DNA from: a virus
Virus record (IMG/VR): IMGVR_UViG_3300036770_008707
Location: 1-33,837 of that record
Strand: one strand, 5' to 3'
Length of the DNA stretch: 33,837 nucleotides
In this document: piece by piece, positions 1 to 33,837 of the stretch
Layout: every line of letters starts with the position of its first letter
Position numbering within the stretch: the stretch's first letter is position 1
Made by a program: the position numbers and the translations under genes
The notes under the pieces: generated by a model
Told to the model about the DNA's origin: nothing
The model's input: only the letters and a program-made list of their open reading frames with translations
The model's database searches: none

Positions 1-411
1 TCAGAACGGGCAAAGTTCGCGCGCGTGGTGCCGGGCGCGGTTGTGGATGACGTTGCGGAAGTTCTCGAGCTTGTCCTGGGGCAAGTCTTCGAAGCGCTCC
101 GTGTCGTAAAGATCGGCGCAGATCCGGCGGAGGTAGGCCTCGTCGAAGCCGGCGCGGTGCGCGTCTTTGCCTATGGTGTGCAGGGCGTTTTCACGGTCCC
201 GGTCGCGGATGTCCACCTCGTCACGAAGTGCGGCCGTCGCGGCCAGGAAGCGCGAGAAATCGCGGTTGGTGAAATCCTTCATCGAACGCGGGCACCGGCA
301 GTGCGCATGCACTTGATAGCGGCGCTCGTTGTTGCCGCGTTCCCATCCCTGGACCGCGCAGATCGCGGCCCAGGTGCGCCAGTAGAGGATAGCCTGTTTG
401 GGGGTGAGCAT
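1..411 (-). CDS. early-operon hypothetical protein (136 aa)
   Basis: Last visible gene of the leftward early operon; its TGA stop occupies the first three bases of the window. The 136-residue product is charged and soluble, rich in Arg and Asp, with the motif SMKDFTNRDFSRFLAA near residues 43-58 and an Arg/His-rich C terminus. It begins with ATG five bases after the stop of the upstream membrane gene, so it is probably cotranscribed. By position (last of the small genes after MuA and MuB) it could correspond to the gp16-type early proteins of Mu-like phages, but I see no signature that proves this. No membrane segment or signal peptide is evident. Function unknown; the reading frame is confident, the role is not. 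Confidence 0.7.
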   Translation of the reverse strand: MLTPKQAILYWRTWAAICAVQGWERGNNERRYQVHAHCRCPRSMKDFTNRDFSRFLAATAALRDEVDIRDRDRENALHTIGKDAHRAGFDEAYLRRICADLYDTERFEDLPQDKLENFRNVIHNRARHHARELCPF

Positions 412-415
412 GGCT

Positions 416-595
416 TTAGCGCAGCGGCTGCAGGATCGAGCGGGCTTGATGACGGCGGATGCGCTCGCAGAGCGAGTTGCGGTGAAGCCGGCGCTCGTCG
501 GCGCGGCCGAGTTGGTAAAGGCTCCAGCACAGGCCAGCGGCCAGCAGGAACGGCAGCCAGAGCGGGAGTTCGAGGTTGAGGATGGTGTCGATCAT
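416..595 (-). CDS. small single-pass membrane protein (59 aa)
   Basis: The 59-residue product starts MIDTILNLELPLWLPFLLAA. It has one hydrophobic helix at about residues 8-27, followed by an Arg-rich tail of about 30 residues that would be cytoplasmic by the positive-inside rule. It lies ten bases downstream of one early gene and five bases upstream of the next, in the same leftward operon. A longer frame reaching back to base 988 is open, but that extension is antisense-like low-complexity sequence inside the neighbouring gene, so I take the ATG at 595. No family is recognised. Small membrane proteins in phage early regions are often superinfection-exclusion factors, which is only a possibility here. 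Confidence 0.6.
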   Translation of the reverse strand: MIDTILNLELPLWLPFLLAAGLCWSLYQLGRADERRLHRNSLCERIRRHQARSILQPLR

Positions 596-605
596 GGTCG
601 TGGTT

Positions 606-1046
606 TCAGTGGTTGTTTTCTTTGGTCTCGAAGGAGACGGACGGGGAGCTGCTGGTTTCGCACGCGCGGATGAGTTTGCGGGCGTCTTTGCCGAGAAGGG
701 CTTCGGCCTCCTGGCGGAAGTTGGCTGCCGGCTTGTAGGCGGGCACCTGGTCGAAGAGCAGGGAGAAGAAGCGCCCGGCCAGTTTGCGCACCTTCTCGAT
801 GGCGGAACCTTCCCCGGCGATGCTCGCTTTGAGCTTCGGCGCAGGGAACGTGACGCGGGCGATGCAGCCGTCGGCGCCTTCGGCGATCCAGGAGCGGCCG
901 CCGCCGGCGGTGGCGGTGTCGGCGCGCGGGCCGGCTGCGGTGATGAGGTCGGCCTTGAGCGCTTTGAGGCGTTCGGTTTTTTCTTCAATTTCGCGTCCGA
1001 GGGACACGGCTTCGGTGACGAGGTTGCGGAGTTTGGTGGTGGTCAT
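606..1046 (-). CDS. early-operon protein, coiled-coil N terminus (146 aa)
   Basis: The product of about 146 residues has an N-terminal heptad-rich segment (about 1-35, with EIEEKTERLKALKADL). It is followed by a Gly/Ala linker and a C-terminal region containing IARVTFPAPKLKASI and FFSLLFDQVPAYKP. The upstream gene ends TGA, two bases, ATG, the same spacing seen at three other junctions of this operon, which favours the ATG at 1046. A GTG at 1052 would instead give a four-base overlap. Position just after MuB is where Mu-type phages may carry nucleic-acid-protecting proteins such as Gam, but the sequence lacks a recognisable Gam pattern and I do not assign it. Function unknown. Confidence 0.7.
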   Translation of the reverse strand: MTTTKLRNLVTEAVSLGREIEEKTERLKALKADLITAAGPRADTATAGGGRSWIAEGADGCIARVTFPAPKLKASIAGEGSAIEKVRKLAGRFFSLLFDQVPAYKPAANFRQEAEALLGKDARKLIRACETSSSPSVSFETKENNH

Positions 1047-1048
1047 AA

Positions 1049-1306
1049 TCACTTGAGGTGCGTGGGTTGTTTGAGTTGTTTGGCTTGGAGGAAGCGGAGG
1101 ACCTCCGCTTGATGCGGTGAGAGGCTCAGGCGCTGGGCGCTGCCGGCGATGGCGCGGGCGGCATCCCCGAGCAGCGCGGCGAGATCGAGGCGCTTCTGCT
1201 GCTCGATCACGAGGTGCTCGTCTTTGATGATGGCCGAGATGAGGCTGAGCGTGTGCCAGGCGATCATCGCGTGCGGTTCGGCGGTGACTTCGGTTGCGGC
1301 GGTCAT
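1049..1306 (-). CDS. small early protein following MuB (85 aa)
   Basis: The start codon overlaps the MuB stop in an ATGA arrangement and is preceded by a G-rich Shine-Dalgarno-like stretch (GGGGGG), so translation is probably coupled to MuB. The 85-residue product appears all-helical. Its C-terminal part (LSLSPHQAEVLRFLQAK, about residues 61-77) resembles a helix-turn-helix half but is too short to call. The open frame extends upstream to 1363 inside MuB, but the overlap and ribosome-binding site decide for 1306. No known family recognised. The position suggests an accessory role in early replication or transposition, which is inference. Confidence 0.7.
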   Translation of the reverse strand: MTAATEVTAEPHAMIAWHTLSLISAIIKDEHLVIEQQKRLDLAALLGDAARAIAGSAQRLSLSPHQAEVLRFLQAKQLKQPTHLK

Positions 1307-2373
1307 GCTGCCCCCCTTTCGAGCTTGGCGAGGATGTCGTGGGCTTTGACGAAGTGGCTCCACTTCACGGAAGCGCGCTCCTTGCTGGCGAGGCGCGTGG
1401 CGGCCTGCAGGAGCTTGCCGAACTTGCGGAGGCTGCGGGCTTCCATGAGTTCGTCGACGACCTGGGCGGCGGCGCCGGTGGGCTCGTCATTGAGTCCGTA
1501 GCCGGAGGCGATGAGGAGGACGTCGGCGCGGGGAAGCCTGGTCGGCAGTTGCACTTTGAGAACGCCGCGATCGGTGAATTGCTCGAGCAGCTCAGCGTGC
1601 TGGCCGAGCTGGATCTCCTTTTTGAGTTGCGTGGTGCCGCACAGAACCATGCCGCACTTGGTGCGGTCGTGGATCTCGCGGATGACCTCGAGGCACTTGA
1701 TGGCGCTGCCTTTTTGGTAGGACAGAAACACCTGATGCAGCTCGTCTATGATGACGAGGTTCGTGTGATCGATGGCCTGCAGGACGCGCTCGCGGAGGTT
1801 GTCGAAGCAGGAGTTCGGCGAGAGGTAGCAGGCCTTGGCGATCTCCTTCATCATGAGCTGCACGCCGGCCGAGGCGGGCATGCGGATGAGTTTGGTCTGG
1901 CCGTGGTTGTGCGTTTCGCGCCGGCGCTCGAAGGCGAGCGTCTTGCCCAGGCCACGGTTGCCGAAGATGAAGGCGATCGATTGACTGATCAGCGCCCATT
2001 CGCAGGTGCGGTCGATCTTGCGAGCGATCGAGGTCAGGGCGAAGGGAGCGTCGCCCATGGTGCCCCGTTCCTCGGCGAGGCGGCGGAAGCGGGTGACGCG
2101 TTCGATGACGTTGTCGAGTTTCGCCTGGTATTTGCCGGTGAAGGCCCGGTAGAGCGTTGTGGCGGAGATCTTGGTCTCCTCGGCCAGGCGCGTGAGGTTC
2201 CACCCATTTTCCCGCGAGAAGGCGTAGAGCCAGCGGAGCGAATCGCGCTGGTCCTCCGGCAGTTCTCGCGTCGCGGCGACGACGAGGTCGCCGGTGAGTG
2301 ATTTCATGTTGAGCCCGTCGGCTGGGACGAGCTGGGTTTCTGCTGACTGCGTGGTGGTGTCGGGGTTGTGCAT
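1303..2373 (-). CDS. MuB-like AAA ATPase, transposition target-capture protein
   Basis: The 356-residue protein has an N-terminal helix-turn-helix (about residues 50-82, NGWNLTRLAEETKISATTLY) and a P-loop ATPase domain. The Walker A motif is GNRGLGKT at residues 138-145, and the Walker B motif is LVIIDELHQVF about 80 residues later. This architecture (HTH then AAA+) is that of phage Mu B, which binds target DNA, delivers it to the transposase and stimulates strand transfer. The gene starts 14 bases after the transposase stop in the same leftward operon, matching the A-B order of transposable phages. The frame is open back to 2661 inside the transposase gene; I choose the ATG at 2373 because the upstream extension is low-complexity antisense-like sequence. 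Confident in family, less in exact start. Confidence 0.9.
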   Translation of the reverse strand: MHNPDTTTQSAETQLVPADGLNMKSLTGDLVVAATRELPEDQRDSLRWLYAFSRENGWNLTRLAEETKISATTLYRAFTGKYQAKLDNVIERVTRFRRLAEERGTMGDAPFALTSIARKIDRTCEWALISQSIAFIFGNRGLGKTLAFERRRETHNHGQTKLIRMPASAGVQLMMKEIAKACYLSPNSCFDNLRERVLQAIDHTNLVIIDELHQVFLSYQKGSAIKCLEVIREIHDRTKCGMVLCGTTQLKKEIQLGQHAELLEQFTDRGVLKVQLPTRLPRADVLLIASGYGLNDEPTGAAAQVVDELMEARSLRKFGKLLQAATRLASKERASVKWSHFVKAHDILAKLERGAA

Positions 2374-2386
2374 AAAAGGGGTTGGC

Positions 2387-4207
2387 TCAGAGGAGCTGGT
2401 CGAGGTCGTCAAAGTTTTCCGGCGCGGCCTCGGGCGCGACGCCGGCGGGCAAAAGGTCCTCGAGCTGCCCCCGCTCGTCGCGCAGGCGGGCGCGGGTGGC
2501 GTCGCTATGCTGGGGCTCGGGATCAGAAAGCACTCTTGCGTTGTGGCGCATGTCTGCGGCCATCTGCCGGGCTTGCTGCGCGTGGCGGGCGCTGAAGGGC
2601 GCAAGGCGTTTGGATTCAATGTGAGCGGCCTGGCCGGAGGCGCGCTGCAGGGCGGGAACATCGGACCTGCAAATACTGTTCACACGCGGGCAGGAGGCGA
2701 CGAAACGGCGTTTCGCGTCGAAGACCCACAGGGCATCCGGTGCGTAGGGATTTATAACGGCAAAAAACTTTTCGCGGTCGGGCAGCATGTGGGCATCGAA
2801 CCGGATGACGTCGCCGGAGATTTCCCCGTTGGTGAGTTCCAGCATTCCCGAGCGAGTGGTGAGTTCGACGCCGTTGTCGCGCGCGAGGATGCCTGCGACG
2901 GCCTCGGGGCGAAGACGCGTGAGGCGGCGCCGGTCGGCGTTCCAGACTTCGCCAGGAGAAAGCCGTCGCATTCTTCCGGTGCGAACGTCAGGAATGTAGT
3001 GGTCGTCCCACCCTTCTAACGCGTGATCGGTGCGGGCATTGATGCGCGTGTAGATTTCGTCGGCGATGGCGCGGAACTGCTGAATGGTCAGCAGCGGCCA
3101 GCGCAGCATTTCCGCGCGCTCCGGGGCGAGTTGAGCAACGGCCTTCATGAGCGCATCGTTGCGCTTGAGCAGGCCATGGAGCTGCTCGGGGCGGTGGTCG
3201 CGGTCCATGCCGGTTTGTCCCGGCAGTGCGCCCATTTCGTTGTGGATAAGGTTGCCGAGGGATTCGAGCGCGGCTTTGAAGCGGAAGTTGCCCTTGCTGC
3301 GGCCAGCGTATTGGTGCGCGGCGGCGGCGGCGCCTTCCATGCCCGAGCGGGCTACGGTGATGAGGCCATTGGTTTCGTCGTGCAGCATGGCCTCGAGGTC
3401 TGCGCGGATGGCAGCGGTGCCATGCTCGACGACGAGCACGGTGCCGCGCTCCGAGTAGCCGTGATTCCACAGGACCGAGGCCAAGAGGAAGCGCATGTCG
3501 GCTTCTTTGAGACCCTCCATGCGACCGTCGCGCTCCATGCGCACCGTCATTCCCCAGGCGAACTTGCAGGCGCTGAAAAGATCGATGGCGTGAAACTCGA
3601 GCGGGCGTCCGGTTTTGCGTTGGTCGAGGACGTTGACAAAGTTGTCGTGCCAGATGTCATCGAAAAGATAATGGCTGCCGACGTAGAGACCGGCGCGCGT
3701 CGTATAGACGAGCCGGCGTTCGCAAGCGGCGGCGCTGCGACCGATGCGCGCAGCCTTCAACTCGAAGCGAGATGACGCGTGGCGTGCAAGGTTGCGCGGA
3801 CTCCAGCCTTTCGGGAATCCGGTGGCAGGGTCGATGGGTGTGGTTGTGCTGATGCGGCCGTGCTGCCAATCGCGGCGCATGGCGCGGATGCCAGGGCGGT
3901 TCTTGCGCTGGTTGCTCTCGATGTAGCGGCGGAGGGTTTCGGCGTCGCTTTGGCTGAGAACGATGCGATCGCTTTCGGTCACGGCGATGCGACGGTCGAT
4001 GAGCGCGGCGGCTCCGGTGGATTTGAGCGCGTAATACTTGCGCTTCACCGTGCCCAAGGGGTGGCCGGTGCGCGCGGAGATGTCGCGCAGGGTCTTGACC
4101 ACGCCGGTTTTCGCTTCAAGCGCCGGCGCGAGGATGGTCTGCCAATGCTGCAGGCCTGCGCGCGCGTCCTTGGGTAGCGTGGCCCATGTGCCGAGATCGA
4201 CGCTCAT
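2387..4207 (-). CDS. MuA-type DDE transposase
   Basis: The 606-residue product would cut and join phage ends during integration and replicative transposition. The N-terminal part has a winged-helix/HTH character (residues about 35-65). The RNase-H-like core follows, with FHAIDLFSA (D209) as first acidic residue, VVEHGTA (E261) where a second Asp is normally found, and KAALES (E315) as the third. A C-terminal beta-rich domain, then a charged tail, resemble the MuA layout. The spacing of 52 and 54 residues is compatible with a DDE core. The start overlaps the upstream stop (ATGA) with GGGAGG six to seven bases ahead. MuB follows directly. The Asp-to-Glu change at residue 261 is unusual and noted separately. 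Confidence 0.9.
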   Translation of the reverse strand: MSVDLGTWATLPKDARAGLQHWQTILAPALEAKTGVVKTLRDISARTGHPLGTVKRKYYALKSTGAAALIDRRIAVTESDRIVLSQSDAETLRRYIESNQRKNRPGIRAMRRDWQHGRISTTTPIDPATGFPKGWSPRNLARHASSRFELKAARIGRSAAACERRLVYTTRAGLYVGSHYLFDDIWHDNFVNVLDQRKTGRPLEFHAIDLFSACKFAWGMTVRMERDGRMEGLKEADMRFLLASVLWNHGYSERGTVLVVEHGTAAIRADLEAMLHDETNGLITVARSGMEGAAAAAHQYAGRSKGNFRFKAALESLGNLIHNEMGALPGQTGMDRDHRPEQLHGLLKRNDALMKAVAQLAPERAEMLRWPLLTIQQFRAIADEIYTRINARTDHALEGWDDHYIPDVRTGRMRRLSPGEVWNADRRRLTRLRPEAVAGILARDNGVELTTRSGMLELTNGEISGDVIRFDAHMLPDREKFFAVINPYAPDALWVFDAKRRFVASCPRVNSICRSDVPALQRASGQAAHIESKRLAPFSARHAQQARQMAADMRHNARVLSDPEPQHSDATRARLRDERGQLEDLLPAGVAPEAAPENFDDLDQLL

Positions 4208-4935
4208 TTGCAGACCTCCCTGATTTTGCGGCCGTAGTCGATGAGAGCGCCGCGCAGGTCCTCCTGCTCTTGGCGCGAGAGCAACGCGACCCCGATCGAT
4301 GGATCATCAAGCAGCCCGGCCAGCGCGGTGCAGACAGAGTGGAAGTTGTCGCGGGCGGTGATGCGGGCGATCTCAAGGCGTTCGTCGAGATCTTTGCGCT
4401 TGTGGTTGATGCGCTCGCCGGTGGCGGGGTCGATCTTGCGCGTGTCCCCGCCAAGGGTGAAATCGCGCGGCGCTTTGAAGCGATCGAGCCAGGAGCGCTG
4501 GCTGGTGCCGGCGACGTAGTCGAAAAGCTCGAGCTGCTTGGCCTGCGCGGCCTCGGAGAGTTTGTCGGGCTCGGATAGAACCAAAGCCGGAAGGTCGTAA
4601 GTCTTGGCGACCCTCGCGCCGACGATGGCCTCGTATTCGGCAGCGATGGCCTTGGTCACACCAAGGAAGCGGAACGCCGTTGCGTGGGCGATTTCGGGCG
4701 CGTTGTCGCGAAGATATTCGCGCAGGCCTCCCTTGTTTCCGCGTCCTCCGGAGGAAACTGGTCCACGTTGGACCAGTTTCGCTTCCACCTGCATGAGCAT
4801 GGCGCCGAAGATGAGGACTTCGCGCATGCCTGAGACGGCGCGGCGGTATTGGGCGGTGAGGGCAGCGCCGGCGGCTTGATCTTCAAGCGCGGACAATTCG
4901 CCGGCGGTGATGAGGTGGGTGTTGTGGTTTTTCAT
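4204..4935 (-). CDS. early-operon protein upstream of transposase (243 aa)
   Basis: The soluble 243-residue protein is mostly helical and highly charged, with a basic Gly-rich patch near residues 58-70 (SSGGRGNKGGLREYL), as in some DNA-associating phage proteins. It then contains repeated long helices and ends in REVCK. It starts two bases after the upstream stop (TGA-CC-ATG) and its own stop overlaps the transposase start (ATGA), so it is an obligate member of the early operon. The frame is open up to 5157, but the extension is Pro/Ser/Arg-rich and crosses two other genes, so the ATG at 4935 is preferred. I do not recognise the family. Its position between regulators and transposase suggests a replication or regulatory accessory. 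Confidence 0.75.
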   Translation of the reverse strand: MKNHNTHLITAGELSALEDQAAGAALTAQYRRAVSGMREVLIFGAMLMQVEAKLVQRGPVSSGGRGNKGGLREYLRDNAPEIAHATAFRFLGVTKAIAAEYEAIVGARVAKTYDLPALVLSEPDKLSEAAQAKQLELFDYVAGTSQRSWLDRFKAPRDFTLGGDTRKIDPATGERINHKRKDLDERLEIARITARDNFHSVCTALAGLLDDPSIGVALLSRQEQEDLRGALIDYGRKIREVCK

Positions 4936-4937
4936 GG

Positions 4938-5435
4938 TCAAAGGGCTTCGGACTGGTTGGAATCGGGGTATGTGGAGCGCTGCCCGCGAACTTCTTGAGC
5001 AAGGCTTGAGGGATGTTTCGGGGCGCGGTTCCCTGGCTGATTCGGGACTGGAAGGCGGGATGGACTGGATGCGCGGGATCGAAGCGCTACACCCCATGCA
5101 AACGCTCGCAACGCGAGGGATTGAAGAATGGCTGAACACAGGAGTCTGGCCCGCCATGCCACCGGCCGCGCTGAGGCTGGCCGAGTTCCAGATGTATTTT
5201 GCTCTGGATGTGTGCCGGAACCTTGAGGCGGCGCCTTGGGCGTCCGCAGAAGGTCTGGAGCGGCGTAGCTGTATCGAGTGGCTCCTGTCGTTATGGCATA
5301 GTGCAGCGCTTCCTTCATTTGATCATACCGTGGGGGATCTTCTGGAAAACGCTCGCGAAGCGACTCCAGAAGAGAGGTGAGGAAGCGGGGGTTGACCTCC
5401 GCAGGGAGGTGGGTGGCTAGTTGTAGTGTTGTCAT
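4938..5435 (-). CDS. early-operon hypothetical protein, low-complexity C terminus (165 aa)
   Basis: The ATG overlaps the upstream stop (ATGA) and the stop lies two bases before the next gene, so operon geometry strongly supports this frame. The first 60 or so residues (for example NPRFLTSLLESLRERFPEDP) look like a natural folded protein. From about residue 66 on the sequence becomes Pro/Ser/Arg/Ala-rich and looks like non-selected sequence. A coding-like frame runs antisense over the same stretch (4970-5380, plus strand). One reading is that the true protein once ended earlier and the frame has drifted. No family recognised. Whether the full length is made is doubtful. Confidence 0.55.
   Translation of the reverse strand: MTTLQLATHLPAEVNPRFLTSLLESLRERFPEDPPRYDQMKEALHYAITTGATRYSYAAPDLLRTPKAPPQGSGTHPEQNTSGTRPASARPVAWRARLLCSAILQSLALRAFAWGVALRSRASSPSRLPVPNQPGNRAPKHPSSLAQEVRGQRSTYPDSNQSEAL
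4970..5380 (+). other. coding-like antisense open frame (136 aa)
   Basis: On the plus strand, opposite the leftward early operon, an ATG at 4970 opens a frame of 136 codons. Its translation has natural composition (for example GIEEWLNTGVWPAMPPAALR and SCIEWLLSLWHSAALPSF). It ends REATPEER at 5380. It overlaps the low-complexity C terminus of the minus-strand gene almost exactly. No ribosome-binding site or promoter is obvious and its orientation opposes its neighbours. It could be a genuine inserted gene or a shadow of GC-rich codon usage. I list it because its composition is better than that of the minus-strand frame it covers. Confidence 0.3.
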
Positions 5436-5881
5436 AGAATTTCGCGGGACTCGAGGAACTCGACGACGGCCTCGCGGTAGATGCGGTGGCGCGTGTCGTG
5501 CTGGTCGCGGGGGCCGGCCAGGTTGAGATTGCTGACGTGCTGCTCGGTGCAGCCGAGCCAGTCGGAAAGTTCGCGGCGGAGAATCGTCGGCCGGTGGTGT
5601 GGGATGATGGACTCGGCCGGGATCGAGTGGATCGGATGCTTTGGGGCGATGATGCGGTGCTCGACCGTGTAGCGGTAGATGCGCACTTCGCGGCGGGTGT
5701 CGGCAGCGCGGGCGATGTTGACGGCGCGAAGCGCTCCCTCGTCAACGAGGTTGAGGACGTGATCCTCGCAGCAGTCGTCGAGGAGGAAGGCCGCCTCGGC
5801 TTTCGTGATCCACGGACGGAAAAGCGCGAGGAGGAAGTCGAGCTGCGTGGAGCGACGGAAGTCGGCGGCAAGTGCGCTCAT
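5432..5881 (-). CDS. protein with two predicted helix-turn-helix segments (149 aa)
   Basis: The 149-residue protein seems to contain two DNA-binding-like segments. The first, about residues 25-55, is WITKAEAAFLLDDCCEDHVL followed by a wing-like DEGALRAVNI, in the style of excisionase-type HTH. The second, about residues 97-140, is TILRRELSDWLGCTEQHVSN followed by IYREAVVEFL. It begins two bases after the stop of the double-XRE regulator and overlaps the next gene by ATGA, so it is cotranscribed with the regulators at the head of the early operon. A Ner-like or transposition-control role is plausible by position. No family is recognised with certainty. Confidence 0.75.
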   Translation of the reverse strand: MSALAADFRRSTQLDFLLALFRPWITKAEAAFLLDDCCEDHVLNLVDEGALRAVNIARAADTRREVRIYRYTVEHRIIAPKHPIHSIPAESIIPHHRPTILRRELSDWLGCTEQHVSNLNLAGPRDQHDTRHRIYREAVVEFLESREIL

Positions 5882-5883
5882 GG

Positions 5884-6387
5884 TCAGGCTGCGGTGAAAA
5901 TGCGGCGGAGTTCGTCACGGACGATGTCACGGACGATGTTGCGCAGGAGCGCGTCAAAGGTGTGTTCGGAGGCGATGCCCGCTGCCTTTTCAGCCTCCGC
6001 AAGGCGCAAGGCTGTTCTCGGAGAGACATGCCTCGTTCCCGCCCGCGCCAAAAAAATGGTGTTCGACGAAATGCCGATCCTGGCAGCCAGGTCTCGCACT
6101 GTTACACCGAGGGAGTTGCACAAGATGTCCGTGCGCGTGGTGAATTCCTCAGCCGAGATAACGGTGGGATGACCGGTGTTGACGTTGACGTGGAGGCCGA
6201 CGGCTTTAGCTAGGCGCGTGATTTCGGCGACTTTCGGGGTGCGTCCCCGAAGGTATTTGCTGATGGCGGATTGACTGACTCCAGCTTGCTGCGCGATCTC
6301 GGCCTGCGTGCTGCCAGATTCAATGGCTGCACGGATGCGGGTTGATATCGTCTGCCGCAGCACGTCCGCGTCTTTGTGTGTGCTCAT
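5884..6387 (-). CDS. double-XRE helix-turn-helix regulator
   Basis: The 167-residue protein contains two HTH_3/XRE-like domains in tandem. The first spans about residues 24-66, with GSTQAEIAQQAGVSQSAISK as the core. The second spans about 92-138, with GVTVRDLAARIGISSNTIFL. The first is a textbook Cro/C1-type helix-turn-helix; the second is more degenerate. A C-terminal helix (ALLRNIVRDIVRDEL) might mediate oligomerisation. It is the second gene of the leftward early operon, starting from an ATG two bases upstream of which is the following TGA-CC-ATG junction type. It is a good candidate for a repressor or Ner-like controller of the transposition genes that follow it. Which promoter it binds cannot be told. 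Confidence 0.85.
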   Translation of the reverse strand: MSTHKDADVLRQTISTRIRAAIESGSTQAEIAQQAGVSQSAISKYLRGRTPKVAEITRLAKAVGLHVNVNTGHPTVISAEEFTTRTDILCNSLGVTVRDLAARIGISSNTIFLARAGTRHVSPRTALRLAEAEKAAGIASEHTFDALLRNIVRDIVRDELRRIFTAA

Positions 6388-6389
6388 GG

Positions 6390-6581
6390 TCAGTTGGCTT
6401 GCACGCGAAGCTTTTTCGAGGGGAGGCAGCGCTCTAACTCATTGCGAAGGGCTGCTCGGATAAACTTTGACCGGTCGGAATCCCTGCGTCTGACGGCCTC
6501 ATCCAAGAAGGGCAGGATGTCGTTGGGAACCCATGCTCCGACGAAGGTTGCTTTAGTTGTTTGAACTGAGCCTCGTTTCAT
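6390..6581 (-). CDS. ribbon-helix-helix regulator, leftward arm of the switch (63 aa)
   Basis: First gene of the leftward early operon. The 63 residues contain a ribbon-helix-helix pattern: a short beta strand (ATFVGAWVP, about 11-19), helix DILPFLDEAVRR, and helix SKFIRAALRNELERC. It aligns with the product of the divergent gene at 6646 (RGSVQ/RGSNQ, VGAWV/IGTWV, FIRAALRNELER/FFRNALYAEMER), so the two are paralogues facing each other across one operator. RHH proteins of this size bind palindromic operators as dimers of dimers, as Arc and Mnt of phage P22 do. No Shine-Dalgarno sequence precedes the ATG; the predicted transcript starts only a few bases upstream of it. A role as one half of a lysis-lysogeny switch is inferred. 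Confidence 0.8.
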   Translation of the reverse strand: MKRGSVQTTKATFVGAWVPNDILPFLDEAVRRRDSDRSKFIRAALRNELERCLPSKKLRVQAN

Positions 6582-6645
6582 CTTTAAACGACTTTAACTG
6601 AGTTAAAGTCGTTGGCAAGGGAAAAAATTGGCTTAAAGTCAAATT
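6582..6645. promoter_or_regulatory. symmetric divergent promoter/operator of the RHH switch
   Basis: This 64-base gap separates the two divergent RHH genes. A perfect inverted repeat with 12-base arms (AACGACTTTAAC, three-base spacer TGA) spans 6587-6613. The half-site TTAAAGTC occurs three times: inverted at 6590-6597, then direct at 6603-6610 and 6633-6640, the last two exactly 30 bases apart. Rightward promoter-like boxes are TTGGCA (6612-6617), 16 bases, TAAAGT (6634-6639). Leftward they are TTGCCA (6618-6613), 16 bases, TAAAGT (6596-6591). The -35 boxes overlap and each -10 box lies in a half-site, so a bound repressor would block both. Transcripts would start at or just before the start codons. 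Confidence 0.75.
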
Positions 6646-6882
6646 GTGCCTCAGCGAGGATCGAACCAGAAAATGATCGGAACGTGGGTCGAGTCGGAGT
6701 TTGCCGATTTAGTCGACAGGGCTAGGGGTCAAACAACTCTATCGCAGTTTTTCAGAAACGCTTTATATGCGGAAATGGAGAGGGCTGGTGTTTCCGTGCC
6801 TAACCATCTTGTATATAGCCCTGACCGGAAAGGAAAAGGCGGCCGTCCCAAGAAGGCTAATGGCCCAGCCAAAGCACCATGA
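6646..6882 (+). CDS. ribbon-helix-helix regulator, rightward arm of the switch (78 aa)
   Basis: First rightward gene. I choose the GTG at 6646 because the encoded PQRGSNQ matches RGSVQ near the N terminus of the divergent RHH protein; an ATG at 6673 would remove it. The RHH core is IGTWVESEFADLVDRA then LSQFFRNALYAEMERA (about residues 11-47). The C terminus adds a Lys/Gly-rich tail (KGKGGRPKKANG) absent from its paralogue, which could contact DNA nonspecifically. No Shine-Dalgarno sequence is present and the predicted -10 box ends six bases upstream of the GTG, so a leaderless mRNA is plausible. The stop overlaps the next start (ATGA). Probably the opposing partner of the gene at 6390-6581. 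Confidence 0.75.
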   Translation: MPQRGSNQKMIGTWVESEFADLVDRARGQTTLSQFFRNALYAEMERAGVSVPNHLVYSPDRKGKGGRPKKANGPAKAP

Positions 6883-7490
6883 CCTACATGATCAAGCGCG
6901 ACGGTCAAGAGGCCGGGCCTTTCACGTTCGAGCAGATGAAAGAAATGCGGGCCTCGGGCGAAGTCGACGATGCGGCGCTGTTTCGCCGCTACGGGACAGA
7001 GCATTGGCTGGCGGCGGTAGATCTCGAGGACGAGTTGACCAGTGGCTCGACCCCACCCCCTTTACCCAGCACCGGAGCGCCATCGAGCAAATTTCTTGGC
7101 CTTACAGATTGGCAACAGGTTGGCGTGATCATGGCGTTCAGTGCGCTTGCGATTGCTGCCTATGTGATCTACGGATTTGCCTCGGGTGAATTTTCGGAAA
7201 ACATTCGCCGAGCTGACGAGCGCCGCGCAGCAGAGAAGTTGGAAGAGGAGCTGGAAGGTGCGGCCCGTGCCAAGGCGGCGTCGTCGGGGCTTGCCGACGG
7301 ACGAGAAATTGCGCTGGCGGTTGCTTCAGGAAAGATGGCAAGGCCACTAAGCGTGCAAATTGAAAAACTCGCTGCTGAACGGCTGAAGCAAAGCGGCGCA
7401 GATAGGCTAAGTGTTCTGGAGCAACAGATGTGGCTCTACGAATATGAAGGTGCGTTCAAACGTGCTTACAAGCGGGAGGTCGCTTGGTGA
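6879..7490 (+). CDS. GYF-domain membrane protein (203 aa)
   Basis: The N terminus (about residues 3-50, MIKRDGQEAGPFTFEQMKEM then LFRRYGTEHWLAAVDL) is a bacterial GYF_2-type domain, a fold usually thought to bind protein ligands at membranes. A Pro-rich linker (TPPPLPSTGAP) leads to one hydrophobic segment at about residues 86-106 (GVIMAFSALAIAAYVIYGFA), then a charged helical tail rich in Glu, Lys and Ala. It is coupled to the RHH gene by ATGA overlap and precedes a small membrane protein by one base, so these may act together. It lies between the switch and the lysis cassette, in an AT-richer stretch, where temperate phages carry lysogenic-conversion or exclusion genes. The exact role is unknown. 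Confidence 0.75.
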   Translation: MTYMIKRDGQEAGPFTFEQMKEMRASGEVDDAALFRRYGTEHWLAAVDLEDELTSGSTPPPLPSTGAPSSKFLGLTDWQQVGVIMAFSALAIAAYVIYGFASGEFSENIRRADERRAAEKLEEELEGAARAKAASSGLADGREIALAVASGKMARPLSVQIEKLAAERLKQSGADRLSVLEQQMWLYEYEGAFKRAYKREVAW

Positions 7491-7491
7491 C

Positions 7492-7698
7492 ATGACCCTT
7501 CAACTCTTGCTTCTGATGGCCCTGGTGATTTTTGGGGCCACGCTAGCCGGCCAACTGATGCGCGGTCGTCGTGTCCGGCTGGGTCTGGCGCTGATTCCGC
7601 CAGTCCTATTCTTGGGGGCAGCTTTCCTTCTGATGAAAGTTGTTCTTCCCGGCATGCAGAAAGCCGGGATGCAGGCGGTTGAGAGTCGCATCAAATAG
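7492..7698 (+). CDS. small two-pass membrane protein (68 aa)
   Basis: The ATG is one base after the stop of the GYF-domain gene, with GGGAGG at 7475-7480 as a plausible ribosome-binding site. The 68 residues form two hydrophobic helices: about 2-20 (TLQLLLLMALVIFGATLAG) and about 31-52 (LALIPPVLFLGAAFLLMKVV), separated by the basic turn MRGRRVR. Topology would place the turn in the cytoplasm. Size and topology would fit a holin, but it lies well away from the endolysin and next to the GYF protein, so a partnership with that membrane protein is more likely. No family recognised. Confidence 0.65.
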   Translation: MTLQLLLLMALVIFGATLAGQLMRGRRVRLGLALIPPVLFLGAAFLLMKVVLPGMQKAGMQAVESRIK

Positions 7699-7780
7699 AC
7701 GGGTCAAAGTTGCCCAAGGTGGCGAAAAGTGGCTTTTGGGGGTTGAAAGTGGGCAAAAGCGGCTGTTAGTTTGAATTGTC
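7699..7780. promoter_or_regulatory. short intergenic region, possible weak terminator and promoter
   Basis: This 82-base gap contains TTGCCCA near its left end and TGGGCAA about 35 bases later, an inverted repeat with a long loop, plus repeated GAAAGTGG-like words. A TTGAAA at 7743-7748 could be a -35 box for the gene at 7781, but the matching -10 is weak. I regard the gap as a probable transcription boundary without being able to prove either element. Confidence 0.25.
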
Positions 7781-8254
7781 ATGCTGCATACGACTAAGGC
7801 CAAGACTGCTTCTCACACCGACCTCGGAAATGAACACTGGGAGTTTGTCCGGGGGCTGCTGAATGATTTAGAGCGCGAAGAAGAGGACCGCGAGCGACTG
7901 GCCTATTTTTTTGGCCAATGGCGGTTGTCAATAAAGGCCTTCCGAAGAGTCGAAGAGCAACAAATGGTTTTGCAAGACCCGACCGAGCAAGACCTTCTTT
8001 TTCACAAAGCCTGCGTCACAGCGCTGATAAGCCACGGATCCCTGCTGATGGCTTTGGCAAAAGACCATGATGCAGATGCGATGGCCAGTCACGGAGCGGA
8101 CATTGAAGTGATCGCAGCAATCATGCGCGATTTGCACAACACATTCGATGAGTGGCACGGACAAGCCAACCAGCAGAAGTTGGAAACGCTTTCCGATCGT
8201 ATTTTTAATGCCACGCCCGAACTCAATCTCCGAGATTCACGGGTTCAAGTATGA
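7781..8254 (+). CDS. hypothetical acidic helical protein (157 aa)
   Basis: The 157-residue soluble protein is acidic and mostly helical. The N-terminal third is charged (LNDLEREEEDRERLAYFFGQW), the middle has a short hydrophobic helix (ACVTALISHGSLLMALA), and the C-terminal third is again helical (AAIMRDLHNTFDEWHGQ). No signal peptide, membrane segment or catalytic motif is apparent. The ATG at 7781 lacks a clear Shine-Dalgarno sequence. Together with the following small gene it forms the end of the accessory island before the lysis genes; base composition is less GC-rich than the head genes. I cannot assign a function. It may be host-interaction or antidefence cargo, which is speculation from position. 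Confidence 0.65.
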   Translation: MLHTTKAKTASHTDLGNEHWEFVRGLLNDLEREEEDRERLAYFFGQWRLSIKAFRRVEEQQMVLQDPTEQDLLFHKACVTALISHGSLLMALAKDHDADAMASHGADIEVIAAIMRDLHNTFDEWHGQANQQKLETLSDRIFNATPELNLRDSRVQV

Positions 8255-8441
8255 CCTGCGTCGCGGGGGCTTGAAAGACCGTGAGTTTATCAAGCTTCAA
8301 AACGACTACGACGCCGCCGTCGAAAGGGCCTGCGAAGAACTTGGTTGCACGAAGGTAGAATTGCTCAGGGCAATCGCCCCTGATTTCGGCAAATGGATTG
8401 CCGAACAAAAACTCCCCCCGATCGGCAAGAGCACTCAGTAG
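8208..8441 (+). CDS. small hypothetical protein (77 aa)
   Basis: This frame overlaps the end of the previous gene by 47 bases if the ATG at 8208 is used; the frame is open further upstream, but that would overlap by more than 100 bases. The product contains DLRRGGLKDREFIKLQNDYD and ERACEELGCTKVELLRAIAP, the latter resembling a helix-turn-helix in spacing without being a clear match. It ends in a Pro/Lys tail (PPIGKSTQ). The large overlap suggests coupled expression with its neighbour. No family recognised. The start remains uncertain. Confidence 0.5.
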   Translation: MPRPNSISEIHGFKYDLRRGGLKDREFIKLQNDYDAAVERACEELGCTKVELLRAIAPDFGKWIAEQKLPPIGKSTQ

Positions 8442-8471
8442 AGATGCTTTTTCCGCAATAGGGACGGATAG

Positions 8472-8673
8472 CCGCAATGGTGCGGGTGATGGTTTGGCGA
8501 TGACATGCGAGCTTGGCTCGCATGTTGAGCGGCAACAAAGCTTCGTCCGATAGCAACGCGCCAGTCGGACGCCCCGGCGGGACGGGCTTGGACTGGGGGG
8601 TTGAGGCCTCACGCCGGGGCATGTTTGCGGACAGCAGGAAAGACGGGAGGCGGGGTGCACTCGTGCCCCGCCT
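8472..8673. promoter_or_regulatory. tandem hairpin region upstream of lysis genes (candidate structured RNA)
   Basis: Five inverted repeats follow one another: CCGCA/TGCGG at 8472-8485 (loop 4), ACATGCGAGC/GCTCGCATGT at 8503-8525 (loop TTG), CGTCCGA/TCGGACG at 8544-8571, GCCCCGGCG/CGCCGGGGC at 8571-8620, and AGGCGGGG/CCCCGCCT at 8648-8673. The fourth encloses a ten-base palindrome, TGAGGCCTCA, at 8602-8611. An open frame crosses part of the region, but its translation is low quality. The last hairpin overlaps a GGGAGG and the GTG start of the candidate o-spanin. No T-run follows the stems, so simple terminators are unlikely. Symmetry does not show which strand, if either, is transcribed as a functional RNA. 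Confidence 0.6.
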
Positions 8674-8887
8674 TCCGAGGCCGCGCGGTTTCTTTCGCTC
8701 TTGGTTTCGCCTGGGCACGGCGGTCTTTGCCGTGGCCTGTGCCGGTTGCGAGACGATTTCTTACGGCGTGAAGATCACGCACGACGGGGCCTCACTCGAG
8801 GTCAGTCAATCCGACGGCAAAACGGTGCTGAGTGCCGAGCAAGGCGAAGACCGCGTCGATTTCAACTTTCTCAAACGGAACCCATGA
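8663..8887 (+). CDS. candidate outer-membrane lipoprotein, o-spanin-like (74 aa)
   Basis: From the GTG at 8663 the product has an Arg-rich n-region (PRLPRPRGFFRSWFR), a short hydrophobic stretch (LGTAVFAVA), and a lipobox-like CAGC, giving a predicted lipid-modified Cys near residue 28. The mature part of about 47 residues is polar. Small lipoproteins immediately before a holin and endolysin are typical of Rz1-type outer-membrane spanins, which fuse the membranes at the end of lysis in Gram-negative hosts. Starts at 8522 or 8621 are also open; GGGAGG at 8645-8650 and the signal-peptide shape favour 8663. The stop overlaps the holin start (ATGA). The assignment rests on lipobox, size and position. 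Confidence 0.6.
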   Translation: MPRLPRPRGFFRSWFRLGTAVFAVACAGCETISYGVKITHDGASLEVSQSDGKTVLSAEQGEDRVDFNFLKRNP

Positions 8888-9060
8888 AAAACACGAAGAC
8901 CACAGCGTTGGGCATCGTGACGGCGCTGATCGCGGTGCTGTCGATGGTGCAGAACTTTCTGACCGGCGAGCAGCTGCAGGATTTGGCGACACACCTTGCC
9001 GCGATCACGGCTGGCATCGGCCTGCTGTTTGCCCGCGATTCGAAGCCCGACGGGGAATAA
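8884..9060 (+). CDS. holin-like small membrane protein (58 aa)
   Basis: The 58-residue protein reads MKNTKTTALGIVTALIAVLS, then NFLTGEQLQDLATHLAAITAGIGLLF in separate pieces, and ends in a charged ARDSKPDGE. There is one clear hydrophobic segment at about residues 8-24 and a second amphipathic or hydrophobic segment at about 34-50. The short basic N terminus, the two segments and the charged C terminus match small phage holins, which permeabilise the inner membrane at lysis. It overlaps the candidate spanin by ATGA and is followed directly by the endolysin. I judge the holin role likely from shape plus context, not from a family-specific motif. Confidence 0.7.
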   Translation: MKNTKTTALGIVTALIAVLSMVQNFLTGEQLQDLATHLAAITAGIGLLFARDSKPDGE

Positions 9061-9061
9061 G

Positions 9062-9793
9062 ATGTCCGCCCTGCTCCGCATCGGGTCGCGCGGCGAAGCC
9101 GTCGAAGACTGGCAGAGAATCCTGCAATCGCACGGGTTCGGCGGTGGTATTCTGCGCTTCGTCGATGGAATTTTCGGGGGGCGGACGGATTCAGCAACGC
9201 GGCAATTCCAGGAGCGTCATGGTCTGATGGTCAACGGCGTGGTGAACGCGGCCACGCGCGAGGCAGCTTCAAAATCCAACGGCCGGGTGATCGTGCGCAT
9301 CGCCGAGGGCGAGCTGAAGGTCAAGGAGACGAGCAAAAATCAGGGGCCTGGGATTGAGAAGTATTGGCCGGCGACCAATTATCCAGAGGGCTACAGGAAC
9401 CGCGAACCGTGGTGCGCGGCCTTTGCGGCCTGGTGCGTGCGCGAGGCTGGTTTGCGGGAAGGCTGGCTCAAGAAAGATGCGGCGCGTCCGCGATCGGCAG
9501 CGGTGCGTGAATGGGTGCCGGCGGCCCTGCGTCTGGGGTGGGAAGTCTTCGGGCCGCGCGACGGTCTGCGCTTTCCGAGCGCCGGCGACGTGGTGGTCTT
9601 CACTTCCAGCCACATGGGCATCGTCACGGATTTTGATGGCACTTGGGTGCACACTATCGAAGGCAACACCAACGCGGCTGGCAACCGCGAAGGGAAGTTC
9701 GTCATGCGCCATCAGCGCGTGCTCGGCTATTGCCGCAGCTTCATTCGTCTGCCCAAGCCGGGCGACGCACCCAAAACCGGGAGGATCCGTTGA
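9062..9793 (+). CDS. endolysin: peptidoglycan-binding domain plus CHAP domain
   Basis: The 243-residue protein has an N-terminal PG_binding_1-type repeat (about residues 5-70, RGEAVEDWQRILQSHGF then DGIFGGRTDSATRQFQERHG). A CHAP amidase/endopeptidase domain follows (about 95-225). The catalytic Cys is C118 in PWCAAFAAWC, the catalytic His is H184 in SSHMGIVTDF, and HTIEGNTN supplies the polar residue that usually follows. It would cleave cell-wall peptides once the holin has opened the inner membrane. No signal peptide is visible, fitting holin-dependent release. GGGGAA precedes the ATG. It sits directly after the holin and before the candidate i-spanin, giving a complete lysis cassette. Confidence 0.9.
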   Translation: MSALLRIGSRGEAVEDWQRILQSHGFGGGILRFVDGIFGGRTDSATRQFQERHGLMVNGVVNAATREAASKSNGRVIVRIAEGELKVKETSKNQGPGIEKYWPATNYPEGYRNREPWCAAFAAWCVREAGLREGWLKKDAARPRSAAVREWVPAALRLGWEVFGPRDGLRFPSAGDVVVFTSSHMGIVTDFDGTWVHTIEGNTNAAGNREGKFVMRHQRVLGYCRSFIRLPKPGDAPKTGRIR

Positions 9794-10129
9794 ATGGGAG
9801 ACGCGTCGTCCATCAATCCGGCCCTGTTGAAGGACCTGTTCGTGCTGGCCGTTGTCCTGGCCGGTGTGGGGGCTTCGTTGGTGGCCATCATGCGGCGCTT
9901 TCGTTCCGACCACGAGCCTCGCGCCATCCATCCGCAGCCCCTGCGCATCAGCGCGGATCAGCGTCACATCGACGAGGAACGCTATGTGCGGGACCGGGCG
10001 GAGATCGTGGCGCGCATCGATCACCTCGAGCGCACGATGAAACGCGACCGGGAAGCGCTGATGGAGGAGATCGCGGCCGTGCCGCATCGGGTCATCGCCC
10101 TCTTGAAAGACACGAAAGGACTTTTGTGA
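9794..10129 (+). CDS. candidate inner-membrane spanin: one TM helix plus coiled coil (111 aa)
   Basis: The start codon follows the endolysin stop with no gap. The protein has one hydrophobic helix at about residues 13-33 (LKDLFVLAVVLAGVGASLVAI), a short polar linker, and a long charged heptad-rich helix at about 55-105 (VRDRAEIVARIDHLERTMKR). This is the form of Rz-type inner-membrane spanins, whose periplasmic coiled coil bridges to the outer-membrane lipoprotein; the candidate partner lies just upstream of the holin. A structural or cell-envelope alternative cannot be excluded. The stop overlaps the start of the next very small gene (GTGA). Confidence 0.6.
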   Translation: MGDASSINPALLKDLFVLAVVLAGVGASLVAIMRRFRSDHEPRAIHPQPLRISADQRHIDEERYVRDRAEIVARIDHLERTMKRDREALMEEIAAVPHRVIALLKDTKGLL

Positions 10130-10242
10130 GCCGCAAACCTCAACAGGTGAAAATCCACGCGAAGACGCGCCGGGAGCGCTGGGCCATGGCCTGGCAAATC
10201 CTGACGCGCGGTTTTTGCGTGATCCGCATGCGCATCCGATGA
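10126..10242 (+). CDS. very small basic protein (38 aa)
   Basis: A GTG at 10126 overlaps the previous stop (GTGA), and the TGA at 10240-10242 overlaps the next start (ATGA), so the frame fits exactly between its neighbours. The 38-residue product is strongly basic (KPQQVKIHAKTRRERWAMAW) and ends in RMRIR. No motif is recognisable. Overlapping junctions at both ends are the best argument that it is translated, as chance open frames would rarely fit both. It might bind nucleic acid, by charge alone. Confidence 0.5.
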   Translation: MSRKPQQVKIHAKTRRERWAMAWQILTRGFCVIRMRIR

Positions 10243-10484
10243 GCAGGACCCAACAGATCTCGCGCGAAATCGTCGAGCGCCTCAGCGAATGGGACGGGCC
10301 GGCGGCCGAGGCCGTGGTGTTCGCGGCGACCGCGCTGCGCTTCCCTGGGGGCCTGCTGGTCAGCGAATTCGACGAGGCCATGAAGTTCCTCGAGGAGAAG
10401 CGCTACGTCACCGGAGTGCGCGATGATTTCAACGGCCGCATGTGGTCACTCACCAACAAAGGGAGGGCTGCCCGCCATGCGTAA
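10239..10484 (+). CDS. small packaging-region protein, winged-helix-like (81 aa)
   Basis: The 81-residue protein has helix REIVERLSEWDGPAAEAVVF, then a helix containing FDEAMKFLEEKRYV, then a beta-hairpin-like GRMWSLTNKGRAA. This order of helices then wing resembles winged-helix DNA-binding proteins. It lies immediately before the small-terminase-like gene, where Mu-type phages have a small gp26-like gene, so participation in packaging or late regulation is possible. The start overlaps the preceding stop (ATGA). The long upstream part of the frame is the overlapping preceding gene. No precise family can be named. Confidence 0.65.
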   Translation: MSRTQQISREIVERLSEWDGPAAEAVVFAATALRFPGGLLVSEFDEAMKFLEEKRYVTGVRDDFNGRMWSLTNKGRAARHA

Positions 10485-10971
10485 GCCGCGCTCGGACTCG
10501 AAGCTCAAAAATCTGCCGCAGGCCAAGCGGGAGAAGATCGCGGCGTGGTGCGCCGAAGGCGGGCTCGGGCCGGCGCGGGCCAAGTGCAAGAGCGAACTGG
10601 GGATCGCCACGAGCGAGCGGGCGCTGTGCGAATTTGCAAAATGGCAGAAGCGCGAGGACGAGCTTCACACCGGAAACGAGCTCGCCATGCAGGCGCTGGA
10701 CTGGTGGAAGGCGAACCGGCCGGAGGCGGATGCCGAGGAGCTGCGCACGGCGCAATTCTTCGCGTTGATGATGAAGGCCCAGGCGGCCGACGATCCGGAG
10801 CTGGCCATCGCGGTGCTCAAGGAGCAGGGCAAGGATCTCGATCGGGGCCTGGCGGCCCGGCGGGTCAAGGTGCTTGAAGCGAAATTCAGCCAAGGCCGCG
10901 AGGTCATGGAGGACAAGAAACTCACGCCGGCCGAGCGCGAAGCGAAACTGCGGGAGGTGTTCGGGCTATGA
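10477..10971 (+). CDS. small terminase-like protein (Mu gp27-type position, 164 aa)
   Basis: The 164-residue protein is basic at the N terminus (MRKPRSDSKLKNLPQAKREK), with an HTH-like stretch at about residues 14-60 (KIAAWCAEGGLGPARAKCKS and TSERALCEFAKWQKR). A long coiled-coil-like region and a charged C terminus follow. This layout of N-terminal DNA-binding helices then an oligomerisation helix is typical of small terminase subunits and of the Mu gp27 (DUF3486) family. It sits directly before the large terminase and overlaps it (ATGA). GGGAGG at 10461-10466 precedes the ATG at 10477. It probably recognises phage DNA ends for packaging. Family match is by pattern and position. Confidence 0.75.
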   Translation: MRKPRSDSKLKNLPQAKREKIAAWCAEGGLGPARAKCKSELGIATSERALCEFAKWQKREDELHTGNELAMQALDWWKANRPEADAEELRTAQFFALMMKAQAADDPELAIAVLKEQGKDLDRGLAARRVKVLEAKFSQGREVMEDKKLTPAEREAKLREVFGL

Positions 10972-12257
10972 GCCGGAAGAAACATTCAGAGCCGAAGAAG
11001 CCGATGGACTTCTTGCTTCCATACCAGCGCGCCTGGGTGAAGGACGAGAGCCGCTTCAAAATCTGGAACGCCTCGCGGCAGATCGGCAAATCGTTTGCAG
11101 CGGCCTGCGAGGCTGTGCGGGACTGCTATCTGCACCCCGGCGCCGAGTGGGTGGTGCTGAGCGCCGGCGAGCGGCAGAGCTTGGAGTTCATGGAAAAGGT
11201 GCGGATGTGGGTCAAGGCCTTCGACCTCACGATCGCGCAGGAGTTGGAAGAGCGCGATTCGGCCGAGGCGGTGCTGAAAAGCGCGGAGATCCGGCTGGCC
11301 AACGGTTCGCGGGTGCTGGCTTTGCCGGCGAACCCTGCCACGGCGCGCGGCTATTCGGCGAACCTGATCTTGGACGAGTTCGCCTTCCACAAGGATTCCA
11401 CGGCGATCTGGCGGGGCATCTATCCTTCCATCGCCAATCCGCTGAAGCGTGAGCTGAAAGTGCGCGTGCTGAGCACGCCGAACGGCCAGGCGAACAAGTT
11501 TTACGAGCTATGGAGCGACGACGCCGGGTCGTGGAAACGCCATCGCACGACGATCCATGACGCCAAGGCGGACGGGCTGCCGGTCAACATCGAGGACCTA
11601 CGCAAGCAGGCAGGCGATGCGGACACCTGGCGGCAGGAGTTCGAGTGCGAATTCATCGACACGGCCCGCGCGGCCTTCTCCTACGAAATGCTGGCGGCCT
11701 GCGAGAGCCCGGAAGCCACGATGCAATGGGGTTTCAACGCGGTTGCAGAGGGCTCGCTTTTTGTCGGGGTTGACGTCGGCTCCATCCATGATCCGACGGT
11801 CGGTCTTACGCTGGAGAAACGCGGCGAACTGCTTTTCGTGCGCGATGTCGTGCGCGTGCAGGGCCTCGCGTTGAGCGAGCAGGACGCAATCCTTGACCCG
11901 CTGATCGGCCGGGCGGCCATGGCTTCGATCGACGCGAGCGGCATCGGTCTCGACCTGGCGCAGCGCATGCAGATGCGCCACGGCCGCAAAGTCACAGCGC
12001 AGCCGGTGACGGCGAAATGGAAACGCCAAGCGTTCTCGCATGCGCAGCGGATGCTGTCGGACAAGTCGCTCCTTATTCCGGCGAACCGGGAATTCCGCGA
12101 AGATTTGCACGCCTACCAAGTTTACGGCGCCGGGGAGACGGCGACCTTCCGCGCCCCGCGCACGGAGGAAGGACACTCGGACATGGCCAGCGCGCTGGTG
12201 CACGCGCTCGATGCGGCCAAGCAAGCGGTGGCGAACTACGGAGCGATCTTGGTATGA
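10968..12257 (+). CDS. terminase large subunit (Mu gp28-like)
   Basis: The 429-residue packaging motor-nuclease has an N-terminal ATPase. Its Walker A-like motif is ASRQIGKS at residues 35-42, and the Walker B motif is LILDEF at 133-138, followed by a coupling motif region (VRVLSTPNG). The C-terminal RNase-H-like nuclease begins at about residue 263 with FVGVDVGSIHDPT, continues with IDASGIGLDLAQ, and ends with HSDMASALVHAL, supplying the three expected acidic positions. It would pump DNA into proheads at the portal and cut it, by headful packaging if this phage behaves like Mu. Overlaps at both ends (ATGA) tie it to the small-terminase-like gene and the portal. Confidence 0.93.
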   Translation: MSRKKHSEPKKPMDFLLPYQRAWVKDESRFKIWNASRQIGKSFAAACEAVRDCYLHPGAEWVVLSAGERQSLEFMEKVRMWVKAFDLTIAQELEERDSAEAVLKSAEIRLANGSRVLALPANPATARGYSANLILDEFAFHKDSTAIWRGIYPSIANPLKRELKVRVLSTPNGQANKFYELWSDDAGSWKRHRTTIHDAKADGLPVNIEDLRKQAGDADTWRQEFECEFIDTARAAFSYEMLAACESPEATMQWGFNAVAEGSLFVGVDVGSIHDPTVGLTLEKRGELLFVRDVVRVQGLALSEQDAILDPLIGRAAMASIDASGIGLDLAQRMQMRHGRKVTAQPVTAKWKRQAFSHAQRMLSDKSLLIPANREFREDLHAYQVYGAGETATFRAPRTEEGHSDMASALVHALDAAKQAVANYGAILV

Positions 12258-14353
12258 CCAACCTTCTCGCCAAAGCCATCTCCGCTGTGCGGCGTTCGAT
12301 CACGCCGCAGGAATTTGTGACCGGCGCTGACCTCGAGGGCGGGACGCTCAACCGGTTCGTGCGGCCTTATGCGCAGAGCGTCTGGGTGCGCGCGGCGCTC
12401 AATCTGGTCACGCAGCCGATCAAGGCGGTGCCGCTGAAGTTGTATCTCGGCGACGTCGAGTTCAAGGACCCGGCGGTGAAGGCCTTCTGGTCGAAGCCGG
12501 CGGTCGGGATGACTTACGAGGAATTCGTCGATGCGACGTGCGGCTGGTTCAAGCTGGCGGGAGAATTCTTTTGGATCCTCGATGACACTTGGCTGCTGCG
12601 CGGCAGCGCGAAGTCGCGGTTGATCGTGGCGCGACCGGATCAGATGCGCGAGATCGTCGAGGGTGGCGAGTTGATCGGCTGGGAATACCGGGATGCCACG
12701 CATCGCCGGCACTCGCTGATTCCCGAGCAGGTTGTGCACCTCAAGAACTGGAATCCTTACAACGCGCACCGTGGACTCGGCGAGTTGGAGGCGGCGGCGC
12801 TAGGCGCGGAGACGGATTTCTTGGCCGGGCGTTTCGCCCGCGACAGCTACGCCAACATGGGTGAGCAGGGCGACTATGTGATCGGCAAAGGCACCCCGGC
12901 GACGGCCGAGCAGCAGGCGCAGATCACGGCGGCCCTGCGGGCAAAGCGCGCGGCAAAAATGCGCGGAGACTTCCGCCCGGTCTTCCTGACGGGAGACTTT
13001 GCGGTGCAAAGCCCGGCGATCACCGGCCCGGACGCGGCCATGGTGGCGAACCGCTTGCAGTCGCGGCATGAGGTCTTCATCGCGTTCGGTGTGCCGGCGT
13101 CGATGGCCGATGTCGCGGCGAGCTACTCGATCGGCAGCGCGAGCGACTATTTCCGGCTGATTCACCAGACCTGCTTGCCGCTGGCCACCAGCCTGGCCGG
13201 GGCCATCGACCGTCTGCTGCTGAGCCAGACTGGCCAAGCGGTCGAGGCGTTCTTTGATTTCGACGAGCACCCGACGATGCAGGCGGTGCGCAACGAGCGC
13301 ATCGAGGCGGCGATCAAATTGTGGGGCACCGGCATGCCGATGCGCGAGGTGAACGCCTACCTCGACATGGGACTGCCACAATTCCCTGGCTGGGAGCAGG
13401 GCTATTTGCCGTTCTCGCTTCAGCCGGCAGGCGAGCCTTTGCCCGATGAGACACCGGAGCCTCAGGCGCCGGCCGACGACACGATGGATGATGCGGTGGC
13501 GGCCATGATCCGGGCGATCAAGTCGTGCCCGGCGCATGGCAATCCGGAGCCCGAGCAAAAAGGCAAACGCAGTGATTTGTGGCAGGCGCACTGGCGCTCG
13601 CGGCAGGAGACGATCAAGACCTACGCGTCGAAATTCAACAAGCTGCTCATGACGGCGCGCGGCCAGGTCATGGCCAACCTGCAGAAGTTCGCCAAGGGCA
13701 AAGGGCCAAACATCGACTGGGTCCTGGATGTTTCCGACAAGGCGGCCGTGGCGGATCTGAATTTCGACCTCGAGGAGATGGAGGACGGGATCACCGTGGA
13801 GTTTGGCAAGGCTGGCCGGGCCGCGCTGGATCGCGCCGGGCGTCAGGCCAAGGCAGAGGTCGGGCAGCCCGATGATGCCTGGAGCATGCCTCCGGCGAAG
13901 GCGGTCAGCTTTCTCAAGGGCCGGGAGAACTTCCTGCGCGACATTGCCGACAGCGTGCATCAGGCGATCGAGGAGCAGCTCGTGGCCGGCATCGAGGCCG
14001 GCGAGACGATGACCGAGCTGGCCGACCGGGTGCGCGGGACCTTCAACGGGATCTCGAAGGCGCGGGCGATGACCATCGCCTCGACCGAAACGGCGGCGGC
14101 TTACGGCGCGGCGCGCCAGGAAGCGCTCGAGCAAAGCGGCATCGAGTGGAAGGAATGGCTCACGAGCGGCAACGACAACGTGCGCCCCTCGCATCAAGTG
14201 GCGGAGGGCCAGCGCCGGCGCATCAGCGAACCTTTCAACGTGGGCGGCGCCTCGCTCATGCACCCCGGCGACGGGTCGCTCGGCGCGCCCCCGGAAGAAA
14301 CCATCAACTGCCACTGCGTGGAAATCGCGGCGGAGGGAGGGCCGACCGCGTGA
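12254..14353 (+). CDS. portal protein fused to C-terminal MuF-like domain (699 aa)
   Basis: The N-terminal part, residues 1 to about 430, is an HK97/PF04860-type portal (VRPYAQSVWVRAALNLVTQP near residue 36, VVHLKNWNP, LGELEAAALGAETDFLA, and SASDYFRLIHQTCLP). It would form the dodecameric ring through which DNA enters. After a Pro-rich linker and a helical region, residues about 560-695 carry a MuF domain (PF04233-like), with DNVRPSHQVAEGQ at about 641-653 and PPEETINCHCVEI near the end. In Mu these are separate genes (gp29 and gp30/F). The ATG at 12254 overlaps the terminase stop; the upstream frame is a shadow. MuF proteins are minor head proteins injected with DNA in some phages. Confidence 0.9.
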   Translation: MTNLLAKAISAVRRSITPQEFVTGADLEGGTLNRFVRPYAQSVWVRAALNLVTQPIKAVPLKLYLGDVEFKDPAVKAFWSKPAVGMTYEEFVDATCGWFKLAGEFFWILDDTWLLRGSAKSRLIVARPDQMREIVEGGELIGWEYRDATHRRHSLIPEQVVHLKNWNPYNAHRGLGELEAAALGAETDFLAGRFARDSYANMGEQGDYVIGKGTPATAEQQAQITAALRAKRAAKMRGDFRPVFLTGDFAVQSPAITGPDAAMVANRLQSRHEVFIAFGVPASMADVAASYSIGSASDYFRLIHQTCLPLATSLAGAIDRLLLSQTGQAVEAFFDFDEHPTMQAVRNERIEAAIKLWGTGMPMREVNAYLDMGLPQFPGWEQGYLPFSLQPAGEPLPDETPEPQAPADDTMDDAVAAMIRAIKSCPAHGNPEPEQKGKRSDLWQAHWRSRQETIKTYASKFNKLLMTARGQVMANLQKFAKGKGPNIDWVLDVSDKAAVADLNFDLEEMEDGITVEFGKAGRAALDRAGRQAKAEVGQPDDAWSMPPAKAVSFLKGRENFLRDIADSVHQAIEEQLVAGIEAGETMTELADRVRGTFNGISKARAMTIASTETAAAYGAARQEALEQSGIEWKEWLTSGNDNVRPSHQVAEGQRRRISEPFNVGGASLMHPGDGSLGAPPEETINCHCVEIAAEGGPTA

Positions 14354-14487
14354 AAATCGCCCGACGTTCGATTTTTTGGGGGGCGTATGGGGTCAAGACC
14401 CTACCTCGGCAGGAAAACGCAACACGCGCGATTTGCAGCGGGTTTGCAGTGCCATCGCATAAACGAGTCTGAACCGGAAAAAAGCCT
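14354..14487. other. 134-base gap between portal and protease genes
   Basis: One of the few intergenic gaps in the late operon. It contains T and G runs (GATTTTTTGGGGGGCG near 14371-14386), a repeated GTTTGCAG/ATTTGCAG word near 14431-14446, and an A-rich stretch with GGAAAAAAG ahead of the protease ATG. No convincing promoter, terminator or gene is seen. Confidence 0.3.
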
Positions 14488-15192
14488 ATGAACGCAATCA
14501 ACCGACAAATTCACCCGGAGATCCGGGTATTGGACGAGGCCCAAGGCCTGGTCGAATACGTGGCCAGCGACGAAACGCTCGACCATTACCGCGAGATCAT
14601 CAAAGCCGACGGCTGGAAGTTCAACTACTTCAAGAAAAACGCGCCGTTCGTCGATTCGCACAACTACGAGACGATCGACCGCCTGCTCGGGACCGTGGTC
14701 GACTTCCGCGTCGAGGGCAAGCGCCTCATCGAAACGGTGAAGTGGGCCAAGGAAGTGGTCGAAAACACGCTGGCCCGCGTCGGCTTTGCCATGACTCAGG
14801 CCGGCCACCTCAAAGCGGTGAGCGTCGGCTTCATCCCCACCAAGTATGTAGACCAGTGGACCAATGGCGGCGCCGATCTGGCGCGTGAGGCGCTGAACAT
14901 GGGATTGGCGGCCGACGTCTCGAGCAAGGTCCGCACGATCTTCCTCGAGCAGGAACAGATCGAGCTGAGCGCCTGCATCATCGGGGCCAACCCGAGCGCC
15001 CTGGCCAAGGCCTACAAGGACGGCGCGGTTGAGGACAAAGACCTCGACGCCATCTACCAGAAAATTTCCGCAGACATCGAAAAACAAACCGCACGCGAGG
15101 CCGAGAGAGCTGCTGCCGCCGCGCGGGCAGAGGAGCAGCAGCGCCAGTGGTTGCGGAAATTCGAAACAATCATCAACGGAGGAAAATCCTAA
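14488..15192 (+). CDS. HK97-family prohead protease (S78-like)
   Basis: The 234-residue serine protease processes the scaffold part of the capsid protein during head maturation. The motifs fit the family: catalytic His H58 in PFVDSHNY, catalytic Ser S112 in LKAVSVGFIPTKY, and the following ELSACIIGANPSALA strand-loop characteristic of the group. The C-terminal quarter is a Glu/Ala/Arg-rich helix (about residues 180-228), which may act as internal scaffold or be self-cleaved. GGAAAAAAG precedes the ATG. The capsid gene follows directly, the usual portal-protease-capsid order of HK97-type phages. In Mu, the protease/scaffold module is different, so the head here is an HK97-like version on a transposable-phage backbone. 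Confidence 0.88.
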   Translation: MNAINRQIHPEIRVLDEAQGLVEYVASDETLDHYREIIKADGWKFNYFKKNAPFVDSHNYETIDRLLGTVVDFRVEGKRLIETVKWAKEVVENTLARVGFAMTQAGHLKAVSVGFIPTKYVDQWTNGGADLAREALNMGLAADVSSKVRTIFLEQEQIELSACIIGANPSALAKAYKDGAVEDKDLDAIYQKISADIEKQTAREAERAAAAARAEEQQRQWLRKFETIINGGKS

Positions 15193-15193
15193 T

Positions 15194-16408
15194 ATGGACG
15201 AAAAAGAACAGCAGTTTCGCAGCACCGTGTTGAGCGGTGTGGAGAAACTCCAGAAAGACAGCACCGACCTCGCGGCGAAAGTCGCCGAGATCGAGAAGAA
15301 GGGCGGAGACGTGGAAGCGCTCCGCAAGGAATTCAACGAAGCCCGCGAGAGCCTCACGAGCCTGCAGAAAAGCATGCTCGCGGTCCGCAATGTCGCCGCC
15401 CGCAAGGCCGGCGAAGTGAGCGAGTCTTGCGCCCGCACCATCGGTGCGATCGCGGCCCTGCGCGGCCTGAACAAGGGCCTCATCACCGAGGGCGTCGATC
15501 ACCTCAAGGGGTTCGTCTCCGAAGTGCTCGGCAAAACCGCGCTCTCGACCAGCGACATCCCGCTCCCGGTGGATTACTCCGGTGAGGTCGTCGAGTTGGT
15601 GAGCACTTACGGAGCGGCCCGCCGCTTCGGCACCGTGTTCCCGCTCGGCGCTGGCACCGTCAAGTTGCCCGCGCTCTCGACTGATCCGGCCTTCGGCCTG
15701 ATCGGCATCAACGGGGCGGTCGCGCAAAAGAGCCCGGCGATCGATTTCGTGACCTTCGCGGCCTCGAAATGGGGTGGCTTGGTGATCATCCCGAACGAGA
15801 TCGACGAGGACAGCGTTGTCGCGGTCGGCCAATTCATCGCCCGCTATGCGGCGCGTCAGATGGCCAAGATCGAGGACACCGTGTTCTTCGCGGCCGACGG
15901 CACCAACACTTACGACAGCCTCAGCGGCTTGACCAAGAGCGTGGTGACCAACTCGAAGACGGTCTCCTTGGCCTCGACCAAGACCAAGATCAGCGACGTG
16001 ACCCTCGCCAAGCTGCGCGAACTGCGCACCGGCGTGGACTCGGCCGCCTTGGCCCAAGGCGCCTACTACTTCCATCCCTCGATGGAGCAGGCACTCAACG
16101 GAATGAACAGCGGCGGCGACAAGCCTTACATCGCGGCGGGCATCCTTGGTGCCTCGCTCGACGGCTTCCCGATCCGCTGGGTGGACGTTCTGCCGGCCTA
16201 CTCGACCAGCGCCAACGCTTCCACGGTGTTCGGCCTGTTCGGCGACGTGTCCTACCAATACCTGGGCACACGCGGCGGCATGCGCTTCGACATCTCGGAC
16301 CAGGCTGGCTTTGCCAACGACCAGCTCTACGTCCGCGCGCTCGAGCGCTTCACCATCGGCCTCATGGCCAAGGGTGCAGTCGCCGGCCTCAGCACGGCTG
16401 CGAGCTAA
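15194..16408 (+). CDS. HK97-fold major capsid protein with N-terminal delta domain
   Basis: The 404-residue protein has an N-terminal coiled-coil delta region (about residues 1-95, VEKLQKDSTDLAAKVAEIEK and LRKEFNEARESLTSLQKSML). This acts as internal scaffold in HK97-type phages and is removed by the protease encoded just upstream. The HK97 fold follows: ALSTSDIPLPVDYSGEVVEL, the spine-helix region VVAVGQFIARYAARQMAKIED, FFAADGTN, and the C-terminal ALERFTIGLMAKGAV. The ATG at 15194 is preceded by GGAGGAAAA. The frame is open far upstream, but that part overlaps the protease. A strong hairpin follows the stop at 16416-16443. Confidence 0.92.
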   Translation: MDEKEQQFRSTVLSGVEKLQKDSTDLAAKVAEIEKKGGDVEALRKEFNEARESLTSLQKSMLAVRNVAARKAGEVSESCARTIGAIAALRGLNKGLITEGVDHLKGFVSEVLGKTALSTSDIPLPVDYSGEVVELVSTYGAARRFGTVFPLGAGTVKLPALSTDPAFGLIGINGAVAQKSPAIDFVTFAASKWGGLVIIPNEIDEDSVVAVGQFIARYAARQMAKIEDTVFFAADGTNTYDSLSGLTKSVVTNSKTVSLASTKTKISDVTLAKLRELRTGVDSAALAQGAYYFHPSMEQALNGMNSGGDKPYIAAGILGASLDGFPIRWVDVLPAYSTSANASTVFGLFGDVSYQYLGTRGGMRFDISDQAGFANDQLYVRALERFTIGLMAKGAVAGLSTAAS

Positions 16409-16415
16409 TCGCACT

Positions 16416-16443
16416 TTGCCCAGGGGGGAAACTCCCTGGGCAA
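16416..16443 (+). terminator. strong hairpin after the capsid gene
   Basis: A perfect ten-base stem TTGCCCAGGG/CCCTGGGCAA with the eight-base loop GGGAAACT lies eight bases after the capsid stop and ends 19 bases before the next ATG. No T-run follows, so full termination is doubtful. A stem here could protect the capsid mRNA 3' end or cause partial read-through that keeps capsid transcripts in excess. Confidence 0.55.
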
Positions 16444-16462
16444 CAGCGAGGAGCTAACACAC

Positions 16463-17083
16463 ATGAATGCAGGATTCTCCAACTTGAGCTTTTTGAAAAA
16501 GCGGCTGCTGCTGGCCAGCGATACGGCCGGCTCGGCCTACGATGACGCCGTGGCGGCGCTCGGGCTGAGCATGGCCGGGTATTTCGAGAGCGAGTGCGAC
16601 CGGAAGTTCGCCCGCGCGGCCGGCGTGACCTACGAGTGCGGAGCGGAGAAGCGCTTTGCCGTGGTCGATCGCTACCCGATCGAGAGCGTGACCAAGCTGG
16701 AGCTGCGGAACACGACCACCGAGGGCTGGGTCGAACAGGCGTCCGTGCCGGTGAATTTCAACCGCAACGCCGGCGTCGTGACCTTCACCCTCCTGCCGGC
16801 CACCGCCGGCGACGTGGTGCGCCTGACTTACACCGGCGGATTCTGGTGGGACACCAGCGAGGACAACAGCGGCACCAAGCCGAGCGGCGCCGAGGAATTG
16901 CCGCAGGCCTTGATCCTGGCTTGGGTGCAGGCCTGCAAGTTTTTGTGGGATCGCGGTTCCATCGAGGACCGGGCGAAGGCCGGCTTCGGGGATGCCGAGA
17001 TCGAGCGCTTCATCACCGGCGAGAGCAAATGGCCGGAGTTCATCACCGGCACGCTCGCGAAATTCCGGAGGGTCGCGTCATGA
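16463..17083 (+). CDS. head-tail connector protein (gp6-like, 206 aa)
   Basis: The 206-residue protein resembles head-tail adaptors of the HK97 gp6 / Mu gp36 (DUF1320) group. It has an N-terminal helical pair (LKKRLLLASDTAGSAYDDAV and GLSMAGYFESECDRKF), then beta strands (RFAVVDRYPIESVTKLELRN, VVRLTYTGGFWWDT), then C-terminal helices (LPQALILAWVQACKFLW). It would bind beneath the portal and form the connector ring. Position immediately after the capsid gene and before the gp10-like tail-completion gene supports this. The stop overlaps the next ATG. Confidence 0.75.
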   Translation: MNAGFSNLSFLKKRLLLASDTAGSAYDDAVAALGLSMAGYFESECDRKFARAAGVTYECGAEKRFAVVDRYPIESVTKLELRNTTTEGWVEQASVPVNFNRNAGVVTFTLLPATAGDVVRLTYTGGFWWDTSEDNSGTKPSGAEELPQALILAWVQACKFLWDRGSIEDRAKAGFGDAEIERFITGESKWPEFITGTLAKFRRVAS

Positions 17084-17568
17084 GCACTTTGAAGATCGAG
17101 ATCAATAGCAACGTGAAGCAAATCGCGGCGGCGGTGGGCGGCTGCGATCGCGCCATGGCCGAGGCGGTGGCGCGGGCGATGGGCATTGAGAACGACCTCA
17201 CTGTGGGGCACATCACGAAAAACAAACTCCGGCAGCGTGGACCGACAACGCTCGGTGTGGTCAGTCGCACGCTCTCGAGGTCCATTCGCGCCACCAAGCC
17301 AGTGATCTCAGGATCCGGGGTCAGCTCTTCCATCGGCACGAACGTGAAATACGCCGGCGCCCACGAATACGGCTCGAAACCTCACATCATCCGCCCACGC
17401 AAAGCCAAGGCCCTGCGCTTCTCGGGGCCGAACGGTCTGGTCTTTGCCAAGTTTGTGAACCATCCGGGCACGCCGGCCCGGCGGCCGATCGGCAGCGGCA
17501 TCGAGGAGCGGGCGGAGAACTACAGCACGTCGATCAGCCGGGCGATCGAGGAGGCCTGGAAAAAATGA
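17080..17568 (+). CDS. head-tail joining / tail-completion protein (HK97 gp10-like, 162 aa)
   Basis: The 162-residue protein is basic. Its central segment, VKYAGAHEYGSKPHIIRPRK, is the hallmark of the HK97 gp10 / Mu gpG-like family (a YA..HE.G core followed by an I.P...KAL strand). A second conserved block, HPGTPARRPIGSGIEERAEN, matches the family's C-terminal P.RP motif. These proteins complete the head-tail interface. It overlaps the connector gene (ATGA) and the tail-terminator gene, in the standard order. Confident by motif. Confidence 0.85.
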   Translation: MSTLKIEINSNVKQIAAAVGGCDRAMAEAVARAMGIENDLTVGHITKNKLRQRGPTTLGVVSRTLSRSIRATKPVISGSGVSSSIGTNVKYAGAHEYGSKPHIIRPRKAKALRFSGPNGLVFAKFVNHPGTPARRPIGSGIEERAENYSTSISRAIEEAWKK

Positions 17569-18332
17569 ACGATCCTGTCTTCCAGTTGCAGCTCGACGTG
17601 GCGGCGCGGCTCAATGCGCATCCGTTCTTCTCGGACATTCTGGTCCTGGCCAACGAAAAGGGCCTGCTCGGCGATGACTTGGAAAACGCGCTGAAGCTTT
17701 TCACGGCCAAGAGCGGCAAGTCGGGCGTGGCCGTGGTCGTCGATCGTCCGCTGCGGCAGGTGCCGAAACCCGATGCGCCGGGGCCGGAGATGGTGATCAT
17801 CGTTCCGGTGACGGTGGTCGAGATGCCTTTGCTCAACCGCGCGGCCAGCGGCACCGGCAAAACTACCGAGCAAATCGTGAGCGAGGCCATGGCGACTTTG
17901 CACGGATGGCGCGCGAGCAGCTGGATGGGACAACTTTATTGCGCGGAGGATGCGGTCACCCCCACGGTCGGCGGCGACAAGACGATCGCGACGGAAATCC
18001 AGTTCCGCACGCGGCTGCGCATGGCGACCGTCCCGCGCACGGGCACGCCGGTGATCAGCGGTTCTGCGGCGGCCGTGCAGATCGGCTGCAACACGCCGGA
18101 TGCGAGCATTTATTACACGACGGACGGCTCCTGGCCGTGGAGCGGGAATCCGTCGGCCGTCCTTTTCGGCATCACCCTTTTGACCGAGGACGGGCAGATC
18201 ATCGTCACCGAGGACGGCGATCCGCTGAACCTCGCAGAACCTTTCTCCGTGGCGGCGGGCACGCATGTGCGTGCTGCGGCCTACGCGGCGAACAAACAAG
18301 GCAGCGATGGAGCTGCCGCAACCCTGACCTAA
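17565..18332 (+). CDS. tail terminator-like protein with C-terminal CHB_HEX-like domain (255 aa)
   Basis: Residues 1 to about 155 fit a tail-terminator/minor tail protein in position and fold pattern (a helix, VAVVVDRPLRQVP, MVIIVPVTVVEMP, then QIVSEAMATLHGW). Residues about 161-255 add a small beta-domain of the chitobiase C-terminal type (CHB_HEX_C_1-like): TPVISGSAAAVQIGCNTPDA, IYYTTDGSWP, SAVLFGITLL, and a C-terminal AGTHVRAAAYAANK. That domain is common in surface-associated bacterial proteins and would decorate the neck outside the tail. The start overlaps the preceding stop (ATGA). Terminator identity is by context; the extra domain is read from motifs. Confidence 0.7.
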   Translation: MNDPVFQLQLDVAARLNAHPFFSDILVLANEKGLLGDDLENALKLFTAKSGKSGVAVVVDRPLRQVPKPDAPGPEMVIIVPVTVVEMPLLNRAASGTGKTTEQIVSEAMATLHGWRASSWMGQLYCAEDAVTPTVGGDKTIATEIQFRTRLRMATVPRTGTPVISGSAAAVQIGCNTPDASIYYTTDGSWPWSGNPSAVLFGITLLTEDGQIIVTEDGDPLNLAEPFSVAAGTHVRAAAYAANKQGSDGAAATLT

Positions 18333-18339
18333 TAAAAAT

Positions 18340-19797
18340 ATGGACCTGGCAAAACTAACGGGAGGCAGCGGCATCATTAAGTATCGCGGCCTCGAACTTG
18401 AATCGAAAGAGGGCATCACGGTGACGCCCGAACTGGAGACCACCGAGGTGGCAATCGACGGAATTTCCGCGATGGCCGACCAACGCGTGGATCTCCACAA
18501 GATCACCATCACCGTCACGCCGACGGGCAAGTGGGTGAACCCCGACCGGTTGTTCCCCTACTTGACAATGCCGGCGGGACGCTTCGTCCTCCCGGTGCTG
18601 CCGGCGAGCATCAACACCACCAGCGACGCTATCACCGCCGCCGCTCACGGCTTCTACGACGGCGATCGCGTGATGATCGGTCTGCGCTCGGGCGGCACCC
18701 TGCCGACCTCGAGCCCGCAGGTGGATGAATCGACCTGGTATTACGTGAAGGTCCTCACGGCCGACACTTTCACCCTGCACGCCACGCGCGCCAACGCGGT
18801 GGCCGGCACCTCGCCGATCAACTTCTCGGCGGCAGGATCTTCGGTCGTCGTGATCGGACAGTTCGACCTCGAGGTGATCGGTGAAGACGGAGAGCGCATC
18901 ACGTTCCACGCGGCGGCCGTGACTTCGCAGCCCGAGCTGACGCTGACCCGCACCGAAACGCCGATCGGCGAGGTGGAATTCACCGCCTATCTGCGGAACG
19001 GCAAGCGCACCAGCGATGCCGACGCCTTCTACACCATCGACCAGCCCGGCTGGAGCGGATGGACGGCCAACGCGGCGGACATCCCGACGCAGTCGCCCTG
19101 GGTGGCTTGGGCCGACCAGGTGAAGGTCTCGACCATCACCACGGCAACCGACGTGCTCGACACGGCCACGGCGCACGGTCTTTCTACCGGCGACGCGGTC
19201 TATGTGAACACCACGGGCGTCCTGCCAGCGGCCTCGCCGGCGCTCAACCCGGAAGCGAAATACTACGTGCGCGCCACGGACACCGATTCGTTGACCTTGC
19301 ACCTCACGGCAGCCAAGGCGACGGCCAACGAGGACGCGGTCAACTTCACCGGCACCGGCACGGGCACGATGTTCCTCACCAAGGACAACGCGCCCTTCAC
19401 GCTGATGGACACCGAGGAAGGTGTGACGGTCGAGAGCGAAGTCGAGCTGGAGGATCGGGTGACCGATCGCGACGGCGTGGTCAACGCCCGCCTCACCGAT
19501 TGCTCGATGCAGGCGACCTTTGCGGCGCTTTCACTCGGGGCCTCAAACGTGCTCAACATGCTCAAGCTGCAGGGCACCGGCGCCGAGATCGGGCGCTCGC
19601 TCAGCGCGGGCAGCAAACCGCTGAACATCTTCTCGGCTGGCATGTTCGTGCGCCTCAATGGCGCCGCCCCGAAGGCTGGCGAGATGGCTTGGACCATGAC
19701 GGCCGACCGCGTGCGCGAGTTGACCTTCGTCAACACCCGCGTGGTGAGCAGCGGCACGCTGCAACCCGTCGGTCACGTCGGCACGCAAATCCCGTAA
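18340..19797 (+). CDS. major tail tube protein with two inserted decoration domains (485 aa)
   Basis: The 485-residue protein is larger than typical tail tube proteins (about 200-250). The core has tail-tube-like strands (GITVTPELETTEVAIDGI and ITFHAAAVTSQPELTL). Inserted are two related beta domains of about 80 residues, at residues 91-172 and 265-346. They share an ITTATD..TA.AHG..TGD.V pattern, then TGxLP..SP, then YYV....D.TLH, then NF.G.G. This resembles the FCCH-type repeats seen in phage surface proteins. The insertions would sit on the tube exterior and could bind carbohydrate or host surfaces. The context, between terminator and fibres, fits a tail tube. Confidence 0.75.
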   Translation: MDLAKLTGGSGIIKYRGLELESKEGITVTPELETTEVAIDGISAMADQRVDLHKITITVTPTGKWVNPDRLFPYLTMPAGRFVLPVLPASINTTSDAITAAAHGFYDGDRVMIGLRSGGTLPTSSPQVDESTWYYVKVLTADTFTLHATRANAVAGTSPINFSAAGSSVVVIGQFDLEVIGEDGERITFHAAAVTSQPELTLTRTETPIGEVEFTAYLRNGKRTSDADAFYTIDQPGWSGWTANAADIPTQSPWVAWADQVKVSTITTATDVLDTATAHGLSTGDAVYVNTTGVLPAASPALNPEAKYYVRATDTDSLTLHLTAAKATANEDAVNFTGTGTGTMFLTKDNAPFTLMDTEEGVTVESEVELEDRVTDRDGVVNARLTDCSMQATFAALSLGASNVLNMLKLQGTGAEIGRSLSAGSKPLNIFSAGMFVRLNGAAPKAGEMAWTMTADRVRELTFVNTRVVSSGTLQPVGHVGTQIP

Positions 19798-19800
19798 GCA

Positions 19801-20193
19801 ATGAAGTGCAAGTTCGGCAACTACTGGATCACCGGCACCCCGTGGCAAGAAAGCTGCGGGGAAGTGGAGTGGTCTGCCGAGCAGCTGGTCGAGGTGGTCG
19901 CGCTCATCGGCGCGGCCACCCCGCTGGTCAAGGGGCGGGGCAACGTAAGCGACAGCGTGCCGGTTCCGGTCTCGATGACCTTTCCCACGGCAGAGGCAGC
20001 CCTGCAGCATTGCGCCGAGTTGCCTTGGCTTTTGCCCGCCGACGGCGAGCTGCGCTTCGAGGAGAACAGTCTGGTCATCGTTTTTCCGAAAGCTGCTTTC
20101 AATGGCGTTAATCGCAAGCGCCGGGGGGGCGCTTCGGTCGATCTGGTCTTCGAATTCACCGTGACGGGTCCGCCCGCCATCAACCCGAGTTGA
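19801..20193 (+). CDS. tail-region protein of unknown role (130 aa)
   Basis: The 130-residue beta-rich protein starts three bases after the tail tube gene ends. It contains QLVEVVALIGAATPLVKGRG, then FPTAEAALQHCAELPWLLPA, then strands (ELRFEENSLVIVFPK, SVDLVFEFTVTG). The position between tail tube and fibre is where tail assembly chaperones or minor tail proteins lie, but there is no programmed-frameshift partner visible. The pattern recalls small tail proteins that decorate or initiate the tube. Function not assigned. Confidence 0.6.
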   Translation: MKCKFGNYWITGTPWQESCGEVEWSAEQLVEVVALIGAATPLVKGRGNVSDSVPVPVSMTFPTAEAALQHCAELPWLLPADGELRFEENSLVIVFPKAAFNGVNRKRRGGASVDLVFEFTVTGPPAINPS

Positions 20194-20197
20194 CGAC

Positions 20198-22699
20198 ATG
20201 AACCCGCGCGCAACAGCCATGATCTTGCTCTGCACGGCCGCTGCAGCCGCCGCGCAAGTTCGCATTTCGGAGCTGCCGGAGGCGACAAATACGGCCGGCA
20301 GCCAGTTTGTGATCATCCAGGGCGGAGCGACGAAACGAATCGGCGAAACCTTCGTTCGCACCATCCCGGCAACCAACGTCACTGGCCTCGGGCCCTTCGC
20401 GATCGCGACCAACCTCAGCAGCTCGAACATCAGCGATTTCAGCAACGCCGTCGTCGCCGTCGCTCCCCCGACGACAAATGCTTCGCTTCTCACCGCCGGC
20501 ACGCTGAATGACGCCCGGCTTTCGACCAATGTTGTCCTGCAATCGGCCCTCACTGCCGCGCTGGCGACCAAGCTCGGCACGAACGGCACCCTACCGGCGG
20601 CCAACATCACGGGTCTCGGGCCTTTCGCCACGGCGACCAATTTGACCAGCGCGAATGTCTCGGACTTTGCCAGCGCCGTGATTGCGGCCGCGCCGCCGAC
20701 GACCAACGCTTCGCTTCTCACCGCAGGCCTCCTCGACGACGCGCGGCTTTCGACCAATGTCGCACGGACCTCTCAACTGGCAGCTTCGAACATAGTCGGG
20801 CTTGGAGCTTTTGCCACCGCGACCAACTTGGTCATCAATGACGTTAGCGGTTTGCAAACCGTTCTTGACGGAAAGCTCGGCACCAACACCGCTCTCTCCG
20901 CCTCGAATGTTGTCGGGGCCGCATGGGCTCTTGAGACACGTAGTCACAGTTTCTATGCCACAAGCGGGTACACGCTGGCTGCAGGACGAAATGTGCAACT
21001 AAACATCACGTTTCCTGCTATAGGCGCCACGGGGACGGTGACCTTGCCGCGTCGAAATACCGATGGCGCTCAGGAAGGTGACGACCTGTTCGTGGTGGCT
21101 ATTGGTTTTGGCCAAGGACAATCGCTCGTCATCGAGAGGTTCGTTTGGACCGGGTCCAACTACATCTCCGCAAAAGAAGTAGCAGTGACTACCACCAATA
21201 ATGGGGCATGGCGCTTTAGGCTTTTGAGTGGGGTCTGGACCATTCAGCCCGTGGCTTTCCACCAGCAGCCAGCATCTACGATTGTCGGCCTCGGCCCCTT
21301 GGCGACGGCGACTAACATCACAATACTTGGTGTGACCGGCCTGCAAAGCGCTCTGGACGGGAAGCTTGCGACCAACGGCACGCTGCCGGCCACGAACATC
21401 ACGGGGCTCGGGCCTTTCGCGACGGCCACCAACCTGCTCATTACCAACATCTCCGGCCTATCCGCCGCACTCGACGGCAAGCTCGCCACCAACGGCACGC
21501 TGCCGGCGGCCAACATCACGGGACTCGGGCCTTTCGCGACGGCGGCGAATCTTTCGTCCTCAAACATCGGCGATTTCTCCAATGCGGTGGTCGCTTTCGC
21601 GCCGCCCTCGACGCCGACGACCAATGCGTCCGCTTTGACCACCGGCACGCTCGATGACGCGCGGCTTTCGACCAATGTCGTGTTGGCTTCTTCCCTGGTC
21701 GCCTCGAACATCACCGGCCTCGGCCCCTTTGCGACAGCGACCAATCTTTCCTCATCAAACATCGGCGACTTCGGTTCAGCCGTTGCAGGGGCTTTGACTG
21801 ACGGCGCGGCAAATCTCTATGTAAGTAATCTTGAGACCGACTCAAATCTCACGGTTGGCGGCGATCTGGTTGTTGTGAATGCGTTCACCGTCGGCGGCAA
21901 TGGCATCTACTTTTTCGAAGGAGGCGATCAGGTCACGAAAAACAACCTGGGCTTGGGGCAAACAAACATTCCTATCTTTGCGAATGTTGAACTCGGAAGC
22001 CTCTCTGGATCTGGCTCTGGGTATCTTGTCCGCTCATCGGGTGGCAGAATCGGAGTTGCTGGCACGAATCTCTCAACCGGCACTGTCTTTTTTTACGCTT
22101 GGGACGGGTTTGAAAATTCTGCGTTCTCAGTCCAGAGCACGCGTTCAAACTTAGGCCTCGGACCCTTCGCCACGGCGACCAACCTCGCGATCACCAACAT
22201 CTCCGGCCTCTCCGCCGCGCTCGACGGCAAGCTGGCCACCAACGGCACGCTCCCGGCCGCGAACATCACGGGGCTCGGGCCTTTCGCGACGGCGACAAAT
22301 CTGACCAGCTCGAACATAGGCGATTTCTCCAATGCGGTGGTCGCTTTCGCGCCGCCCTCGACGCCGACGACCAATGCGTCGGCCTTGACCACCGGCACGC
22401 TCGACGACGCGCGGCTTTCGACCAATGTCGTGTTTGCTTCTTCCCTGGTCGCCTCGAACATCACCGGCCTCGGCCCCTTCGCCACGGCGACAAATCTGAC
22501 CAGTTCGAACATCAGCGATTTCAACGCGGCCGTGACGGCGCTCGTCGGCACCAATACCGGCGGCGGCATTGCCTGGACCAATGCTCCCTCCGCAACCAAC
22601 TCGACCGGCACGCCCGGCCAAGTCGCCTATGAGGCGAATTATTTCTACATGTGCGTGGCAACCAACACTTGGAGGCGGGTGCTCCTGGGCACCTGGTAA
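20198..22699 (+). CDS. repeat-rich tail fibre protein with N-terminal signal-like segment (833 aa)
   Basis: The 833-residue protein begins with a hydrophobic segment, AMILLCTAAAAAAQ (about 7-20), followed by VRISELPEATNTAGSQFVI, the interface domain typical of fibres with RISELP motifs. It carries about ten copies of a GLGPFATATNL-type unit. Two types alternate: one followed by SSSNIGDFSNAVVAFAPP and ALTTGTLDDARLSTN, one by ITNISGLSAALDGKLATNGT. They are separated by unique inserts near residues 245-350 and 530-650, which look AT-richer. The C terminus (PGQVAYEANYFYMCVATNTW) is the tail-end motif of many phage fibres. It would form a trimeric receptor-binding fibre. The signal-like N terminus is unusual. 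Confidence 0.8.
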   Translation: MNPRATAMILLCTAAAAAAQVRISELPEATNTAGSQFVIIQGGATKRIGETFVRTIPATNVTGLGPFAIATNLSSSNISDFSNAVVAVAPPTTNASLLTAGTLNDARLSTNVVLQSALTAALATKLGTNGTLPAANITGLGPFATATNLTSANVSDFASAVIAAAPPTTNASLLTAGLLDDARLSTNVARTSQLAASNIVGLGAFATATNLVINDVSGLQTVLDGKLGTNTALSASNVVGAAWALETRSHSFYATSGYTLAAGRNVQLNITFPAIGATGTVTLPRRNTDGAQEGDDLFVVAIGFGQGQSLVIERFVWTGSNYISAKEVAVTTTNNGAWRFRLLSGVWTIQPVAFHQQPASTIVGLGPLATATNITILGVTGLQSALDGKLATNGTLPATNITGLGPFATATNLLITNISGLSAALDGKLATNGTLPAANITGLGPFATAANLSSSNIGDFSNAVVAFAPPSTPTTNASALTTGTLDDARLSTNVVLASSLVASNITGLGPFATATNLSSSNIGDFGSAVAGALTDGAANLYVSNLETDSNLTVGGDLVVVNAFTVGGNGIYFFEGGDQVTKNNLGLGQTNIPIFANVELGSLSGSGSGYLVRSSGGRIGVAGTNLSTGTVFFYAWDGFENSAFSVQSTRSNLGLGPFATATNLAITNISGLSAALDGKLATNGTLPAANITGLGPFATATNLTSSNIGDFSNAVVAFAPPSTPTTNASALTTGTLDDARLSTNVVFASSLVASNITGLGPFATATNLTSSNISDFNAAVTALVGTNTGGGIAWTNAPSATNSTGTPGQVAYEANYFYMCVATNTWRRVLLGTW
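21441..22520. repeat. in-frame direct repeat within the fibre gene (copies 750 bases apart)
   Basis: Bases 21441-21770 and 22191-22520 are clearly similar, differing mostly at silent positions; the offset is exactly 750 bases (250 codons). Both encode a TNISGLSAALDGKL unit followed by the DARLSTNVV unit. They flank an AT-richer unique insert (21771-22190). Recombination between the copies would delete or exchange the insert in frame. Confidence 0.8.
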
Positions 22700-22702
22700 A
22701 TT

Positions 22703-23659
22703 ATGGCTGAAGGAGATATTCGCGTTCTAAAAGAGCAGGCGGACGGGTCGTTTGCAGAGCATGTCTTAGAACTGCCTGCTAACTTCTTCGATTTTGACTA
22801 CAACACAACAAATTCCAGTGCAACAGGTGGAAGCGGGACGTGGAGATGGACGATTCCAAGCAACGCAAAAATGCTGCGCTTTTGGATTGTTGGCGCCGGT
22901 GGCGGTGGAGGAAGCGGGCGTCGAGGAGCCGCCGGAACAGATCGAACCGGAGGGGCTGGAGGGCACTCCGGCGCCGCGACCGAAGCATGGGTCTCTGCTT
23001 CTGCGCTTACAAGCCCGCTTACAATCACAATAGGCGCTGGTGGGGCCGGTGGCGCCGCGCAGACGGTCGATAGCACGGACGGCAATGGCGGGACCGCTGG
23101 AGGAGCAAGCAGTGTCTCTGACGGAACGCGCACAATCACGGTGGTACCATTCAGCGGCACAGTTTCGGGTCGTGGCGGAACTTCTGGCACGTCCACTGCG
23201 GCGCCAGGTGGTAACATATTCCAGGGAACATTATTTAACTGTGACACCGGTGCTGCCGGAACCAATGCAACCGGCGGTAGTCGTCAGTTCACCGGCGACA
23301 TTCGTAGTATTATTCTTCAGGGAGGAAGTGGTGGTGGTGGTATCAGCGCGGCCAATGCCGCAGGCGCTGGGGGTTTTAATTATACCGGGAACACCACTGT
23401 CGGCTTTTTGTTTGGAACAAGCGGTGGTGGAAATGGAGGTGCTAACACTGGCGGAAACGGAGGAAACGCAGCATCCAATGGCGCAATTTTTGGAGGGTCA
23501 GGTTCCGGCGGCGGCGCCAGCCTTACAGGCGACGGAGGCAACGGAGGCAACGGTTATCGTGGCGGTGGTGGTGGCGGTGGTGGTGCCAGCGTCAATGGCA
23601 ACAATAGTGGAGCAGGCGGCAACGGCGGCGATGGCTTTGTCCGCATCTACGTTTTCTAA
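22703..23659 (+). CDS. glycine-rich adhesin-like tail protein (318 aa)
   Basis: The 318-residue protein has a short N-terminal polar part. A block of long Gly-rich runs follows, interrupted by Asn, Ala, Ser and Thr (for example GAGGGGGSGRRGAAGTDR and GGGNGGANTGGNGGNAASNG). It ends DGFVRIYVF, the C-terminal strand frequent in glycine-rich phage tail proteins. Gly runs of this type form polyglycine-II bundles in T-even gp38-like adhesins, and the loops carry receptor specificity. It follows the fibre gene with a three-base gap, so it may cap the fibre tip. Codon use is less GC-biased than in the head genes. Role inferred from composition and position. Confidence 0.7.
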   Translation: MAEGDIRVLKEQADGSFAEHVLELPANFFDFDYNTTNSSATGGSGTWRWTIPSNAKMLRFWIVGAGGGGGSGRRGAAGTDRTGGAGGHSGAATEAWVSASALTSPLTITIGAGGAGGAAQTVDSTDGNGGTAGGASSVSDGTRTITVVPFSGTVSGRGGTSGTSTAAPGGNIFQGTLFNCDTGAAGTNATGGSRQFTGDIRSIILQGGSGGGGISAANAAGAGGFNYTGNTTVGFLFGTSGGGNGGANTGGNGGNAASNGAIFGGSGSGGGASLTGDGGNGGNGYRGGGGGGGGASVNGNNSGAGGNGGDGFVRIYVF

Positions 23660-23661
23660 TT

Positions 23662-24072
23662 ATGGACACCCTCGCCATCATCCGCGAATCCGACGGCAAA
23701 GTTGTCACCTTTGTTCGTGGTGACCAGCCTGTCGGCTGGAAACCGCCTCAAGGCACTCGCGCTATCCCTGCCGCAGAACTGCCAGCCGGCTGGGAAAAAG
23801 CCGAGGAGGAAATTCCCACTGTCACCGCTGAGCAATGGCTCGCGCAAAGCGGCTACGGCGACAGCCGACCTACACTGCTCCTTTATCGGAAAATGCAGCT
23901 CGATGCGTTGGGACTGCAAAGCCCGAAACTGAACTCTGCACAGGTATGGATGGACTCGGTGCTGGCCGCTGCGTCGCTCGACCCGGATGCCACGCGCAAC
24001 GATTGGCCAGCAGCTCCGCACACTTTCGCCGAAGTGACCGCCGAGTGTCTTGAGGTTTTGCAAAACCAATGA
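23662..24072 (+). CDS. small protein after the adhesin, possible fibre-assembly or tail protein (136 aa)
   Basis: The product begins MDTLAIIRESDGKVVTFVRG, contains IPTVTAEQWLAQSGYGDSRP, and ends in helices (LNSAQVWMDSVLAAASLDPD, TFAEVTAECLEVLQ). Proteins of this shape, with N-terminal strand, linker and C-terminal helices, directly after fibre genes are often tail-fibre assembly chaperones. It starts three bases after the adhesin gene and overlaps the next gene (ATGA). No family motif proves it. A perfect 12-base palindrome, GTTTTGCAAAAC, lies at 24055-24066 just before its stop. Confidence 0.6.
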   Translation: MDTLAIIRESDGKVVTFVRGDQPVGWKPPQGTRAIPAAELPAGWEKAEEEIPTVTAEQWLAQSGYGDSRPTLLLYRKMQLDALGLQSPKLNSAQVWMDSVLAAASLDPDATRNDWPAAPHTFAEVTAECLEVLQNQ

Positions 24073-24359
24073 ACCTCCTCGCCAAACTCCTTGGCCGATC
24101 CGAGTCGCCGCGCCCTGAGGTGCCGGCCATGCCGGAGGCGCCGGAGGCCGTGCTGCGGCGGGTCATGGCCAGCCTGCCGCGTGAGGTGTGGACCTCAAGC
24201 TGCCCGCCGAAGTATTTCCGGATCCGCGCGAATCGCGCCGAGCCGGTGCCGGCCGACTACGCCGGCCAGCCGGGCGAGCTGGTCTTTTGCTACACGAATG
24301 ACGAGGGCTGCATCTCGATCAAGAAAACCTACCCGCCGCAGGAGGCGGCCGCCGCGTGA
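24069..24359 (+). CDS. small protein before the tape measure (96 aa)
   Basis: The 96-residue protein has a Pro/Ala-rich N-terminal third (ESPRPEVPAMPEAPEAVLRR) and a compact C-terminal domain with strands and two Cys (SSCPPKYFRIRANRAEPVPA, ELVFCYTNDEGCISIKKTYP). It overlaps its neighbours at both ends (ATGA upstream, GTGA downstream). Position immediately before the tape measure is that of a tail assembly chaperone, but no frameshift signal to a longer form is evident. Unassigned. Confidence 0.6.
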   Translation: MNLLAKLLGRSESPRPEVPAMPEAPEAVLRRVMASLPREVWTSSCPPKYFRIRANRAEPVPADYAGQPGELVFCYTNDEGCISIKKTYPPQEAAAA

Positions 24360-26077
24360 AGGAACTGCTGATCAAGATCCGCGCGCTCTTCGAGGGCGCC
24401 GGGACCAAGCAAGCCGAGCAAGGGCTCAAGGATGTCGAAAGGGCGGCCGATAAAGCCAGCGACTCGACTTCGAAGGTCGGCAACTCGATGTCGTCGGCCC
24501 AAGGTGCGGGCGGCGGCTTCACGGGGTTTATTGCGGGCGCGTCGGCTGCGCTTACCACGTTTGCTATCGATGCAGCGATGAAGGCCATCAATGCGATGGT
24601 CGATCTGGCCAAGGCGTTTGTGGAGGGTATTGCCAAGGCGGCCGAGTTTGCTGGCTCGATGGTTGATCTTTCGGCCAGGACCGGCCAACCGATCGAGCAG
24701 CTGGTCGTGCTCAAGAGGGCTTTCGAGAATGCCGGGATGAGCGCCGACTCGGTCGGGCCGATGCTCAACCGCCTGCAAAAAGCCTTGGCCGGCATCAACG
24801 AGGATGGCCAGCCGACCAGCGACATCCTGGCAAGACTCGGGCTTAGTGTTTCGCAGCTCAATGCGATGACTGCGACGGATCAGCTGCAGGCGATCTCCAC
24901 CGCGATCAGCGCGCTGCCGACCCCGGCCCAACAGGCGGCGGCGGCCATGGAGCTATTCGGCAAGAGCGGCGGCCAGATGCTCGCTCTACTCAAGGACGGC
25001 GCGGCCTTCACCACAGCGGCGCAACAAGTCGGGCAGCTGGGAGCAGACACCGAAAAGGCGGCGGTGGCCCTCGACACCTTCAGCGATGCGATGTCCGGCC
25101 TGGACGACAAGAAGATGGGATTCTTCATGGCAGCCGCCGCGCAATTCGCCACCGAGCTGGAACGCGCCGGCGTGGCGATCAATCAGATCGACCTCGGCCC
25201 GCTGGGCGAACAGGTCGGCTACGTGGTGCGCGGCGCAATCGAAGTGACAAAGGAGATCAACGCCTGGGTGCAGTGGTTCAAGCAATTCAGCGATGCCATC
25301 GGGTTCACGCAACCGCTCATCGATGCCCTCGGCCAAGCGATCCGGAGTGCTCTGGATCCCATGAACATCACCGGTTTCCTCGGCTTCTTGCGCGATACCG
25401 GACAGGAGGCGGTGGTGACGCAACAAAGGCAGCAGGCCATTGCAGAAGCGAACGACCAAATTGCCAACAGCGCCCAAATCGCAGCTGACATCATGGCGCG
25501 GATTAGGGCCGAGAGTGGTCAGGTCACAAGCGCCTCCGGGCAAGCTGCCGCGCAAGCGGTGGAAGGGGCAGGAACAAAGGCCTCAGAAGGAATCAAACTT
25601 ACAGCCGACCAGCTCAAGATGGCGACTCAGCAGATAACGGCGGCCATGGCCGAGGCAAACACGTCAGGCGTGACTCCGGCCATGAATGCCCTTGTTCAAG
25701 CCGTGCAAGAATCCTTTGCCCGGATCACCGGCGAGCTGACAACGGCCGTGACTACGCTGCAATCTTCACAGGCTGCGTCTTCGGAACAGTTTGCCGCTGC
25801 CGTGGCGGCTTTGACCGAATCGATAAACACAACCTCCCAAGCCAGCGCGCAATCATTGTCCGGGGTTGCAACCTCCGTGCAATCCTCGGCCCAGGCTTCT
25901 GCTTCGCAAGCTCAAGCGACTGCATCGCAAATCCAATCCGGTCTCAGCCAAATGCAGCAAGCGATCGGGCAGCTTCAGTCTGCTGTGGCCGGAGGGTTTC
26001 AGGCTCTGGCTGGCAACATCGCAAGCGTCGCAAACAACCTTCAGCAGCAGATCAACTACTTGGCCTCGCGGAGGTAA
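24356..26077 (+). CDS. tape measure protein (573 aa)
   Basis: The GTG start overlaps the previous stop (GTGA). The 573-residue protein begins with a helical, Ala-rich segment (LIKIRALFEGAGTKQAEQGL and KDVERAADKASDSTSKV). A hydrophobic region follows (about residues 55-85, GFIAGASAALTTFAIDAA), then a long Ala/Gln/Ser-rich coiled-coil section (about 370-573) with repeats such as ASASQAQATASQIQSGLSQM. This is the usual structure of tape measure proteins, which set tail length and may help DNA cross the inner membrane. By the usual 0.15 nm per residue the tail would be about 85 nm. Neighbouring tail-tip genes follow. Confidence 0.85.
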   Translation: MKELLIKIRALFEGAGTKQAEQGLKDVERAADKASDSTSKVGNSMSSAQGAGGGFTGFIAGASAALTTFAIDAAMKAINAMVDLAKAFVEGIAKAAEFAGSMVDLSARTGQPIEQLVVLKRAFENAGMSADSVGPMLNRLQKALAGINEDGQPTSDILARLGLSVSQLNAMTATDQLQAISTAISALPTPAQQAAAAMELFGKSGGQMLALLKDGAAFTTAAQQVGQLGADTEKAAVALDTFSDAMSGLDDKKMGFFMAAAAQFATELERAGVAINQIDLGPLGEQVGYVVRGAIEVTKEINAWVQWFKQFSDAIGFTQPLIDALGQAIRSALDPMNITGFLGFLRDTGQEAVVTQQRQQAIAEANDQIANSAQIAADIMARIRAESGQVTSASGQAAAQAVEGAGTKASEGIKLTADQLKMATQQITAAMAEANTSGVTPAMNALVQAVQESFARITGELTTAVTTLQSSQAASSEQFAAAVAALTESINTTSQASAQSLSGVATSVQSSAQASASQAQATASQIQSGLSQMQQAIGQLQSAVAGGFQALAGNIASVANNLQQQINYLASRR

Positions 26078-26080
26078 GGC

Positions 26081-27403
26081 ATGAGCTACAAACTCAAGAT
26101 CGGCAGCGACAGTGCAGCCACCTTTGCCAGCCTTGGCATCAGCTCCGCAGCTCTGAGATCAGATGCCGAAGGCCTGAGCACGCTGGAAATCGAGGCAGCG
26201 GCCGAAATGGGAGCTGCTCCTCTCATCGAGCCTTTTGAGCGTGTGGAATTGCAGGACTTGGCCGGGGTGGTCAGGTTTGTCGGGTGGTGCGACGAGGCGC
26301 CGCGATCCGCGCGGGGAGAATCTCGCCGTATTCGCTACAAACTCAATGGACCTCACCGCTGGCTGGAAAGGGCTAATTTTGCCCAGAGTCGGGCCGGCTT
26401 GGTGATCTTGGCCGGCGCAGCCGGTAGCGACGCGGCGGCGCCTCAGGGATTCAACGCTTCGGCCGCCGAAATCCTCACTCAAGCGTTGGCTATCTATCCC
26501 TCGTCGTTTGCCTACGGTTCCCTGACGGCATTCACGCATCAGACTCCGACTAGGTTTCGGTCCGATGTGGACTGCCTCACAGCCCTGCAAAGCTTGATGA
26601 GCTACGCTCCGACGGCGTGTCTTTATTGGACGTATCCGAGCGGGGCTCCCACCTTGAATCTGGGCGCCGCCGCCACGACTGCCGACAAAACTCTCAGCAC
26701 TTCGACCCATCAAATATCCGAAGCGGACCTCAACCCTCGCTACGACCTGCTGCACGATACCGTCTTGGTTTACTACGTGAGGGATGCAACCGTCTCCGCA
26801 TCGGAAACAGCAGGACCCGGAGGTGAGGCGGCCTCTCTTGGGGCCGCGAGAACGAAGCTGATGACTTTTGACACCAGCGTGCTCAACAACTATCCGGCCA
26901 CCGGCTTGGCTGCCGTCATGGCCGGATTTTATCAAAGGCTGCACATCGACGGCTCGGCGACAAAACACGAGGTAGACTGGACCGATCGGCCCGGCCACAT
27001 CTACGGCTTCAGCGGAGGCGAATTCGCACAGTTCTTAAGCCGCACAACCATGCTGCACACGATCGAGCGCGATTTGATGAACGACTCGACCAAGCTGTCT
27101 TTCGGAGTTTTGCCCGGCAAGCTGCTTTACAAAGTCAGCGACCTAGATAGTGCTCCGACCTCGAGGAGTTCTTCGACCTATACGGGCGCAGCTGCTTTAT
27201 CGAAAGTAGAGATGGCGACCATCAAGGACATTGCGTCTCCCACCAACAAACTACCACAAGATAAAATTCAGGATCTGCCAGCTGATTTGGAAGAAAAACT
27301 CCCAAAGCCAGACGGAACACCCGCAACTTTACCAGTGTGGGTTGAAGTTGAACGCTGCGACGGAAAAAAAATGAAAGTGCTGGCACAGGCCAGTTGGGCG
27401 TAA
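26081..27403 (+). CDS. tail-tip/hub protein (440 aa)
   Basis: The 440-residue protein follows the tape measure by three bases. The N-terminal strands (YKLKIGSDSAATFASLGISS and FERVELQDLAGVVRFVGWCD) resemble the distal-tail or hub proteins that occupy this place in siphophages. The middle has LLHDTVLVYYVRDATVSASE and YGFSGGEFAQFLS. The C-terminal 60 residues are a Lys/Pro-rich segment that ends in a WVEVERCDGKKMKVLAQASW strand. It probably forms part of the tail tip between tape measure and adhesion proteins. Exact equivalence (Dit, Tal or gpD type) is not decided from the sequence. Confidence 0.7.
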   Translation: MSYKLKIGSDSAATFASLGISSAALRSDAEGLSTLEIEAAAEMGAAPLIEPFERVELQDLAGVVRFVGWCDEAPRSARGESRRIRYKLNGPHRWLERANFAQSRAGLVILAGAAGSDAAAPQGFNASAAEILTQALAIYPSSFAYGSLTAFTHQTPTRFRSDVDCLTALQSLMSYAPTACLYWTYPSGAPTLNLGAAATTADKTLSTSTHQISEADLNPRYDLLHDTVLVYYVRDATVSASETAGPGGEAASLGAARTKLMTFDTSVLNNYPATGLAAVMAGFYQRLHIDGSATKHEVDWTDRPGHIYGFSGGEFAQFLSRTTMLHTIERDLMNDSTKLSFGVLPGKLLYKVSDLDSAPTSRSSSTYTGAAALSKVEMATIKDIASPTNKLPQDKIQDLPADLEEKLPKPDGTPATLPVWVEVERCDGKKMKVLAQASWA

Positions 27404-27405
27404 TT

Positions 27406-28191
27406 ATGGCTCTGTCCGCCACAGCAACACAGGTGCCTTGGCACGATCCAGGAGCAGCTGATTCTAATAAATGCTGTTGCGACCAGGTTCCACAATGCCC
27501 GTCCCAAACAGGGGCAAGCTTTGTGAGTGCTGTTCCAAGAAGTATTAGTTCAGCGGCCTACCTTGCTCTTTATGCAGGCGGCAGTCTCAAGTTGACTCTG
27601 GTAGGCAGCGCAACAACAACGAGCGCGGGCCCTTGCGCGACCTACGTCAACGAAGGCAGATGGACTTGGATCACGACTCGTCCAATCACTCTGGGTCGAA
27701 CCAATCAATGCATAGATACTCCTGCCAATAGTGGATGGGTTAACAATACGCTGACCACATCGCCCCAAATACCATTGACCCTTTGTGGAATAACTCGTTG
27801 GCGCGGTCAGGTGTCCACTAACGGCGTTTCGTGTCCTTTCTGGCTTGATAGCACATCGGGTACACGTGTGATTTTTGGCACATCAGCAAGCATGCGAATC
27901 ACTGCTCCTTTTCCTTCAAGCGAACTTGGAGGAACCCTCCTTTATCTCGTCCAAATCTATAATGATGGCAGTGCTCCACCAGATGGCGTTGTTGTCTACA
28001 ATGGATTGGCTGGAGGAAAAGGGGAACGCTACGTCACCACAATCAACGTCTTTTTCAACCTCAGCGATGGAAGCCAAATCTGGATCCCCGCTAAAATGAT
28101 AGTTAACCAGTCCTCCGTCTATGCTCGCACTTATTCAAACACGAGCGGGACCGGAAGCGTCACCGTTGATCATTTGCCATTGCCGCCATGA
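27406..28191 (+). CDS. tail-tip-associated or adhesin-like protein (261 aa)
   Basis: The ATG at 27406 lies two bases after the upstream TAA; a TTG at 27394 would overlap. The 261-residue protein has a striking Cys cluster near residues 22-30 (NKCCCDQVPQCPSQ), then a beta-rich, Thr/Ser/Gly-rich body (VVYNGLAGGKGERYVTTINV, FNLSDGSQIWIPAKMI) that resembles an extracellular beta-sandwich. Composition is clearly AT-richer than the head genes. Together with the following small gene it ends the late operon and may be a receptor-binding or tail-tip accessory protein. The Cys cluster could bind metal or form disulphides. No family recognised. Confidence 0.65.
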   Translation: MALSATATQVPWHDPGAADSNKCCCDQVPQCPSQTGASFVSAVPRSISSAAYLALYAGGSLKLTLVGSATTTSAGPCATYVNEGRWTWITTRPITLGRTNQCIDTPANSGWVNNTLTTSPQIPLTLCGITRWRGQVSTNGVSCPFWLDSTSGTRVIFGTSASMRITAPFPSSELGGTLLYLVQIYNDGSAPPDGVVVYNGLAGGKGERYVTTINVFFNLSDGSQIWIPAKMIVNQSSVYARTYSNTSGTGSVTVDHLPLPP

Positions 28192-28424
28192 TTTGCGTTG
28201 ATCCTGCCAGTATGTATGAGAAGGCTGCCATCATGCCTGTTTCTTACCTGAATGATTGCAAACTAGTTGCGAAAATTCGGACTACAGATGGCTTTTGGTG
28301 TTTTCTTGAGAGCGACTACGCTCAGATCCGCCGCAAATATCGCGGTTTCACTCCTTCGGTCTCAGAGGCTCACATGGAAGGAGAAATAATCAGCGGCTGC
28401 TGCGACCGCGCCGACCAATATTGA
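28188..28424 (+). CDS. last late-operon gene, small Cys-containing protein (78 aa)
   Basis: The start overlaps the previous stop (ATGA). The 78 residues include four Cys (CVDPASMYEKAA, DCKLVAKI, FWCFLES, GCCDRADQY) and read as a small mixed alpha/beta protein. TTDGFWCFLESDYAQIRRKY is its most structured stretch. No signal peptide or family is evident. It is the last gene before a gap that seems to hold the right end of the phage. A tail accessory or assembly role is likely by operon membership. Confidence 0.65.
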   Translation: MICVDPASMYEKAAIMPVSYLNDCKLVAKIRTTDGFWCFLESDYAQIRRKYRGFTPSVSEAHMEGEIISGCCDRADQY

Positions 28425-28628
28425 GCGGATGATGCAGCTGCCTTTCAGCCATTCTGCGACCAGCCTGCAGCACACCTGCACCCCTCCGGCCGGCGTCCTG
28501 CGGATTCCTTTGGCGGCCCCTTCAAAGTGACACCGGCTGCGACCCTCAAACCTCGAACTTTCTCAAACCTCTGTCACTTTTTCTCAACTCGGCTGGCAAG
28601 ATACATAAAAAATTTGGTGGATAGTTAT
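28425..28628. repeat. non-coding repeat region at the end of the late operon, candidate phage right end
   Basis: No gene is visible. CTCAAACCT occurs at 28545-28553 and 28562-28570 (17 bases apart), with a related CTCAACTC at 28583-28590. An inverted pair AAAGTGACA (28524-28532) / TGTCACTTT (28572-28580) brackets the first two. Clustered short repeats near a prophage end are what transposase-binding sites look like in Mu-type phages. The left end, needed for comparison, is outside the window. The exact boundary with flanking DNA cannot be fixed; A/T-rich DNA follows to the tRNA fragment. Confidence 0.4.
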
Positions 28629-28672
28629 TTGCGTGGACGGGATTTGAACCCGCGACCTTTTGGTTATGAGCC
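28629..28672 (-). other. 3' half of a tRNA gene with CAT anticodon: candidate attachment site
   Basis: Read on the minus strand, the segment gives the anticodon loop CTCATAA (28670-28664), variable loop AAGGTC-like, T-arm GCGGG-TTCAAAT-CCCGT, and acceptor strand CCACGCA with discriminator A. No D-arm or matching 5' acceptor lies upstream, and the sequence 5' of the loop does not pair with the 3' anticodon stem, so the gene is cut at the anticodon arm. This is the typical core left by tyrosine recombinases that use tRNA genes. No CCA is encoded. The fragment should be one att site of the integrative unit to its right. Confidence 0.7.
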
Positions 28673-28940
28673 GGAATTTATCGGTGCGGCAGGATAAACG
28701 TCTCTCAAAAATCCTGGAACATGCTTAATGGCCTCCCGCCTGTCATGGCGGAGTGACTGCAGCAGTCCCGAGAGGATGCGCCCTTTGAAAGGTGACTTTG
28801 TGAACTGCGGACAACTTCAACAAGAAGTCGGCATTCCGAGCCAAGCTAACTTGTCTCTTTGAAGTTATCCGCGCCCTATAGGCGCTTAGATAACTTCGAC
28901 AAGTTGCTTGTGCAGTTGCGCGAAGTCGTCCCGGGACGAG
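28673..28940. repeat. iteron-like repeats between att and helicase gene: candidate replication origin
   Basis: No gene is seen here. A repeat of the form GAYAACTTCRACAAG occurs at 28810-28824 and 28889-28903, with the shorter GATAACTTCGA again at 28954-28964 inside the helicase gene end. GAAGTTATC at 28861-28869 is the inverse of GATAACTTC at 28889-28897, and between them GCGCC/GGCGC (28871-28885) forms a smaller stem. ACTTC/GAAGT at 28814-28828 is another small stem. Iterons plus palindromes next to a RepA-like gene are typical of origins. Confidence 0.5.
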
Positions 28941-30200
28941 TTAGGATGACTTGGATAACTTCGATTTGCGGGTCCGTTTCTTCGTCTTCCGCTGTTTGGA
29001 AATGGGCACATTTTCAAGAATGGTACCTTTCTCCTTTTTCCAGCGCAGGTAGGCTTCGACCATCTCCGGCCTTCCCCTCAGGACTTTCCCGCCTTGCCCA
29101 CCACCGGGCGTTTGCGCCAAGAGTCCCTGCAAGGCGGCGTTGTCACACATCCCGCTGTAAAGATTCTTGGACCAACCCCGCTGACGGAAGGCGATCTGGA
29201 TCTGACCTGCTAACAGCAGGGCTTCGGACGGGTCGTTCTTGTAATCGTGCGGGAAGATGGCCACGAAATCCTCCATGGGAGGCGGTTTGGGTCCGAGTCT
29301 CGAGTTCGCCCGGTCGACGATGCCCGGCGCGGAGAGAACTTCCTCGTGGGATACCTCACGCCAACAGATACCCGTCTGAGAGTGGGCGATATACTTGGTG
29401 AAAGCCGGGGTCGTTCCGTTCTTCTCTTTCCAGCGCAGTCGTTTTCCGCGCTTGCCGGCCCGCAACTCAAAGTAGTCAAACGACTCCATCGAGCGAATCA
29501 CCATGACTGCCCTCGCCCAGTTCGCCCAATCGGCAGACCCCGATCCGGCGTATGCGTGGTCGTTAGCTTGCCACTCCTGCCGTTTGGTTTGCAGAGGTGG
29601 CTTGTTGGTGTGATGAACCAAAACCAAACCGCAGCGCGCACGGTGCAGAACGGGATTGAGGCAGTTCCGGAGAAACATCGAGACGTCTTTTTGCTGATTG
29701 GCATCGCCTCCAAGGTAGGCCAAAGCAGGGTCGACAATCACCAGGTCGAATCGTTCCCGTTCGAGCAGAGGTTGGAGCACTTCGCTGCAGAAGGCAGCGC
29801 CCGTGCGGCTGTCTTCCCAGACTGTCTTGATAACGCTGGCCCCGCGGTCGTCGTCCGTGATGGCCAACTCCTTGAGCACTCCTTCGCGGAACTCGGCCAT
29901 GTCGCCTGGATCGTTTTCCGCTTGGACGATCAAGATCCGAAGAGGGCCGACGGGCACCAAACCGAAAGCCTCGCGTCCCAAGCTCCAAAGAACAGCGCAC
30001 TGGATGGTAAAGGAACTCTTGCCGATACCGCTTTGACCGACGAGGAGCATAGCGCCACCACGGCAGAGAAAGCGATGCTTGAGCAATTCATCGGGGTCGT
30101 GTTCCGGCGGAAGAGGAATCTCGTAAAAGTCGAGCATCTCCGGCGGAGCGACCGCTGGAGCGGAGTCCACGGGTTCAGGAATGGCCGCTTCGTTCAACAT
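28941..30200 (-). CDS. RepA-like hexameric replicative helicase (AAA_25 type, 419 aa)
   Basis: The RecA/DnaB-like ATPase has Walker A GQSGIGKS at residues 55-62, Walker B-like LVIVDPALAYLGGDANQQ, and LVLVHHTNKP after it, the motif order of plasmid RepA and satellite helicases (AAA_25). The C-terminal 90 residues are basic (KQRKTKKRTRKSKL) and may bind DNA. It would unwind DNA at an origin that may be the adjacent repeat region. The start overlaps the primase stop by seven bases, so primase and helicase are made together. It belongs to the right-hand integrative unit, not to the phage late operon, which runs in the opposite direction. Family assignment is firm. Confidence 0.88.
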   Translation of the reverse strand: MLNEAAIPEPVDSAPAVAPPEMLDFYEIPLPPEHDPDELLKHRFLCRGGAMLLVGQSGIGKSSFTIQCAVLWSLGREAFGLVPVGPLRILIVQAENDPGDMAEFREGVLKELAITDDDRGASVIKTVWEDSRTGAAFCSEVLQPLLERERFDLVIVDPALAYLGGDANQQKDVSMFLRNCLNPVLHRARCGLVLVHHTNKPPLQTKRQEWQANDHAYAGSGSADWANWARAVMVIRSMESFDYFELRAGKRGKRLRWKEKNGTTPAFTKYIAHSQTGICWREVSHEEVLSAPGIVDRANSRLGPKPPPMEDFVAIFPHDYKNDPSEALLLAGQIQIAFRQRGWSKNLYSGMCDNAALQGLLAQTPGGGQGGKVLRGRPEMVEAYLRWKKEKGTILENVPISKQRKTKKRTRKSKLSKSS

Positions 30201-31117
30201 GGCAGCACCTCCGGGTTAAAAAAGTAGACGGCTTGGCGGATGGGAGCCTTGTCTTTTGGACGGCGCATTCCGTCGGGAAGCCGGACAAATTGGCAGCGGG
30301 TCCAAGTTGCCGGATCAGCTCCGAGACTGACCGCATAGCGCATGAACTTGAGCCAAGCGGACTCGGAGTCGCCAACCGTGCAGAACCACCCGTGCAACGA
30401 TTTTCCTCCACTGTGCACGGCCAGCACCAAGGGACTGAAGGCGTTGAGGTGCCATAACCGGGCCGCTTGCGAGTCCTCGCCAAGATTGTCGTCGAATTCA
30501 ATAACCAGGAAACGCCGCGGTCCGGTGTTATCGAGAGCCCGAGGCGAAGGTTGGCCGTCGGATTTGCGGGTGCCTCGAAGCGCGGCCATCGGGTTGGGAA
30601 CGATGAATTGGAGCCTGCGCAACTGTCCGCGCCACTCTTCGCGGGTGGCTGTTTCGCACTGGCCGTGGGAGCGACCGCAACACAGCAGGGGGTTGCCGGG
30701 AAATAGTCTGTCGATCAGATGTTCGGCAGCATGATCCTCGAGGCGGACCGGCGAGGCCTCCCACAGGTCGTAGAGGCCGCATGCCTCGTGGCCCTGAATA
30801 ATCTCTTGGATACGGCTGCTCGCGGCAGCCGGCCATCGGGGCGATCGAGCGGGCGGCATGCTCCCGCGGCGCGCCGGCATTTCCGATGGTGCCGATCTTG
30901 AACCCGAATTTCTGATGGCGTCGGGAATCTCATGCGCATCCAGCGTGCGACCGCAGTTCACCGCGGCCCCTTCAATCATTTCCGCCATCTCGGCCTCGCT
31001 GTAGCCGGCGCGGCGCAGCGCAAGCGCGCATTGAAATATCCAAGCGTGAACACCGTTCCCTGCCGTGGGGCAGGCGCCCAGCACTTCGCGGACAAGCTGC
31101 GGTGCGGGCGGAATCAT
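30194..31117 (-). CDS. archaeo-eukaryotic-type primase (prim-pol-like, 307 aa)
   Basis: The 307-residue protein has an N-terminal helical domain (about residues 1-75) and a C-terminal primase-like core. Acidic motif FLVIEFDD (E207, D209, D210) is followed by VHSGGKSLHGWF, which fits the sxH-type motif of AEP primases, and WTRCQFVRLPDGMRR near the end. Primase-helicase pairs like this are found on plasmids and phage satellites. The ATG at 31117 is preceded by GGAGG and overlaps the upstream stop (ATGA). The frame is open further upstream but the overlap decides. It would prime replication started at the neighbouring repeats. Confidence 0.8.
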   Translation of the reverse strand: MIPPAPQLVREVLGACPTAGNGVHAWIFQCALALRRAGYSEAEMAEMIEGAAVNCGRTLDAHEIPDAIRNSGSRSAPSEMPARRGSMPPARSPRWPAAASSRIQEIIQGHEACGLYDLWEASPVRLEDHAAEHLIDRLFPGNPLLCCGRSHGQCETATREEWRGQLRRLQFIVPNPMAALRGTRKSDGQPSPRALDNTGPRRFLVIEFDDNLGEDSQAARLWHLNAFSPLVLAVHSGGKSLHGWFCTVGDSESAWLKFMRYAVSLGADPATWTRCQFVRLPDGMRRPKDKAPIRQAVYFFNPEVLPC

Positions 31118-31446
31118 TGGCCCTCCTTTCCCGGCACGCGAAAATGGCCGAGCATGCAAGCTTGGGCGGCGGCGAGAACGCTGTCCGCCGCTTCCTGAGT
31201 CTCGGGCTCGGCGGTGATCATGATCCACTGGCAGCCGTCACTCGCCGCTCGATCGGGCAGCAGGACGAACGAGACGAACCGGCCCGGTTCGCGCAGCGAA
31301 AACGAGAAAGGCGGGGGACCCTTGCGAAGCTCCGCAAGGATAGTTTTCATTTCTCCAAGCCGCTCGGCTTCCTCTTTCACGCGACGCCTGTCGCGGCACA
31401 CGCGCAGCTCCGGTTGCTGCAAATCGTTGACATGCCATATCCTCAT
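31114..31446 (-). CDS. small protein of the replication operon (110 aa)
   Basis: The 110 residues begin MRIWHVNDLQQPELRVCRDR and contain EEAERLGEMKTILAELRKGP, then a beta-strand-rich part (FVSFVLLPDRA, WIMITAEPETQE). Overlaps at both ends (ATGA) place it firmly in the leftward operon, with GGAGG before its start. No domain is recognised. It may be an accessory to primase or regulator. The frame is certain by operon geometry. Confidence 0.7.
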   Translation of the reverse strand: MRIWHVNDLQQPELRVCRDRRRVKEEAERLGEMKTILAELRKGPPPFSFSLREPGRFVSFVLLPDRAASDGCQWIMITAEPETQEAADSVLAAAQACMLGHFRVPGKEGQ

Positions 31447-31880
31447 GGGCGGCCTCCTTGATTCGTGGATTCGCCTGCAAGCATCCGGGCAGCGGGCCGG
31501 CAGCCACCGGCCCGTTGCCTTCGCCTCTTCCACGAGGCCCTGGTAATCTCCCGCCGCGCTGCGCGCAGATGCGGATTGTGCAGCGGCATTTCAAAGAGCC
31601 GCGCTATCCGGTTGATCTGCCTGGAGATCGCCGCCACGGAGCACCCCGAGCGGCGAGCGTGCTCGCGCATCGAACCGGACTGCTTGCCGAGCAAAAATCT
31701 CCAGGCAACGCGGTTGATCTCCGGATTGCCGGTGAGAAAGCTGGAGGCCACTTTCTCAACCAATCCGTAGAGATCCACGGACCACTCGGCGGACTCCGTC
31801 TCCGGCTCCAGTTCATCGACCGGGTGACGAAACTCGGCCCCGATCCTTCGACCATCCTCGAAAAAGGTTCGGCCGCTCAT
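31443..31880 (-). CDS. HTH protein of the integrative unit (145 aa)
   Basis: The 145-residue protein has an N-terminal acidic part and, at about residues 55-95, a helix-turn-helix pattern (AWRFLLGKQSGSMREHARRS then GCSVAAISRQINRIARLF). The C terminus is Arg-rich (SWKRRRQRAGGCRPAARML) and probably binds nucleic acid. AGGAGG precedes the ATG, and the start overlaps the upstream stop (ATGA). In satellites and small integrative elements such proteins regulate or initiate replication. No family name can be given safely. Confidence 0.7.
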   Translation of the reverse strand: MSGRTFFEDGRRIGAEFRHPVDELEPETESAEWSVDLYGLVEKVASSFLTGNPEINRVAWRFLLGKQSGSMREHARRSGCSVAAISRQINRIARLFEMPLHNPHLRAARREITRASWKRRRQRAGGCRPAARMLAGESTNQGGRP

Positions 31881-32089
31881 TGCCGCACCTCCTGCGCTTG
31901 GATGCCGAAGCGGCTCTTGATCGCCTGGCGGACTTCCGATGGATCAAAAAGGTGCAATCGGGCCGTCGGTGCGATGACCGGGATCCAGCGCCGGTGGACC
32001 CATTGGTCGACCGTCCGCGGGGACACCCCCAGAAGGGAGGCAAGTTGCTTCTTTTTGACGAGACGTTGAGTTGGATGCGTGTTGTTCAC
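31877..32089 (-). CDS. AlpA/Xis-like HTH protein (70 aa)
   Basis: The 70-residue protein is almost entirely an HTH_17/MerR-like domain: VKKKQLASLLGVSPRTVDQW at about residues 11-30, then VHRRWIPVIAP and FDPSEVRQAI. This is the standard AlpA/excisionase form, which bends DNA at att sites and controls excision or int expression. It starts with GTG at 32089, preceded by AAGGGG, and heads the leftward operon HTH-HTH-unknown-primase-helicase. The stop overlaps the next start (ATGA). The divergent gene at 32144 encodes another HTH protein. Confidence 0.82.
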   Translation of the reverse strand: MNNTHPTQRLVKKKQLASLLGVSPRTVDQWVHRRWIPVIAPTARLHLFDPSEVRQAIKSRFGIQAQEVRQ

Positions 32090-32143
32090 GCACCCCTTGC
32101 GGTGTCAACGTATGAACGCTACATGTTACGTTTTTACTCTGTT
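32090..32143. promoter_or_regulatory. divergent intergenic region between two HTH genes
   Basis: A 54-base gap separates the Xis-like gene (leftward) from the divergent HTH gene (rightward). It contains the inverted pair AACGTA (32107-32112) / TACGTT (32127-32132) with a 14-base spacer, a possible operator for one of the two HTH proteins. Promoter boxes are not clear on either strand. Confidence 0.35.
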
Positions 32144-32467
32144 ATGCCGAAATTTTTGACCTGTCCCGAAATCGCCCGCCGCAGCGGATACTCCCGCATG
32201 CACATCGCCCGTTTGGCCAAGCAAGGCCGGCTTCCCGGAGAACGCATCGTGACCGCAGGAGGCCAATACCGCTACGCGTGCACGCCGGAGATGCTGCGCT
32301 GGATGCGATTGATGCGAACGCGTCACCGCGGCGGCCTGATGCCCCCCCTCAAGCTTGGTCTTCCGGAGATTCAGGCCGCGCAGTTCCGCCGCGGTGGGAA
32401 AAGATCGTGGCGTGGCCATTTGGGAGATCGACTGCCTGTTGGAGGAAGTGGACGAAAGGATCGTTGA
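32144..32467 (+). CDS. MerR/excisionase-like HTH protein, divergent (107 aa)
   Basis: The 107-residue product has an N-terminal HTH at residues 3-50 (FLTCPEIARRSGYSRMHIAR then LPGERIVTAGGQYRYACTPE), the pattern of MerR-like/excisionase-type DNA-binding domains with a wing. The C-terminal half is basic and Gly/Arg-rich. The frame is open upstream, but the ATG at 32144 gives the natural start of the HTH. It faces the Xis-like gene, so the two could form a regulatory pair for the integrative unit. The end overlaps the next small gene by about 56 bases. Confidence 0.7.
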   Translation: MPKFLTCPEIARRSGYSRMHIARLAKQGRLPGERIVTAGGQYRYACTPEMLRWMRLMRTRHRGGLMPPLKLGLPEIQAAQFRRGGKRSWRGHLGDRLPVGGSGRKDR

Positions 32468-32696
32468 GGTCTTGAGCATGGGACCGCCGCCCAGCGCGGA
32501 GGAATACACCTCTCTCTTGCAGTGCCTACGACCCGCCGTCTTGGGGCTGGCCAAAAGAGAGGCAACGATCACCAAGCTAATGAGCCAAGTGCCGACGCCA
32601 ACTACTCAGCCCAAAGGCAAATCCAAACGGCCTGGACCATTGCCGCCGGTCAAGGAGGGAAGATCGAGAACCACTCGTGAGCCTGGGCTGGAGTGA
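32412..32696 (+). CDS. small protein between HTH gene and integrase (94 aa)
   Basis: From GTG at 32412 the product begins VAIWEIDCLLEEVDERIVEV, continues GPPPSAEEYTSLLQCLRPAV and ends in a Lys/Pro/Arg tail. The first half is helical and acidic, the tail basic. It overlaps the HTH gene upstream and runs convergently into the last 47 bases of the integrase gene. The start is uncertain: an ATG at 32355 is also open. No family recognised. Function unknown. Confidence 0.55.
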   Translation: MAIWEIDCLLEEVDERIVEVLSMGPPPSAEEYTSLLQCLRPAVLGLAKREATITKLMSQVPTPTTQPKGKSKRPGPLPPVKEGRSRTTREPGLE

Positions 32697-33837
32697 CGAG
32701 TTCGCGGTAGTGCTTGAAAAGCATCTGCGGGGAGTTGCCCATTTCGAGGCTGACCTTGGCGGCATCCTGCACATCCGCCAGCCGGTAACTGCCGAAACTG
32801 TGCCGCAGCGCATTCGACTTCCAGGCAACACCAGCCGCACGTCCGCACTTGGTGAGTGCTTTGCGGTAGGTGGCAAATGTCACTCCCCCGGATTCCTGAC
32901 GGCGCGGTAAAAGCCACGCGCGGAGATTCGGGAGAATGGGGACTAGACGACGCTGCTGTGTTTTGGTGATTTCCCCGGACACCTTGATGTAACCGGAGGC
33001 GAAATCCACTGCCGACCAATCCAAACGGCCGATCTCGGCGCTGCGAAGGCCCGCAAAAGCCGCGATGGCCAGATAAGGGAGCATGGCTTCCTCGGCAGCG
33101 GCCAGCAGTTGGCGCATTTCGTCCGGCGTGAAGATCTGCGGGGCTACGTAAGCCTCGCGCTTTTTGTCCAGTCCGGCCGCCGCAGTCGGTCTGTCCTGCC
33201 GCACATAGCATTGCTTCTGCGCCCAAAGGAAAAACGTGCGCAAACACGTGATGAAATTATTTTTCGTCCGGGCACTTCCCTTGATCCCGTCGATGAATCT
33301 CCGCAGGGCCTGCACCGAAATCTCATGCAGTTGGTCGGCGGCGAAACTCCGACCGAAACCGGCCAATAGCTGCCGCACCGTCTGGATATGACGCGGCGAC
33401 AACCCCGACTCCTCCTTGAGCTTGATGTATTCCTGCGCCGCGGCCTGCGCATTAACGGTCGTCAACTCCTTGAGCAGTTGCGCCATGTGATTGGCTTTGG
33501 GAACCATGGACGCTCCGAGCAGGGCTTCGCGCGTATCTGCCCATTCGCGGATGGCAAACGGCAGGGAAACTCCGAACTTTGCCGCGATGGCCTCGGCGTC
33601 CCGCAGGACCCGGATGTCGAGCGGCGTGATCTCCGAGGCCCGGCCGCTGTTGAGCAGCGAAATATGGACCTGCTGAGCATAGGCTTTGGCCTTTTGCGGA
33701 TCGGCGAGCGTTTTGGTCTGCTTCTCGCCCAATTCATACCAGCGCACTTGGTACGAACGGTAGTGCGAGCGCTTGCGGCGCAGAGGATAGATCCGGACCT
33801 CAGCCGATCCGTGGCCTACGACGTGGACGCGATGCAT
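32650..33837 (-). CDS. tyrosine recombinase/integrase (395 aa, reaches the window edge)
   Basis: The catalytic domain spans about residues 230-390. R265 lies in GLRSAEIGRLDW, a Lys in the GEITKTQQRR hairpin, R345 and H346 in NALRHSFGSYRL, and the nucleophile Y377 in MLFKHYREL. The first His of the classic HxxR is Asn here (NALR) and the later His/Trp position is also Asn (EMGNSP). An N-terminal SAM-like core-binding domain precedes (about 95-215, RHIQTVRQLLAGFG and FITCLRTFFLWAQKQ). The first codon is an ATG at the last base of the window, so an earlier start is possible. It is likely to act at the tRNA-derived att site. Confidence 0.9.
   Translation of the reverse strand: MHRVHVVGHGSAEVRIYPLRRKRSHYRSYQVRWYELGEKQTKTLADPQKAKAYAQQVHISLLNSGRASEITPLDIRVLRDAEAIAAKFGVSLPFAIREWADTREALLGASMVPKANHMAQLLKELTTVNAQAAAQEYIKLKEESGLSPRHIQTVRQLLAGFGRSFAADQLHEISVQALRRFIDGIKGSARTKNNFITCLRTFFLWAQKQCYVRQDRPTAAAGLDKKREAYVAPQIFTPDEMRQLLAAAEEAMLPYLAIAAFAGLRSAEIGRLDWSAVDFASGYIKVSGEITKTQQRRLVPILPNLRAWLLPRRQESGGVTFATYRKALTKCGRAAGVAWKSNALRHSFGSYRLADVQDAAKVSLEMGNSPQMLFKHYRELVTPAQAHEWFSIFPP

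Follow-up and report, generated by a model that had tools for sequence, protein, structure and literature searches.

Which proteins decide between early expression and its repression in a Mu-like phage whose early divide is occupied by two ribbon-helix-helix (RHH) genes? In sister phages, this position holds a CI-like helix-turn-helix (HTH) gene facing a small Ner-like gene. The window (the whole stretch of DNA analysed here, 33,837 bases, which is the full IMG/VR virus record IMGVR_UViG_3300036770_008707) encodes a Mu-like transposable phage with a leftward early operon and a rightward arm carrying endolysin, terminase, portal, capsid and tape-measure genes. At the divide between the two, the divergent ORFs RHH1 and RHH2 face each other across a gap of 64 bases (6582-6645), and the features referred to below are collected in Table 1. 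Our main reading, to which we give a probability of roughly 0.7, is that the pair forms the primary lysis-lysogeny (immunity) switch of this phage, built from two paralogous RHH repressors that replace CI and Ner/Cro; the operon with the MuA-like transposase is presumed to be its main target. No Rfam element and no tRNA were found in the window. Beyond the tail genes, on the minus strand at 28941-33837, the window also encodes a primase/RepA-like ATPase, an excisionase-like protein and a tyrosine integrase, and this region is probably a second integrated element adjoining the transposase-type phage.

Table 1. Genes and predicted regulatory features of the window, in window positions.
Feature	Position	Strand	Description
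MuB-like ATPase	1303-2661	-	Same early operon as the MuA-like gene; phrog_296 DNA transposition protein, E 9.1e-33
MuA-like transposase	2387-4207	-	phrog_310 transposase, E 2.4e-12
Double-HTH regulator	5884-6387	-	Directly after RHH1, early operon; Pfam HTH_3, E 4.8e-17, two stretches
RHH1, 63 aa	6390-6581	-	Opens the leftward early (transposition) operon; Ner/Cro position
Palindrome AACGACTTTAACT G AGTTAAAGTCGTT, 27 bp, perfect	6587-6613		Presumed operator, spanning spacer and -10 of the presumed early promoter
Half-site TTAAAGTC, three copies	6590-6597, 6603-6610, 6633-6640	-, +, +	Exact matches
Presumed early promoter	6591-6618	-	-35 TTGCCA (6618-6613), 16 bases, -10 TAAAGT (6596-6591)
Presumed RHH2 (maintenance) promoter	6612-6639	+	-35 TTGGCA (6612-6617), 16 bases, -10 TAAAGT (6634-6639)
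A/T tract	6622-6629		Between operator and third half-site; read from sequence
Third half-site TTAAAGTC	6633-6640	+	Overlaps the -10 box of the presumed RHH2 promoter
RHH2, 78 aa, GTG start	6646-6882	+	First gene rightward; CI-like repressor position of sister phages
GYF_2-domain protein	6879-7490	+	Next after RHH2; Pfam

Homology and predicted fold of the two proteins

The first-pass annotation, made from the letters and ORFs of the window, had read the two divergent ORFs as homologous small RHH proteins, and both the ORFs and their homology are borne out. A search of the record with RHH1 retrieved RHH2 at 35% identity (E 0.002), and HHalign paired the profiles of both families with a probability of 98.6%. 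RHH1 matches Pfam RHH_1 above the cut-off, with an E-value of 7.7e-6. The RHH2 of the window has no Pfam RHH_1 match of its own; within its family, 18 of 25 members match that model at E<=1, the best of them at 1.8e-6. The GTG start of RHH2 fits the aligned M/V-P-N-x-R starts of its relatives.

Structural predictions agree with this assignment. The AlphaFold2 models of both proteins, generated from natural alignments, have a mean pLDDT of 82 each and show an extended N-terminal segment followed by two helices of RHH length, at residues 20-32 and 37-52 in RHH1 and at residues 17-27 and 32-46 in RHH2. The RHH1 model aligns with PDB chains of RHH proteins, PutA, AmrZ, CopG and Arc among them, at Z 5-6 (for PutA, 1.4 A over 46 residues at Z 5.7), and structural alignment of the RHH2 model with solved RHH chains returned no row with Z>=2. 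Judged by sequence and predicted structure together, both proteins are members of the ribbon-helix-helix (MetJ/Arc) superfamily and presumably bind DNA as dimers, through their paired strands.

Many of the solved chains matched belong to antitoxins (AtaR, TacA, KacA, ParD) or to the partition protein ParG, which raises the alternative that one or both proteins belong to a toxin-antitoxin or plasmid-partition module. We consider this very improbable, as no toxin or ParA-like domain was found in the neighbouring genes scanned. Where a type II toxin-antitoxin system has an adjacent toxin gene, the neighbours in the window are the double-HTH regulator and the GYF_2 protein, and the pair goes together with transposition genes and an operator common to both proteins instead.

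The two proteins differ in their tails, as was already noticed at first reading: only RHH2 carries a Lys/Gly-rich extension, whose motif AP-x-R-x-GKGG is found again in roughly half of the relatives. In the window (residues 59-71, 6820-6858) and in relatives, the tail motif reads AP-x-R-x-GKGGRPKK and is AT-hook-like. No SOS-type inactivation domain is visible in RHH2.

A tree of all RHH copies, which rests on a short domain and leaves most forks without resolution, places 26 of the 27 RHH1 sequences in one supported group and requires just two changes between RHH1 and RHH2. This distribution is best explained by a single old duplication, the products of which would have been inherited as a pair.

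Predicted operator and promoters in the shared gap

The gap between the two genes had been described as holding a perfect 12-base inverted repeat, three half-sites and divergent promoter-like boxes. The repeat is indeed perfect, but its arms are 13 bases long, not 12, and flank a centre of one base. No second match to this palindrome exists in the 33,837-base record, even when three mismatches are allowed. The half-site occurs exactly three times in the record, each time in the gap, against 0.29 copies expected, and no shuffle reached three. The two predicted promoters lie back to back, and their boxes are the only two such pairs in 1.8 kb (0.4 expected). The finer description also held in full, in that both TAAAGT -10 hexamers fall inside half-sites and half-sites two and three are 30 bases apart. 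Compared with shuffles, the presumed RHH2 promoter of the window has a p of 0.010.

This plan is conserved among the 25 distinct loci with an RHH pair, the collection of which is described below. A TTG[AC] -35 box is located 20-62 bases upstream of RHH1 in every one of them (25/25, with 8.5 expected), mostly 34-40 bases from the RHH1 start codon and usually with an A/T-rich tract before it. The spacer and -10 region of the early promoter are occupied by an odd palindrome, often with ACT-N-AGT at its centre, and the best palindrome scores summed over the 25 loci give a z of 8.6 against shuffles. Most loci have one more half-site of the phage's own type, no further than about 9 bases from where RHH2 starts (z 7.1 when summed and compared with shuffles, with operator centres set by eye). 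The promoter in the RHH2 direction is weak over all loci when measured by the E. coli consensus (summed z 1.6). The distances from boxes to start codons suggest that both mRNAs may be leaderless or nearly so. We would also like to note that A/T-rich tracts sit between the palindrome and the third half-site, at the place equivalent to that in the window in most relatives, alongside the AT-hook-like motif in the RHH2 tails.

Distribution of the pair and exchange with CI/Ner

Relatives were reached first via the transposase, and RHH protein alignments then added more; with the RHH1 of the window as the sole query, a scan of the proteins of viral contigs gave no match. The divergent RHH2/RHH1 pair was found in the window and in 26 further loci, making 27, or 25 distinct loci after removal of near-copies. 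L037 and L044 were left out of the count for having no divergent partner found or a contig end there, and L058, in which an RHH1-like gene faces an unrelated HTH gene, was dropped as a non-member. The pair is widespread among a set of Mu-like phages, chiefly from Verrucomicrobiota. For 22 of the 27 loci, genes resembling MuA or MuB were identified next to the pair, and one pair with MuA and MuB lies in a genome from a Verrucomicrobiota sample (G051; the phylum is that of a verrucomicrobial bin). Transposase identity to the queries drops to about 22-27% in the most distant loci, so the pair is old or mobile, or both. At L036 (1453-2013) and L056 (10153-10725), no MuA was found in the contig and the next early gene is a rep_O-type replication gene (in L056 similar by eye), which means that the cassette is not confined to transposable phages. 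RHH1 is followed in L067 (1671-1955) and L005 (7067-7330) by what may, judged by eye, be a third small protein of RHH type; Pfam gave no confirmation for these two candidates.

At the same genomic position, the RHH pair and the CI/Ner pair exclude each other. Each locus scanned upstream of the transposase had an RHH pair, a CI/Ner pair or a partial match, and none had both. An S24 peptidase domain, which is typical of CI/LexA repressors, is present in the CI-like gene of L015, L017 and L023. In the transposase tree, RHH and CI types alternate, with 7 changes between them, at least 4 of which are forced by well-supported branches, and the nearest transposase relative of the window (L006) is a CI-type phage. 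A gene for a GYF_2 protein stands after RHH2 in the window, and one stands after the CI-like gene in the sister phage L024.

A closer view of exchange is offered by L054 (pair at 9621-10120) and L055 (9601-10105), whose MuA proteins are 83% identical, yet whose RHH1 and RHH2 proteins share only 38% and 33% identity and whose operators differ. Judged from these comparisons, the pattern is that of a putative exchanged immunity-like cassette. The RHH2 tails of the two are nearly identical despite the differing RHH domains and operators, suggesting a possible recombination point inside RHH2.

Autoregulators such as CopG and antitoxins often have the RHH fold, and RHH1 and RHH2 might accordingly act as two Ner-like dampers of early expression only, with no bistable switch between them and with the phage kept in some other way. 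The divergent pairing, the location of RHH2 in the CI slot, the exchange with CI/Ner and the swapping of cassettes all fit immunity better, and we regard the damper arrangement as improbable.

If both proteins read one operator, their DNA-facing residues should correspond within each phage. Based on the alignment to the structural matches and general knowledge of the RHH fold, residues 13, 15 and 17 of RHH1 (10, 12 and 14 of RHH2) should face the DNA. The middle strand position (G15 in RHH1, G12 in RHH2) is shared by the two proteins of one phage in 17 of the 25 pairs, where 5.0 would be expected, and its z of 6.3 is the highest of the homologous columns tested. The neighbours on the same face (RHH1 13 and 17) have z 2.7 and 2.3, and the residues between them 1.5 and below. 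The match at the middle strand residue supports the recognition of one operator by both proteins, as far as sequence comparison can indicate. Columns of the second helix also match within phages (z 3.6-4.4). When operators were compared to residues, with operator centres set by eye, no RHH1 column did better than G15, but higher scores came from RHH2 columns that are not in the strand, so that lineage effects remain and the comparison is not specific; this covariation is suggestive only.

Known switches and the proposed mechanism

The first-pass annotation had set a mirrored RHH pair apart from Arc and Mnt of phage P22. That contrast fails, because the P22 genes are themselves such a pair: in the P22 record, mnt (14519-14770, minus strand) and arc (14861-15022, plus strand) are divergent RHH genes whose promoters overlap and which enclose the operators of Arc and Mnt. 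In P22, Mnt maintains repression and Arc shuts down early. The immI region of P22 is the closest known design, sharing with the window divergent RHH genes as well as operators and overlapping promoters in a common gap, which in our case are predicted. Profiles of RHH1, of RHH2 and of both jointly gave no significant score against Arc and Mnt. The two systems differ in that P22 has separate Arc and Mnt operators, whereas a single half-site type recurs here, and in that the P22 pair is accessory to c2/cro, whereas the pair described here stands at the main early promoter before the transposition genes. P22 immI controls the antirepressor gene ant (PMC2629481); the operons downstream of the RHH pair hold MuA/MuB-like genes on one side and the GYF_2 gene on the other, and no antirepressor was recognised among the genes scanned.

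P22 also provides the model for a different role, in which the RHH pair would be an accessory immunity module and the main repressor would be another protein, for example the double-HTH protein. In P22 a mirrored RHH pair does exist alongside the separate c2/cro switch, and the window does encode a strong HTH_3 protein directly after RHH1. However, this second early gene reads in the early direction and would fall silent with the early operon, and it is not next after RHH1 in the other RHH loci listed. The absence of a CI/Ner pair from the RHH-type loci scanned, together with that of a recognisable antirepressor gene among the neighbours tested, also argues against an accessory role, which we therefore hold to be unlikely, if a little less so than the damper arrangement.

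Further systems resemble parts of the arrangement. In phage lambda, the repressors CI and Cro are placed opposite one another, with divergent promoters and common operator sites between them, and the RHH pair has this geometry too; the fold is another, and the operator here consists of one palindrome plus a single half-site. The c (repc) and ner proteins of Mu and B3-type phages are helix-turn-helix proteins, whereas both proteins are RHH here, and the likeness lies in the position at the divergence before a MuA/MuB early operon. In the B3-type phage Fc02, divergent repc and ner genes with overlapping promoters stand at the start of the operon with transposase A/B and gemA (PMC9936078), and the repc/ner switch of B3-type phages is the closest logic at a like position. 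The RHH protein F55 of the Sulfolobus virus SSV1 is reported to maintain lysogeny by binding to repeats located at early promoters and at the promoter of its own gene (PMC5569661). It differs in belonging to an archaeal virus and in acting on tandem repeats, and no divergent RHH antagonist is described in that paper.

The first-pass proposal that two RHH proteins form a switch at the early/late divide has strong comparative support in the 25 pairs, the operator and promoter plan, the CI/Ner exclusion and the matched residues. We infer the control of lysogeny itself, as well as the binding to DNA, the use of the promoters, the assignment of lysogeny maintenance to one of the proteins and the order in which sites are filled. 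In the switch that we propose, RHH2, transcribed divergently from the early operon, would occupy the CI slot and maintain lysogeny. Two RHH2 dimers would fill the palindrome over the spacer and -10 of the early promoter, keeping the transposition operon silent; RHH proteins are known to bind as side-by-side dimers on repeated half-sites in AmrZ (PMC3325190) and in archaeal viral regulators (PMC5569661). The third half-site, lying over RHH2's own -10 box, would allow RHH2 to repress itself at high concentration. Upon induction or infection, RHH1 would be the first early product, would occupy the Ner/Cro slot and bind the same half-sites, and would shut off RHH2 and later the early operon as well.

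A more tentative extension, doubtful at present though less so than the alternatives discussed above, is that RHH1 and RHH2 form heterodimers via the shared ribbon and a co-evolving second helix, with the ratio of homodimers to heterodimers on the one palindrome setting the decision. The matching of second-helix columns could reflect such heterodimers, and it fits lineage effects too. If this extension is true, lysogeny would be switched by the exchange of subunits between paralogues, in a system swapped among phages in place of CI/Ner.

In the open-licence literature searched, we found no report in which two RHH proteins form the main switch of a transposable or bacterial phage, and the pair is likely a so far undescribed form of lysogeny switch. 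When the RHH1 proteins of the window and L043, the RHH2 protein of L051 and the transposase of the window were searched against 50,697 records of named phages, none of them gave a match, and homology to named phages alone would thus miss these repressors. The loci constitute a natural set of matched proteins and operators, including L054 and L055, through which immunity exchange and the origin of the switch become directly testable. The proposed switch would show that RHH and CI/Ner cassettes have repeatedly replaced each other at one genomic position in related phages, and that another fold can supply both sides of the primary switch of a temperate phage.
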